From Bacillus sp. 522_BSPC (GTDB lineage: Bacteria > Bacillota > Bacilli > Bacillales > Cytobacillaceae), in the NCBI RefSeq assembly GCF_001076885.1, contig NZ_JVDT01000233.1, positions 1 to 54,123 of the forward strand: a stretch of 54,123 bases of DNA, written 5' to 3'. Position 1 is the stretch's first letter; each line of letters starts with the position of its first letter. Position numbers and translations under genes: made by a program. Below the pieces are notes generated by a model. It had not been told where the DNA came from and ran no database searches. It worked only from the letters and a program-made list of their open reading frames with translations. This document shows positions 1 to 54,123 of the stretch, in pieces.

Positions 1-73
1 CGTATTTATTGTTAGCTGAAATGTTTATGTCCCAGCCTCTTTTTGCTTTAGTTATAGTACTAAATTTTTTTTA

Positions 74-1072
74 TTAAAAAAAGAAATGAAGAATGTAGTA
101 ACAAATTGCAGCGATGCTTGCTGAAATTGGCAATGTAATTACCCATGTAATAATCATTCGTTGTGCTGTTCCCCATTTAACCCCTTTTAAGCGGTGTGCT
201 GATCCAACACCAAGAATAGAAGAAGAAATAACATGGGTTGTACTAACTGGAAGATGAATTAAAGTTGATCCGAAAATAATCATTGCCCCTGATAAATCAG
301 CTGCAACGCCATTTACTGGTCGGATTTTCATAATATTTCCACCAACTGTTTTAATAATTCTCCATCCACCGACAGAAGTTCCGAGTCCCATTGCAGTAGC
401 ACATGCTAATTGCACCCAAAATGGCACATCACCAGTTGAAACATAATTATTAGCTAATAATGCCATTGTGATAATTCCCATTGCTTTTTGAGCGTCATTA
501 GTTCCATGTGTATAAGATTGCAATGCTGCTGTGAATATTTGAAAATAACGGAACCGTCTATTTGTTTTTGTTAAATTTAAATCCCTAAAGAAGAATTTAA
601 AAATGGAGTATATGATAAATCCAACAACAAAGGCGATGATTGGTGAGAGAATCAATGCCTCAATAATTTTAATAAAACCAGTATAATTAAGCGATGAGAA
701 TCCAGATGAAGCAATAGCAGCTCCAGCGATTGACCCAATAATTGCATGGGATGAGCTACTTGGTATTCCGAAATACCATGTAACCAAATTCCATATAATT
801 GCAGAAATCAATGCAGCAAGGATAACGAGTGAACCATTTGTTAAAGCAAATGGGTCTACAATCCCCTTTGTAATTGTTTTTGCAACGCCTGTAAATGTCA
901 TTGCACCAACAAAGTTCATACATGCTGCCATAATAATCGCATGCTTTGGTTTTAATGCTTTTGTTGACACTGCAGTCGCAATGGAGTTGGCTGTATCATG
1001 GAAGCCATTGATAAAGTCAAATGCTAATGCAAAGACAACGATTAATATAGTAAGTATTAATAATGTATTCAT
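74..1072 (-). CDS. pit: PiT-family inorganic phosphate transporter
   Basis: Low-affinity phosphate permease of the cytoplasmic membrane, 332 residues, normal for the short bacterial PiT form. The two duplicated family signatures are visible: GFHDTANSIATAV at about residues 23-35 and HGTNDAQKAMG at about 190-200. Roughly ten hydrophobic segments cover the rest. The ATG at 1072 has an AAGGAGT ribosome binding site about ten bases upstream. It lies 14 bases downstream of a DUF47/PhoU-like gene on the same strand, the usual pit-ykaA pair, in which the small protein is thought to modulate the transporter. Function is inferred from family and context. Confidence 0.95.
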   Translation of the reverse strand: MNTLLILTILIVVFALAFDFINGFHDTANSIATAVSTKALKPKHAIIMAACMNFVGAMTFTGVAKTITKGIVDPFALTNGSLVILAALISAIIWNLVTWYFGIPSSSSHAIIGSIAGAAIASSGFSSLNYTGFIKIIEALILSPIIAFVVGFIIYSIFKFFFRDLNLTKTNRRFRYFQIFTAALQSYTHGTNDAQKAMGIITMALLANNYVSTGDVPFWVQLACATAMGLGTSVGGWRIIKTVGGNIMKIRPVNGVAADLSGAMIIFGSTLIHLPVSTTHVISSSILGVGSAHRLKGVKWGTAQRMIITWVITLPISASIAAICYYILHFFF

Positions 1073-1086
1073 TGGAAAAAGACTCC

Positions 1087-1704
1087 TTACGCGTTCTTCA
1101 TAATAATACTTTCAAGTGTGTTTGCGACACTTTGACAGTAGTCTGCAATATCCTCAAGATTTTCATAAACTTCTTTATATTGGATAATGCGAATTGGATC
1201 TTTTTCTACAGAGAACAGATTTTTAATAGATTGTCGTAAAATGCCATCACATTTTGATTCATGATCTTTAATTCTAATAGCATACTCTCTAATTTTAGGT
1301 AATTTCTTTGTTGTAAGTAGGTCTACTGCTTTGTCAATTTCAACTGCACAATTCTTTATTTCTTCCACAAAGCGAAGCATATATTCATCTGCACTAATAA
1401 TATTGTACATTTCAAATAGTGCTGCAGTATGCTCTAAACCATCTAATACATCATCCATACTCATCGTAAGAGCTAGTATGTCTTCTCTTTCAATCGGTGT
1501 AATAAATGCTTTATTTAATTCAGTGATTACTTCATGAACATATGTATCACCTTTTGTTTCGATTTCTTTCATTGTTTCAGAAAAAGTTTTTAAATCGCTA
1601 ACATTTGTCAATTTATAGTCAGCAAAAAAGTCTGCTCCTTCTTTTAAATTTGAAGCGATATTTTTTAACATAACAGCAAACTTATCTTGTTTTTTAAAAA
1701 CCAT
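1087..1704 (-). CDS. ykaA: DUF47 (PhoU-like) protein, partner of Pit
   Basis: Cytosolic all-helical protein of 205 residues, the length of B. subtilis YkaA, beginning MVFKKQDKF. The helices are charged and amphipathic, with E/DxxxD repeats of the kind that bind metal clusters in PhoU-like proteins. The ATG at 1704 is preferred over the in-frame ATG at 1719 because GGAGGT lies between them at ribosome-binding distance. It is the first gene of a two-gene operon with the phosphate transporter downstream. The family is thought to regulate PiT transport; the biochemical activity is not defined. Confidence 0.9.
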   Translation of the reverse strand: MVFKKQDKFAVMLKNIASNLKEGADFFADYKLTNVSDLKTFSETMKEIETKGDTYVHEVITELNKAFITPIEREDILALTMSMDDVLDGLEHTAALFEMYNIISADEYMLRFVEEIKNCAVEIDKAVDLLTTKKLPKIREYAIRIKDHESKCDGILRQSIKNLFSVEKDPIRIIQYKEVYENLEDIADYCQSVANTLESIIMKNA

Positions 1705-1797
1705 TGCGGTTACCTCCATTAATATATAACAAATTATGACTAAGCCTTACATATTTTATAGGAAACTTGTCGAATAGCCTAGTGTTTTTTTAATAAA

Positions 1798-1857
1798 TTT
1801 ACAAAATCTTAATATTTGATTTACGAAATTTTAAGAAAATAGCCTTACATATTTACA
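1798..1857 (+). promoter_or_regulatory. possible PhoP (Pho box) repeat tract
   Basis: Hexamers resembling the PhoP repeat TT(A/T/C)ACA sit at 1798 (TTTACA), 1809 (TTAATA), 1820 (TTTACG) and 1831 (TTAAGA), each separated by five bases, giving an 11-bp period. Another TTTACA follows at 1852. The tract lies between the leftward phosphate-uptake operon and the rightward acetyltransferase. The hexamers read on the plus strand, so relative to ykaA-pit they are on the non-coding strand. AT-richness makes a chance match possible. Confidence 0.35.
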
Positions 1858-1980
1858 AAGTTTGCACTAATTTAACATTTTTAGTGATATTCCCTTCGAT
1901 TTCTCCTTTCCTAACAACCGTGTCCAATTTGTTATTCTAGAATATAGTAATAACATAATTCCTAGGGAGGAGGAGGTACC

Positions 1981-2487
1981 GTGTTAATCGATGACACGAT
2001 TCTTATTCGAAAAACACAAGAGACAGAATTAACTTATGTGCGAAAAACAGAAAAAGATCCTACTAATAGTCCTTATATATTACAATGGTCCTTACAGGAA
2101 CATAAAAGGGCGCTTACAGATAATCCTAATATATTACATTTACTTGTTATCGAAAGATTATCGAATAAACCAGTTGGCTATGTCCTAATAAATGGATTGG
2201 AAGATGAAAATGATAGCATGGAAATAAAAAGAATTGCTTTTTCGGAAAAAGGAAAAGGATATGGAAGAAAAATGTTGCACTTAATAAAACAATGGGCTTT
2301 TACTGACATGCATGCAAATCGATTATGGCTCGAGGTAGTAGATCACAACTTCCGTGCAAAATCTCTATATGAATCAGAGGGATTTAAGATAGAGGGATTA
2401 CAACGAGAAGCAATAAAAATAAATAATAATTACCAATCAATTTATATGATGTCCATATTAAGGAAGGAATATCAAGAAAATAAATGA
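1981..2487 (+). CDS. GNAT-family N-acetyltransferase
   Basis: A 168-residue acetyl-CoA-dependent acetyltransferase. The acetyl-CoA loop is visible as KGKGYGRKML at about residues 89-98, followed by the usual strand (ANRLWLEVV) and helix (NFRAKSLYESEGF). It starts with GTG directly behind GGGAGGAGGAGG, a very strong ribosome binding site. It resembles RimJ/RimL-like enzymes that act on protein N-termini or small amines; the substrate cannot be told. The dehydrogenase gene follows after 49 bases on the same strand, so they may be cotranscribed. Confidence 0.85.
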   Translation: MLIDDTILIRKTQETELTYVRKTEKDPTNSPYILQWSLQEHKRALTDNPNILHLLVIERLSNKPVGYVLINGLEDENDSMEIKRIAFSEKGKGYGRKMLHLIKQWAFTDMHANRLWLEVVDHNFRAKSLYESEGFKIEGLQREAIKINNNYQSIYMMSILRKEYQENK

Positions 2488-2536
2488 TTATTAAGCGAAT
2501 AATGGATGTAATATAAAGGAAGAAAAAGGTGAAAAA

Positions 2537-3394
2537 GTGGAGAAGCAAGTAGTCTTAATAACAGGAGCAAACAGTGGATTTGGTCAATTAATGGCACTAG
2601 AATTTGCAAAATCAGAATATATCGTTATAGCATCAATGAGAGATAGGAACAAAGGAAAACAATTAATCGATACGGCAACAAAATTAGGGGTAATATCCAA
2701 TATTAAGATCACCTCTTTGGATATTACTTCTGCCCAATCGGTAGAGAACTTAACGTTAATGTTGCAGGATATTGGACAAGTCGATTTATTGATAAATAAT
2801 GCTGGCTATGCTGGAGGTGGTTTTTCGGAGGAAATTCCGATTGATGAATATCAGCTTCAGATGGAAACAAATTTTTTGGGGGCAATTCGTGTAACGCAAA
2901 GTGTACTTCCTTTCATGAGAGAGAAAGGGAGTGGAATGATTATTAATATGAGTAGTATAAGTGGAAAAATTGGATTTCCGGGTTTATCACCATATGTCTC
3001 TTCTAAGTTTGCATTAGAAGGATGGAGTGAGAGCTTAAGATTAGAATTGGCTCCTTTTTCTATTCCGGTAATTCTTGTAGAACCTGGATCTTTTCAAACT
3101 AATATTTGGACTACAGGAAAGAAGGTAACCGTAAAATCCACCTTGTCTTCTTCTCCGTATTTTTCATACATGAAACAATTGGATACATATTTACAAAGAA
3201 ATAGAATAAAGGATGGAGATCCAATGGAAGTAGCGAAAAAAGTAGTTGCGATCGCTCAAACAAAGCATCCAAGATTGCGCTATGTCATTGGGAAAGGAAC
3301 GAGAAGTACAATCCTGTTAAAGAACATGCTTCCTTGGAAATGGTGGGAGAAAATCGTTCTATTTATCTTAAATTCAAAATATATTAAGAAGTAG
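2537..3394 (+). CDS. short-chain dehydrogenase/reductase
   Basis: Classical SDR oxidoreductase of 285 residues. Visible motifs are the Rossmann nucleotide loop TGANSGFG near the N-terminus, NNAGYAGGG, the catalytic Ser in NMSSISG and the catalytic YxxxK in YVSSKFALEG. The start is GTG behind AGGAAGAAAAAGGTG. The C-terminus (KNMLPWKWWEKIVLFILNS) is amphipathic or hydrophobic and may touch the membrane. It resembles the YusZ-type SDRs of Bacillus. The substrate is unknown. Confidence 0.88.
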   Translation: MEKQVVLITGANSGFGQLMALEFAKSEYIVIASMRDRNKGKQLIDTATKLGVISNIKITSLDITSAQSVENLTLMLQDIGQVDLLINNAGYAGGGFSEEIPIDEYQLQMETNFLGAIRVTQSVLPFMREKGSGMIINMSSISGKIGFPGLSPYVSSKFALEGWSESLRLELAPFSIPVILVEPGSFQTNIWTTGKKVTVKSTLSSSPYFSYMKQLDTYLQRNRIKDGDPMEVAKKVVAIAQTKHPRLRYVIGKGTRSTILLKNMLPWKWWEKIVLFILNSKYIKK

Positions 3395-3524
3395 TCTTTT
3401 TGTTGTTAGAAGCAAGAAGAGGTTATTGAACGAGTATTTATATGAAAAAGTTAAATCAAAATTATAGAGAAGTATTCAAATAAGTGTTATTATATGGATA
3501 ATTCTGATTTTGGGGGTGTTTTGT

Positions 3525-4355
3525 TTGGTCAAAAGCATCGAACATAAAGTGAAACTACATAACGGAGTAGAGATACCTCAATTAGGTATCGGCGTCTTTA
3601 AAGTAGAAGAAGGAGAGACAGTAATCCAAACGGTAAAAGCAGCTTTGGAACTTGGCTATCGTTCTATCGATACTGCCGCCATTTATAAGAATGAAGAAGG
3701 GGTAGGTAAAGCGATAAAAGAAAGCGCTGTCTTGAGGAATTCTCTATTTATCACCACAAAAGTTTGGAATGAAGACCAAGGGTATGATTCTACACTACGT
3801 GCATTTGAAGCGAGTTTAAAGAAATTGGATTTGGACTATCTTGATCTATATTTAATTCATTGGCCAGGAAAAGATAAATACGTCGAAACATGGAAAGCAC
3901 TTGAAAGACTGTATGACGAAGGAGTCGTTAAGGCAATTGGAGTAAGTAATTTTCAGGAACATCATTTAGAGCATTTGCTAGCAAATGCGAATGAGGTTCC
4001 AACCGTTAATCAGATTGAACTCCATCCAAGACTTTCGCAAGAGAAATTAAGGGAGTACTGTCAGCAAAAAGAGATAAAAATTGAAGCCTGGTCACCGATA
4101 GCTAAAGGTCGATTAGTAAATGAACCAACCCTTAACTATATTGCAAAAAAACATGGCAAGACACCAGTTCAAGTTATTTTACGTTGGCATCTCCAAAATG
4201 GAAACATCATTATTCCAAAATCGATTCATCCTGAAAGAATAAAAGAAAATGCGGAGATATTTGATTTTCAACTTAGCTTGGTAGAAATGGATCAAATAGA
4301 TCGATTAAATATGAACGAACGACTTGGAAGTAATCCAGATGAAGTGATTTTTTAA
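3525..4355 (+). CDS. aldo/keto reductase (YvgN/YtbE-like)
   Basis: NADPH-dependent aldo/keto reductase, 276 residues from this start, matching the Bacillus glyoxal/methylglyoxal reductases YvgN and YtbE. The fold motifs HNGVEIPQLGIGVF, DTAAIYKNE (Asp and Tyr of the tetrad), FITTKVWN (Lys) and LIHWP (His) are present, as is the C-terminal cofactor motif IIPKSIHPERIKENAEIF. The TTG at 3525 is chosen because GGGGG at 3512-3516 sits eight bases upstream and the protein then begins VKSIEHKVKLHNG as in relatives. TTG 3510 and GTG 3516 are in-frame alternatives. Likely role: detoxification of reactive carbonyls. Confidence 0.9.
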   Translation: MVKSIEHKVKLHNGVEIPQLGIGVFKVEEGETVIQTVKAALELGYRSIDTAAIYKNEEGVGKAIKESAVLRNSLFITTKVWNEDQGYDSTLRAFEASLKKLDLDYLDLYLIHWPGKDKYVETWKALERLYDEGVVKAIGVSNFQEHHLEHLLANANEVPTVNQIELHPRLSQEKLREYCQQKEIKIEAWSPIAKGRLVNEPTLNYIAKKHGKTPVQVILRWHLQNGNIIIPKSIHPERIKENAEIFDFQLSLVEMDQIDRLNMNERLGSNPDEVIF

Positions 4356-4387
4356 TTTCTTGCACTTTTATTTATTTTAATAGGAAC

Positions 4388-4430
4388 AAAAGATCTATGC
4401 CAAATTATAAAATGGTGTAGATCTTTTTTT
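4388..4430 (+). terminator. rho-independent terminator after the aldo/keto reductase
   Basis: Left arm AAAAGATCTA at 4388-4397 pairs with TAGATCTTTT, followed by a T run at 4424-4430. The inner part of the loop also pairs partly. Confidence 0.8.
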
Positions 4431-4617
4431 GAAACATATTATCAAAATCTTCCTAACAAAATGAATGTTTTTAGTAGGTTTAAAAGAATCAAAGGGTGGT
4501 AAATATAAGTACAAGCAGATAGTGAAAAAAACCGTACGGGTAAATAATAAGCTGCAGCATGATTCCTCACTATCTCATGTTAAAAAATTAAACACTATAA
4601 TAAAAGGAGTGTTATAT

Positions 4618-4872
4618 ATGGGATTTCTATGGTCATTAATTATAGGTGGTATTATTGGATGGTTAGCGGGATTAATCGTTGGTAAAGATATTCCTGGTGG
4701 AGTAATTGGAAATATTATAGCTGGTTTTGTTGGTGCATGGTTAGGATCATTAATTCTTGGAGATTGGGGTCCATCAATTGCAGATTTTGCAATAATTCCA
4801 AGTATTATTGGTGCAGTTATTTTAGTCTTTATTTTAAGTCTAATTATGCGCGGCATGCGTAAAACAACATAA
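4618..4872 (+). CDS. GlsB/YeaQ/YmgE family small membrane protein
   Basis: An 84-residue, very hydrophobic, glycine-rich protein with three membrane segments: MGFLWSLIIGGIIGWLAGLI, then a segment with AGFVGAWLGSLI, then a C-terminal helix ending in RGMRKTT. The GlsB/YeaQ family is also called transglycosylase-associated or general-stress membrane protein; its exact role is unknown. The ATG at 4618 has AAAAGGAGTG nine bases upstream. The reading frame is open further upstream (from 4465) but that part has no ribosome binding site and poor coding character, so I leave it out. Confidence 0.88.
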   Translation: MGFLWSLIIGGIIGWLAGLIVGKDIPGGVIGNIIAGFVGAWLGSLILGDWGPSIADFAIIPSIIGAVILVFILSLIMRGMRKTT

Positions 4873-4885
4873 AAGGTATAAAAGG

Positions 4886-4920
4886 AAAGGAAATGAGCTT
4901 TTTTGGCCCATTTCCTTTTT
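4886..4920. terminator. bidirectional terminator
   Basis: AAAGGAAATGAGC (4886-4898) pairs with GCCCATTTCCTTT (4906-4918), with A and T runs at the two sides. It separates the converging small membrane protein and pseudouridine synthase genes. Confidence 0.8.
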
Positions 4921-5851
4921 ACTTTGTTTCCTTTAATATTTCTTCCCAGTTTGCATTAGGAAAAATTGGCTGTTTGTCTAATGGAGGTGCAAAGACAGTT
5001 ATTTCCTCCTTAGAGATAGGATGGATGAATTGTAGTTTTACCGCATGTAGAGCTTGTCGATTAAAAATCGGTTTTCCGCCATATAGTATATCGCCAGCAA
5101 GAGGATGATGAATGGAGCTTAAATGAACTCTTATCTGATGGGTTCTGCCTGTATCCAATGAACACGAGATAAGTGTCAGTCCTTCATTTGGCAATTGTTT
5201 TATTCGTTTAAAATGGGTGATTGCCGTTTGTCCTGTTTCTGATATTCTTCTTCGGCTTCCGTGGTGCCTATCCTTCCCTATTGGTTTATTAATCGTTCCT
5301 TTTTTTTGTGATAAGAATCCTTGAACAAGAGCGATATAGGTTCTTTTAATTTTTCGTTCCCGTAACATATAATCGAGCATGTTTGCGATTAAATCGTGTT
5401 TAGCAAACAAAACACAGCCAGTTGTATCTCGATCTAAGCGATGTATATGCTTTAACGGTCTTTCTTCCCCATTCATAAGTAAATGGTAGGCAACTCCATT
5501 CAATAATGAAGACGCATCTACTGAAGAATGTGGATGTGTATCAATAGAAGCTGGCTTATTAACAACGAGCAGAAAATCATCTTCATAAAGGATTGATAAA
5601 TCCATATAGGTCGGAATGATATCATTTGGTTGTGGCTGAAATAGTTTTATTTTTAAAATATCTTCCTTCTTGAGCATCGTATTCCAAGGAACATTTTGGT
5701 TATTTAACTGGACCTTTTTCTCCATTTTAAACAGATGAATTTGTTTTTTTGATGCCAACAATACCTCTGAAAAGAATGCTTCAATTAATAATCCTTCCCA
5801 TTGTAGAGGGATTTTGAGCAGAAGCCAATCTCCCTTTTTTTCAAATATCAT
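4919..5851 (-). CDS. yhcT: RluA-family pseudouridine synthase (YhcT-like)
   Basis: Isomerises uridine to pseudouridine in RNA, probably rRNA. 310 residues. An N-terminal S4-like part (about 1-80) is followed by the catalytic domain with HRLDRDTTGCVLFAK, whose Asp is the nucleophile, then IGKDRHHGSRRRI and the C-terminal TGRTHQIRVHL motif. The next gene in the region is yhcU-like on the opposite strand; in B. subtilis yhcT and yhcU are neighbours, which supports the YhcT assignment over the other RluA paralogues. Confidence 0.9.
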   Translation of the reverse strand: MIFEKKGDWLLLKIPLQWEGLLIEAFFSEVLLASKKQIHLFKMEKKVQLNNQNVPWNTMLKKEDILKIKLFQPQPNDIIPTYMDLSILYEDDFLLVVNKPASIDTHPHSSVDASSLLNGVAYHLLMNGEERPLKHIHRLDRDTTGCVLFAKHDLIANMLDYMLRERKIKRTYIALVQGFLSQKKGTINKPIGKDRHHGSRRRISETGQTAITHFKRIKQLPNEGLTLISCSLDTGRTHQIRVHLSSIHHPLAGDILYGGKPIFNRQALHAVKLQFIHPISKEEITVFAPPLDKQPIFPNANWEEILKETK

Positions 5852-6005
5852 ATAAAATCTCCTTTACTTCTCTATAAGTATACATAAAAAAATAGGTTTA
5901 AATTTGACATAGTCATCATATCATGGTTTTAATTACCACAGAAATGGTTTTGTGGGATATGGTAGACTAGTGGTAATAATAGAAACAAAGAGGGTGTCTC
6001 ATTTC

Positions 6006-6413
6006 ATGAAAGTAGTTTTTGCATCAACACCAACACAAGAGGAAAGAATTGATGAACTGATTCAGACCTTTTACTCGAAGATATTTCCTTTCTATTTTTC
6101 AGATAAGGAAATAAATAAGTTTGAACGGTTAAAGGTGCTTACGATCACTCCCGACAAAGCACAGCAATTAAGTACATTAAAAACATCTTATCAAGTAATT
6201 GCAAGTCTTCAAACCCTTGTGAATATTTTAGAAGCTCCAGAAGATAAACATAAATATAAACATCTATTTGCTAAAAATGTTCGAATTTTAGAGGACTTGG
6301 ATATCTTCTTCCCATTTGATTTAGACAATTTTAAACGCAATGAGGATGGAAGTTCCTTTAATCAATCAAATTTTAGTATGTATGCAGAGGCAACTAATCA
6401 GTATTTAGTATAA
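6006..6413 (+). CDS. yhcU: YhcU-like protein (DUF5365)
   Basis: A 135-residue soluble protein of unknown function beginning MKVVFASTPTQEERIDELIQ. I match it to B. subtilis YhcU from its start, length and position between yhcT- and yhcX-like genes. The ATG at 6006 is preferred over the in-frame start at 5952 because AGGGTG lies ten bases ahead of it. No catalytic motif, signal peptide or membrane segment is seen; the C-terminus is polar. Confidence 0.75.
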   Translation: MKVVFASTPTQEERIDELIQTFYSKIFPFYFSDKEINKFERLKVLTITPDKAQQLSTLKTSYQVIASLQTLVNILEAPEDKHKYKHLFAKNVRILEDLDIFFPFDLDNFKRNEDGSSFNQSNFSMYAEATNQYLV

Positions 6414-6452
6414 ACCTTTTATTGCTTGCACTTATTATTCCTATCTGGAATT

Positions 6453-6489
6453 AAAATAAGCCGTCGCTTATACCGCGACGGCTTATTTT
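6453..6489. terminator. bidirectional terminator
   Basis: Perfect 15-bp inverted repeat AAAATAAGCCGTCGC / GCGACGGCTTATTTT with a seven-base loop, between the converging yhcU-like and thioredoxin-like genes. Confidence 0.92.
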
Positions 6490-6498
6490 TAAAGAATT

Positions 6499-6972
6499 CT
6501 ATTTCGAAACACTATATTCTTCTAGCCACTGTCTAAATACTTCAGGTTCTTTATAGCCGTTAATTCTACCTACTTCTTCTCCATTTTTGTACTGAACGAT
6601 TGTTGGGGTTGAATCAATATTGTACTTATCCCATCCTTCTTCGAATTCCCATAGGTTATATTGATCAATCGATACATCTAATTCCTCTGCAAGTGGCATT
6701 AATTCTGGTGTCGTCTGTTTACAATACACACAATTTGAACTAAAGAAGTATACGGTAACATCTTCTTCTGTTTTTAATTTTTCCTCGAGTGCATCAGGAA
6801 CAATAATATTTTGGTAATTTGGATCATCTAATATTTCCATTGTTTCAGGTTCCAAATCCTCTTTTTCATATAAATTTCCTTCTACTGCTTTTTCTTTTTG
6901 CATATTAGATAAAAAGGCTACTCCTGCAAATAATATAATAATAAAAACTAAGAAAAAAATTACCTTTTTCAT
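6499..6972 (-). CDS. membrane-anchored thioredoxin-like disulfide oxidoreductase
   Basis: 157 residues: an N-terminal membrane anchor (residues 3-23) then an extracytoplasmic thioredoxin fold. The redox motif CVYC lies in FFSSNCVYCKQTTPEL, and the cis-Pro region reads STPTIVQYKNGEEVGRINGY. It overlaps the upstream bdbC-like gene by four bases (ATGA), so the two are translationally coupled. Context implies it is the substrate-facing partner that BdbC reoxidises, as BdbA or BdbD are in B. subtilis. It is a thioredoxin-type BdbA-like protein, not a DsbA-type BdbD. Confidence 0.88.
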   Translation of the reverse strand: MKKVIFFLVFIIILFAGVAFLSNMQKEKAVEGNLYEKEDLEPETMEILDDPNYQNIIVPDALEEKLKTEEDVTVYFFSSNCVYCKQTTPELMPLAEELDVSIDQYNLWEFEEGWDKYNIDSTPTIVQYKNGEEVGRINGYKEPEVFRQWLEEYSVSK

Positions 6973-7412
6973 TTATTCATCTCCTTTGTTTTTTTCCAAA
7001 TGATGATGCTACAAGTAAAGATAATAATAAATCCAACAAGTGCCATGAAGGGGATTGTGATAAAGCCTAGCCAATTTATGTATTCGCCTGTGCAAGGGAC
7101 TGGTCCACAAGCGGCAGAGCTTTCAAAGATGCTAGCTAATTTTTGTTTCGAGTAATGGTAAATGGAAATGCATGCACCGAAACCTGAAAGAAACATTGTG
7201 TAAAAAGTGATTTTATAATCTTTTCGGATTACAGCAATTCCTAAAATAATCACAAAGGGGTACATTAATATCCGTTGATACCAACATAATGTACAAGGCA
7301 CGAACTCTCTAATTTCTGAAAAGTATAGGCTGCCGAACATACTGAGAACAGATGCAATCCAAGCTAAGTATAAAAGATGCTCTCGGGAATCATTCTTTGT
7401 TTTTTCTTCCAT
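6969..7412 (-). CDS. bdbC: DsbB-family disulfide oxidoreductase BdbC
   Basis: Integral membrane quinone reductase that reoxidises an extracytoplasmic thiol oxidase. 147 residues with four membrane helices. The two external cysteine pairs are visible: CTLCW in FVPCTLCWYQRILMYPF and the Cys residues of AACGPVPCTGEY. It is the first gene of a coupled pair with the thioredoxin-like protein. The pair sits between yhcU- and yhcX-like genes, where B. subtilis has yhcV and yhcW. Confidence 0.92.
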   Translation of the reverse strand: MEEKTKNDSREHLLYLAWIASVLSMFGSLYFSEIREFVPCTLCWYQRILMYPFVIILGIAVIRKDYKITFYTMFLSGFGACISIYHYSKQKLASIFESSAACGPVPCTGEYINWLGFITIPFMALVGFIIIFTCSIIIWKKTKEMNK

Positions 7413-7619
7413 ACGATTCTCCTTTATTGTCTTTATTCAACCACTTAAAAACATTTTCAATATAGAAAAAGTATAAAGCTATTTGGAAATGATGTAAACA
7501 AACTAGTTTTAATGAAAGACAGAGATTATATCTGAAAAAAATGGGGAAATGTAGAAATAGTAAATAGAAAGTAACATTATTTGAGAAAAAAAGAAACATA
7601 CATAAGGGAGTCAAAGATT

Positions 7620-9158
7620 ATGACGAAATTGGACTTGTCAAAATTTGAAAAGAAATTAATCATACGAAATACGGAATACCAGGATATTGATAAAATTATG
7701 AAGTTACAAGCTGAATGTTTTCCCGGTATGGATCCTTGGAAGAAAGATCAATTAAACAGTCATCTCGATATCTTTCCAGAAGGTCAATTTGTAGCGGAAT
7801 ACGATGGGGAAATCATTGGTTCTTGCTCGAGCTTGATTATTAACTTCGACGAATATGATGCAAGACATACTTGGGATGAAGTGACAGATGGTGGTTATAT
7901 AACAAATCATAATCCAGATGGCTATAATCTGTATGGGATTGAGGTAATGGTCGACCCAGCTTTTCGGAGAATGAAAATTGGCCACCGTCTTTATGAAGCA
8001 AGAAAAGAGCTAGTTCGGCAATTAAATTTACAAAGCATTATTATTGGTGGCAGAATCCCGAATTATTATAAATATGAAGATCAAATGACAGCTAGAGAAT
8101 ATGTGCAGGAAGTGCTGCATCATAAAATATATGATCCTGTGTTGTCCTTTCAGCTCATTAATGGCTTTACGTTAATGCGCATCAATACAAACTATTTGCC
8201 AGATGATGCACAATCAAAGAGCTATGCGACGATAATGGAATGGAATAATGTAGAATATATGCCAAAATCAAAACGCTTTTTCACGAGCAGCTATCCGGTG
8301 CGAATTTGTGTTGTGCAATATATGATGAGACAAATATATAGCTTTGAGGATTTCGCCAATCAAGTAGAGTATTATACAGACGTCGCATCTAATGCTGAAT
8401 CAGATTTTGTTGTATTTCCAGAGCTGCTTACCTCTCAATTAATGTCGTTTATGGATGAGCGTGTTCCAAGTACAGCCATTAGAAGAGTGACGGAGTATAC
8501 AGAGCAGTATATTGAGCTTTTTACAAATTTGGCGATTCGATATAATATCAACATCATTGGCGGCTCTCATTTTGTGAAGGAAGATGATGATGAGATTTAT
8601 AATATTGCTTATCTTTTTAGACGAGATGGGACCATCGAAAAACAATATAAACTACATATAACACCGAATGAGCGAAAATGGTGGGGAATAAGACGAGGAG
8701 ATGCTATAAGGGTTTTTGATACAGATTGCGGGAAAATTGCCATTCAAATCTGTTATGATATCGAATTTCCAGAGCTTGCTCGAATTGCGACAGATATGGG
8801 AGCAAAAATTATCTTTACACCATTCTGTACGGAAGATCGCCAAGGATACTTACGAGTACGCTATTGTGCACAAGCAAGAGCGGTAGAAAATCAAATCTAT
8901 ACCGTTATTGCAGGGACTGTTGGGAATTTGCCGCAAACCGAAAATATGGATATTCAATATGCGCAATCGGCGATTTTTGCCCCGTCCGATTTTGAATTTG
9001 CAAGAGACGGAATCGTTGGCGAAACAAATGCGAACATCGAAATGGTCATGATTGGGGATGTTGACTTAGAAATCCTTAGACGACAACGTCAAGGAGGAAC
9101 AGTTCGCCAATTAAAAGATAGAAGATTTGACGTATATCGAATTGAGTATAAGAAGTGA
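7620..9158 (+). CDS. yhcX: GNAT-nitrilase fusion protein YhcX
   Basis: A 512-residue two-domain protein. Residues from about 10 to 190 form a GNAT acetyltransferase (MVDPAFRRMKIGHRLYEARKELV is the acetyl-CoA region). Residues from about 210 to 510 form a carbon-nitrogen hydrolase with Glu in VVFPELL, Lys in YKLHITPNE and the nucleophilic Cys in IQICYDIEFPE. The fused architecture is typical of YhcX. The ATG at 7620 with AAGGGAG nine bases upstream is preferred to the TTG at 7581. The substrate is unknown; amide hydrolysis coupled to amine recognition is likely. Confidence 0.92.
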   Translation: MTKLDLSKFEKKLIIRNTEYQDIDKIMKLQAECFPGMDPWKKDQLNSHLDIFPEGQFVAEYDGEIIGSCSSLIINFDEYDARHTWDEVTDGGYITNHNPDGYNLYGIEVMVDPAFRRMKIGHRLYEARKELVRQLNLQSIIIGGRIPNYYKYEDQMTAREYVQEVLHHKIYDPVLSFQLINGFTLMRINTNYLPDDAQSKSYATIMEWNNVEYMPKSKRFFTSSYPVRICVVQYMMRQIYSFEDFANQVEYYTDVASNAESDFVVFPELLTSQLMSFMDERVPSTAIRRVTEYTEQYIELFTNLAIRYNINIIGGSHFVKEDDDEIYNIAYLFRRDGTIEKQYKLHITPNERKWWGIRRGDAIRVFDTDCGKIAIQICYDIEFPELARIATDMGAKIIFTPFCTEDRQGYLRVRYCAQARAVENQIYTVIAGTVGNLPQTENMDIQYAQSAIFAPSDFEFARDGIVGETNANIEMVMIGDVDLEILRRQRQGGTVRQLKDRRFDVYRIEYKK

Positions 9159-9180
9159 AAAAAGGGATATTGTACAAATT

Positions 9181-9208
9181 AAAACCACGGCGTAAACCGT
9201 GGTTTTTT
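9181..9208. terminator. terminator after yhcX
   Basis: AAACCACGG / CCGTGGTTT hairpin with loop CGTAAA followed by T6. It lies between the converging yhcX and yhdB-like genes. Confidence 0.85.
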
Positions 9209-9225
9209 GGTGGAATTCTTTTTTC

Positions 9226-9471
9226 TTACATAGTGGTTGTGTGAATCCAGTCATCTTCCGCTAAATCGTTGGCGTGGTCAATATAGCGCAATAATGAATA
9301 TAAATGTTTTTCTATGACAGAATAATCATGTTCAAAGTTATAGGCATGTAAAAATTGTTCGATTTTTTTTGAGAGAAAGTTATCCTGGGTTCTTACCATT
9401 AATAGGAGAAGATTATCCCATTCTGATCGATGTGTATAGTAAAGGGCTCGATCATAATCTGTATTGTTCAT
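9226..9471 (-). CDS. yhdB: YhdB-like small protein
   Basis: An 81-residue acidic, helical, soluble protein of unknown function beginning MNNTDYDRALYYTHRSEWDN. Length, sequence feel and neighbours (yhcX and yhdC relatives) fit B. subtilis YhdB. It starts with ATG behind a GGAGG-type site (complement of CCTCC near 9480). No motif suggests an activity. Confidence 0.8.
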   Translation of the reverse strand: MNNTDYDRALYYTHRSEWDNLLLLMVRTQDNFLSKKIEQFLHAYNFEHDYSVIEKHLYSLLRYIDHANDLAEDDWIHTTTM

Positions 9472-9674
9472 TTTATTGCCTCCTTTGTGGGAAGGAGATG
9501 ATTATATTATATGAAAAAAGGTTAGAATGTTACCCACTAAAAGTTGGCTATCTTGATTTATAAGGGTTATCTATTTTTACCTGTATAATTTCTCGTGGTA
9601 GAAAAGGGAGAAATTTTCTTTAAAGTGAATAAGTAATAACATACATCCACAATATAAAGAAAAAAGGAGTTATT

Positions 9675-10676
9675 ATGAAAAGGCGACTCATTATTTTATT
9701 GACAGTATGCTTATTTCTTTATGCTTACCCTAAGCAATATAGTGCAGAATCAATTATTGATGCAAGCAATGAATATACATATGAGGACTATCAGGAAGAC
9801 ATTTGGATTTTGAAAAGTAAATATAAAAAGCAATTACAGGTGCATACGATTGGAAAATCAGAGTTCGGCAGGAAAATCTATGCGATTCAAATAGGAACAG
9901 GAGAGAAAAGCGTCCTCCTTTCTGGAGCACATCACGGAAGAGAATGGATAACTTCTTTATTAACAATGAAAATGGCAGAAGACATTGCAGTTAACATGAA
10001 AAATGGCGCAAATTATCTCGGTTCTTATTCCATCTGGATTGTCCCGATGATTAATCCGGACGGAGTGACGATCCAGCAAGGAAAAATTAATAAATTCCCG
10101 TTTTTTTCAAAAAGAAAAATAAAGAAAATGAATGACGGGCTAGATGACTTTACACGGTGGAAGAGTAACGGACTAGGTGTGGATCTTAATCGACAATATC
10201 CTGCTGGATGGGAAAATTTACAGGACTCTAAAAAAGAGCCATCTTATAAAAATTATAAGGGGAAAGCACCATTTGAAGCAAAGGAAGTAAAAGCAATCGT
10301 TGAATTGACAGAAAAAATAAAGCCAATCATTGCAGTAGCTTATCATTCTTCTGGCCAGGAGATTTTTTGGCAATATAATAATGGTGTGAATGAAGAAAGA
10401 GATCGCATGATTGCAGAAGTGCTTGCACAAGAGACTGGATATAAACTTGGCACTCCACCAAAAGATGCAGTTGGCGGAGGATATACGGATTGGTTTATCA
10501 ATACGTATCATTTACCTGCGTTTACAATTGAAATATGTCCATTAGTGGATGAGAAGAATCCATCCTTAACTAACTTTCCAGAAGCATGGGAAAGAAATAA
10601 AACGATTCCAAGAACTTTAATCGAAGAAGCAAAAAAAATCGATGCGATACATAAAAAAATGCTGGGGGATAAATAA
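9675..10676 (+). CDS. secreted M14 zinc carboxypeptidase
   Basis: A 333-residue metallopeptidase with a signal peptide (MKRRLIILLTVCLFLYAYPKQ). The M14 zinc ligands are visible as His87 and Glu90 in AHHGRE, with a third His in AVAYHSSGQE. The catalytic Glu is in FTIEICP, and the substrate region NPDGV is present. It lacks the LysM repeats of gamma-D-glutamyl-diaminopimelate endopeptidases, so general peptide or peptidoglycan-peptide cleavage is possible. AAAAAGGAG precedes the ATG. The yhdC-like gene follows at 28 bases and is probably cotranscribed. Confidence 0.9.
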   Translation: MKRRLIILLTVCLFLYAYPKQYSAESIIDASNEYTYEDYQEDIWILKSKYKKQLQVHTIGKSEFGRKIYAIQIGTGEKSVLLSGAHHGREWITSLLTMKMAEDIAVNMKNGANYLGSYSIWIVPMINPDGVTIQQGKINKFPFFSKRKIKKMNDGLDDFTRWKSNGLGVDLNRQYPAGWENLQDSKKEPSYKNYKGKAPFEAKEVKAIVELTEKIKPIIAVAYHSSGQEIFWQYNNGVNEERDRMIAEVLAQETGYKLGTPPKDAVGGGYTDWFINTYHLPAFTIEICPLVDEKNPSLTNFPEAWERNKTIPRTLIEEAKKIDAIHKKMLGDK

Positions 10677-10703
10677 TACTAATAAAAATTATTGGAGGTA
10701 TTT

Positions 10704-11036
10704 ATGAAAACGCGATCCTTATCGATTCTTATTGTTAGCGTCACAGTATTAATAATGGCATTTATGTTTCCATCCCATAATGTTGCTGTACAGGAGTTAG
10801 ATTATAAAAAATTCGGTTCAATTGCGATTGCCGTAGTAAAAGCGGATTATCCAGAGGAGTCTGTCACAGATTATAAATATTTAGGGAGAAAGAAAATCTC
10901 CGCACAAGAAGAGCAAGATTCCTTTCAATTTATTGTAAAAGAGGATGGGAAAGAAAAAACAGTGGTTGTCACTGTTAATCACAGAACACAAGATGATAAA
11001 TTTATTTCTTTAGTTGTAGAAGAAGCGAAGTCGTAA
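10704..11036 (+). CDS. yhdC: YqzG/YhdC-like (DUF3889) exported protein
   Basis: A 110-residue protein with an N-terminal signal or anchor (residues 5-25) and a short extracytoplasmic domain containing AVVKADYPEESVTDYKYLGR and KEDGKEKTVVVTV. It resembles the YqzG/YhdC (DUF3889) family of small exported Bacillus proteins of unknown role. The ATG at 10704 has GGAGG five bases upstream; the frame also opens at TTG 10692. Position near yhdB supports YhdC. Confidence 0.75.
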   Translation: MKTRSLSILIVSVTVLIMAFMFPSHNVAVQELDYKKFGSIAIAVVKADYPEESVTDYKYLGRKKISAQEEQDSFQFIVKEDGKEKTVVVTVNHRTQDDKFISLVVEEAKS

Positions 11037-11062
11037 AAAAAGACCAGAAAGGTCTTTTTTTA
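11034..11062. terminator. bidirectional terminator
   Basis: AAAAAAAGACC / GGTCTTTTTTT hairpin with a five-base loop, between converging genes. Confidence 0.85.
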
Positions 11063-11071
11063 TGACTTCTA

Positions 11072-12064
11072 TTAATAAATATCTTTCTTCGTAAACACAA
11101 GAAATGAGATAATAACTCCAGCTACTCCCCAAATAGTAAGAACAATTAGGGAGAATGGGAGGGACATTCCTTCAATGGGCGGAATATTTCCTTGGAGATA
11201 ATCTGTTAATCTTAGGTTTACCATGAAAAAGTATTTGGCTGACTCCCAAGAAGAAGCAATCGAACTAATAATCGAACCAGAGATCAAGAATGCAAGCATG
11301 GCACCCATTCCTGCAGCTGTACTTTTAATAAGCACGGAAAACATAAAGGAAAGTGTACCTACTACAACAGACACAAACCAACCAAGCCCAAAAACCATTA
11401 AAATATATTGCCATTGAGGTACTAAATGGACATTAGCAGTATTTAATTCACCAGCTTCTACCGTAAAACCAGTTAATATGGGAGCAGTCCAACCAACATA
11501 TCCAAAGAATAGACCAGAAATAAGATAAGAAAATAATCCAAAGATAAATAATATAAAGGAAACAGACAGAATTAGGGTTATATATTTACTCAAAAGGATC
11601 TTCCAACGCCTTACCGGTCTAGTCAACAAAAGCTTAATGGTACCAATACTTTTTTCTGATGAAACAAGATCAGCTGAAATAATCATTACCATTAAAGGAA
11701 GAAGGAGCTGGATGGAATTGTCAAGAAACACACGCAAAAAGGTAGGAGCTCCTGGTTCTTGCGGATTAATATTATTATCGAGATAATACTGGCTTTGATC
11801 AATCCTAACCTTTAATTGAGAGCGGAATTCTTCAGAAATCCCACTAGAACCAATTCTGTTTTGCATATCTACGATGGATTGCTGTAAAGTGACTCGCCAA
11901 TCAGCATCCCCCACTCTCTTTTTGACATTTTCCATTTCACGATACTGTGCATATGTAAACATCATAATCAATATTCCAATAATAATTGTTATAACTAATA
12001 GACGCTTGCTTTTGACCAATTTTAGCATCTCGTTATATATAAGTTTATTCAAAAGAGGAATCAC
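11072..12064 (-). CDS. ABC-2 type transporter permease
   Basis: A 330-residue membrane subunit. A first helix at about 20-40 is followed by a long extracytoplasmic loop (about 45-130) and five more helices including SIGTIKLLLTRPVRRWKIL, the conserved ABC-2 coupling region. It overlaps the ATPase gene upstream by 20 bases, so the two form one transporter. The family exports antibiotics, peptides or lipids or acts in stress response; the set resembles YhcH/YhcI of B. subtilis. The substrate is unknown. Confidence 0.88.
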   Translation of the reverse strand: MIPLLNKLIYNEMLKLVKSKRLLVITIIIGILIMMFTYAQYREMENVKKRVGDADWRVTLQQSIVDMQNRIGSSGISEEFRSQLKVRIDQSQYYLDNNINPQEPGAPTFLRVFLDNSIQLLLPLMVMIISADLVSSEKSIGTIKLLLTRPVRRWKILLSKYITLILSVSFILFIFGLFSYLISGLFFGYVGWTAPILTGFTVEAGELNTANVHLVPQWQYILMVFGLGWFVSVVVGTLSFMFSVLIKSTAAGMGAMLAFLISGSIISSIASSWESAKYFFMVNLRLTDYLQGNIPPIEGMSLPFSLIVLTIWGVAGVIISFLVFTKKDIY

Positions 12065-12965
12065 CTCCTATAAGCTCCAAGAAAAGATGCTCAAGAGATG
12101 GGATTTGTCGATTCATCTCTGTAATATTCACGTTCGACTCCATCAATACTCGACTCCAATTTCCTACTTCTGCCTCTATATAGGGGGTGATCACATACTC
12201 CTCTTGAACATGGATAGAAGGAACAAGCTTTTTCAAGATTTCTATTCCCTTTTCTAAAGGAGTAAAACGCCAGATTAATTTCTCCTTTTGGGTTAATAAA
12301 GAATGAACAGATTCGGTATGAATGATTTTACCTTGTAAAATAATCGATACGCGATCACATAGTAGTTGAATCTCGCTTAATAAATGACTGGATACAAGTA
12401 CACTGAGTCCTTCTTCCTTTGCAAGGAAGCGAATAAATTGCCGCATTTCTCTGATGCCAGAAGGATCTAATCCATTTGTTGGCTCATCAAGAATTAATAC
12501 TTTAGGTCTGCTTAATAACGCTTGGCCAATTCCTAGTCGCTGCCGCATACCAAGGGAATATGTTTTCACCTTGTCATGAATGCGATCGGTTAATCCAACT
12601 AATTTTACAACTTCAGTAATCCGTTTATCATCTGAATTTGTTAACATTCGCGCAAAATATTGGAGGTTTTCCCAGCCAGTTAAATAAGGATATAATTCTG
12701 GATTTTCGACAATACAGCCTAAACGTTCCATTGCCTTTGAAAAATCCTTTTTTACATCGTAGCCACAAATGGATATTTGACCAGAGGTTGGTTTAATTAA
12801 ACCAACCAGCATACGTATTGTAGTCGTCTTCCCAGCTCCATTTGGCCCAAGAAATCCAAATACTTCTCCACTTTTTAATTCAAAGCTAATGTCTTTAATA
12901 ATGTCCCGTTTGCCAATTCTTTTTGTTAAATGTTGAACAGATAATGTTATATCATTCATTTTCAT
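12045..12965 (-). CDS. ABC transporter ATP-binding protein (BcrA-like)
   Basis: A 306-residue ATPase. Walker A GPNGAGKTTT, Q-loop region, signature YSLGMRQRLGI and Walker B VLILDEPTNGLD are all intact, with a C-terminal extension of about 85 residues typical of BcrA/CcmA-type drug exporters. It overlaps the esterase gene upstream by 14 bases and the permease downstream by 20, so all three are one translationally coupled operon. Confidence 0.92.
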   Translation of the reverse strand: MKMNDITLSVQHLTKRIGKRDIIKDISFELKSGEVFGFLGPNGAGKTTTIRMLVGLIKPTSGQISICGYDVKKDFSKAMERLGCIVENPELYPYLTGWENLQYFARMLTNSDDKRITEVVKLVGLTDRIHDKVKTYSLGMRQRLGIGQALLSRPKVLILDEPTNGLDPSGIREMRQFIRFLAKEEGLSVLVSSHLLSEIQLLCDRVSIILQGKIIHTESVHSLLTQKEKLIWRFTPLEKGIEILKKLVPSIHVQEEYVITPYIEAEVGNWSRVLMESNVNITEMNRQIPSLEHLFLELIGGDSSFE

Positions 12966-13746
12966 TTACCTCCCATGAAATAAGAGATGCTACACGTTCA
13001 GCCATCAGCTGATAGCCTTTTTTATTAGGATGGAAATGATCCGAATATAAATACTGCTGTACATTCTGCTGGAAAATGTCATAGGTGGGCACAAAAATCG
13101 TTTGGGCATAATTGGCGCATATCTCTGCTGTAGCATTATTCCATGTGCGAACTACTTGAGAAGTTAAGGCACTATCGTCTAAATCGTTAAATGGATTATA
13201 TAATCCCATTAAATAAATGGGTGCATCTTTGTTGACAGAACGGATGGTAGCTAGAATGGTATGTAAATGCTTGGAATAGGTTGCCATTAATTTACTTATT
13301 GATTCTTCATCAATTTTTGTGAGGGATTGTCCTCCTTGAAAAAGATCATTACCTCCTATTGTAATAAAGAGAAGGTCAGCATTTGCCGTTTGTCTTTGTA
13401 TTTCCTGCTCTGTTAATTGCTTGGCTAATTGCTCGGTTGTTAATCCTTTTATTCCATAATTAGTAATCGTTATTTCTTCTTCCGTTTTTTCTGCTAGCGA
13501 TTCCTTGAGGTACCCTATATACCCTTTTCCAGTATCATCACCAGTACCACGAGTAAGCGAATCACCTAAAGCTAAGAGCTGTACACCATTTGTTTTGCTT
13601 ATCTTTTGCTGTTCTTCGGATGTTGTTTGAAGATTATTATCTGGATGATTGTTATAGTCAACTAGCACCCATCCTAAGCCAATTAACCATAGCAAACAAA
13701 CGATGGTTGATAATGTTAAAATGGAAACGGTTATGTTTTTTCGCAA
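12952..13746 (-). CDS. SGNH/GDSL-family lipase/esterase
   Basis: A 264-residue esterase with an N-terminal membrane anchor or uncleaved signal (about 5-28), so the enzyme faces outward. The SGNH blocks are visible: GDSLTRG (Ser), GGND in TIGGNDLF (Asn), and DHFHPNKKGY (Asp/His of the triad). It resembles YpmR-type esterases. It is the first gene of the operon with the ABC exporter, suggesting action on a lipid or acylated molecule at the membrane; that link is inference. Confidence 0.88.
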   Translation of the reverse strand: MRKNITVSILTLSTIVCLLWLIGLGWVLVDYNNHPDNNLQTTSEEQQKISKTNGVQLLALGDSLTRGTGDDTGKGYIGYLKESLAEKTEEEITITNYGIKGLTTEQLAKQLTEQEIQRQTANADLLFITIGGNDLFQGGQSLTKIDEESISKLMATYSKHLHTILATIRSVNKDAPIYLMGLYNPFNDLDDSALTSQVVRTWNNATAEICANYAQTIFVPTYDIFQQNVQQYLYSDHFHPNKKGYQLMAERVASLISWEVNENE

Positions 13747-13905
13747 ATTTTAACCTCCTAACAGATGAAATTTTTCACAAAAACAAAGAGAAATAAACCT
13801 ATCCATTGTAAATCTTTTTCTACTCGCCTTTAAATAGCGAAATAGAAACGAGGAAGAGTAAATGTAGAAAAGGATAAATGAAACAAGTCAGACAAGAAAG
13901 AGGTA

Positions 13906-13942
13906 GCCTAAAAAATACGAGTGGGAAATTTGTTTTTTAGGC
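13906..13942. repeat. AT-rich inverted repeat
   Basis: GCCTAAAAAA (13906-13915) and TTTTTTAGGC (13933-13942) flank a 17-base loop just downstream of the YitT gene. No T run follows the final GGC, so it is not a textbook terminator. Confidence 0.5.
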
Positions 13943-13962
13943 AAGAAGGCAGAAAAAGGATT

Positions 13963-14871
13963 TTAATGAATGTCCTTTTTCTTAAATCTTCCACCGCGAA
14001 CTTCGGAAATATTTGCTACTGCTAGAAATGCTGTCGAATCTAATTCTTCTATAATCGTTTTTAGCTTTGCTTCTTCTAAACGGTTAATGACACAAAAAAT
14101 GACTTTCTTTGTATCTCCTGTGTAAGCGCCTTCTCCTTTCAAATACGTTACGCCACGTCCTAGTCTTGCTAGTATCGTTTCTCCTATAATTTCGGAGTGA
14201 TCACTAATAATCCAAACTGATTTTGATTCATCCAAGCCAGCTATTACAATGTCAATTACTTTAAAAGCAATAAAGTAGGCAATTAATGAATACATGGCCC
14301 GATTCCAGGAAAAAACAAACCCAGCACAAATAAAGATAAATACATTAAAAAACATAATGATTTCACCAACGGAAAAGGGACTTTTTTTACTGAAAAGGAG
14401 AGCTAATACTTCTGTACCATCAAGGGAGCCGCCAAAACGTAGAACAATTCCAACTCCGATTCCGAGAATGATTCCACCGAAAACAGTTGCTAGAAGTAAA
14501 TCAGAGGTGAAAACCGGTACATCATGCAATAAAATGGTAGTTACAGAAAGAACGCTAATTCCTAGCATAGTGGATAAGGTAAAGGTTTTACCAATTTGCT
14601 TGTAGCCAATGTAGAAGAAGGGTATATTAAGTAAAAAGATAAAGTAGCCTAGCTTTGCGCCAGATAAGTGAGAGAGAATAATAGAGATTCCAACAATTCC
14701 TCCATCCAAGATTTGATTGGGAACAAGAAATTCCTCAATCCCAATTCCCATTAAAATACTACCGATAATAATGAAAAATATCCTGCTCGCTAAAACTCTT
14801 TTTGGCATAATCTTATGCTGTGGTTTTTCTAGAAAAGCCTCTGTGTGTAAATTTGATGACTCCATCATCAA
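13963..14871 (-). CDS. YitT-family membrane protein (DUF161/DUF2179)
   Basis: A 302-residue protein with six hydrophobic segments (about 28-215), including GIEEFLVPNQILDGGIVGISIIL, the YitT signature. A cytosolic C-terminal DUF2179 domain contains RGVTYLKGEGAYTGD. Bacillus species carry several paralogues whose roles are poorly known. The start is the first of three consecutive ATGs behind GGGGGGATTG. Confidence 0.9.
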   Translation of the reverse strand: MMMESSNLHTEAFLEKPQHKIMPKRVLASRIFFIIIGSILMGIGIEEFLVPNQILDGGIVGISIILSHLSGAKLGYFIFLLNIPFFYIGYKQIGKTFTLSTMLGISVLSVTTILLHDVPVFTSDLLLATVFGGIILGIGVGIVLRFGGSLDGTEVLALLFSKKSPFSVGEIIMFFNVFIFICAGFVFSWNRAMYSLIAYFIAFKVIDIVIAGLDESKSVWIISDHSEIIGETILARLGRGVTYLKGEGAYTGDTKKVIFCVINRLEEAKLKTIIEELDSTAFLAVANISEVRGGRFKKKDIH

Positions 14872-15020
14872 TCCCCCCCAATAGTAGAAATTCTATGTAA
14901 AAAGCGTGTGAAAAACGAATAGATAGATAATTCTATTTTATCATACTAGTTTTGAAATGGATGCATCAAAGCTTCGTGGTTACTAATATAATCAGTAACG
15001 TAAAAGGAAAAACTCTAACT

Positions 15021-15968
15021 TTACTTAAACCATCCTTTTCTTTTGAACAATATAAACATGCCGATAACGATTATGGCCATAAGAAACAATAACCCAAAGT
15101 ATCCATATTTCCAGTGAAGTTCAGGAATATTTACAAAATTCATCCCATATAAGCCCGCTAAAAAGCTAAGTGGCATAAAAATAGTTGTTATGACTGTAAG
15201 GATTTGCATAATTCTGTTTGAATGATGGGAATTGTATGAGAGATAACTATCTCTTATATCTGTTGTCAATTCGCGATTTGATTCAATCAATTCACTGATT
15301 TTTAATAAATGATCATAAATATCAGAATAATATTCTCTTTTCATTAAGAGAGCAGATAATTTTTCGGTATTAATCATTTTATATACCAAATCTTTCATTG
15401 GTACGACCGTATGACGTAAGGAGAGAAGCTGATGCCTTGTCGTAAATAATTCATCAAGTAATGCTTCCATTGTTTTTTTATCAGGATTTTCATCAATTTC
15501 TGCTAAAGTATCCTCAATCTCATAGACAATGGGAATATAATTATCCACTAGATGATCTAATAGCTGATAAAGAACGGTATATTGTGTCCATGCTCCAATA
15601 TCGTCATTTGCTAACAAATTATTTACAGCACGAACTTCAATAGAAGTATGATGATGAAAGGTAACAATATAATTTTCCCCTAAGAAAATATTAAGTTCGT
15701 CTTTTTTAATTGTTTTAGGATTTAAACAATGAGTGACAAAAAAGGTGTATGTTTCAAAAAAGTCTATTTTAGGACGCTGCAAATTATGGAGACAATCTTC
15801 TATTGATAATGGATGGAATTCAAAAGGATGATGTAATTTCTCGATTTCCATTTCGATAGGTTGATCAAAATCAACCCAAAACCACCTATAATCTCCGTCT
15901 AAGATTTCTTCTATTGTAAGATCAGAGATTAGCTGATTGTTTTTCGTTATAGCTAAGGTATGAATCAT
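15021..15968 (-). CDS. corA: CorA-family magnesium/cobalt channel
   Basis: A 315-residue divalent-cation channel. A long cytosolic alpha/beta N-terminal domain with the stalk helix precedes two C-terminal membrane helices. The selectivity motif GMN is in LYGMNFVNIPELHW, and the basic tail is FKRKGWFK. AAAGGAG lies ahead of the ATG. It sits near two CNNM/CorC genes, making this a divalent-metal neighbourhood, with CorA the probable importer. Confidence 0.93.
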   Translation of the reverse strand: MIHTLAITKNNQLISDLTIEEILDGDYRWFWVDFDQPIEMEIEKLHHPFEFHPLSIEDCLHNLQRPKIDFFETYTFFVTHCLNPKTIKKDELNIFLGENYIVTFHHHTSIEVRAVNNLLANDDIGAWTQYTVLYQLLDHLVDNYIPIVYEIEDTLAEIDENPDKKTMEALLDELFTTRHQLLSLRHTVVPMKDLVYKMINTEKLSALLMKREYYSDIYDHLLKISELIESNRELTTDIRDSYLSYNSHHSNRIMQILTVITTIFMPLSFLAGLYGMNFVNIPELHWKYGYFGLLFLMAIIVIGMFILFKRKGWFK

Positions 15969-16301
15969 ATCAATAACTCCTTTATAATTGGTGTTATTAA
16001 TTAGGATAGTTTATCCACTCTTAACGGACAAGTAAGACGCTCATCTTTTGTTTATGGGAATTCGAAAAAAGATCAATTGTCTGTAAAAGTAGAATGGTTG
16101 AACGAACCATCAGTGAGTGATGAAGGAAAGGCAATTGTTGCAAGTTTCTTTTTTTATTAGTTTATAACAAATGAAAAGAATTTTATGCAGGTTTGAAAAG
16201 GATTTGTTTTTTCTTCCTCTTAGCTAGAGGGTATGAAAGTTCCTAACAACTTCTGCTATAATAGATATATTAAAGGACGATAGTAAATAGGAAGTGTTAG
16301 G
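15969..16301. other. intergenic region between corA and the response regulator
   Basis: 333 bases between divergent genes. It holds the corA ribosome binding site and the response-regulator promoter. A frame of 52 codons without a start (16005-16160) looks faintly protein-like (VKVEWLNEPSVSDEGKAIV) and could be a dead gene fragment, but I cannot identify it. Confidence 0.4.
16234..16262 (+). promoter_or_regulatory. extended -10 sigma-A promoter of the response regulator
   Basis: TGCTATAAT (16254-16262) is a perfect extended -10 element. The -35 position at 17 bp spacing is weak (TGAAAG). Confidence 0.65.
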
Positions 16302-17000
16302 ATGAAAATACTCGTAATCGAAGATAATGAAAGTGTATGTTCCATGCTAGAGATGTTTTTTCTAAAGGAAGGGTATGAAGGGAAATTCATTCATAATGGC
16401 AAAGAAGCATTAGACTTTTTCATGGAAAATCAGAACTGGGATACAATTATTATTGATTGGATGTTACCAGGCATGGAAGGTGTTACGATTTGCAGAAGAA
16501 TTAGAGAGATTAGTTCTGTTCCAATTATTATGCTCACCGCAAAAGACAGTGAGTCAGATCAAGTTCTTGGGCTAGAGATGGGCGCAGACGATTATGTGAC
16601 AAAGCCATTTAGTCCTTTAACGCTGATGGCTCGGATTAAAGCCGTGACTAGAAGATATCAAAAAGATGCGACGAATCAAGTGGATGAAAAATTTCTTGCA
16701 ACAGAGCATTTTAAAATCAGTAAGGAAACGAGAGAGGTTATATACAATAATCAAGTCCTTACTAATTTAACACCGAAAGAATTTGACCTTCTCTATTATC
16801 TAATCAGTAACCCTAAACAGGTGTTTACAAGAGAGCAATTATTAGATCGAGTTTGGGGCTATCAGTTCTATGGAGATGAAAGAACGGTAGATGTGCATAT
16901 TAAGCGGTTAAGAAATAAAATTGGCACGAAAGATCAGCCATTTATCCATACTGTCTGGGGTGTAGGCTATAAATTTGATGAATCATTGGTGAGTGACTAA
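16302..17000 (+). CDS. OmpR/PhoB-family response regulator, orphan
   Basis: A 232-residue two-domain regulator. The receiver domain (1-120) has acidic residues in IEDNES, the phospho-acceptor Asp52 in IIIDWMLPG, Thr in MLTAKD and Lys in DDYVTKPF. The C-terminal winged helix (about 130-230) contains LTPKEFDLLYYL and RTVDVHIKRLRNKI. No histidine kinase gene lies beside it: the next gene converges from the other strand. It may be served by a distant kinase. GGAAG precedes the ATG. Confidence 0.93.
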   Translation: MKILVIEDNESVCSMLEMFFLKEGYEGKFIHNGKEALDFFMENQNWDTIIIDWMLPGMEGVTICRRIREISSVPIIMLTAKDSESDQVLGLEMGADDYVTKPFSPLTLMARIKAVTRRYQKDATNQVDEKFLATEHFKISKETREVIYNNQVLTNLTPKEFDLLYYLISNPKQVFTREQLLDRVWGYQFYGDERTVDVHIKRLRNKIGTKDQPFIHTVWGVGYKFDESLVSD

Positions 17001-17057
17001 GTGAGAAGAGCAACAAGCAATTTTGCTTATTGATTCAAATATCTTTGAGTTGAACTG

Positions 17058-17096
17058 AAAAATGTAGCCTTTACCGCGTATTTGGTAAAGGCTACA
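17058..17096 (-). terminator. terminator of the yhdP-like gene
   Basis: Perfect 13-bp stem TGTAGCCTTTACC / GGTAAAGGCTACA. On the minus strand it is followed by T5, so it serves mainly the leftward gene; it also lies beyond the converging response regulator. Confidence 0.85.
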
Positions 17097-17100
17097 TGTC

Positions 17101-18477
17101 TTATGATACAATTTCTGCTTCGGATGAAGGAGAAGAAAGAGTTTGCTTCATGGTAATAAGCTTTGTTGGTTGTTCGATCACTGTGGCAATTTTTTTTACC
17201 TCCACATATTTAACATGATGATCTTCCATTTCTATAATCTTAAAGGAATAGGATTCATAGTTAATGATATCCCCTTCAGATGCTTCATAATTGGAAGTAA
17301 GAATCCAGCCACCTAATGTATCGATTACTTCATCATTTATGCTTATTTGGAGTAGAGCATTCACTTCATTTATTAAAACTTTGGCATCCAATATATAGTG
17401 ATTTTCTTTTATCGTCCGAACTGGAGGGATTTCATCACTGTCAAATTCATCCCATATATCCCCAACGATTTCTTCAATAATGTCTTCCACTGTAACTAAC
17501 CCTGAAGTTCCGCCATATTCATCCATTAAGATCGCCATATGAATGCGATCTTTTTGCATTTTTACTAATAAATCTTGAATGGGATAGGTTTCAATGACTC
17601 GAATGACAGGTCTTATATAAGGTTCCAACGTTTTTTTTGTTAAGTTCCTGCTTTTTAATAATTCGGTCATAATTTCTTTTACGTTTATCATGCCGATTAT
17701 ATGGTCCTTATCCCCATCAGTAATGGGATATCTAGTAAATTGCTCTTTCTGTATAAGATGAAGTAATTCATCTAAGGTACTAGATTGTTCAAGGGAAATA
17801 ATTTCTGTCCGCGGCACCATAATTTCTTTAGCAATTCGATCATCAAAGTCTAAAATATTATTTACATACTTATATTCGGATTGATTAATCTCCCCATTTT
17901 TATAACTCTCTGATACAATAATACGAAGTTCCTCTTCCGTGTGTGCCAATTCGTGTTCGGAAGCAGGCTTTAGTCCAAACATTTTTGTGATGACTCTAGA
18001 TGAACCATTTAAAGTCCATATAAATGGATATAGCACTTTATAAAATAGGATTAAAGGCTTTGCTGTCCATAATGTAATTTTTTCTGCCTTATGAATAGCG
18101 AATGTTTTTGGAGCCAGTTCTCCAACGACAACATGTAAAAATGTAATAAATGTGAACGCCAAAGAGAAGGATAAGACGGTTATGGCTGTTTCAGGAACAT
18201 GGATGATTTGAAGCAATGGTGATAAAAAATGCTGTACAGTTTCTTCTCCAATCCAACCAATTCCAAGTGCAGTAACGGTTATGCCGAGCTGGCATGCAGA
18301 TAAATATTCATCAAGATTACTAGTAACTTTTTTGGCTGAAAGGGCATTTTTATAGCCTTCCTCTATAAGCTGATCAATCCTTGAACTACGAACTCTAATA
18401 ATAGCAAACTCTGAAGCTACAAAAAAAGCAGTCAAAGCAATTAAAATGGCTATTATAACCAAGTTAAATATGTCCAA
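17101..18477 (-). CDS. yhdP: CNNM/CorC-family protein, YhdP (MpfA)-like
   Basis: A 458-residue membrane protein: a DUF21/CNNM domain (about 1-190, hydrophobic segments, DEYLSACQLGITVTALGIGW), two CBS domains (about 205-335) and a C-terminal CorC/HlyC domain. In B. subtilis YhdP (MpfA) protects against excess magnesium and is a candidate Mg2+ exporter. The TTG start is supported by AAGGA seven bases upstream and by the family N-terminus MDIxNL. A long, self-complementary leader precedes it. Confidence 0.9.
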   Translation of the reverse strand: MDIFNLVIIAILIALTAFFVASEFAIIRVRSSRIDQLIEEGYKNALSAKKVTSNLDEYLSACQLGITVTALGIGWIGEETVQHFLSPLLQIIHVPETAITVLSFSLAFTFITFLHVVVGELAPKTFAIHKAEKITLWTAKPLILFYKVLYPFIWTLNGSSRVITKMFGLKPASEHELAHTEEELRIIVSESYKNGEINQSEYKYVNNILDFDDRIAKEIMVPRTEIISLEQSSTLDELLHLIQKEQFTRYPITDGDKDHIIGMINVKEIMTELLKSRNLTKKTLEPYIRPVIRVIETYPIQDLLVKMQKDRIHMAILMDEYGGTSGLVTVEDIIEEIVGDIWDEFDSDEIPPVRTIKENHYILDAKVLINEVNALLQISINDEVIDTLGGWILTSNYEASEGDIINYESYSFKIIEMEDHHVKYVEVKKIATVIEQPTKLITMKQTLSSPSSEAEIVS

Positions 18478-18710
18478 ATAAATTTCCTTATCTCGTTTAC
18501 CGAGTAAGGAGTCACCTCCTGATTAATTCAGATTGAAAGGAACTAAATCTACATTAAGTAAGCTACTTTTTGACGTATTGTCTATTTTTCTTAATAAACG
18601 AGGGTTGCAGGATGAGTTAGTATAATAATCGTTTTAAAGTAATCTTTGCTATTATATTCTTTATTTACATAGACAATCCCATTATACCACCTCACATTTG
18701 GATAATTGTA
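18478..18710 (-). promoter_or_regulatory. long structured 5' leader of the yhdP-like gene
   Basis: From the likely promoter to the TTG the leader is about 200-230 bases. ATTGTCTAT and its exact complement ATAGACAAT (18577-18585 and 18669-18677) can close a domain of about 100 bases with further AT-rich inner helices. Just before the ribosome binding site are two tiny hairpins: GGAG-GTGA-CTCC with a GNRA loop and CTCG-GTAAA-CGAG. I cannot match it to the M-box or yybP-ykoY metal riboswitch consensus. Confidence 0.4.
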
Positions 18711-18716
18711 TTAATA

Positions 18717-18746
18717 ATTATACGGTAAGCCAAACTATCTAGTCAA
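18717..18746 (-). promoter_or_regulatory. sigma-A promoter upstream of the yhdP-like gene
   Basis: Minus strand TTGACT, 18 bp, TATAAT. A second candidate with extended -10 TGGTATAAT lies at 18681-18689. Confidence 0.6.
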
Positions 18747-18866
18747 ACAATGATAATGTTAACTTTTTTAATTTTCTGTCTTTAGTATAGTGTATGAAGA
18801 TAAAGGAAGCTTCATGTTCTCTATCCACTGATTCCTGTTAGGGACAGAAGAAAGAAAAAATAAGTA

Positions 18867-18904
18867 TTACGATGAAACATTTTCGTTTAGCTGTTTCATC
18901 GTAA
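18867..18904 (-). terminator. hairpin downstream of the second CNNM gene
   Basis: Perfect 13-bp stem TTACGATGAAACA / TGTTTCATCGTAA with a 12-base loop. On the minus strand it is followed by TACTTATTTTTT, so the T run is slightly offset. Confidence 0.65.
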
Positions 18905-18940
18905 CTAGTAAGGGGAAGTTTCCGATCATGGAAAGTAAAA

Positions 18941-20257
18941 TCATTTTTCTATAGTTAGGTGTGAAGGTATTTTTTGAACATCAAAGGTAAAAATATGCTG
19001 TCGAATCATTTTGTCAATTTTAAATAGATAGCCATTATATTCGATGGCCTCCCCCTTTTTAATGTTGGGGTTTTGAAACAAAATCCAGCCACCAAGCGTA
19101 TGAATATCCTCTCTATTGATTGTGATGGATAGCAATTCATTTACTTCTGTTAAGGATAGCTTAGAATCAAGGATATAGTGATGATCACTTATTTTTTGAA
19201 TAAGCGGTGTTTCCTCTTCGTCAAATTCATCCCGAATTTCGCCAACAATCTCCTCTAATATATCTTCAGCAGTAATCAGACCTGCAGTACCGCCAAATTC
19301 ATCATAAAGAATGGCAATGGAAGTTCTTTCTTTTTGCATCTTTAAAAAAACAGCTTGTATCGGTGTTGATTCAATTATATGAATAATTGGTTGAACATAG
19401 TCCGATAAAGATTTATTTTCATTACCATTTTTTATCCAATCAGTGAGAAATTGTTTTATATGGATAAAACCAATGATGCTATCTTTATCCTCATTTTTAG
19501 TAAGGGGATATCTAGTATACCGTTCTGTTTGAATGATATTTACTGCTTCTTTAATTGTTAAGTTATCAGATAATGTCACCATTTCGGTCCGTGGAACCAT
19601 AATTTCGTTTGCCAATCGGTTATCAAATGCAAAAATGCGATTAACATAGTTATATTCTGAAAGACTAATTTCTCCATTTTTATAGCTATCTTTTAATACA
19701 ATTTGCAGTTCTTCTTCAGATAGTGCCTCATTATTGGCAGTTGGATCTGAGATTCCCCATAATTTTGCTACTTGTCTTGACGATTTATTTAGGAGCCAAA
19801 TAAAGGGATACATAATGGTGTAAAACCAGATAAGTGGTTTACTTACTAATAAGGAGATTTTTTCCGTAAGAATAATAGCGACAGACTTTGGGAAAAGTTC
19901 TCCAATAACTACATTAATATATGTAATAATCGAAAAAGAGAGTACAAACGCCAAACCTTGGGATAGAGCAGCTGGAACGTCCCAATTTACCATTAAAGGC
20001 TGAATCAACTTTAAAATGGTAGGTTGTCCTAACCAACCTAGTCCTAAAGAGGTAATAGTTATCCCTAATTGGCAGGCAGATAGATAGCTATCAATATTTT
20101 CAATTATCTTTTTTACTGTAAGGGCATTTTTATGTCCTTCTTCTACAAGTTGTTCAATCCTTGCAGGTCTTACACGAACAATAGAAAATTCTGTTGCCAC
20201 AAAAAAAGCAGAAAAAGCAGTTAGTATGACAATTACCAATAGTTGCATTCCAATCAT
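18941..20257 (-). CDS. CNNM/CorC-family protein, second copy (YhdT-like)
   Basis: Paralogue of the neighbouring yhdP-like gene with the same layout: DUF21 membrane domain with SYLSACQLGITITSLGLGWLG, CBS pair with EIMVPRTEM and IAILYDEFGGTAGL, and a C-terminal CorC domain. I favour the ATG at 20257 (MIGMQLL), because the protein then aligns end to end with the paralogue; TTG 20275 is the longest frame. B. subtilis also carries two such genes (yhdP, yhdT) in this region. Likely divalent-metal export or tolerance. Confidence 0.88.
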   Translation of the reverse strand: MIGMQLLVIVILTAFSAFFVATEFSIVRVRPARIEQLVEEGHKNALTVKKIIENIDSYLSACQLGITITSLGLGWLGQPTILKLIQPLMVNWDVPAALSQGLAFVLSFSIITYINVVIGELFPKSVAIILTEKISLLVSKPLIWFYTIMYPFIWLLNKSSRQVAKLWGISDPTANNEALSEEELQIVLKDSYKNGEISLSEYNYVNRIFAFDNRLANEIMVPRTEMVTLSDNLTIKEAVNIIQTERYTRYPLTKNEDKDSIIGFIHIKQFLTDWIKNGNENKSLSDYVQPIIHIIESTPIQAVFLKMQKERTSIAILYDEFGGTAGLITAEDILEEIVGEIRDEFDEEETPLIQKISDHHYILDSKLSLTEVNELLSITINREDIHTLGGWILFQNPNIKKGEAIEYNGYLFKIDKMIRQHIFTFDVQKIPSHLTIEK

Positions 20258-20418
20258 TATTACTTTCATCACCAATCATTTATTATCAAAGAAGTATTAT
20301 CATAATTCTTTTATTTTCTTATTTTATACCTTTTCTTTCATAAAATAAAATAAAGAGAGGAGAGGATTTGAACAATTTTTGTTTTTTATCCTCATTTAAA
20401 TGAATGGGACGGGAAAAA

Positions 20419-20970
20419 TTACTGCTTTGCTGCCCATTCTCTTGCCAGCATGCTGTAGGAATATAAATCGTGATAATGGTCATAAAGAAATTCACCATCT
20501 CTGATAATTCCCTCTTTAGTAAAGGCTAGCTTTTCAGGAATTGCTTGGCTTTTTATATTTCTTACCCCACATTGTATTTCCATTCGGTTTAACTTTAAAT
20601 AATAAAAAGCATAATTCAGCATGGCAGCTACAGACTTTGTCATAATACCATGTCCTTGTGCATCTTCTGCTAAAAAGTAACCAATGCTTGCTTTGCGGCT
20701 TCCCCAATCTATTTGTTGTAACGTAATCATCCCTACTAGCTTACCATTAAAAAAAATGCCTGCATTTAGTTCCGTTTGTTCAGTAAAGAGTTTATTCCAT
20801 AAGGGAATAATGGTTTGATATTGATAAGGAGAAGTTATTTGATCGACCCATGGGAGCCACTCCCGTAAATACTTTCTGTTTTGATTAACGATTTGAAAAA
20901 GTTCACTGGAATCTTTTACTTCTAATAGTCGTAATCTAATCTGCTGATCTACAAAAATATTAAACAACAT
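20419..20970 (-). CDS. RimJ/RimL-type GNAT acetyltransferase
   Basis: A 183-residue GNAT enzyme of the ribosomal-protein N-terminal acetyltransferase type. Visible are RLRLLEVKDSSELF at the start, the strand GMITLQQIDWGSRKASIGYFL, the acetyl-CoA loop AQGHGIMTKSV and the C-terminal NRMEIQCGVRNIKSQAIPEKLAF. It resembles YdaF of B. subtilis. The substrate is not determinable; it is alone on its strand before the CNNM gene. Confidence 0.88.
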   Translation of the reverse strand: MLFNIFVDQQIRLRLLEVKDSSELFQIVNQNRKYLREWLPWVDQITSPYQYQTIIPLWNKLFTEQTELNAGIFFNGKLVGMITLQQIDWGSRKASIGYFLAEDAQGHGIMTKSVAAMLNYAFYYLKLNRMEIQCGVRNIKSQAIPEKLAFTKEGIIRDGEFLYDHYHDLYSYSMLAREWAAKQ

Positions 20971-21127
20971 CGTTCATCCTTTCTAATTTTCTAAGAAGGA
21001 GATATCGTTGTATTTTATGCGAAGAAAAATATTTGGCTCGTAAACTTTGAAATCTTACGCTATTTAAAGTGGAAATTAGGCGTTTTGAAACCAGACAGTA
21101 ATTTTTATAAAATATTGTAAAATAGGC

Positions 21128-21154
21128 TAAAAAATAGGTAGAATGTACCGATAT
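21128..21154 (+). promoter_or_regulatory. candidate sigma-D (motility) promoter
   Basis: TAAA, 15 bases, ACCGATAT: seven of eight bases of the sigma-D -10 (GCCGATAT/A) with correct spacing, about 130 bases before a chemoreceptor gene. Nothing else was recognised in the 313-base intergenic region 20971-21283. Confidence 0.7.
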
Positions 21155-21286
21155 TAAAGATATAGAGACATAACTAAGGCATTCTCTGATGGAGACGCTG
21201 TTTATTAGTGAAAGCGTTTATTTCATATCGGTGTTTGCTTAGAAATGGCCCCTTAATATGGACGGCGGAAGAGAGGATGTTTCGTG

Positions 21287-22558
21287 ATGAAAAAGAAAAA
21301 TAGTTTTAAAGTGAAAACGCTCATTATAATGAATGTGCTTATCCTAATAACTACATTAATTAGTGCATTTGTTGGTTTTTATGTCGCCAAAAATGAAAAT
21401 TCAGAAACAGCAATAATCTTTATAGGTGCAGTAGTTATCATTACTGTATTAAGCTCATTTGTTTTATATGTTCTAATGAAAGGTAAATTTAAGGCAATCT
21501 CCCGCCTGAATGACAAAGTAAATATGGTGTTGCAGGGACAGCCATCTTTCGAATATAGCTACAAGGCGAAAGATGAAATAGGTCAATTAAGCCGTTCTAT
21601 TGATCAGTTACAGGAGAAATATTCTTTTTTAGTATCCAGTTTAAAAACGGTGAATGAAAATGGGCTGAATCAAGCAAATGATGTTTCGGTTATCGCAGAG
21701 GAAACATTGGCAAGTTCAGAAGAAATTGGTAGAGCAATGGCTGAAATTGCGGAAGGAGCTGTAAGCCAAGCGTCCGAATTGGAAGAAGTGAAAAGAGAGA
21801 TTGATAGTCTTACTAATTCGATTGATAATATGGAAGGAAAAAATCAAATCATTAAGCAAGCGACTGAAAATGCGCAAGAAGCATCCCATAATGGACAAAA
21901 GACGATTAATTCTCTGAAAATATGTAATGAGAATGCAAGTAAGTCTACAAACGATGTAAGTATTGGAATCAGCAGTCTCTATCAAAAAGTGCTAGATATT
22001 TCAAAAATTACTTCCACTATTAATAGAATTGCAGAACAAACAAATCTTCTCGCTTTAAATGCAAGCATTGAGGCTGCAAGAGCTGGCGAACATGGAAAAG
22101 GCTTCTCTGTTGTTGCAAATGAGGTTCGAAATTTAGCTGAAGAGACAAACTCTGCTACCAAACAAATTCAAGATATGATCCAAAATATTGAAAAAGAAAT
22201 GGAAAGTACGGTCATGTCGATATATGAAACGACAAACCAAACAGCAGAATTAGACACAGCAGTAAAGGATACAGAAAAAGAATTTACTGCGATTGCAGCA
22301 GCTGTTATTAATAGTATTGCAGCAGTTAAAGAAATGACAGGTGAACTTAACCGTGTGGTTGAACAAAATAATCATATTTCCCGTTCCATTGCAATGGTTT
22401 CAGAAGTATCAGAGTCTGTAGCTGCAGCAGTTGAACAAATTGCTTCTAGTACTGATGAGCAAACATCTGCAATTGGAAATATGGCCAAAACAGCAGAAGT
22501 AATGAAGAGTAGTAATGAGGAATTGAAGGATTCATTGGTAAAATTTAATCTATTATAA
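21287..22558 (+). CDS. methyl-accepting chemotaxis protein with minimal sensor
   Basis: Transmembrane chemoreceptor of about 423 residues. Two N-terminal helices (about 10-32 and 40-62) are joined by a loop of only about eight residues (AKNENSET), so there is no extracytoplasmic ligand domain. A HAMP-like linker (about 63-115) and the MCP coiled coil follow; the hairpin tip [19 protein letters not shown] is intact. There is no C-terminal receptor-modification pentapeptide. ATG 21287 is preferred to GTG 21284 by its GAGAGG site. It is monocistronic with a strong terminator. Confidence 0.92.
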
Positions 22559-22561
22559 AGG

Positions 22562-22597
22562 AAAAGCCTTTGCTTGGGAGCAAAGGCTTTTTTTTAT
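22562..22597 (+). terminator. terminator of the chemoreceptor gene
   Basis: AAAAGCCTTTGCT / AGCAAAGGCTTTT, four-base loop, long T run. Confidence 0.95.
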
Positions 22598-22835
22598 AGT
22601 TTCGAAAACATAAAGAAAGCAATTATCAAAAGCTAGTTTCCTAGATAAAGATGCCATTTCACTATGGTTAGAAGAAGTCCTAGAGTTTTAACTAAAAGCC
22701 TCCACAAAAACAATTCATCTCAGTGGGGAGGGTAGTGCACAAATACATTAGTTTCTAAAATTCATTGAATTGTCACAATTATCTGTATAAATCAGATTGA
22801 ATACTGTTGTTGTGATTGATATAACTATCTTATAA

Positions 22836-22854
22836 GAGAAAGATAATCATTCTC
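22836..22854 (+). promoter_or_regulatory. Fur box upstream of feoAB
   Basis: The 19-mer matches 16 of 19 positions of the classical Fur box GATAATGATAATCATTATC; its core AGATAATCATTCTCA also matches 13 of 15 positions of the Bacillus box. It lies 26 bases before the feoA start, so iron-loaded Fur should repress feoAB. Confidence 0.82.
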
Positions 22855-22879
22855 AATTGAAGAAAAGAGGTGAAGTAAG

Positions 22880-23098
22880 GTGGAAGTTAGGGTTGGACAA
22901 AGATTAAAAATAAATAAAGTAGAAGAAGGAAATTCTATGCTTCAAAGAAGATTACTTGATTTCGGATTAATGGAGGGTGCTGTAATAACTATCCAGCAAA
23001 TTTTGCCATTTGAAGGACCATGCATTTTGGAATATGAAGGTACAGTAATTGGGATGAGAAAAAGAGATATGAAAATTTTGCAAATGGAGAGGGTATAA
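22880..23098 (+). CDS. feoA: ferrous iron transport accessory protein FeoA
   Basis: A 72-residue SH3-like cytosolic protein, normal FeoA length, with the family core MLQRRLLDFGLMEGAVITI and a C-terminal GTVIGMRKRDMKILQ. GTG start eight bases after AGAGGTG. It ends one base before feoB, so the two are cotranscribed behind the Fur box. FeoA binds or modulates the FeoB channel. Confidence 0.93.
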   Translation: MEVRVGQRLKINKVEEGNSMLQRRLLDFGLMEGAVITIQQILPFEGPCILEYEGTVIGMRKRDMKILQMERV

Positions 23099-23099
23099 G

Positions 23100-25106
23100 A
23101 TGGAATTAGCACTTTTGGGAAATCCGAATACTGGAAAGACATCTTTATTTAACCATCTAACGGGAACATATGAATATGTTGGAAACTGGAATGGAGTGAC
23201 GGTAGAGAAAAAGATCGGTACTTTAAAAAATAAAAAGGCAATTTTAGTAGATTTGCCAGGTGTTTATTCTTTAACACCAATCTCTGAAGAAGAAGCTGTA
23301 GTCACAAAGTATTTATTAGAAGGAAAGATGAGTCGGATTGTCAATATCATTGATGCCTCTCAGTTAAAGCGAAATTTGTTATTATCAATCCAATTAATAG
23401 AATACGGTAAACCAGTTATTTTTGCCTTAAATATGATAGACATTGCAAAAAGAAATGGGAAGAGTATTGATTATCCTTTGTTAGCAACCTATTTAGGAGC
23501 TACTACTATTGCAATAAGTGCAAGAAAAGGGAATGGTTGTGAGGAGCTATCACGAGCGTCCACTATTAAACAGACGATGGAGAATGAAGAACATACTCTA
23601 TCTATTCATTATGGAGAAATAATAGAAGAGGCAATAGAAAAAATGACTCTCATGCTTCAAGAAAAAACAGACCTTTCAATAAGATGGCTTACAATCCAAT
23701 TACTTGATGGAAATGCAGCAATTCGTTCCTTTCTAACTAATCTTTTGACAAAACAAGAGATAGATTCATTGATTAATGATGTAACAATAGAATGTGAAAA
23801 AATAGGAAAAAAGCCAGAACAAGTAATCTATCTTAAACGGAGAGAAGTGGTTGATCAAATTGTACAAAGAGTCGAAGTAATAGCAGATAAAAAACGTATG
23901 CCAATCTCGGATAATTTAGATTATCTTGTAACAAATAAATATTTAGGTTTTCCTATTTTTATAGTCTTTATGTATTTATTATTTATGATGACTTTTGATT
24001 GGTTTGGAACACCGTTATCTGATTTGCTAGATTATCTTATTTCTGATTTATTAACGAATGGAGTAACAAGTCTTTTAACAAGTTTGCAAGCTACAGACTT
24101 TATAGAATCCCTTGTTATTGATGGAATTATTGCAGGGGTAGGTGGGGTTTTAGTTTTCGTTCCGCAAATTTTTATTTTGTTTTTTTGTATTTCCTTTTTA
24201 GAGGACTCGGGCTATATGTCTAGAGTAGCACTCGTAATGGATAAATGGTTAGAAAATGTAGGATTGAATGGGAAAGCTTTTATTCCAATGATTATTGGGT
24301 TTGGCTGCAATGTTCCTGGGGTCATGGCGGCAAGAACGATCGAAACAAAGAAGGAGAGATTATTAACGATTTTATTGTTACCATTAATGAGTTGCTCGGC
24401 AAGATTTCCTGTTTATGCATTATTCATAGGAGCTTTCTTTGGAAAAAATGGAGCGATAATAGTGTTATCTCTCTATATTTTAAGTATCGTAATGGCCTTA
24501 TTACTTGCTAAACTATTTTCCTCCACTATTTTAAAAGGAGAAAAATCTATCTTTCTAATCGAACTGCCACCATATCGATTACCTAGTATAAAGGTATTAT
24601 GGAAAAGTACATGGGATAAAGGAAAAGGATTTTTAAAGAAGGCAGGTACTTTTATCTTCGCTGGTTCTGTTTTCATCTGGTTATTAACTTATTTAGGCCC
24701 AGGGGGATTAGATGTAAAAATGGACCAAAGCTTTTTAGCGTTAATTGGTTCAGTGATGGCTCCAGTTCTTGCCCCACTAGGTTTTGGAACATGGGAAGCA
24801 GGAGCATCCTTATTAACTGGATTTCTTGCAAAAGAAGCAATTATTTCTGCTATGAATATCATATATGCCGTTCCTGATACAAGAAGCTTGCAGCATTTAA
24901 TGGGTGAAGTCTATACGCCGCTAGCCTCCTATAGTTTTATGGTGTTTATTCTATTATACATTCCTTGCCTAGCAACACTTGGTACTATCTATAAAGAAAC
25001 AGGATCAAAAAAATGGTCTGCATTTTCTGTTGGTTATGCACTTATTCTTGCATATCTTATTTCTTTTGTAATTTATCAACTCGGAAAATGGATCGGTTTA
25101 AATTAA
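23100..25106 (+). CDS. feoB: ferrous iron transporter FeoB
   Basis: A 668-residue membrane protein with an N-terminal GTPase domain: G1 GNPNTGKTS (residues 7-15), G2 Thr in NWNGVTVE, G3 DLPGVY, G4 NMID, then a helical GDI-like domain. The core region follows with gate motifs (FIPMIIGFGCNVPGVMAARTIE and LLLPLMSCSARFPVYALF). It imports Fe2+ across the cytoplasmic membrane. A small Cys-rich protein gene follows after 13 bases. Confidence 0.96.
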   Translation: MELALLGNPNTGKTSLFNHLTGTYEYVGNWNGVTVEKKIGTLKNKKAILVDLPGVYSLTPISEEEAVVTKYLLEGKMSRIVNIIDASQLKRNLLLSIQLIEYGKPVIFALNMIDIAKRNGKSIDYPLLATYLGATTIAISARKGNGCEELSRASTIKQTMENEEHTLSIHYGEIIEEAIEKMTLMLQEKTDLSIRWLTIQLLDGNAAIRSFLTNLLTKQEIDSLINDVTIECEKIGKKPEQVIYLKRREVVDQIVQRVEVIADKKRMPISDNLDYLVTNKYLGFPIFIVFMYLLFMMTFDWFGTPLSDLLDYLISDLLTNGVTSLLTSLQATDFIESLVIDGIIAGVGGVLVFVPQIFILFFCISFLEDSGYMSRVALVMDKWLENVGLNGKAFIPMIIGFGCNVPGVMAARTIETKKERLLTILLLPLMSCSARFPVYALFIGAFFGKNGAIIVLSLYILSIVMALLLAKLFSSTILKGEKSIFLIELPPYRLPSIKVLWKSTWDKGKGFLKKAGTFIFAGSVFIWLLTYLGPGGLDVKMDQSFLALIGSVMAPVLAPLGFGTWEAGASLLTGFLAKEAIISAMNIIYAVPDTRSLQHLMGEVYTPLASYSFMVFILLYIPCLATLGTIYKETGSKKWSAFSVGYALILAYLISFVIYQLGKWIGLN

Positions 25107-25119
25107 AGGAGTGAATAGA

Positions 25120-25275
25120 ATGTTGATCAGCATTTTACTCGGATTTCTGATTTTTAGTTACGCAAGTTATGGGTTATACCGTCACATTCAACAATCGAAA
25201 AAGGGAAGATGTGCAGCGTGTTCCTTACAGAAAGCTTGCGAACAAAAATGTGAAGCATTGAACAAAAATAATTAA
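25120..25275 (+). CDS. FeoB-associated Cys-rich membrane protein
   Basis: A 51-residue protein: one N-terminal membrane helix (MLISILLGFLIFSYASYGLY), a basic linker, and a cytosolic tail with four cysteines (CAACSLQKACEQKC) suited to binding iron or a cluster. AAAGGAGTG lies at ribosome-binding distance from the ATG. Such proteins are commonly encoded behind feoB in Firmicutes and replace FeoC. It is the last gene of the Fur-controlled operon. Confidence 0.88.
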   Translation: MLISILLGFLIFSYASYGLYRHIQQSKKGRCAACSLQKACEQKCEALNKNN

Positions 25276-25299
25276 TTTAGGGCATCTCATAGTTTTAAA

Positions 25300-25328
25300 T
25301 TGATATTTATGCAAAGGAAGCTTATAAT
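25300..25328 (+). promoter_or_regulatory. sigma-A promoter of the XRE regulator
   Basis: TTGATA, 17 bp, TATAAT: near-consensus, so the regulator is transcribed separately from feoAB. Confidence 0.8.
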
Positions 25329-25378
25329 ATTAGTGATGGTGTAAAATTACACATAACTAATAAGGGAATGAAGAAACT

Positions 25379-25831
25379 TTGACTAGAGAAGAAATTATTG
25401 AGAGTGTATCGGAAAAGATGAGATTAATACGCACAGAAGCGGGATATACCCAAGATAAGATGGCTGAGGTTATTGGTTTATCAAAAAAGACATTAGTGCA
25501 AATTGAGAAAGGCAGACTATACGCAGGTTGGTCTACTGTAGTAGCAGTTTGCGCACTTTTTAGAGAGACAGAAACGGTTCGCTTTTTATTTGGTAATGAG
25601 CCATTAGAGGTATTAGAAACAGTTGCTCGAGATGGAATGGATTATCGAAAAGAGAAAACCCTTGGTGGAAAAGTATGGTGGAGAGAAGTAGAAAAAAAGA
25701 ATGGATTTATTCTACAACAAAATATTATAAGTCAGCATTTTCGAATTATTGACGAGGACCATTTTCGAATCTTCTCTAGCTTTGAAGAAAAAGAATCAAA
25801 AGATCGTTTTAAGGAACTTAACGGCGAATAA
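25379..25831 (+). CDS. XRE-family transcriptional regulator
   Basis: 150 residues with an N-terminal helix-turn-helix of the Cro/CI type (about 10-65: MRLIRTEAGYTQDKMAEVIGLSKKTLVQIEKGR). The C-terminal half is unfamiliar and rich in charged and aromatic residues (WWREVEKKNGFILQQN, DEDHFRIF), perhaps a ligand or dimer domain. TTG start with an imperfect AAGGGA site. The target genes are unknown; flanking candidates are feoAB and the MFS exporter. Confidence 0.85.
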   Translation: MTREEIIESVSEKMRLIRTEAGYTQDKMAEVIGLSKKTLVQIEKGRLYAGWSTVVAVCALFRETETVRFLFGNEPLEVLETVARDGMDYRKEKTLGGKVWWREVEKKNGFILQQNIISQHFRIIDEDHFRIFSSFEEKESKDRFKELNGE

Positions 25832-25844
25832 ATCATGCATAAAT

Positions 25845-25912
25845 TAGGCTGTCCTATGAGTGTTAGTTTTTATTGAAAAAGACTAATAATTTAATAAGGG
25901 CAGCCTATTTTT
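25845..25912 (+). terminator. terminator of the XRE regulator
   Basis: Outer stem TAGGCTGTCC / GGGCAGCCTA enclosing an inner TTAGT(T)n / AAAAGACTAA hairpin, then a short T run. Confidence 0.7.
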
Positions 25913-26215
25913 GTGCTACTTTATTAGAAAATCACTTATAAATCTTAAAATGAAATGATTGAATGGGTCCATGCGGTGAGGAAAAACAACAAAGGAAAAC
26001 ATAGATTGAAATGCTATACAGGTTTAAGCGTTAGCATCCGTGTCTATAAGAGCATCTTTCAAGAGGAAAAGGTAAAGAGAGAGCATCTCAGTAACCATAA
26101 AAGCCTCAATTAAACGAAAAAGAGACATCTGGCAAAGTATATTTTCATTACATTCAAAGAGCCTGGCTCCCTTTCATAAAGAAAACAATCTGATATCAGA
26201 CTTAATAATGGAATT
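25913..26215. other. non-coding stretch before the MFS exporter
   Basis: About 300 bases with no convincing gene. One frame (about 26077-26286) stays open on the plus strand but has no start codon and no recognisable family. It may be a leader or a gene relic. Confidence 0.35.
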
Positions 26216-26239
26216 TCTTTCCGTCTATAGACGGAAAGA
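26216..26239. promoter_or_regulatory. 24-bp perfect palindrome, candidate operator
   Basis: Half-site TCTTTCCGTCTA followed immediately by its exact complement, about 80 bases before the MFS start. Size and symmetry fit a dimeric repressor of the TetR type; no TetR gene is adjacent. Confidence 0.55.
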
Positions 26240-26318
26240 GAAACCATCGCATGAATGTTCATTATCTATAGGAAGAAAGATAGAATAAACTCATCAACTA
26301 AAGGATGAGGGATAAGAA

Positions 26319-27608
26319 ATGAATAAATTTACAGAAATTTTTAAAAATGCGAGCTTTACCAGACTATTTATAGCCAATGTCACATCACAAATGGGGAGTG
26401 TTATTGGTTTAACAGCTTTCATGTTTTATATTCTTGATCGTTTCTCAGAGCAGCCATCTTATGCCACGATAACGGAATTAATGTTTTCCTTGCCAACGCT
26501 AGCCGTGTTTTTTCTTGTTGGAGTAGTGGCAGATCGACTAGATCGCCAGAAGATTGCTTACCATTGTGAGATGATAGCAGCAGCCATGTCTCTATGCTTA
26601 TTAGGGGCAGTTTCCACTGGCTGGATGCCACTTATCTTTCTCACTTTATTTATTCGAAGTGCTGTTCAGAAATTCTTTTTTCCTGCAGAACAAGGCATTC
26701 TTCAAGGGGTATTAAGAAAAGAGGACTATACAACCGCAGCAGGACTTAATCAATTCATTAATAGTGTCTTTATGCTATTCGGTAATGCGATTGGTATATT
26801 CGTATATTGGACATTGGGGATTTATGGAGCGATAGTAGTTGATGTTGTTACTTTAACGATAAGTGGGCTTCTCATTAAGTCAATGAAGCTGAGTGAAGAA
26901 ATTCGACAACCAAATGGCACCCACTCGTTAAAAGACTTAAATATTCAATTTATATGGAGTGACTTTATGATTGGTCTAAAGTACATACTCTCTAATATAT
27001 TATTATTAGCATTAATTTATGGATTTATTGCATTTGGGGTTGTAAATGGTGGATTTAGTGTGATGCAAGTATTTATTTTGAAATATAAATTAGCTCCTGA
27101 TAATTATGAACAAGTATCAATTTATTTGGGAATTGTCTTTGGTGCAGGAGTAATGATTGGAAGCTTCCTTTCTTCTCTTCTTACCCAAAAGGTAAAATTA
27201 TTTAAGCTGATTATAATCGGAGCATTTTATATTGCTGTTATGACAATTCTAGCGTCATATGCCACAAATGTCCTATTCTTTTTAACGATTTGTTTCTTAT
27301 TAGCATTGGGGTTACCGATGATTAATATTGCAATTGGTGGATGGATGCCAACCATTATAGAGCCGAAAATGATGGGAAGGGTACAAGGCTGGATTACCCC
27401 GCTAATGATGCTGTCACAGTCCATTACGCTTGGGATTATTTCAATCGGCTATCCTAAATGGTTTTCTATAGAGATAATTTATTGGTTTGTGGGCACATGT
27501 TTTCTTATTGTTGGTGGCTATTACAGTTTAGTATTGCCAAGATTAGCAAGAGAAAAGGAAGCAAAAGAAAAGTTAGCTGGGAAAAAAGAGGTTCAACTAA
27601 ATTATTAA
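26319..27608 (+). CDS. MFS exporter (macrolide-efflux-like)
   Basis: A 429-residue protein with twelve predicted membrane segments and the MFS loop motif GVVADRLDRQKIAY between helices 2 and 3. It resembles the MFS_3/MefA branch of drug and macrolide exporters (SFTRLFIANVTSQMGS at the start). It ends in a charged tail. Downstream, after a new promoter, is the bmrCD exporter, so this stretch is a small efflux cluster. The substrate is not known. Confidence 0.88.
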   Translation: MNKFTEIFKNASFTRLFIANVTSQMGSVIGLTAFMFYILDRFSEQPSYATITELMFSLPTLAVFFLVGVVADRLDRQKIAYHCEMIAAAMSLCLLGAVSTGWMPLIFLTLFIRSAVQKFFFPAEQGILQGVLRKEDYTTAAGLNQFINSVFMLFGNAIGIFVYWTLGIYGAIVVDVVTLTISGLLIKSMKLSEEIRQPNGTHSLKDLNIQFIWSDFMIGLKYILSNILLLALIYGFIAFGVVNGGFSVMQVFILKYKLAPDNYEQVSIYLGIVFGAGVMIGSFLSSLLTQKVKLFKLIIIGAFYIAVMTILASYATNVLFFLTICFLLALGLPMINIAIGGWMPTIIEPKMMGRVQGWITPLMMLSQSITLGIISIGYPKWFSIEIIYWFVGTCFLIVGGYYSLVLPRLAREKEAKEKLAGKKEVQLNY

Positions 27609-27636
27609 ATTCTTTTGATTTTCGAAATATTTGCAA

Positions 27637-27665
27637 TTGACTTTATAAAAACTACGTGTTAATCT
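27637..27665 (+). promoter_or_regulatory. sigma-A promoter of the bmr leader
   Basis: TTGACT, 17 bp, TAATCT, about 45 bases before the leader-peptide ATG. Confidence 0.65.
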
Positions 27666-27707
27666 CATTTATATTGGAAAATAAATGTAGAGAAAGGATG
27701 GTTACTG

Positions 27708-27779
27708 ATGAAAAGATTAAATAGATATTACTCCATTAAAACTTCATACATTGGTAACCTTCTTCTTTCTTATCGATAA
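27708..27779 (+). CDS. leader peptide of the bmrCD attenuator
   Basis: A 23-codon open frame beginning MKRLNRYYS and ending in SYR, with AAAGGA nine bases before its ATG. Codons 16-18 (GGT AAC C) form one arm of a set of repeated complementary segments, and a strong intrinsic terminator lies 60 bases downstream, before bmrC. B. subtilis bmrCD is preceded by the leader gene bmrB and controlled by ribosome-mediated attenuation; this is a shorter counterpart. Role inferred from position and structure. Confidence 0.7.
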   Translation: MKRLNRYYSIKTSYIGNLLLSYR

Positions 27780-27839
27780 TTTTTTGCAAAAAAAAAGCTG
27801 GTTGCCATTATAGGTAACCTGTGTATTTTTCTATCATCT

Positions 27840-27877
27840 AGAGATGGGTCGCATGGTTGCGGTCTGTCTCTTTTTTT
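27840..27877 (+). terminator. attenuator terminator upstream of bmrC
   Basis: Positions 27840-27853 pair continuously with 27858-27871 (14 bp including G-T wobbles) around the loop TGGT, followed by T7. GGTTGC at 27855-27860 within it can instead pair with GTAACC at 27814-27819. Confidence 0.85.
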
Positions 27878-27948
27878 GTGGGAAAATATGGAATGCGAAA
27901 AAGGGCAAAGCGTTTATTTTCTAATGAATAGTAAAGGAGGAAAAGTCG

Positions 27949-28005
27949 ATGATTGTATCAGTAAAAGAGGCGAGAAATGAGTTAAAGGATTTAGAAAGTG
28001 GCTAG
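27949..28005 (+). CDS. possible 18-codon small ORF upstream of bmrC
   Basis: Opens with ATG seven bases after an ideal AAAGGAGG, reads MIVSVKEARNELKDLESG and stops at TAG, 31 bases before bmrC. It could be a second leader peptide, or a translation-coupling ORF or gene remnant. There is no other evidence that it is made. Confidence 0.4.
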   Translation: MIVSVKEARNELKDLESG

Positions 28006-28036
28006 TCAGCAAAGAAGAGAGACAGGGGATGAGTGA

Positions 28037-29797
28037 ATGTTTTCGATATTTTTTAAATTAAAATGGTTTTTTAAAGAGCATTGGAAAAGTTATACGATAG
28101 CTATAATTCTGTTAATTATTGTTGGATTTATTGAGGTATTGCCACCAAGAATTTTAGGATTGTTTATCGATGAACTAACGATTGGAACACTAACGACCAA
28201 TAAAACAATGATGTATATACTTGTTGTATCAGGAATCACAATCAGTACGTATATCATTACCTATTTTTGGATGTATAAGTTATTTGGTGGAGCAAATATC
28301 TTAGAATTGAAACTAAGAAGCAAATTTATGAATCACCTATTAAAAATGACGCCAACATTTTTTGAAAAAAATAAAACCGGAGATTTAATGGCAAGAGCAA
28401 CGAATGATTTAAAGGCAGTGTCGGTTACTGCGGGGTTTGGTATTTTAACATTGGTCGATTCCACAGTATTTATGCTGACAATTTTAATTACGATGATCAT
28501 AACAGTAAGCTGGAAATTAACACTTGCAGCGATTCTTCCACTTCCTATTATGGCAGTAATCATGAAAATATATGGGGAAAGAATCCATAAGCGGTTTATG
28601 GAAGCACAGGATGCTTTTGGTGATATGAATGATAGTGTCTTGCAGTCTGTTTCAGGAGTACGCGTGATTCGTGCATATGTTTTAGAAAAAGAAGAAGAAA
28701 AACAATTTCATCATTTCACAGAAGATGTGTTCAAAAAGAACTTGCGTGTTGCTAAAATAGATTCTTTATTCGACCCTACTATACGAATTCTTGTTGGGTT
28801 AAGCTATTTAATTGGTCTTGGCTATGGAGCTTATCTAGTATTCCAGCAACAGTTAACAATTGGGCAGCTTGTTACATTTAATGTGTATTTAGGAATGATT
28901 GTTTGGCCAATGTTTGCAGTGGGGGAATTAATGAATATCATGCAGCGCGGAAATGCTTCTTTAGATCGGGTGCAGGAAACATTAAGCTACAAAGCGGATG
29001 TCATCAGTTCGGGAAGTGGAAATGGACTGGGTGTTCCAGAAATTATCCAGTTAAAGGATGTGCAATTTCAATACCCATCATCTAAACAAGAAAATCTTCG
29101 TGATATTTATTTAACCATCAGAAGAGGAGAAACCGTTGGGATTGTTGGTAAAACAGGAAGTGGGAAAACGACAATTATAAAGCAGCTCCTTAGAGAATAT
29201 CCAAAAGGGGAAGGGAAGCTTGAGATTAACGGGAATAGCATTGATTCGATCGATTTACATACGTTAAGAGGTTGGATTGGCTATGTTCCCCAAGATCATG
29301 TTCTTTTTTCAAAAACAGTGAAAGAGAATATCTTATTTGGAAAAGAAAATGCTACGGAAAAAGAATTGGAGGAAGCAATTAGCCTTGCCTCTTTTAAACA
29401 GGATATTGATATGCTTCCAGAAGGGTTAAAGACACTTGTTGGGGAAAAAGGAGTCGCATTATCTGGCGGGCAAAAACAGCGTATATCGATTGCCAGAGCC
29501 CTTATCCGTAAGCCGGAAATTTTAATATTAGATGATTCTTTATCAGCGGTAGATGCAAAAACGGAGCAAAAGATTATTTCGAATATAAAGCAGGAACGCC
29601 AAGCAAAAACAACGATTATTACAACACATCGTATGACAGCTGTGCAACATGCTGACCATATTATCGTAATGGAAGATGGTTATATCATAGAGCATGGAAC
29701 ACATGATGAGCTAATGGATTTGAATGGCTGGTACAAAGAACAATATATTACGCAACAGACGAAAGCAGAATCTGAAGAAGTGGAGGTGCAAGCATGA
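28037..29797 (+). CDS. bmrC: heterodimeric multidrug ABC exporter subunit BmrC
   Basis: A 586-residue half-transporter with six membrane helices (about 15-310) and a C-terminal ATPase. It strongly resembles B. subtilis BmrC (YheI), including KNKTGDLMARATNDL and IMQRGNASLDRV. Walker A is GKTGSGKTT and the signature LSGGQKQR. Walker B reads ILILDDSLSAVDA with Asp in place of the catalytic Glu, the degenerate-site hallmark of this heterodimer class. The gene overlaps bmrD by four bases. Control is by the upstream attenuator. Confidence 0.95.
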   Translation: MFSIFFKLKWFFKEHWKSYTIAIILLIIVGFIEVLPPRILGLFIDELTIGTLTTNKTMMYILVVSGITISTYIITYFWMYKLFGGANILELKLRSKFMNHLLKMTPTFFEKNKTGDLMARATNDLKAVSVTAGFGILTLVDSTVFMLTILITMIITVSWKLTLAAILPLPIMAVIMKIYGERIHKRFMEAQDAFGDMNDSVLQSVSGVRVIRAYVLEKEEEKQFHHFTEDVFKKNLRVAKIDSLFDPTIRILVGLSYLIGLGYGAYLVFQQQLTIGQLVTFNVYLGMIVWPMFAVGELMNIMQRGNASLDRVQETLSYKADVISSGSGNGLGVPEIIQLKDVQFQYPSSKQENLRDIYLTIRRGETVGIVGKTGSGKTTIIKQLLREYPKGEGKLEINGNSIDSIDLHTLRGWIGYVPQDHVLFSKTVKENILFGKENATEKELEEAISLASFKQDIDMLPEGLKTLVGEKGVALSGGQKQRISIARALIRKPEILILDDSLSAVDAKTEQKIISNIKQERQAKTTIITTHRMTAVQHADHIIVMEDGYIIEHGTHDELMDLNGWYKEQYITQQTKAESEEVEVQA

Positions 29798-31806
29798 CTA
29801 CTGGACAACGTTTATTTCGATATGCATGGAGCTTTAAAGGAATAATTCTTACTGCGCTACTCATGCTGACAATTGCTGTTATCGCCGACCTTGCAGGACC
29901 GTTTGTTGCAAAAAAAGTAATTGATGATCATATAACAGGGATTGAATCCCTTTGGTATCAAACAGAACCAACTAGCGATGCAGTAGAATATAACGGGAAT
30001 TTTTACAAAAAAGCTGAATACCTTGATTTAGATGAAGAAATGCTTGCAGAAGCTAGAATTCTTCAGGTTGGAAGACAATTTCTTTTTGTAGATGGCACTA
30101 TTTCCTTTGATGGAAGTCGACAATTTGCGAATGGCACACTGACAATCAGCAGAGAGGGAGAAATGGCAACCTATCCCGCTACTGCTTTAACTCGAACGGA
30201 AGTATTTGATTTTTATAAGCCAGAAATTATGCCTATTTTAAAGCTTTTATCTTTTTATTTTGGATTAGTTATTATTTCTGCCATATTCCAATACGGCCAG
30301 CATTACTTATTACAAAAGTCAGCAAACCGAATTATTCAAAAAATGCGGGAAGACGTATTTGCGCAAATTCAGCGGTTGCCGATCAAATATTTTGATAATC
30401 TTCCTGCTGGTAAAGTAGTTGCCAGAGTAACAAATGACACAGAGGCAATTAGGGAGCTATATGTAACAGTACTCTCGAATTTCTTTTCAAGTGGAATTAA
30501 CATTATCGGAATTTATATTGCCCTGTTTATTTTGAATCCGCCTCTTGCAGCGATATGTTTAATTCTTCTTCCCATTTTATATATATGGATGATTGGCTAC
30601 CGCAAATTTGCGTCTAGATATAATCATGTGATTCGTGCAAAAATTAGTGATATTAATGGAATGGTGAACGAATCTATTCAAGGAATGCATATCATTCAAG
30701 CCTTTGGCAAAGAAAAGCAAACAAGGGAAGAATTTGAGGATTTAAATAAGGAGCATTTTCGCTTTCAAAATAAGATGCTCCATTTAAATAGTCTTACCTC
30801 CCATAATTTGGTGAATGTATTAAGAAACATAGTATTTGTCGTGTTTATTTGGTATATTGCAGGTCAATCTTTAACAGCAACAACGGCTCTTTCTCTTGGG
30901 ATGCTCTATGCATTTGTTGATTATATTAATCGTCTTTTTCAGCCGGTACAAGGGATTGTCAATCAATTGGCTAATTTAGAGCAAGCTCTTGTTGCAGGGG
31001 AACGAGTATTTGAATTATTAGATGAAGATGGAATTGATGTGAAGGATGTTACACTAGGACGCTATAAAGGGAATGTAACGTTTGATCAAGTAAACTTTGC
31101 CTATAAAGATAATGATTATGTATTGAAAAATATCTCTTTTGAAGCAAAGCAAGGAGAAACAGTCGCATTAGTAGGTCATACTGGATCTGGAAAAAGCTCT
31201 ATTATGAATCTATTATTCCGGTTCTATGATATTCAATCAGGGAAGATTACGATAGATGGAAAAGATATCATGTCTATTTCCAAGCAAGATCTTCGTAAAT
31301 ATATGGGAATTGTTCTTCAAGATCCGTTCCTCTTTACTGGAACAATCGCCTCAAATGTAACGTTAAATGACCCATCCATATCAAGGGCAACCGTGGAGAA
31401 AGCATTAAAGGATGTAGGTGCAGATAGGGTATTAAAGCATTTAGAAAAGGGATACGATGAGCCAGTAATTGAAAAGGGAAGTACGCTTTCTAGTGGGCAA
31501 AGACAGCTAATTTCCTTTGCCAGAGCGCTTGCTTTTGATCCAGCGATTCTTATTTTAGATGAAGCAACAAGCAGTATTGATACGGAAACAGAACAAATCA
31601 TTCAACATGCGATGGAAGTACTAAAGGAAGGCAGAACGACCTTTATCATTGCCCATCGACTATCAACGATTCGGAATGCTGATCAAATTATCGTACTTGA
31701 TCATGGAGAAATCATCGAAAAAGGCAATCATGATGAATTGATGGGATTAAAAGGAAAATATTATCATATGTATCAGTTGCAGCAAGGGGAGAGTTTAGCA
31801 GGATAA
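29794..31806 (+). CDS. bmrD: heterodimeric multidrug ABC exporter subunit BmrD
   Basis: A 670-residue partner of BmrC, matching BmrD (YheH) in size. Between the first and second membrane helices it has a large extracytoplasmic insertion (about 45-145), as in BmrD. The ATPase has Walker A GHTGSGKSS, signature LSSGQRQL and Walker B ILILDEATSSID with the catalytic Glu, so BmrD supplies the hydrolysing site and its altered signature serves the degenerate one. It is translated by ATGA overlap with bmrC. Confidence 0.95.
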   Translation: MTTGQRLFRYAWSFKGIILTALLMLTIAVIADLAGPFVAKKVIDDHITGIESLWYQTEPTSDAVEYNGNFYKKAEYLDLDEEMLAEARILQVGRQFLFVDGTISFDGSRQFANGTLTISREGEMATYPATALTRTEVFDFYKPEIMPILKLLSFYFGLVIISAIFQYGQHYLLQKSANRIIQKMREDVFAQIQRLPIKYFDNLPAGKVVARVTNDTEAIRELYVTVLSNFFSSGINIIGIYIALFILNPPLAAICLILLPILYIWMIGYRKFASRYNHVIRAKISDINGMVNESIQGMHIIQAFGKEKQTREEFEDLNKEHFRFQNKMLHLNSLTSHNLVNVLRNIVFVVFIWYIAGQSLTATTALSLGMLYAFVDYINRLFQPVQGIVNQLANLEQALVAGERVFELLDEDGIDVKDVTLGRYKGNVTFDQVNFAYKDNDYVLKNISFEAKQGETVALVGHTGSGKSSIMNLLFRFYDIQSGKITIDGKDIMSISKQDLRKYMGIVLQDPFLFTGTIASNVTLNDPSISRATVEKALKDVGADRVLKHLEKGYDEPVIEKGSTLSSGQRQLISFARALAFDPAILILDEATSSIDTETEQIIQHAMEVLKEGRTTFIIAHRLSTIRNADQIIVLDHGEIIEKGNHDELMGLKGKYYHMYQLQQGESLAG

Positions 31807-31828
31807 TGGATAATTTCTCTTCATAAGC

Positions 31829-31857
31829 AAGCCCTCCTAAATGTAGGAGGGCTTTAG
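31829..31857. terminator. terminator between bmrD and the SASP gene
   Basis: Perfect stem AAGCCCTCCTA / TAGGAGGGCTT with loop AATG. Only a short T run follows on either strand. Confidence 0.65.
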
Positions 31858-31876
31858 CCATTATATTAAATTGTTA

Positions 31877-32080
31877 TTAGCCTTGAAATCCACCTAGTTG
31901 CTTTTCAGCCATTTGTACTAAGCGTTTTGTAATTTCTCCACCAACAGATCCGTTAGCGCGAGAAGTAGTTTCTGCACCTAGGTTTACACCGAATTCAGAT
32001 GCAATTTCGTATTTCATTTGGTCTAGAGCTTGAGATACTCCTGGTACTAATAGTTGATTTGAAGAATTGTTGTTTGCCAT
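31877..32080 (-). CDS. alpha/beta-type small acid-soluble spore protein
   Basis: A 67-residue DNA-binding protein that coats spore DNA and is degraded at germination. The GPR protease site is YEIASE, and the second conserved block is [18 protein letters not shown]. 63 of 67 residues equal the second SASP gene of this window; they differ in AEKQ against AEQQ and in the last three residues. The gene has a long leader and a sigma-G-like promoter. Confidence 0.97.
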
Positions 32081-32114
32081 TGTGTTCCAGCTCCTTCTAG
32101 TTGTTTTTTTGGTT

Positions 32115-32172
32115 GGGTTAACTGGAATTGCACCAGTTGTAAGAGAATTCTTACTACCACTAGGTGTAACCC
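32115..32172 (-). other. three-hairpin junction in the SASP leader
   Basis: Closing stem GGGTTA (32115-32120) with TAACCC (32167-32172) encloses three hairpins in series: ACTGG/CCAGT, GTAAGA/TCTTAC and TACC/GGTG. The same fold is possible on either strand. It lies 35-92 bases before the SASP start. Confidence 0.45.
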
Positions 32173-32229
32173 ATTAATAGATATGGCATTTTGCTGGTTA
32201 GTTGTTGCCTTGGTTGTTGCTTGTACTAT

Positions 32230-32259
32230 TATTATGGATGGATTTCTTGTTCTTATTCA
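32230..32259 (-). promoter_or_regulatory. candidate sigma-G promoter of the SASP gene
   Basis: Minus strand TGAATA, 17 bp, CATAATA. Both elements agree with the forespore sigma-G pattern (TGNATA, CATNNTA). Confidence 0.6.
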
Positions 32260-32406
32260 ACAAAAAATGGAGGAAATTAATTCCTTTTACAACAGTTGGA
32301 TAGTTTCTATTTCAATACAGAAACTAAAGGCAGAATAAAGTGCATTTTCTCTTTAAGGCACTACTTAATGTCTCCGGATTGTGGAAAAAAGGAAGGTGAA
32401 TATAAA

Positions 32407-32649
32407 GTGGGCTCAATATGTCCGATTTGTAATGGGATGGAAAGCTTAGAAAAGCCTTGTACGAACTGTGGATATCAAGTGGAAGACAGGGGGAGAGTGA
32501 TGGACTATTATGATGACTATAGTGCATATATGCCAATTGATCAGATGAAGTTAGAAGATGGCTATCAAGATTTATCTGCACATTTATGTCCTCATTTTAT
32601 ACAGTGTCCTCATTGTGGGCAGGAAGAAATTTTATTAATAAAGGAATAA
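32407..32649 (+). CDS. small zinc-ribbon protein, unknown function
   Basis: About 80 residues from the GTG at 32407, chosen because GGAAGGTG lies at ribosome-binding distance; the frame is open back to 32296. Two cysteine pairs (CPIC and CTNC, ten residues apart) form one zinc ribbon near the N-terminus, and C-P-H-FIQ-CPHC near the C-terminus gives a second metal site. The acidic middle contains MDYYDDYSAYMP. I do not recognise the family. Confidence 0.65.
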   Translation: MGSICPICNGMESLEKPCTNCGYQVEDRGRVMDYYDDYSAYMPIDQMKLEDGYQDLSAHLCPHFIQCPHCGQEEILLIKE

Positions 32650-32681
32650 AAATGATTTGGAGACCATTGTATCTAATAGTA

Positions 32682-32720
32682 AAAAAGCTTACCGAGCATA
32701 TATAGCAAGGTAAGCCTTTT
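32682..32720. terminator. terminator, convergent genes
   Basis: AAAAGCTTACC pairs with GGTAAGCCTTTT with one mismatch; A and T runs flank it. Confidence 0.7.
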
Positions 32721-32733
32721 GTTTAGTATGCAA

Positions 32734-33831
32734 TTAACGAATACGAAGTTCTGTTTCTTTATCGAAGAAGTGACCTTTATTCATATCAAACGCTAATTTA
32801 ACTGATTGACCAGCTTGAAGGTCGGCTCTTGAATCTAAGCGAGCAACAAATTCTTTTCCAGATAGAGTAGAGTACACAAGGCTCTCTGCACCTGTTAATT
32901 CAAATACATCTACTTTTGCGTCAAAGCTTGTATTTTCTGAACTGCTTATAAATACTAATTCATCATGGATATCTTCTGGACGAACACCGAAGATAACTTC
33001 TTTACCAACATAATTTTGTTCGCGCAATGTTTTTAATTTTCCTTCTGGAATGATGAAAGAACTATCGCCAATTACCATTTTATTGTCGACTACTTTTCCT
33101 TCAAAGAAGTTCATTGCTGGTGAACCAATAAATCCGCCAACAAAAACATTTTCCGGTTTTTCGTATACTTCTTTTGGAGCACCAACCTGTTGGATAACTC
33201 CATCTTTCATAACAACAAGTCTTGTTGCCATTGTCATCGCTTCTGTTTGGTCATGCGTTACATAAATAGTAGTCGTTTGTAGTCTTTGGTGAAGCTTTGA
33301 AATTTCAGCACGCATTTGTACACGTAATTTAGCATCTAAGTTTGATAATGGCTCATCCATTAAGAATACTTTTGCATCACGAACAATGGCGCGGCCTAGT
33401 GCAACCCTTTGACGTTGTCCACCGGATAATGCTTTTGGTTTTCTTTTTAAGTATTCTTCTAATCCTAGAATTTTTGCAGCGTTATTTACTCTTTCTTCAA
33501 TTTCCGCTTTAGGGAATTTACGAAGTTTTAATCCGAATGCCATATTATCATATACAGTCATATGTGGATATAGTGCATAGTTTTGGAAAACCATCGCAAT
33601 GTCGCGATCTTTTGGAGCAACATCGTTAACACGTAATTCATCAATAAAGAAATCACCTTTTGAAATATCTTCAAGACCTGCAATCATACGAAGAGTTGTT
33701 GATTTACCGCAACCAGAAGGACCAACAAATACGACAAATTCTTTATCCTGAATGTGTAAATTAAAATCTTTAACCGCTTCTACTTTTTCATCATAAATTT
33801 TATAAATATTCTTTAACACTAGTTCTGCCAT
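32734..33831 (-). CDS. msmX: multi-sugar ABC transporter ATPase MsmX
   Basis: A 365-residue CUT1-type ATPase, exactly the B. subtilis MsmX length. Walker A GPSGCGKST, Q-loop VFQNYALYPHMTV, signature LSGGQRQR and Walker B VFLMDEPLSNLD are intact. A C-terminal TOBE region (about 240-365) contains GVRPEDIHDE. No sugar permease is nearby, consistent with a shared ATPase serving several sugar importers. A cre-like site lies upstream. Confidence 0.95.
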   Translation of the reverse strand: MAELVLKNIYKIYDEKVEAVKDFNLHIQDKEFVVFVGPSGCGKSTTLRMIAGLEDISKGDFFIDELRVNDVAPKDRDIAMVFQNYALYPHMTVYDNMAFGLKLRKFPKAEIEERVNNAAKILGLEEYLKRKPKALSGGQRQRVALGRAIVRDAKVFLMDEPLSNLDAKLRVQMRAEISKLHQRLQTTTIYVTHDQTEAMTMATRLVVMKDGVIQQVGAPKEVYEKPENVFVGGFIGSPAMNFFEGKVVDNKMVIGDSSFIIPEGKLKTLREQNYVGKEVIFGVRPEDIHDELVFISSSENTSFDAKVDVFELTGAESLVYSTLSGKEFVARLDSRADLQAGQSVKLAFDMNKGHFFDKETELRIR

Positions 33832-33874
33832 TTTGTTCTCCCCCTACTGTTTTATAGTTATACTTTAACACTTT

Positions 33875-33888
33875 TGATACCGTTTTCA
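33875..33888. promoter_or_regulatory. cre (CcpA) site upstream of msmX
   Basis: TGATACCGTTTTCA fits the cre consensus TGWNANCGNTNWCA at every position. A weaker relative (GAAAAACGCTTACA) follows near 33905. Suggests carbon catabolite control of msmX. Confidence 0.7.
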
Positions 33889-34063
33889 AATTGGCGAATT
33901 GCATGAAAAACGCTTACATAATTTTGAGCAAAATGCCTAAGAACTTGTATAATCAGGTGAATTCGCTCGTTTTTATAGCAAATAATCTATAGGCAATGTT
34001 TATTTGGGTGGAGAATAAGAGGGGATGCAAAAGAAAAAAGCCAATAATGGCTTTGGAAAAGTG

Positions 34064-34966
34064 CTATCTTCCACTTGTATAATATAAGCAAGCAAGATAG
34101 GTTGTTATGTAACTATGATAATTTTTTAAGTCAAATCCTGTTTTTTCAGTAAATTTATCAAGGCGGTATTGTAATGTATTGCGGTGGATAAATAATTGTT
34201 TGGCTGTATTGGTGCTGTGTCCATTGTTTTCTATGAATGTTTTAATGGTCAGCAGAAGTTCTTTATCTTCATCAAATATCGAGAACCATTCTTTAAATAA
34301 ATGAAGTTCGTCTTCTCTTAGTCGGCTGATTAATAGGTTTGGGAGAATCGTTTCCATACTGAGTACATTTGATTTTGGCATAAATGCCAAGCCTTTTGAA
34401 AATAAGTTTCTTTCTTGTCCAAATATTGTGGGGATTGGACTACTTAGCTTCATTTCTTTTCCTAAATAAAAACAAATGGAAAAAAAGAAATCGGATTGTA
34501 AAGCTTGCGCAAGAGCAAGTAAATCTTCCTCTTCTAAATATTGTGCATTTTGCTCAATGACCACACCTTCACTTAAGCCATTCCATATAATAAGACTATT
34601 TGTATCTATAAATCCTTCAAAGGCAGACTCAATCAATTTTTTTTCAAGAGAAACAGAATTTCCTTTAATTTGAAACTGGATGAAACGTATGGTTTCAACA
34701 TTTTTAAAAGCAGGCTTTTCTCCATTGAAATAAAGATATTGATTCCAGGTATACTCTTCTTTCTTTAATGTTTCATCAGGTTCGAAAAAATCATAGCATG
34801 CTTTTAATAATTCTAGCTGAGATTCATCGATCTCCTGCTTTAGAATGCCAATCCAATCATCTTGAAAATTAGTCTTGAACCAATGATAATCAGAAAGCTG
34901 AGACGGGGCTGGAGGCGTTGATTGCTCCAAGCTATGTTTATAATAAGCTAATATTTTATGCTTCAA
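34064..34966 (-). CDS. yxkF: PucR/CdaR-like helix-turn-helix regulator (YxkF-like)
   Basis: A 300-residue protein whose C-terminal 60 residues carry the PucR/CdaR helix-turn-helix (NTAKQLFIHRNTLQYRLDKF). The N-terminal 230 residues have no motif I recognise. In B. subtilis yxkF, of similar length, lies beside msmX, as here. It probably regulates carbohydrate-related genes; the effector is unknown. Confidence 0.8.
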   Translation of the reverse strand: MKHKILAYYKHSLEQSTPPAPSQLSDYHWFKTNFQDDWIGILKQEIDESQLELLKACYDFFEPDETLKKEEYTWNQYLYFNGEKPAFKNVETIRFIQFQIKGNSVSLEKKLIESAFEGFIDTNSLIIWNGLSEGVVIEQNAQYLEEEDLLALAQALQSDFFFSICFYLGKEMKLSSPIPTIFGQERNLFSKGLAFMPKSNVLSMETILPNLLISRLREDELHLFKEWFSIFDEDKELLLTIKTFIENNGHSTNTAKQLFIHRNTLQYRLDKFTEKTGFDLKNYHSYITTYLACLYYTSGR

Positions 34967-35061
34967 TTAATGTTACCTCCGAAATAGTAAAAACATTATC
35001 ATAATTTTATTTTATAACTTTTTATAGAAATGGGGCAAGTGGGGGCGTTTGTGGAGGGAGA

Positions 35062-35144
35062 GTTTGGCTGAAATAAATTCAGTATTGGCTGAAAAAACCG
35101 AAGTTTGGCTGATAAAAACTAACATTAACCGAGATAAAGCTAAA
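35062..35144. repeat. degenerate 20-21 bp tandem repeat
   Basis: TTGGCTGA occurs at 35064, 35085 and 35105, inside units of the type GTTTGGCTGAWAAAAAYYRA; a fourth degraded unit follows. It is intergenic between the yheC/D operon terminator and yxkF. Confidence 0.7.
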
Positions 35145-35187
35145 AAAGCATCCCCTTTCATATAAAATCACTAATTAAGGGGATGCT
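35141..35187 (-). terminator. terminator of the yheC/yheD-like operon
   Basis: Perfect 11-bp stem AGCATCCCCTT / AAGGGGATGCT. On the minus strand it is followed by T6. Confidence 0.88.
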
Positions 35188-35195
35188 GAATGGGT

Positions 35196-35372
35196 TTATT
35201 TGCTTATATGAGGTGGTTCTTCTTTAGTCAGCTCTCTTGCTTCTTCGATATTAGCATTTTCTTCTCTATTGAAAACCGTACCGCCAGCTAATCCTTCATT
35301 AATCATACGGTCAATATCTAAATAGGCTTCGTCCTTGCCTTCAAATTCAAGATCTTTTTTTGCTCTTTTCAT
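35196..35372 (-). CDS. 58-residue protein at the end of the ATP-grasp operon
   Basis: Highly charged, Cys-free protein starting MKRAKKDLEFEGKDEAYLD, with DRMINEGLAGG and a C-terminal EARELTKEEPPHISK. ATG 35372 is used because GGAGGG sits just upstream inside the longer frame. It follows the last ATP-grasp gene by 31 bases and ends at the operon terminator. I do not recognise a function. A soluble spore-associated protein or a partner of the ATP-grasp enzymes is possible. Confidence 0.75.
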   Translation of the reverse strand: MKRAKKDLEFEGKDEAYLDIDRMINEGLAGGTVFNREENANIEEARELTKEEPPHISK

Positions 35373-35403
35373 GAAAATCCCTCCTACCATTAGGATGAGT
35401 ATT

Positions 35404-36597
35404 TTAATTAGTTTTATTCTTGGAGGGAAAATTAGTCAATGTATAAAAGAGCTTTACTAGTTGCTTGCATCTTTTTTCCTCAATCTCTACTTCATCAAAT
35501 AACATTGGTTTTGCATTGATTTCAAAAAGATAATAATTGCCTTCTTTATCTACACAAGCATCAATCGAGAATTCACCTATGAAACCATATTTTTTTGTTA
35601 AAACCTCTCCACAATGGTTGACTAGTTTTTCGAAAAATAGATCATGTTCCTTTTGCGCTACTTCACGATAGGCCAGTAGTTTTCCGCCTGATGGAATATG
35701 AGTTGTTACATCTTGTTGATTTGCCTGTCTTACGCCAACTCCTGATAGAACATAGCGATTTTCTTCAAACATGACTAACAGGCGGAAATCATAGCGGCTT
35801 CCTTTATATAATGCTCCGTCAATACCTTCTTGGATAAGAAATTTCTTTTGGGACCATTCTTGATAATACTGATTCCAAACTTCATCTATCGAAGAAAAAA
35901 AAGCTGTTTCCTTCGTTGTACTTACTTGGATGGAATGCTCTTTTTCTAGTCTTATGCGATAAATATGATTCCCCTTAGATCCCTCAATTGGTTTTAAATA
36001 GATCTTTTTATATGCATGAAAAAAAGCAACAAAATCCTCTTTTCTCTCTAATAGTGATGTTTTCGGTATGTGCCTATTTAACAAAGGGTGCTCGCTAAAT
36101 AGCTCATAAAGTTCCCATTTATTTATAAAGGATGGATTAAAAAAAGGGATTCCATTTTTTTTTAGAAAAGATACGGCATTTTGGAAGACCTCTTGCTTTT
36201 CTGTGTTTCGAAATGGCACTCGGTTATAAACTATGTCTGGCAATGGTGTAATTGCTTTAATCCACTTATTTTGAATGGAACAAAAAATATAGCCTGTCAG
36301 CTCATCTCTTTGTAAATTTTCAGGCGGAAAGATGACGACAATCCCGCCTGAAAGCTGCAGCTGTTTCTGAATCCCCTTAAAAAGCGCACCATTCCCTATT
36401 AATTTGTCCTGCTTATTTTTTGCAATCATAATGCCAATTAATGGGCCAACCTTATTCTGGTATTCGACAATCGGAAAAGCTACATGATTGGAAGGAGGCT
36501 TCGCGAAAGATAATCGCATTTTAGATGATCCAAAAAAGTAATTTTTTGTTGAATCTGTATACCAACATTCTTTTTCGGAATCATAATAAATATTCAT
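35404..36597 (-). CDS. YheC/YheD-family ATP-grasp protein, copy 4
   Basis: 397 residues. An N-terminal YheC/D domain (KVGPLIGIMIAKN) is followed by an ATP-grasp domain with KPIEGSKGNHIYRI (nucleotide loop), RYDFRLLVMF and the metal-binding end DACVDKEGNYYLFEINAKP. YheC/YheD proteins are linked to spore formation; YheD localises around the forespore in B. subtilis. The reaction is unknown; the fold predicts ATP-driven carboxylate-amine ligation. Its start overlaps the previous gene's end by four bases. Confidence 0.9.
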   Translation of the reverse strand: MNIYYDSEKECWYTDSTKNYFFGSSKMRLSFAKPPSNHVAFPIVEYQNKVGPLIGIMIAKNKQDKLIGNGALFKGIQKQLQLSGGIVVIFPPENLQRDELTGYIFCSIQNKWIKAITPLPDIVYNRVPFRNTEKQEVFQNAVSFLKKNGIPFFNPSFINKWELYELFSEHPLLNRHIPKTSLLERKEDFVAFFHAYKKIYLKPIEGSKGNHIYRIRLEKEHSIQVSTTKETAFFSSIDEVWNQYYQEWSQKKFLIQEGIDGALYKGSRYDFRLLVMFEENRYVLSGVGVRQANQQDVTTHIPSGGKLLAYREVAQKEHDLFFEKLVNHCGEVLTKKYGFIGEFSIDACVDKEGNYYLFEINAKPMLFDEVEIEEKRCKQLVKLFYTLTNFPSKNKTN

Positions 36598-37958
36598 TGA
36601 TAAATATCCTCAAGACTAAGGATGCTTTGTTCCATTAGAAAGACTGCGTACTCTAGGGATTTTCGGCGTGTTTCCAGATCGAATTTTTTTAGAGAGGGAT
36701 GTTTAAAGATGCTTCTTCCAGGTTTAGCGTTCGCCTCAAATAACCAGACACGCCCTTTGCGATCCAATCCTAAATCGAATCCGATTTCGCCAATATATCC
36801 TTCCATCTGCTTTTCTAGAGCTTTACTGATTTGCAAGGATGCTTTAGTAAGTTTATTTATCATTTCTTCGCTTTTTAAATCTGTATCCGCTAATTCATCC
36901 ATTGCTTTAACTATTCCTCCATTATTAAGATGTGTAGTTACACTTCCTGCACCAGCAATTTTTGCTGCAATTGCAGTCATTTCCCATTGTCCATCTTTAT
37001 TTTTATTTGTATGAATCCGAAAATCGACTGACTTTTTTTCCGAGCGAATTAAGTGAATGCCTTGTTGAACGATGTAATGAGATAAGTTTTGCTTATCGAA
37101 TAAATGATTCATTAATGCTTCTAAATGGTCAAATTTCATAAGCCGATTACCTTGGTCTATATCTTTAAAGCGGGTGTAGTAATAGCCATCTTTTTTATCA
37201 TACAATAGCTGGTAAATCCCTTTTCCAAGACTCCCGTTTTTTGGTTTAATATATACATTGCCAAAGTTTGAGAGCATTCTTTCGATAACAGAAAAATTAG
37301 TGAGTGCATGGGTCTCTGGCAAATAATCGGAAATATTATCATCTTGCAGTAATCTTTCATAAATATCCAATTTATTAAAGAAGCCTGGATTATACCAAGG
37401 AATCGAATATTCCTGTTGCAATCTGTTTTTAACGGCTTGAATTTTGTTTAGGTTTTCAATTCTGCGATTAGGTATGCGGTCATAAATAACATTTGGGAAA
37501 GGAACCTCTACTGATTTCCAGCCATCCTCATAAAATAGTCCATTAATGGTACCATTATCCCAATTAACATGTTGCTCCCCAAATAGGAAGGCTATGACAC
37601 CAACTGTTTTTTGCACAGAAAGAAGCTTTGAAAATAAAATGGAACGATCTCCGATTGGACGCACTTTTATAGTTGAAAATCCGGATGTGAATATTCCTAG
37701 TAGTGGACCTGCGTATAACGTCTCATTAACCACAAATAAATGAATATTAGAAGTGGACGATGGGAAATGCAAGTCATTAAATAGATTGGAACTAATTCCT
37801 ACCGTATTTCTTGATTTATTCTGTTTTTTGATCGTTGCTTCCTTACTTGCAGTGCCAAAAGCAAGTATTTTTAAATCTGTGTTTATATCAAAGTCAGTTG
37901 GTAAGTAGACTGTATTTTCGCTATCAGTTATTATTTCGATAGGATATAGCTTTTTCAT
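36594..37958 (-). CDS. YheC/YheD-family ATP-grasp protein, copy 3
   Basis: 454 residues from ATG 37958, which has an ideal AAAGGAGG in front; the frame extends to 37979. Motifs: YAGPLLGIFTSG in the N-terminal domain, KPKNGSLGKGIYQL, VDFRIHTNKN, and FDLGLDRKGRVWLFEANAKPGRS at the metal site. It overlaps copy 2 by 35 bases. Length is close to B. subtilis YheD (about 450). Confidence 0.9.
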   Translation of the reverse strand: MKKLYPIEIITDSENTVYLPTDFDINTDLKILAFGTASKEATIKKQNKSRNTVGISSNLFNDLHFPSSTSNIHLFVVNETLYAGPLLGIFTSGFSTIKVRPIGDRSILFSKLLSVQKTVGVIAFLFGEQHVNWDNGTINGLFYEDGWKSVEVPFPNVIYDRIPNRRIENLNKIQAVKNRLQQEYSIPWYNPGFFNKLDIYERLLQDDNISDYLPETHALTNFSVIERMLSNFGNVYIKPKNGSLGKGIYQLLYDKKDGYYYTRFKDIDQGNRLMKFDHLEALMNHLFDKQNLSHYIVQQGIHLIRSEKKSVDFRIHTNKNKDGQWEMTAIAAKIAGAGSVTTHLNNGGIVKAMDELADTDLKSEEMINKLTKASLQISKALEKQMEGYIGEIGFDLGLDRKGRVWLFEANAKPGRSIFKHPSLKKFDLETRRKSLEYAVFLMEQSILSLEDIYQ

Positions 37959-39024
37959 CCATATTCCTCCTTTTATCATCAGCTAATTTAGCAGCATAAA
38001 GGACAGGAGCTTTATAAAGTTTCTCGCTTAGATGAGGATAGGCTGTCGTGATTACTTTTCTGCCTGGCTTTGAATTTACATCAAGAATCCATAAGGAGCC
38101 ATTTGGGGTAATACCAATATCTACGCCGATTTCAAATAATGGAGAGAAAGAACTTTCTAATATGGAAGGAAGGAGTGAAAATATTTCCTCTATTTCCTGT
38201 TTAAGAAAGCTTTTTAATTTAATGTGAATGGACAAAAACCAATCATCAAAGGCAACAATCGATGCACCAGCACTTAAATTTGAGATGATTCTCCCTTTTT
38301 CCCCAATACGGACTCCTTTCTCAACGACTTCCCATTCTTCCTTCACGTTTTTTTGCATAAGAGCACGAATATCAAATGGTTGTTCGTCTTTGTTTGACAG
38401 TGGAAGATATGCTTGCATTAAATAAGCATTTCTTTTTAAAAGCTGATTAAGCCATTTATTAAAAGTTATCCGATCAGAAAATAACTTTTCTACGGTTTTA
38501 TCTTTTTTATCCGTTTTTACCAATATACCTTCTTTTTGTTTCTTGATAAAAAATAGTCCATTTCCTTGGGAGCCGTTTATCGGTTTTATGATTATTGGAT
38601 TTAAGCTCTGAAAATTAACTTGATTTGCTGCTTGTAAGAGAAATGTTTCTGGAAGATATGCTGCAAGCTTTGATTCGCGCAATACTTGATATAGTTGCCA
38701 TTTATTTGGTAATCCATTGCCGATAAAGGTGATATTAGGCTGTTTTTTTAGCCATTGAATAATATTTTTGCATTGGATAGAATGAGAATCATCATGATAA
38801 AAACAACGATCATATAGAATAGTAGGAACTGGGAATTCTGATTCTATCCAAGTATCTGAGTCTGGCATATATTCTTTTCCTTTTACAGTATGTGTAAAGG
38901 GATGATAGGTGGATGGGACAAAATGATAGATCGTTAAATGATAATCGCGTCCATATTTTGCTATTTCGTGAATGTATTTGTTTTCATGCTCTAAGGATAA
39001 TGACATAATTCCAAATTTATTCAT
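37924..39024 (-). CDS. YheC/YheD-family ATP-grasp protein, copy 2
   Basis: 366 residues, close to B. subtilis YheC. The N-terminal domain is shorter and begins MNKFGIMSLSLEHENKYIHE. The ATP-grasp motifs KPINGSQGNGLFFI and FDIRALMQKN are intact; the metal site reads WILDVNSKPGRK, with Asp where the other three have Glu. It overlaps copy 1 by eight bases. Confidence 0.9.
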   Translation of the reverse strand: MNKFGIMSLSLEHENKYIHEIAKYGRDYHLTIYHFVPSTYHPFTHTVKGKEYMPDSDTWIESEFPVPTILYDRCFYHDDSHSIQCKNIIQWLKKQPNITFIGNGLPNKWQLYQVLRESKLAAYLPETFLLQAANQVNFQSLNPIIIKPINGSQGNGLFFIKKQKEGILVKTDKKDKTVEKLFSDRITFNKWLNQLLKRNAYLMQAYLPLSNKDEQPFDIRALMQKNVKEEWEVVEKGVRIGEKGRIISNLSAGASIVAFDDWFLSIHIKLKSFLKQEIEEIFSLLPSILESSFSPLFEIGVDIGITPNGSLWILDVNSKPGRKVITTAYPHLSEKLYKAPVLYAAKLADDKRRNMDEKAISYRNNN

Positions 39025-40402
39025 CTTCTGATATCTCCTTTAAACAAGGGGAAAAGGAAAGTGCAATAAAATATTCAAGCAAAGCTTTCGTAGATGGCCT
39101 TGTTTTTTCAATATGTTCTTCTAATTTCTTAGAAGGTTTGGAATTTACTTCGATAACCCACAGATGACCTTGTTTATCCATACCAATATCGATACCTAAT
39201 TCTCCTAAGTATCCATCTGTATTTTCACTAAGGATAGCTGCTATCTCTAAAGCTAATGCTTTTAACTCTTCTATTTTCTGTACTGCTTTTTCTGTAGTCA
39301 GTAATTCATGTAACACGACTTTTGCTGGCTTCATTTCTGCACCTTGGGCCAAATTTGCAACGATCGCATTTTTTTGAGCAATTCTTGCAACAATGGAGGT
39401 AATGCTCCAGTTGCCTTGGTAATTTTTATGACAAAGAATACGGAAGTCAAGAGAGCGCCCATTTGATTTGAAAAAATCAATTCCTTGCTGACATATATAG
39501 CTTCTTCGCTTGGCATAACCTTCTAGCCATTTCCATAGCTTTTCTTCATCTGAAAATAGTTTAGTTATCCCTTTTCTTTTTCCAGAAGAAATAGTTGCAG
39601 AAAATCCATTGTTTAAGTGTTCAATATGAATGATATTTCTACCTTGGCTACCATGAACTGGTTTAACATAAAGAAGTGGGAATGTTAGCATGGAGATAAA
39701 ATTTTGATAGGTGAGTTCCTTTGTTACAGGTAAATGTTCATGCATTGTTGCACTTTTGTTTAGAAGTTGATAGGTTTCATCTTTTGAAAAAAATCTGCTA
39801 TTGAAAATAGGAATATCTTTTTCCTCAAGTAATTTTTTAAGCTTTAAAAAGGCGGTGCTAGAATCTGCTTTTCGAGAGTGAAGCCGGTTATAAATAACAT
39901 GAGGATAAGGGAAGTCCAGCCTATTCCAAGTGTTATGATGAAAAAAATATCCGTTCATTTTATCCTCTTGAACATTTTGTAGTCCAAAAAGATAAAAGAA
40001 TCCACCTATTTGAGTTAATTCTTCTGTTAATTCCTTGCATAAATGTTGAATGCTAGGAAATATGATTTCTTTCTTATCATCGTTAATTTCTGTTAATATG
40101 CCAATCACTGGGCCTAAATGGATTAATTGATTTTTGTTAAAATATGGGATGAGAAAAGTATCGATTTCCTTTGGAAGTAGTAAACTCTTTTCTAAATCAG
40201 TACTAAACACAATATCTTGCTTTTCAAGAGAATGTGTTTGAACTGCAACTTGAACATTCCTTTTAGCTAGACATACATACACAGGCTCATTCAAATTTAT
40301 GTTTAAAAATTTTAGCAAAGAGGGACTGATAGCTATAGATAATCCATCTAAAGCTTCTTGAAAATCGTCTTTTTTAAATAGTTGCAAAAATTTAAGTGTC
40401 AT
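39017..40402 (-). CDS. YheC/YheD-family ATP-grasp protein, copy 1
   Basis: 461 residues, first gene of the operon. N-terminal YheD-like domain (HLGPVIGILTEIN) and ATP-grasp domain with KPVHGSQGRNIIHI, LDFRILCHKN and IDIGMDKQGHLWVIEVNSKPSKK. A sigma-K-like promoter lies about 60 bases upstream. B. subtilis has only two such genes in this region. Confidence 0.9.
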   Translation of the reverse strand: MTLKFLQLFKKDDFQEALDGLSIAISPSLLKFLNINLNEPVYVCLAKRNVQVAVQTHSLEKQDIVFSTDLEKSLLLPKEIDTFLIPYFNKNQLIHLGPVIGILTEINDDKKEIIFPSIQHLCKELTEELTQIGGFFYLFGLQNVQEDKMNGYFFHHNTWNRLDFPYPHVIYNRLHSRKADSSTAFLKLKKLLEEKDIPIFNSRFFSKDETYQLLNKSATMHEHLPVTKELTYQNFISMLTFPLLYVKPVHGSQGRNIIHIEHLNNGFSATISSGKRKGITKLFSDEEKLWKWLEGYAKRRSYICQQGIDFFKSNGRSLDFRILCHKNYQGNWSITSIVARIAQKNAIVANLAQGAEMKPAKVVLHELLTTEKAVQKIEELKALALEIAAILSENTDGYLGELGIDIGMDKQGHLWVIEVNSKPSKKLEEHIEKTRPSTKALLEYFIALSFSPCLKEISEDE

Positions 40403-40471
40403 TCAGATTCCCCATTTGTTTTTTCAATTTAGGAAGAGCGATACTGACATTCGCCTATTTTGGTGCTGATA

Positions 40472-40498
40472 TATCGTATGAAAATATAGCTAAGTTGT
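40472..40498 (-). promoter_or_regulatory. candidate sigma-K/sigma-E promoter of the ATP-grasp operon
   Basis: Minus strand AC, 16 bp, CATACGATA, fitting the sigma-K pattern AC-N16-CATANNNTA; the -10 also matches sigma-E CATACAAT at seven of eight. Mother-cell expression would fit the family. Confidence 0.5.
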
Positions 40499-40649
40499 GA
40501 TAACTTTGAAAAAAGATTTCACTGGCTCAAGCTCAAAGCTGATACAGGCATAGATACTTTTCCTATATTTCTGAAATAAAGGTATTTCTGGTATTATGAT
40601 GCATAGTTTGTTATAGTGGAGACAATTGTTAAATAAAGGAGTTGTTTTA

Positions 40650-41006
40650 ATGGCAGTAAATGTACATGACCCTGCAAATGAATTAGAGAAAGCGATTCGT
40701 CAAAGTGATGAATATACAGAATTGAAAACAATGTATGATACGGTAAATGGAGATCCTTCCGCAAAAGCAATGTTTGATAATTTCCGTAATATTCAACTAC
40801 AGCTTCAGCAAAAGCAAATGGCAGGTCAAGAAATTACTCAAGAAGAAGTAGAACAAGCACAAAAAACAGTGGCACTTGTTCAACAACATGAAAGTATTTC
40901 AAAGCTAATGGCTGCAGAACAACGCATGAGTGTGTTAATTGGTGAATTAAATCAAATTATCATGAAACCATTAGAAGAGTTATATGGACCAGCACAACAA
41001 CAATAA
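40650..41006 (+). CDS. yheA: YlbF/YmcA-family protein YheA
   Basis: 118 residues, helical, with the family pattern DPANELEKAIRQSDEYTELKTMY and EEVEQAQKTVALVQQHESI. Relatives YlbF and YmcA form the Y-complex affecting RNase Y, competence and sporulation; YheA is a stand-alone paralogue of unknown role. ATG 40650 with AAAGGAG eight bases upstream is preferred to TTG 40626. B. subtilis yheA also sits by yheC/yheD. Confidence 0.9.
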   Translation: MAVNVHDPANELEKAIRQSDEYTELKTMYDTVNGDPSAKAMFDNFRNIQLQLQQKQMAGQEITQEEVEQAQKTVALVQQHESISKLMAAEQRMSVLIGELNQIIMKPLEELYGPAQQQ

Positions 41007-41011
41007 TAAGA

Positions 41012-41047
41012 CAAACGAAAATCCTCTGCTTATGTAGGGGTTTTTTT
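41012..41047 (+). terminator. terminator of yheA
   Basis: CCTCTGC / GTAGGGG stem with G-T wobbles, loop TTAT, then T7. Confidence 0.7.
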
Positions 41048-41111
41048 ATGGAGAAAAGCATAGAGATTGAATGCCAAGTACTAAAAATCATAGGGAAAGT
41101 GGATAAAATAA

Positions 41112-41140
41112 TAGGAGGATGGCGAAATGCCATCCTCCTA
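41112..41140 (-). terminator. terminator of the second SASP gene
   Basis: Perfect 12-bp stem TAGGAGGATGGC / GCCATCCTCCTA with loop GAAAT. T-rich sequence follows on the minus strand. Confidence 0.85.
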
Positions 41141-41173
41141 AAGTCATATCTATTTAATTAAAATATTTTTTAA

Positions 41174-41377
41174 TTAAAACTTGCTTCCGCCAAGTTGTTG
41201 CTCAGCCATTTGTACTAATCTTTTAGTGATTTCGCCACCTACTGAACCGTTAGCACGAGAAGTAGTTTCAGCACCAAGGTTTACTCCAAACTCTGATGCA
41301 ATTTCATATTTCATTTGATCCAATGCTTGAGATACTCCTGGAACTAATAATTGATTTGATGAATTGTTATTTGCCAT
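41174..41377 (-). CDS. alpha/beta-type small acid-soluble spore protein, second copy
   Basis: 67 residues, nearly identical to the SASP at 31.9-32.1 kb, with the same GPR site (YEIASE) and DNA-binding block. ATG 41377 has AAGGAGG in front; the open frame continues to 41461 but that part is not expected to be translated. Its upstream region lacks the hairpin junction of the other copy, and only a weak sigma-G-like TGCATA element is visible. Confidence 0.97.
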
Positions 41378-41527
41378 GATGAATGTTTCCTCCTTGAGTG
41401 ATTTAATTTGTGTTACGTTTATTATTTTAAAAAAAATCACGTTTTTTATGCAAAAAAGCAAAAAGTAATTTTTTCCATAGGAAATAAAATGTTGTTTTTA
41501 TGCAGTTATCGTTAAAAACAGGTTCGT

Positions 41528-41650
41528 TCCATTTCGCTCCAGAAAGTTGCTTTCCGCGGGGAGGAACCTGAGCCTCCTCGGCTTTGCCTGCGGGGTCTCA
41601 GCCTTTCCTCTATTTCCCGCAGGAGTCAACTTTCTTCCGCTCCATTCCAC
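41528..41650. repeat. GC-rich structured intergenic repeat
   Basis: About 120 bases far richer in GC than the surroundings. AGAAAGTTG (41541-41549) pairs with CAACTTTCT (41627-41635), CCTGCGGG (41587-41594) with CCCGCAGG (41616-41623), and GAGG with CCTC in the left half. From memory, elements containing TTTCCGCGGG...CCTCCTCG...CTGCGGGGTCTC...CCCGCAGGAGTC are spread through Bacillaceae genomes. The 67-codon frame inside is not a gene. Confidence 0.75.
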
Positions 41651-41813
41651 TCTCGATTTTAAATTAATTTTCATAGCTACTAACCTTTTAGAAATAACCA
41701 CAATAAATCGCTATATCTTCTGTTAATCTTCTGTCAAAAGTTCTAATATGCTTGTTTCTCACATAAATGATATATAAAGACAATACATCTACATCGAAGA
41801 AATGGGGGATTTT

Positions 41814-42680
41814 ATGATTTATCGCTTATTAGCTTTAAATATCGATGGTACTCTCCTTCAATCAAATGGGCGTTTAACAAAATCGACGAAGGAAGCAGTT
41901 GAATATGTTCAGCAAAAAGGAATTTATGTAACGCTTGTAACTGCTAGGAGCTTGCCATCTGCAAAAAAGGTAGCTAAAGCGTTAAAATTGGATAGTTATA
42001 TCGTTGCACATGAAGGAGCATTAGTTTCCAATCATGATGACGATACCATTTTTGTGAAACGAATAGCAGAAGATTTAACAGCAGATATTGTTCGATTTTT
42101 AGAAGGATTTATCTGCCAAATTCGCTTAGTACATGAAAAGTTCTCACTAGCTAATAAATCAAAGCTCCATCATAATATGCTTGCAAAGACAGTCTTATCT
42201 TCCGGTGATCCTGTTTTTTATTCCCACCAATTCGTCGATGTTTTAAGTGATGTTTTATTAGAAGAACCAGTAAGCCCACCTAAAATGGAAGTATATTTTG
42301 AAGAGAAAAAAGATTGTCAGGATGCAAAAGAAGTGCTTGAAAAAATGTTTGATGATATTTATGTTGTTCAGCATAATGAGTTGCGCTTAGATATTTTGCC
42401 AGCTGGCGTGTCTAAGCTTAATGGCTTGTTATATTTGGGGGAGAAACTCGGAATTAAGAGTAGTGAAATGGTTGCTATAGGTGATGGGTTGGATGATTTA
42501 GAACTAATTGAAACAGTTGGTCTTGGCGTAGCAATGGGAAATGCATCAAATCAGGTGAAAATTGCTGCAGATTGGGTAACGAGATCGAATAACCAAGATG
42601 GCGTTGCCTATATGGTAAAAGAGCATTTCCGTAAACAGCAGCCAATTGAATTTTTACGAAAAATGAATATTATTAAATAG
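41814..42680 (+). CDS. yhaX: HAD-family (Cof-type) protein YhaX
   Basis: About 288 residues of the Cof-type HAD fold: motif I region ALNIDGTLL, motif II TARS, Lys region, and motif IV AIGDGLDDLELIE with GVAMGNAS. In motif I the nucleophilic Asp of DxDGT is Asn9, so classical phosphatase chemistry is doubtful. From memory B. subtilis YhaX has the same change, and its neighbours hemZ and yheA are the same. ATG 41814 is favoured over 41802. Confidence 0.88.
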   Translation: MIYRLLALNIDGTLLQSNGRLTKSTKEAVEYVQQKGIYVTLVTARSLPSAKKVAKALKLDSYIVAHEGALVSNHDDDTIFVKRIAEDLTADIVRFLEGFICQIRLVHEKFSLANKSKLHHNMLAKTVLSSGDPVFYSHQFVDVLSDVLLEEPVSPPKMEVYFEEKKDCQDAKEVLEKMFDDIYVVQHNELRLDILPAGVSKLNGLLYLGEKLGIKSSEMVAIGDGLDDLELIETVGLGVAMGNASNQVKIAADWVTRSNNQDGVAYMVKEHFRKQQPIEFLRKMNIIK

Positions 42681-42701
42681 CCATTATTTATATTTTTACT
42701 A

Positions 42702-42736
42702 AAGGAGAAGTCATTATAGGGCTTCTCCTCTTTTAG
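42702..42736 (+). terminator. terminator of yhaX
   Basis: AAAGGAGAAG / CTTCTCCTCTTTT stem around CATTATAGGG. Confidence 0.75.
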
Positions 42737-42833
42737 CTTTTCTTTACAAAGTTTTTTGACCTTTCTAGTTACTTTTTGTAGACTAAAGTATAATCGGATA
42801 AGGAAGCATTATTTTTGAATAAAGGTGAGTTGA

Positions 42834-44348
42834 ATGATTATGAAAGTTATATATATACAAGGATTAACAGATGAACGTTATATAAGGCCATTAGAGCATA
42901 TAGCTAATCTATTTTTTGAAGATACAAAAGTGCTTTATAGAGCAGAAGAAAAGGCAGACCTTCATGTTCGATTTGAAACAGAAAGCATTGGAAATGTGTT
43001 TTTTGTAAAAGGGAAGCTAGATGAACTAGAAGAAGGAACTACATTTGAAAGCAATGCAGATCTTAGCCATTTAACTGATAAAGAAATATTTAAGCAAATG
43101 AAAAAAGCTATTTCAAAAAGCTACTTATTAATGTTGCAAGAATACACAGGTATGGTGCAAAAATGGGGAATATTAACAGGGATTCGTCCGACGAAGCTCC
43201 TTCATCGACATATGCAAACCCAAACTCCCACAGAGGAGGCACATCAGGCTCTTCGCGAGGAATATTTAATGTCAGAAGAAAAAATCCATTTAATGCAGAA
43301 AATTATCGATCGGCAACTAGCGGTGATCCCTGATTTATATGATTTAAAAAAAGAAGTAAGCATCTATATTGGCATTCCGTTTTGTCCGACAAAATGTGCT
43401 TATTGCACATTCCCTGCATACGCGATTAATGGACGTCAAGGTTCTGTTTCTTCCTTTTTAGGTGGGCTTCATTATGAAATGGAAAAAATCGGCGAGTGGC
43501 TGAAAGAGAAAAATATTAATATTACAACCGTTTATTATGGTGGCGGTACACCAACAAGTATCTCGGCAGAAGAAATGGACATGCTTTATGAGCGCATGCA
43601 TGCTTCTTTTCCGAATGTCGAAAACATTCGTGAAATAACGGTCGAAGCGGGAAGACCCGATACGATTACCCCAGAAAAGCTGGAAGTTCTAAAAAAATAT
43701 AATATTGATCGCATTAGTATTAATCCACAATCGTATACACAACAAACTTTAAAAGCAATTGGCAGACATCATACAGTGGAAGAAACAATTGAAAAGTATC
43801 ATTTAGCGCGTAAGCACGGAATGAATAATATTAATATGGATTTAATAATTGGTCTTCCTGGTGAAGGAATAGAGGAGTTTAAGTATTCTCTTGATAAGAC
43901 GGAAGAGTTAATGCCTGAATCATTGACTGTTCATACCTTATCTTTTAAACGTGCATCTGAAATGACTCGAAATAAATCAAGATATAAGGTAGCAGATAGA
44001 GAAGAAATTCAGCAAATGATGAAGATGGCAGAAGAATGGACAGAGGAATATGATTATGTACCATACTATTTATACCGTCAAAAAAATATTCTGGGGAATT
44101 TAGAGAATGTCGGCTATTCAAAGAAAAACCAAGAAAGTATCTATAATATTATGATGATGGAAGAATTGCAGACGGTAATTGGTGTAGGTTGTGGAGCGTC
44201 CAGTAAATTTATCCACCCTGTTACTGGGAAGATTACACAATTTTCTAATCCAAAGCATCCAAAAACATATAATGAAAGCTTCGAGGAATATACAGATAAA
44301 AAAATAGCATTGTTAAACGAACATTTTTCATTAGAAGCTTCAAAATAA
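42834..44348 (+). CDS. hemZ: radical SAM coproporphyrinogen dehydrogenase HemZ
   Basis: 504 residues. After an N-terminal domain of about 150 residues comes the radical-SAM core with CPTKCAYC (Cys185, Cys189, Cys192) binding the 4Fe-4S cluster, YYGGGTPTS and the AdoMet-binding strands. The C-terminal HemW-like region ends near 500. HemZ is associated with oxygen-independent heme synthesis. AAAGGTGAG is seven bases before ATG 42834; ATG 42840 is possible. Between yhaX and the yhaQP genes, as in B. subtilis apart from the inserted permease. Confidence 0.95.
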   Translation: MIMKVIYIQGLTDERYIRPLEHIANLFFEDTKVLYRAEEKADLHVRFETESIGNVFFVKGKLDELEEGTTFESNADLSHLTDKEIFKQMKKAISKSYLLMLQEYTGMVQKWGILTGIRPTKLLHRHMQTQTPTEEAHQALREEYLMSEEKIHLMQKIIDRQLAVIPDLYDLKKEVSIYIGIPFCPTKCAYCTFPAYAINGRQGSVSSFLGGLHYEMEKIGEWLKEKNINITTVYYGGGTPTSISAEEMDMLYERMHASFPNVENIREITVEAGRPDTITPEKLEVLKKYNIDRISINPQSYTQQTLKAIGRHHTVEETIEKYHLARKHGMNNINMDLIIGLPGEGIEEFKYSLDKTEELMPESLTVHTLSFKRASEMTRNKSRYKVADREEIQQMMKMAEEWTEEYDYVPYYLYRQKNILGNLENVGYSKKNQESIYNIMMMEELQTVIGVGCGASSKFIHPVTGKITQFSNPKHPKTYNESFEEYTDKKIALLNEHFSLEASK

Positions 44349-44410
44349 GGATTAATAAATTTTTCTGAGTCAAAATATCTGCGTTGTTTGTCTTGGACGC
44401 GGAATAAAAT

Positions 44411-44452
44411 AAAATCTATTAGAACCATTTTTCGTTCTGGTAGATTTTTTTC
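44411..44452 (+). terminator. terminator of hemZ
   Basis: AAAATCTATTAGAAC pairs with GTTCTGGTAGATTTT (two G-T pairs), then a T run. Confidence 0.85.
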
Positions 44453-44564
44453 TATGTTCCCGCCTTTATTTTTCGTATGGAAAAGAATAGCTAGTGTCAA
44501 ACTAATAAATGCTTTTCACTAAATAGACATTTTTTTATCAAGAAAAATAGTTGCTTTTTGTGTT

Positions 44565-44609
44565 AAAAACGAATAACATAGAAAATGTTGTTTTTAAATG
44601 TTCGTTTTT
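44565..44609 (+). promoter_or_regulatory. possible PurBox pair before the purine permease
   Basis: AATGTTCGTTTTT (44597-44609) matches the inverted PurR box AWWGTTCGGWWWT with one mismatch; AAAAACGAATAAC (44565-44577) is a poorer direct box with three. The 19-base gap is slightly longer than the usual 16-17. No purine riboswitch core is seen. Confidence 0.35.
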
Positions 44610-44621
44610 TGGAGGTCTTTT

Positions 44622-45920
44622 ATGTTTAACTTAAAGCAAAATAATACTACCGTGAAAACGGAGTTAATGGCTGGATTCACTACTTTTTTAACAATGGTTT
44701 ATATAGTAGTTGTCAATCCAGATATTCTATCAAAAGCAGGAATTCCGTTCGATCAAGTGTTTCTTGCGACGATTATTGCAGCAGTTTTAGGAACATTATG
44801 GATGGCTCTTTTCGCCAATTATCCAATTGCAATCGCACCTGGGATGGGGTTAAATGCCTATTTTGCCTTTTCGGTGGTCGGAAATAATAATGTTGATTAT
44901 ACAGTTGCTCTATCAGCAGTGTTTGTTGCAGGTATTATCTTTCTAATTCTGTCTTTAACATCCTTTAGAGAAAAACTGATACTAGCAATACCAGATAATT
45001 TAAAGCATGGCATTACAGCGGGGATTGGGTTGTTTATTGCTTTTATTGGATTAAGACAAACAGGAATTATTGTGGACAATGCAGAAAATCTTGTTGGCTT
45101 AGGAGATTTTAAGTCGACTACCGTTATTCTGGCATTGGTCGGTTTGGCTATCACCATCATTCTGTTTAGCTTGAATGTAAAAGGAGCTTTATTCATAGGG
45201 ATGATTGCAACAAGCATTATCGCTTATTTCACTGGATTCTTATCTTTTGACAATGGGATTATGGCAACACCACATTTGCCAGAAGGGCTTATTATCAGTA
45301 ATCCATTTACTGCGTTTGGCGATGTTATTCAACATGGGCTATATGCCGTCGTTTTTTCTTTCTTATTGGTAACGATTTTTGATACTACGGGAACAATGGT
45401 TGGTGTAGCAGAACAAGCAGGACTCATGAAAAACAATAAATTGCCTAAAGCAAGACAAGCCCTACTTGCTGATTCACTTGGAACATCTGTTGGGGCGATG
45501 TTTGGAACAAGCCCAACAACAGCATTTATTGAATCTACTTCAGGTGTGGCTGCAGGTGGACGTACTGGGTTAACAGGGGTCACTGTATCCGTATTATTTA
45601 TTTTATCTGCCTTTTTTGCACCGTTAGTAGGTAGTATATCTGGATTATCTGCTATAACTGCACCTGCATTGATTATTGTAGGAAGCTTAATGATGGGATC
45701 GATAAGTGATATAAAATGGAATGAATTTGATGAAGCTTTTCCAGCATTTTTGGTTATTTTAAGCATGCCACTTACATCAAGCATTGCAACCGGAATAGCA
45801 CTTGGCTTTATCTCCTATCCATTATTAAAACTAGTAAAAGGGAAGGGCAAAACGGTACATCCATTAGTATATGTGTTTGCTGTGTTATTCCTTTATCAAT
45901 TAGTATTTTTACCACATTAA
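44622..45920 (+). CDS. pbuO: NCS2/AzgA-type purine permease (PbuO/PbuG-like)
   Basis: 432 residues, the length of B. subtilis PbuO, with about 12-14 membrane segments. AzgA-family motifs seen: MAGFTTFLTMVYIVVVNP, IAIAPGMGLNAYFAFSVV, FDTTGTMVGVAEQAGL and GTSPTTAFIESTSGVAAGGRTGLTG. Imports hypoxanthine/guanine-type bases by proton symport. ATG 44622 has GGAGG six bases upstream; the frame opens at 44598. PbuO and PbuG are hard to separate by eye. Confidence 0.88.
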   Translation: MFNLKQNNTTVKTELMAGFTTFLTMVYIVVVNPDILSKAGIPFDQVFLATIIAAVLGTLWMALFANYPIAIAPGMGLNAYFAFSVVGNNNVDYTVALSAVFVAGIIFLILSLTSFREKLILAIPDNLKHGITAGIGLFIAFIGLRQTGIIVDNAENLVGLGDFKSTTVILALVGLAITIILFSLNVKGALFIGMIATSIIAYFTGFLSFDNGIMATPHLPEGLIISNPFTAFGDVIQHGLYAVVFSFLLVTIFDTTGTMVGVAEQAGLMKNNKLPKARQALLADSLGTSVGAMFGTSPTTAFIESTSGVAAGGRTGLTGVTVSVLFILSAFFAPLVGSISGLSAITAPALIIVGSLMMGSISDIKWNEFDEAFPAFLVILSMPLTSSIATGIALGFISYPLLKLVKGKGKTVHPLVYVFAVLFLYQLVFLPH

Positions 45921-45924
45921 TAGG

Positions 45925-45972
45925 AAAAAAGCTGCTGATAGACTCAATAGAGCTTATCAGCAGCTTTTTTTA
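45925..45972 (+). terminator. terminator of the purine permease
   Basis: Perfect 16-bp stem beginning AAAAAAGCTGCTGATA, followed by a T run. Confidence 0.95.
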
Positions 45973-46191
45973 TAGAGTTAGTTTCTTGCTTGACGACATA
46001 GCTTCTGGCGAATTTTCCACATGGGGTGAAGGAGAAAGGCTCTTAGTTAACTACTTTATATGGGAAAAGAATAAATCCAAACGTAGAGGATGAAAATATA
46101 TATGGTGAGTTATCAAAAATAGTAGTAACATCCGTATACAATGAAACCTTTTACAATCTTAAACCGTATAGAGGAGTGAGGAGGGGATTCT

Positions 46192-47091
46192 GTGTCTTTA
46201 GAGTTAAAAAACGTGACAAAAAAATTTGGTTCGTTCACTGCAGTGGATGATTTATCCATTTCCATTCCTGAAAATGAAATGTTCGGCTTTTTAGGAGGAA
46301 ATGGGGCGGGTAAGACAACGACTTTTCGCATGATCCTAGGTATTTTGGAAAGTACAGATGGGCAAATAACATGGGATGATAAACCGATTAATTATTCCAC
46401 AAGTCCTTATATTGGATATCTTCCAGAAGAAAGAGGGTTATATCCAAAATTAAAAGTACGTGACCAGCTTGTCTATTTAGCTAGACTAAGAGGGATGGAA
46501 AAAAAGGCTGCTTTAAGGGAATTGGAATATTGGCTTGACCGTTTTAAAGTTCCTGAATATATAGATAAAAAAGTGGAGGAGCTTTCCAAAGGAAATCAGC
46601 AAAAAATCCAATTTATCAGTGCTGTTTTACATAAGCCGAAACTATTAATTCTCGATGAGCCGTTCAGCGGTTTAGACCCAGTAAATGTTGAGCAATTAAA
46701 AAGTGCTGTCGTTGATTTAAAAAATAATGGAACGAGTATTGTTTTTTCCAGTCACCGAATGGAGCATGTGGAGGAATTATGTCAGCATTTGTGCATCATG
46801 CATAAAGGAAAACCTGTTGTTCATGGCGCGCTTAAAGAAATTAAAAGAAGCTTTGGGAAGAAAAATGTAACCATCCATGCTGATTTTGATTTAACGCATT
46901 TAATCCGATATCCAGGCGTATTAAAATTAAAGGAGAAAGCAGAGGGAGTTTCTCTTCAGATTGAGGGAGAGGAAATTGCAGAGAGAATTTTAAAGGATAT
47001 TGTTGGAAAAGGCTTTATCCGCAAATTTGCCTTAGAAGAGCCTTCTTTAAACGATATTTTTATCGAAAAGGTAGGTGCTTCTCTTGAATAG
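46192..47091 (+). CDS. yhaQ: ABC transporter ATPase YhaQ
   Basis: 299 residues. Walker A GGNGAGKTTT, signature ELSKGNQQKIQF and Walker B LLILDEPFSGLDP are present, with a C-terminal domain of about 80 residues as in NatA-type exporters. GTG start behind GGAGGGGATTCT. It overlaps the permease. The YhaQP pair is NatAB-like; its substrate is unknown. Confidence 0.92.
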   Translation: MSLELKNVTKKFGSFTAVDDLSISIPENEMFGFLGGNGAGKTTTFRMILGILESTDGQITWDDKPINYSTSPYIGYLPEERGLYPKLKVRDQLVYLARLRGMEKKAALRELEYWLDRFKVPEYIDKKVEELSKGNQQKIQFISAVLHKPKLLILDEPFSGLDPVNVEQLKSAVVDLKNNGTSIVFSSHRMEHVEELCQHLCIMHKGKPVVHGALKEIKRSFGKKNVTIHADFDLTHLIRYPGVLKLKEKAEGVSLQIEGEEIAERILKDIVGKGFIRKFALEEPSLNDIFIEKVGASLE

Positions 47092-48331
47092 TTTTTGGAT
47101 TATCCTTTTTCACACCTTTCTAAGCAAGTTTAAAACAAAATCCTTTCTCATCACAACAGCTATCACTTTAATATTGGTTATTGCACTTACAAATCTTACT
47201 ACCATTATTGAGACATTTTCTGGAGAAGACGAAAAAACAGAAGTGGCAGTTATCGACCAGAGTTCCTCACTATTACCAGTCATTCAAGAGGCAATACAGA
47301 CGATGAATGAGGATGTCAAACTTATTTCATTTGAAGATAGTGAAGAATCAGCTAAAAAAGAAGTAGAAGAAGGCAACTATAGTGGTTTGCTGATTGTAGA
47401 TGTTGATTCGAGCAAATTACCAGTAGCCACCTATTATACGATGGATATTGCGGAATCGTCTCTTTCTGATAATTTATTAAATAGTATTCAACTAGTTAAA
47501 AATCAATTAGCAGCTAATCAGCTTAATTTAACAAATGAGCAGCTCGTTAAATTGAATGAGCCTGTTTCCTTTGAGAAAATTGCTCTTGTAAAAGATGCAA
47601 AGACAGAGGAAGAATTAAGTCAAGCGAGAGGATTAGTTTACATTCTTTTATTCTTAATATATTTTGCTGTTGTTTTATATTCTGGAATGATTGCAACAGA
47701 AGTAGCGACGGAAAAATCATCGCGTGTGATGGAGATTTTAATTTCAAGTGTATCTCCGATTAAACATATGTTTGCTAAAATACTAGGAGTTGGTTTATTA
47801 AGCTTGACTCAACTTGCGTTATTAATGATTGTTGGTTATTTTTCTTTAACAAGCAATGATAGCATGGGGTCAATGGAAGGATTCTTAGGATTTAGCGAAG
47901 TACCTGTAAGCACGATTATTTATGCTGCTATCTTCTTTATTTTAGGCTATTTCCTATATGCTACACTTGCTGCATTGCTTGGATCACTTGTAAGCAGAAT
48001 TGAAGATGTTCAGCAAATGATTACACCAATGACATTATTAATTGTTGCAGGATTTATGATTGCTATGTTCGGGCTAAGTGCACCAGACAATACGTTTGTA
48101 ACCATCACATCTTATATCCCATTCTTCACTCCAATGCTAATGTTTATGAGAGTAGGAATGTTGAATCTGGCTTTTTGGGAGCCGATTTTAGGTATCATTA
48201 TTTTAGTTGCTACTATTATGATTCTTGCTATATTTGGGGCAAGAGTATATAAAGGCGGAGTACTGATGTATGGAAAATCAAATTCTTATAAAGATATTAA
48301 AAAAGCTCTGCAGCTTACAAAAAAAGAATAA
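47084..48331 (+). CDS. yhaP: ABC transporter permease YhaP
   Basis: About 415 residues. First helix at 20-40, an extracytoplasmic domain (about 45-180) and five further helices including EVATEKSSRVMEILISSVSP, the coupling segment of NatB-like permeases. TTG 47084 gives the family N-terminus MNSFWII; GTG 47075 is an alternative. It overlaps yhaQ by eight bases. Probably exports sodium, a drug or a peptide. Confidence 0.9.
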   Translation: MNSFWIILFHTFLSKFKTKSFLITTAITLILVIALTNLTTIIETFSGEDEKTEVAVIDQSSSLLPVIQEAIQTMNEDVKLISFEDSEESAKKEVEEGNYSGLLIVDVDSSKLPVATYYTMDIAESSLSDNLLNSIQLVKNQLAANQLNLTNEQLVKLNEPVSFEKIALVKDAKTEEELSQARGLVYILLFLIYFAVVLYSGMIATEVATEKSSRVMEILISSVSPIKHMFAKILGVGLLSLTQLALLMIVGYFSLTSNDSMGSMEGFLGFSEVPVSTIIYAAIFFILGYFLYATLAALLGSLVSRIEDVQQMITPMTLLIVAGFMIAMFGLSAPDNTFVTITSYIPFFTPMLMFMRVGMLNLAFWEPILGIIILVATIMILAIFGARVYKGGVLMYGKSNSYKDIKKALQLTKKE

Positions 48332-48334
48332 ACA

Positions 48335-48367
48335 TAAAAAAGCCTCATGAATAGTGGGGCTTTTTTT
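48335..48367 (+). terminator. terminator of yhaQP
   Basis: AAAAAGCCTCA pairs with TGGGGCTTTTT, loop TGAATAG, then a T run. Confidence 0.88.
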
Positions 48368-48498
48368 TGTGGAGTAATCTAACTAATAACGATAAACGAA
48401 GGTATTCTATTAAAAACACTGACTAAGAGAAGATAAGAACGTGCATTCGTATTTTTGGCATGGTAAAATAGAAGCAAATAGCTTTAGGACGTGAGAGT

Positions 48499-49707
48499 AT
48501 GGAAATATCCTTTATACATTGTGCAGATTTACATTTAGACAGTCCGATGGTTGGGTTGAAGAATTTGCCTGTAACACTGCATACTAAATTAAAAGAAAGT
48601 ACGTTTACCGCATTTAAAAAAGTTATTGACACAGCAATTAGCAAAAAGGTAGATTTTATGATTATTGCTGGAGATATATACGATGGGGAAGACAGAAGTA
48701 TCAAAGCACAAATACGTTTTCGAGATGAAATGCTGCGTTTAGAAGAAAAGCAAATTGAGGTATATCTTGTCCATGGAAATCATGACCATTTAAATGGAAG
48801 CTGGGTACAAATAGAATTACCTCCTAATGTTCATGTGTTTCCATCTATGGTGAGTGTAAAACAATTTGTGAAAAATAAATTATCGGTTAATCTTTACGGT
48901 TTTAGTTATGAAACCAGACATGTAAAAGAGAGAAAGATTGATGAATACGCACGAAGAGATCCGGCTCATTTTCATATAGGAATCTTACATGGGAATTTAG
49001 AGGGCTCTACTGAACACAGTTCCTATGCTCCTTTTCAAGTGAAAGATTTGCTTGCTAAAAAAATGGATTATTGGGCATTAGGTCATATCCATAAAAGGGA
49101 AATTTTAGAGAGCATACCTCCGATTGTCTATCCTGGTAACATTCAAGGGCGACATAAAAAGGAAACAGCGATTAAAGGATGCTATTATGTGGAGTTAAGA
49201 GAGGGAGATGCTAGTTTAGAATTTATCCCAACATCTGAAGTGATTTGGGAGACTGTGAAAATAGATGCTAGCACTGTAAAAACATTTAATGATTTATACA
49301 TGCTTTGTCGGAAACAAATAGATGAAATAGGAGATGGAAAATCTTCTTTTATTATTACTCTGGAGATAGAGCAATTGCGAATAGAAGAATCTTTTCTTGA
49401 TTCCGATTTATTAGAAATTCTTCAGCAGGATGAGGTAGATTCAGACTCTTTTGTCTGGGTTAGCTCTATTAAGATACAGGAAAATACAGTATGGCTAAAA
49501 GAGAATCTGTTAAGAGAATCAGCTTTTTATGAGGAATTATTTGCTGTAACAAAAGATTCAGAACTGTTAAATGAAGCAGTTGCTCCTCTATTCCAACATC
49601 CAAAGGTTCATCGATTTTTAGCAGAGCTTACAACCGAAGAGAAAAAAGAACTAGCAGAAGAAGCAGAAGATTTGCTCCTTACAATGCTTGTGAAAAGTGG
49701 GAGGTAA
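48499..49707 (+). CDS. yhaO: metallophosphoesterase YhaO (SbcD/Mre11-like nuclease)
   Basis: 402 residues. The five metal-site blocks are seen: DLHLDSP, GDIYDG, GNHDH, ILHGN and GHIHKRE. It resembles SbcD/Mre11 nucleases; the partner ATPase is encoded five bases downstream, so together they should form a DNA-end-processing complex like SbcCD. ATG behind ACGTGAGAG, a weak site. Confidence 0.93.
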   Translation: MEISFIHCADLHLDSPMVGLKNLPVTLHTKLKESTFTAFKKVIDTAISKKVDFMIIAGDIYDGEDRSIKAQIRFRDEMLRLEEKQIEVYLVHGNHDHLNGSWVQIELPPNVHVFPSMVSVKQFVKNKLSVNLYGFSYETRHVKERKIDEYARRDPAHFHIGILHGNLEGSTEHSSYAPFQVKDLLAKKMDYWALGHIHKREILESIPPIVYPGNIQGRHKKETAIKGCYYVELREGDASLEFIPTSEVIWETVKIDASTVKTFNDLYMLCRKQIDEIGDGKSSFIITLEIEQLRIEESFLDSDLLEILQQDEVDSDSFVWVSSIKIQENTVWLKENLLRESAFYEELFAVTKDSELLNEAVAPLFQHPKVHRFLAELTTEEKKELAEEAEDLLLTMLVKSGR

Positions 49708-49712
49708 CAGAT

Positions 49713-52709
49713 ATGGAACTAAGAAAGATAACCATTTACGGATATGGAAAACTAGAGAATATAACATTTTCCATTCACTCCCCTATTCATGTGTTTTACG
49801 GAGAAAATGAGGCTGGTAAATCGACCATAATGAGTTTTATTCATAGTATTTTATTCGGATTCCCAACAAAACAGCAAACAGAGTTACGCTATGAGCCAAA
49901 ACTTCAGCATAAATATGGTGGCAAATTGGAAATCTTTTTTCCAGAAATTGGGCTTGCGACAATCGAAAGAGTCAAAGGTAAATCTTCTGGGGATGTGACC
50001 GTTACTTTAGAGGACGGGAGAAGAGGGCAAGAGGAGCTTTTAACTGAATTATTAGCAGGAATAGATAAAGGTCTTTATCAATCGATTTTTTCTTTTAATT
50101 TACACGGATTGCAAAATGTCCAGCAATTAAGAGGAGAAGAGCTGGGAAGATTTTTGTTTTCGACTGGTGCGGTAGGCTCTGACCGCTTATTGAAAGTGGA
50201 AAATGAGTTGCAAAAGGAATTGGATATACGCTATAAGCCTAATGGTAAGAAGCCTGCCATTAATGAAAAACTGCAAGCATTACGAGATAAGCATAGCCAA
50301 TTAAAAAGCGCAGAGAAGGAAAATAATCAATATGAACACTTACTTACTAAGAAAAGAAAGCTAGAAAAAGAAAAACAGCTTATAGAAGCAGATTTAAAAA
50401 AAGAAGAGCATGAAAAACGATTATTAGAAGAATGGATTAAGATTAGAGGAATTGTACAAGAAAAGGTAGTATTAGAACAAAAATTAGCTACCTACAAAGA
50501 GCTTCATTTCCCGCAAAATGGATTAACTAGATGGGAAGCGCTGAAGGAAAAATTACTCTCCATAGAAGCGGAAATTCGCAATGTAGAAGCAAGAGCCTTA
50601 GAAATAGATCAAGAACTATCAAGCATTCCTACACAGGAAGAACTTCTTAGCGCTGAACATAATATCTTACTTGCTGTGGAAAAATTCCCCGTATATGAAC
50701 AGTTACAGAATCGGCAAACTCAAGTAGAAAATCAAATGAAGAAGATAGAGGAAGAAATTGATAGTTTAAAAAGTAAATTGCATTTACCGATTGAAGAAGA
50801 AATTCTATTAAAGGAAAGCAATACAAGTATCTTTTTAAAAGAGCAATGCGCACAAGCAGCTTCTAAACAACGGAGGTTAAAGGAGCAGAAGGAAGAGCTA
50901 GACGAGCGATTAAAGGCTGAGCAAGCAGCTTTAGAATCTTTAGAAGAAGCAGTGAAGATAGATAAGCAGAAGCTCTTGCCAAAAGAGGAGAGAGCTAGAT
51001 TAGAAGAGCATGTACAAAGTGATCATCAGGTTAGATGGAACAAAGAGAAGGCAGAATTATTATCAAGAGAAATAAGTCAACTGGAAGCTCAAGGGAAGCT
51101 AGAAGAGAAACGGATGAAGCAGAATACGTTAATAACAAGTGGTTTATCGATATTTCTTCTGCTGGTTGGAACAGGGGCTTTGGTATTTGGGCAATGGGTA
51201 TTAACAATTATTTGCTTTACCGTATGTGTTGTTTATTTTTTTGTCTTCCTTTCGGGAAGAAAACTCGCAAAAAATGAAATTCGCAAAAAGGAGCATAAAT
51301 TAGCGCTTGTTAAGGAAGAACATGCTCAGCTACTTGTAACCTTTGAAAAGGGACAAGGTGTTTCTCGTTACGAGGCACAGAAGCTAGAAGAGGATACAAC
51401 AAGGAGAGAGAAATTCACTCAGCTTCAATTTAAATTAGAGCAGCAAAATGAGAGCTATGAAAGAGTTCTACAGGGATTTGAAAAGTGGGAGGCGAATTTT
51501 CTTTCCCATCAAAAGTTGTTAAGACAATTGGCTAATGAACTTAAAATTCCTTATGAATTAGCGACACAACAAATATATGATGCATTTCTATTAATAGAAG
51601 AATGGAAAGCAAAAGATAGAGAGAGAAATTCCTATCTTCAGGAACTTAAGGAAATTCATCAGGAAAGGGAGCAGATAATTAGCAAGATCAGCTATTTTTT
51701 TGAACAGTTTATGGAGAATGAGAAAGATACGATCGCTAATATGTGCTACCGTTTAAAAACAGCATTAACGGAAGAAAAAAAGAAAAGGGATCGAATAGAA
51801 GCATTGCAGAGAAAGAAAGCGGACCTATCAGAGGCTATGGATAAATATCAAACAGAATATAATCGCTATCTTGAAGAAAAGAACGATCTATTTTCGATTG
51901 CCGGTGTAACAGAAGAAGAGAAATTTCATGAAAAAGCTGCAATGGAAATGGAAAAAGGTAAATATAAAGAAAGACTTGCTACTATTAACGGTCAATTAGA
52001 AATGGCTAATATAGCAAAAAATCATATTCCTGTCTATCAACAAATCCTTGATCCTGAGCTGCAGTTAGAGGAAAAGAAAGGGATATTGGATCGATTAGCA
52101 TCTCGCATACAAGAACTTGTAGAAGAAGTTGCAGCGACTAACTTTAGTATTTCTAGAATTGAAAGTGGAGGTACGTATACGGATTTATTACATACCTTTA
52201 AACAATTTCAGTCAGAATTCAAGGAAGATGTGAGAGAATGGGCAAAATTTGCCGTGGCAAAACAGCTCTTGGCCAAAACTATTGAGCAATATAAACAAAA
52301 ACAGCTGCCTGCTATGCTGCAAAAAGCAGAAGAAAATCTCGCATTTTTAACGGAAGGAAAATATATTCGGATCGTTCCTAAGGAAGAGGGAGCTGGGTTT
52401 TTAGTAGAAAGTCATCACCATCTTTTTTATGAAGCGAAGGAATTAAGCCAGGGAACGACCGAGCAGCTATATTTATCTATTCGAATTGCTTTAGCACAAA
52501 CATTTTATCAAAACTTTGGTTTTCCATTTATCATTGATGATAGCTTCGTTAACTTTGATGAAAAGCGAACAGATAAAGTGATTCAATTATTAAAGAAATG
52601 TGAGCAGAATCAGCTTATTTTCTTTACTTGTCATCGCCATCTACTAAAATATTTTCCTGATGAAAGTTTGCATGTATTACCAGCAGAGGAAAGAGAAACA
52701 AGTTTATAA
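49713..52709 (+). CDS. yhaN: AAA/SMC-like ATPase YhaN
   Basis: 998 residues. N-terminal Walker [10 protein letters not shown] (about 30-38), two long coiled coils (about 190-460 and 530-850), then the ABC signature [12 protein letters not shown] and Walker [15 protein letters not shown] at the C-terminus, as in SbcC/Rad50. Unusually for that class, two hydrophobic stretches (about 470-515, [20 protein letters not shown] and [14 protein letters not shown]) sit between the coils, so it may be membrane attached. YhaN relatives share this. Partner of YhaO. Confidence 0.93.
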
Positions 52710-52765
52710 AGATGAATTGTCTTCATGCTATACTAAATAAAGAGAAAGATAAAGGAGAGAGTGAG

Positions 52766-53605
52766 TTGGACAAAACAGGAGTACTTCAGTATGAGGTTGG
52801 GGAGCAATTTGAATCCTATTTATTAATAAAGAATGCAACAAAAGCCATCGCAAGTAATGGAAAGCCGTTTATGACGCTTATTTTTCAAGATAAAAGTGGG
52901 GAAATTGAAGCAAAGCTTTGGGATGCTACGGAAATGGATGAGCAGAACTATCGACCGGAAACGATTGTAAAAGTGAATGGGGATATTCAAAGCTATCGTG
53001 GAAAGCTTCAATTAAGAATTCGCCAAATTAAGGTGGCAACAGGAGAAGAGGGCATTCGATTGGCTGATTTTCTTGAAACTGCACCATTAACAACAGATGA
53101 GATGTTAAGTAAAATTACGCACTATATTTTTGAAATGCAGAATCCTAATATTCAAAGAATTACAAGACATTTAGTAAAGAAGCATCAGGAAGCATTTTTG
53201 CAATATCCAGCAGCGACGAAAAACCATCATGAGTTTGTTTCTGGATTAGCCTATCATGTTGTTAGTATGCTAGATTTGGCAAAGGCAATTGCAGGCCTTT
53301 ATCCAAGCTTGGATAAAGATTTACTATATGGAGGGATTATCCTGCATGACCTAGGTAAAGTAATTGAATTATCTGGACCAATTTCCACTTCGTATACATT
53401 GGAAGGGAACTTGCTTGGACATATTTCCATTATGATTAATGAAATAGGAAAAGCAGCGGATGAGTTAGGGATAAAAGGAGAAGAGGTAGTGATACTTCAA
53501 CATTTAGTATTATCCCTTATCTATATACGTGTGAGAAATAAAAGTAAAAATACATATAATAGTACAGAGGAAGCCCTTAGCAATAAGGGCTTTTCTTATT
53601 TATAG
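52766..53605 (+). pseudogene. yhaM: 3'-5' exoribonuclease YhaM, C-terminally truncated
   Basis: Start TTG 52766 ([14 protein letters not shown]) eight bases after AAAGGAG. An N-terminal OB fold (about 10-95) and an HD domain ([19 protein letters not shown]) match YhaM closely as far as [12 protein letters not shown], near 53516. There intact YhaM proteins continue HHGK and a further 60-70 residues; here about 29 unrelated residues and a stop follow. The conserved HH pair and the whole C-terminus are missing, so activity is doubtful. An IS200-type element begins just downstream. Confidence 0.85.
53571..53600 (+). terminator. hairpin terminator after the yhaM stub
   Basis: AAGCCCTTA / TAAGGGCTT with loop GCAA and a following T-rich stretch. 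It overlaps the last codons of the truncated frame. Confidence 0.8.
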
Positions 53606-53665
53606 AAAAGAAAACCCTGGGCTATGCCTAGGGTTCCAAAAAGCTTACAGCGTGGTATTAAAAAA

Positions 53666-53728
53666 ACTTCCTCAAGGTGCTAAAATATTTTTGGTTCGCC
53701 AACCGAAAATAAATAGCCAGGAGGAAGT
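53666..53728 (+). promoter_or_regulatory. ribosome-site-masking hairpin of tnpA
   Basis: ACTTCCTC (53666-53673) is complementary to GAGGAAGT (53721-53728), which covers the tnpA ribosome binding site. Inner stems GCTA/TAGC and TTTTTGGTT/AACCGAAAA complete a long hairpin, matching the known translational silencing of IS200 tnpA. Confidence 0.7.
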
Positions 53729-53732
53729 CCTT

Positions 53733-54123
53733 ATGTCAAAAGACAATAATAGTTTAGCACACACAACTTGGAATTGTAAGTATCACATAGTATTTGCACC
53801 AAAATATAGAAGACAAATAATTTACGGGAAAATAAAGAAAGATATTGGACAAATCTTACGTACCTTGTGTGAGAGGAAAGGCGTGGAGATAATAGAAGCA
53901 ACAGCGTGTAAGGATCACGTACATATGTTAGTGAGTATTCCGCCAAAATTAAGTGTATCAGCATTTGTAGGATATCTAAAAGGAAAAAGTAGCTTGATGA
54001 TATTTGATCGACATGCACAACTGAAATATAAATATGGAAATCGAAAATTTTGGTGTACAGGATATTATGTAGATACGGTAGGAAGAAACAAAAAGGTAAT
54101 AGAAGAATATATACGTAATCAAA
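53733..54123 (+). CDS. tnpA: IS200-type Y1 transposase TnpA, partial
   Basis: The first 130 codons, open at the window end. Starts MSKDNNSLAHTTWNCKYHIVFAPKYRR. The HUH motif is in KDHVHMLVSIPP and the likely catalytic Tyr is in VIEEYIRNQ. Single-strand transposase of the IS200/IS605 family; about 20 more residues are expected past the end. No tnpB is seen in the window. Confidence 0.93.
   Translation, partial: MSKDNNSLAHTTWNCKYHIVFAPKYRRQIIYGKIKKDIGQILRTLCERKGVEIIEATACKDHVHMLVSIPPKLSVSAFVGYLKGKSSLMIFDRHAQLKYKYGNRKFWCTGYYVDTVGRNKKVIEEYIRNQ

Follow-up and report, generated by a model that had tools for sequence, protein, structure and literature searches.

A probable strand relay between two terminators, and a putative second leader peptide, in the attenuator of the bmrCD drug-pump operon

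The question raised by this locus is how its bmrCD operon is controlled and, if the leader in front of it is a ribosome-mediated attenuator, how that attenuator is built. A stretch of 54,123 nucleotides (the window) was analyzed. It contains two ABC half-transporter genes on the plus strand, bmrC (28037..29797) and bmrD (29794..31806). Their best solved relatives by sequence, the top PDB sequence matches, are Bacillus subtilis YheI (BmrC; E 3.8e-247) and YheH (BmrD; E 2.8e-265). The leader lies immediately 5' of these two genes, as a bmrB-type attenuator requires. The original prediction had named it a bmrCD attenuator, and this identity is borne out by the two relatives and by four pairings, A·B, B·C, C·D, and D·E, that are described below. 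The leader finding is real and is more general than had been predicted. The logic proposed for the leader was largely right, but the design is wider: the terminator-like nature of C·D in most annotated relatives had been missed, as had a second conserved uORF. It is probable that bmrCD is governed by a ribosome-mediated transcription attenuator in the form of a strand relay, together with a second leader peptide, uORF2, that would act on translation or stability.

The type of attenuator is known from B. subtilis, where bmrB is the attenuator of the same operon (Reilman et al., PMC4191407). There, bmrB is 162 bp long, has a GTG start, and ends 119 bp before bmrC. It contains a terminator inside the ORF and a predicted anti-terminator and anti-anti-terminator, which together give three alternative structures (PMC4191407). 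The B. subtilis bmrCD genes are induced by lincomycin, erythromycin, and chloramphenicol, and the induction by lincomycin is lost when translation of the leader is blocked. The bmrCD promoter is also under the control of AbrB (PMC4191407).

The BmrC protein of the window is 91% identical to BmrC of Niallia circulans NBRC 13626 and, judged by this identity, the genome evidently belongs to the genus Niallia. Within the family, all of the genomes searched (193 of 193) have a BmrC match at E <= 0.001, paralogues included; of 299 genomes sampled from the order, 256 have one at E <= 1e-150. Upstream of the leader there is an MFS efflux-like gene (26319-27608), which sits between the leader and a helix-turn-helix-like gene (25379-25831, identified by eye). 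In Niallia nealsonii (L014), the end of a protein very similar to the helix-turn-helix-like one abuts the leader and no MFS gene lies between them. On the minus strand 3' of bmrD is a 67-aa ORF (31877-32080), which presumably resembles a small acid-soluble spore protein. No comparable uORF was found in the 330 nt examined at another ABC gene of the same genome (G000:C141:1130). No covariance-model matches to Rfam were obtained in the window at gathering scores.

The promoter, read from the sequence at 27637..27665 on the plus strand, consists of TTGACT (27637-27642), a 17-nt spacer, and TAATCT (27660-27665), and a similar promoter is visible ahead of many of the printed relatives. It is followed on the same strand by uORF1 (27708..27779), a putative attenuator leader peptide of 23 codons with an ATG start, MKRLNRYYSIKTSYIGNLLLSYR, also read from the sequence. 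The leader thus has what a ribosome-mediated attenuator needs, a short leader ORF with a ribosome-binding site ahead of an intrinsic terminator. Five segments of the plus strand can pair. Segment A (27690..27710) holds the Shine-Dalgarno and start codon of uORF1, with the core GGTTAC at 27700-27705. Segment B (27749..27771) is the last third of uORF1, with the core GGTAACC at 27753-27759 (codons 16-18), and is a partner of A or C. Segment C (27800..27807, core GGTTGCC at 27800-27806) is a partner of B or D. Segment D with its UGUG extension (27813..27823, core GGTAACC at 27813-27819) is a partner of C or E, and it also forms the 3' arm of a weakened terminator, T1. Segment E (27850..27860, core GGTTGC at 27855-27860) is the top of the intrinsic terminator T2 (27840..27877), a 14-bp hairpin (27840-27853/27858-27871) followed by a U-run. 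The promoter, the 23-codon ORF, and the letters and positions of all five segments had been predicted before, and all of them hold on direct reading of the sequence.

Two of the pairings are present as predicted but are longer. The A·B pairing has an inner helix of 11 bp that includes the start codon (27700-27710/27749-27759) and an outer helix of 9 bp (27690-27698/27763-27771). D·E has ten pairs with U27854 bulged, made up of 27814-27819/27855-27860 and 27820-27823/27850-27853 (UGUG/CGCA), and has an energy of -12.3 kcal/mol in the window. Its two-helix shape is kept with different letters across lineages. The window has GUAACCUGUG (GUAACC UGUG) with CGCA[U]GGUUGC, N. nealsonii (L014) has GUAACA[G]AUGC with GCAUUGUUGC, and a leader of the Mesobacillus group g15 (L051) has CGUG(A)CGUGUG with CGCAUG(C)CGCG.

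A stretch within uORF1, ACTTCATAC (27741-27749, codons T-S-Y), recurs as A[CT]T[TGA][CA]ATA[TC] in 84 of 159 uORF1s from 20 of 47 lineage groups; 59 of the 84 copies are in frame 0. The background for this pattern is about 4% in shuffles and 2 of 159 in reversed sequences. The stretch could be a stall motif or a polymerase pause site.

Leaders of relatives were collected so that the pairings could be compared. A total of 206 leaders were processed by script, 156 distinct by their last 300 nt and 50 more, and about 100 were printed and viewed. Pairs of T1 and T2 were picked by hairpin energy and U-run cut-offs, without use of D·E. Under these cut-offs both hairpins could be annotated in 167 of the 206 leaders, which entered the swap tests. 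A uORF1 of 18-41 aa with a Shine-Dalgarno is present in 159 of these 167. Nearly all Rossellomorea leaders are without a usable T1/T2 pair. Nineteen leaders were re-annotated with T2 recognized by motif and no U-run demanded of C·D; 17 gave a pair, and L100 and L107 gave none. Seven annotated leaders were dropped by eye (L086, L130, L153, L165, L170, L200, and L206), and L147 and L155 were without a pair. Five further leaders were dropped, L219 and L227 as duplicates and L230, L236, and L237 for unclear or other terminators. L012 was retained with a doubtful C·D, and L264 was excluded from the leader set. An alignment of Niallia leaders comprises four rows, two of them identical, and was kept out of the counts.

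The single leader already folds more stably than expected. Positions 27672-27885 have a folding z of -4.36, none of 200 dinucleotide shuffles was equally stable, and the minimum-energy fold consists of A·B, C·D, and the terminator. The segments might be chance complementarities of an AT-rich leader with the hairpin an ordinary terminator. A chain of at least five linked helices in a single sequence is indeed not beyond chance, being reached by 51 of 500 dinucleotide shuffles, and was not counted as support. It is the comparison across lineages, and not the single-sequence pattern, that places the pairing chain above chance. In the swap test, the duplex energy of the leader's own partners was compared with that of partners from other lineage groups, with the groups permuted; this is not phylogenetic covariation. 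The lineage groups are interrelated and some are a single sequence, so that the p values, with a floor of 2e-5 set by 50,000 permutations, are only guides. The own C·D partners gave -17.5 versus -9.2 when swapped (z -19.8, 49 of 49 groups), A·B gave -18.0 versus -12.8 (z -14.9, 45 of 47), and B·C gave -13.1 versus -10.0 (z -10.3, 44 of 49). For C against B inside uORF1, z was -11.7 in 44 of 47 groups. The D·E signal is the weakest of the four, at -8.6 versus -7.3 (z -4.9, p 2e-5, at the floor, 35 of 49 groups); an earlier D·E test with 19 groups only had given p 0.023. Own partners thus beat swapped ones for all four pairings, with p 2e-5 for B·C, C·D, and D·E, while the control pairings were flat (C·E z 0.9, p 0.82; A·C p 0.78; A·E p 0.27) and D against the base of T2 was worse than swapped (z 3.4).

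Mutually exclusive helices, shared by neighboring segments, appear to be kept by matching changes, as seen by swap tests rather than by phylogenetic covariation. A lack of covariation of B-C, C-D, and D-E had been named as what would overturn the attenuator; run as a swap test, it was not observed. These tests, over 47-49 lineage groups, contradict chance complementarity, and that explanation is hardly credible.

The way in which the pairings could act was explored by partition-function folding of the growing transcript of the window leader, with the ribosome absent, early, or late on uORF1. Without a ribosome, A·B forms with a probability of 0.99 and C·D of about 1.0, and T2 forms once possible. 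A ribosome near the uORF1 stop gives the same result. When the ribosome sits on the first codons, B·C is at 0.95-0.98, and at transcript ends 27860-27866 D·E is at 0.87-0.97 and T2 at 0.00-0.05. At end 27866 with A masked, B·C is 0.95, D·E 0.87-0.92, and T2 0.05; at the same end T2 has a probability of 0.64 if no ribosome is present and of 0.72 if the ribosome is late on uORF1. In the folding model of the window, the predicted logic of ribosome position is reproduced to this extent, with an early ribosome favoring B·C and D·E and no ribosome or a late one favoring C·D and T2. It does not extend to the finished hairpin. Under an early ribosome T2 reaches 0.30 at end 27868, and from 27870 on it beats D·E at equilibrium. 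Because T2 wins at equilibrium once complete, antitermination would have to be kinetic. The polymerase covers roughly the last dozen bases of the transcript.

Equilibrium folding was also applied to 159 relatives. A T1 switch above 0.2 was found in 62 of them and a T2 switch in 35. By group, the T1 switch is present in 19 of 47 and the T2 switch in 13 of 47, with both in nine and one group reversed for T2. The mean switch of the Niallia group is 0.45 for T1 and 0.05 for T2, and in the folding model any T2 switch in this group would have to be kinetic. The equilibrium folding of relatives lends partial support to a ribosome-position switch and is at the same time the main weakness of the model.

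The relatives usually have, in this order, the promoter, uORF1, two successive hairpins that are each followed by a U-run (C·D as T1, then T2), uORF2, and bmrC. In 162 of the 167 annotated leaders, the eight bases after C·D include at least four T, which was a selection criterion for most of them, and the strength of T2 is likewise partly built into the annotation criteria. The outer arm of T1 is degraded in the window (GCAAA versus GCACA in the close relative L003). C·D is here a 7-bp hairpin of -9.3 kcal/mol with a weak U-run (27826-27830), and T2 has -16.9 kcal/mol. Since T1 of the window is degraded and weak and T2 is stronger, the single terminator of the original prediction corresponds to T2, and C·D is a reduced T1.

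Variants of this order were seen. L093, a genome of group g19 (Neobacillus group), has the promoter followed directly by T2 and uORF2, with uORF1 and segments A-D missing. L122-L129, from seven genomes of group g11 and one of g19, precede a BmrC-type gene that has diverged further (59-60% identical). They carry GATGCATGC-type hairpins and end with a uORF2-like peptide (LLDSG, LLDGG, LLDCG, LLNSG, or SLDSG). L041, L200, L252, and L254 have a repeat-like stretch with GGAAATCAAC between the terminators and uORF2, and uORF2 still adjoins bmrC.

With two terminators in line, a plain attenuator of the trp-like, four-strand kind has to be weighed. Here A·B, B·C, and C·D would act at T1, T2 would be a leaky back-up, and the similarity of D to E would come from GC-rich hairpin tops. 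The U-rich letters after C·D in those 162 of 167 leaders (again, a criterion for most) would suit this, as would the D·E signal, which is by far the lowest of the four and does not exceed swapped partners in 14 of 49 groups (g2, g22, f47, and the Sutcliffiella group f11, for example). However, own D·E partners do beat swapped ones (p 2e-5) and C·E partners do not, and T2 of the window is a better terminator than T1. Passing T1 alone would also be expected to gain little where T2 is strong. The four-strand attenuator is thus an unlikely account. The preferred reading is a relay, in which T1 and T2 would be coupled by the shared strand D, since D contributes the 3' arm to T1 and also competes with T2. 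Such a relay would be needed where T2 is stable, because opening T1 alone would leave the polymerase blocked.

Beyond T2 and before bmrC lies uORF2, which had not been predicted. It occupies 27933..28005 of the plus strand including its Shine-Dalgarno, AAAGGAGG (27933-27940), and it reads MIVSVKEARNELKDLESG-TAG (27949-28005). The pattern at its end, GAYYTNGARRGNGGNTAG, has its sole exact match in the 5.14-Mb genome here, with no mismatch allowed. After further duplicates and those shorter than 300 nt were removed, 200 leaders were left for the count. One ORF was picked per leader with its sequence ignored (8-45 codons, the best Shine-Dalgarno of at least five letters, and an end 8-95 nt before bmrC). 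By this rule 161 of 200 leaders have a uORF2. It ends in TAG in 154 of them and in TAA in seven, whereas the uORF1 stops, taken as a control, are TAA in 97, TGA in 44, and TAG in 18 (n=159). The last residue is Gly in 155 of the 161, the one before it is Gly or Ser in 145, and the one further back is Glu or Asp in 143. A total of 139 fit the motif [DE]-[GS]-Gly-UAG, and at least one such uORF2 was found in 41 of 58 groups. Much of the remainder has relaxed ends, such as LFG in f47, KSG, TGGG, PASG, and LDGT. By the criterion used, uORF2 is absent from 39 of 200 leaders (15 of g19, seven of g8 (Neobacillus), two of g17, five of g15, and others). Among these 39, four of the five g15 leaders have a motif ORF more than 95 nt from bmrC, and L102, L253, and L261 have one that the Shine-Dalgarno cut missed. 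The comparison supports the pairings, the tandem terminators, and this second uORF.

The conserved end could belong to an RNA element, such as a protein-binding or pairing site, rather than to a peptide; the region is rich in G, and an RNA motif could account for the fixed stop triplet. The letters vary at third codon positions, though. The last Gly of the 139 motif uORF2s uses all four codons (GGC 62, GGA 35, GGT 27, and GGG 15), and where Ser precedes it, the codon is AGY in 59 and TCA or TCT in two. Of the 139, 119 are also 18 or 19 codons long. An RNA element is accordingly very improbable. Since Gly uses all four codons and Ser both AGY and TCN, the constraint on the end of uORF2 appears to be on the peptide, and uORF2 looks like a selected peptide, perhaps one that is read at its own stop codon.

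A plainer rival is that uORF2 serves translational coupling only, with the ribosome ending there and restarting on bmrC and the peptide being irrelevant. The uORF2 stop lies a median of 18 nt from the bmrC Shine-Dalgarno, so that a terminating ribosome would park just short of it. Coupling has no need for a given C-terminus or for TAG, yet these leaders conserve the last three residues and the stop codon but not the third positions of the codons. In most leaders of g11 (Cytobacillus group), moreover, the stop is 75-86 nt before bmrC and the motif is retained. Coupling as the only function is unlikely, though less so than the RNA element. Our best guess is that the uORF2 peptide slows its own release at UAG.

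An ermC-like translational attenuator, in which uORF2 would hide the bmrC Shine-Dalgarno, was considered and is not supported as a general design, as no general masking was found. The bmrC Shine-Dalgarno had a mean unpaired probability of 0.60 in 139 leaders when uORF2 was free, and of 0.53 in 129 leaders when a ribosome occupied the uORF2 stop. By eye, in the last 80 nt before bmrC of most of L015-L025 (Cytobacillus group), the DGG codons of uORF2 could also serve as the Shine-Dalgarno of another tiny ORF, the third in the leader. Alternative hairpins, two in number, might expose or mask the bmrC Shine-Dalgarno there, possibly as an extra translational attenuator of this lineage. Many lineages (for example L029, L034, L045, L155, and L224) have one more short hairpin, the third, just 5' of the uORF2 Shine-Dalgarno, with TTTTCTATATAAA-like letters after it. 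A loosely defined TATA-like string is present upstream of uORF2 in 71 of 139 leaders versus 20% in shuffles.

Competing strands 1:2, 2:3, and 3:4 that are read by ribosome position are the classic arrangement of the E. coli trp and his leaders, and the same order is found here. Unlike in trp and his, a fifth strand here joins the first terminator to the second, and by default the uORF can sequester its own start. The published description of bmrB has one terminator in a 53-codon GTG ORF (PMC4191407), whereas most annotated relatives here have two terminators, and the design includes four chained pairings and a second uORF besides a short uORF1 that starts with ATG. The window does not have a terminator inside such an ORF; its uORF1 ends at 27779, 60 nt before T2.

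A genome of the B. subtilis group (L267) was compared with this description. No genome identical to YheI was present among the 397 searched, and the best was 94%; L267 has 94% identity to the YheI N-terminus over 101 aa and is not strain 168. It has a GTG ORF of 52 codons that ends 126 nt before bmrC and resembles published bmrB in start codon, length, and position. Its uORF1, MPRNLCVYQTVSYWRGKPYVLFD, is in another frame and has a strong Shine-Dalgarno; segment A is GGGTTTGC there versus GCAAACCC for B, and an ORF ending KIEGG-TGA lies 24 nt before bmrC. It may be that the leader ORF of B. subtilis was placed in the wrong frame. The published start mutant of bmrB also lost alternative starts and ribosome-binding sites (PMC4191407), and for that reason would not separate the two frames.

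Other leaders share parts of the design. The vmlR leader of B. subtilis has a uORF in an anti-antiterminator, an antiterminator, a terminator, and drug-dependent stalling (PMC9226507), and is like the bmrCD leaders in its uORF, competing structures, and two control layers. It differs in that it has one uORF and its second layer is a hairpin hiding the vmlR Shine-Dalgarno; the accessible portion of that paper does not describe tandem terminators. The ermB leader likewise has two leader ORFs before one resistance gene (PMC8274638), but the paper is titled as translational attenuation and its accessible portion does not state a conserved stop-codon signature. The main text of a 2010 attenuator survey (PMC2965389) does not include yheI, yheH, or yheJ. 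In the literature searched, mostly open-access papers, nothing was found on a second uORF before bmrC, on tandem terminators in such leaders, or on a Gly-Gly/UAG stop-codon leader, and no description of a two-terminator relay or of a second leader peptide was found.

We infer stalling, readthrough, and a role for uORF2 as follows. By default, uORF1 would close itself through A·B, C would pair with D, and T2 would form. A ribosome at the end of uORF1 would cover B, with the same outcome of C·D and T2. A ribosome held early in uORF1, for example by a drug, would cover A, so that B takes C and D is released. Free D could then pair with E at the top of T2 while that hairpin is still incomplete, and the polymerase could pass. 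The decision would be kinetic, with D holding E while the U-run is copied. In most annotated relatives C·D is itself terminator-like (T1), so that a single early event would open both terminators one after the other; T2 would do the work in the window, where T1 is weakened. Transcripts that get through would carry uORF2 next to bmrC, with the C-terminus [DE]-[GS]-Gly-UAG conserved as protein. This second leader peptide would be read at its stop codon and would act on the translation or stability of bmrCD.

More tentatively, and as a possibility that is less likely than not, two leader peptides may guard the pump operon across many Bacillales-like families. The first, uORF1, would sense elongation blocks and open two terminators by relay. 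The second, uORF2, would be a stop-codon sensor that slows release by RF1, reports impaired termination, and gates the translation or stability of the message. For bmrCD, drug sensing by attenuation is already known, from one species and with three structures. Should the comparison hold, the shared design would be a relay in which a strand freed from the first terminator disarms the second. The very strict stop preference of uORF2, with TAG in 154 of 161, would also offer a direct way to learn whether release-factor-dependent stalling regulates a drug pump.
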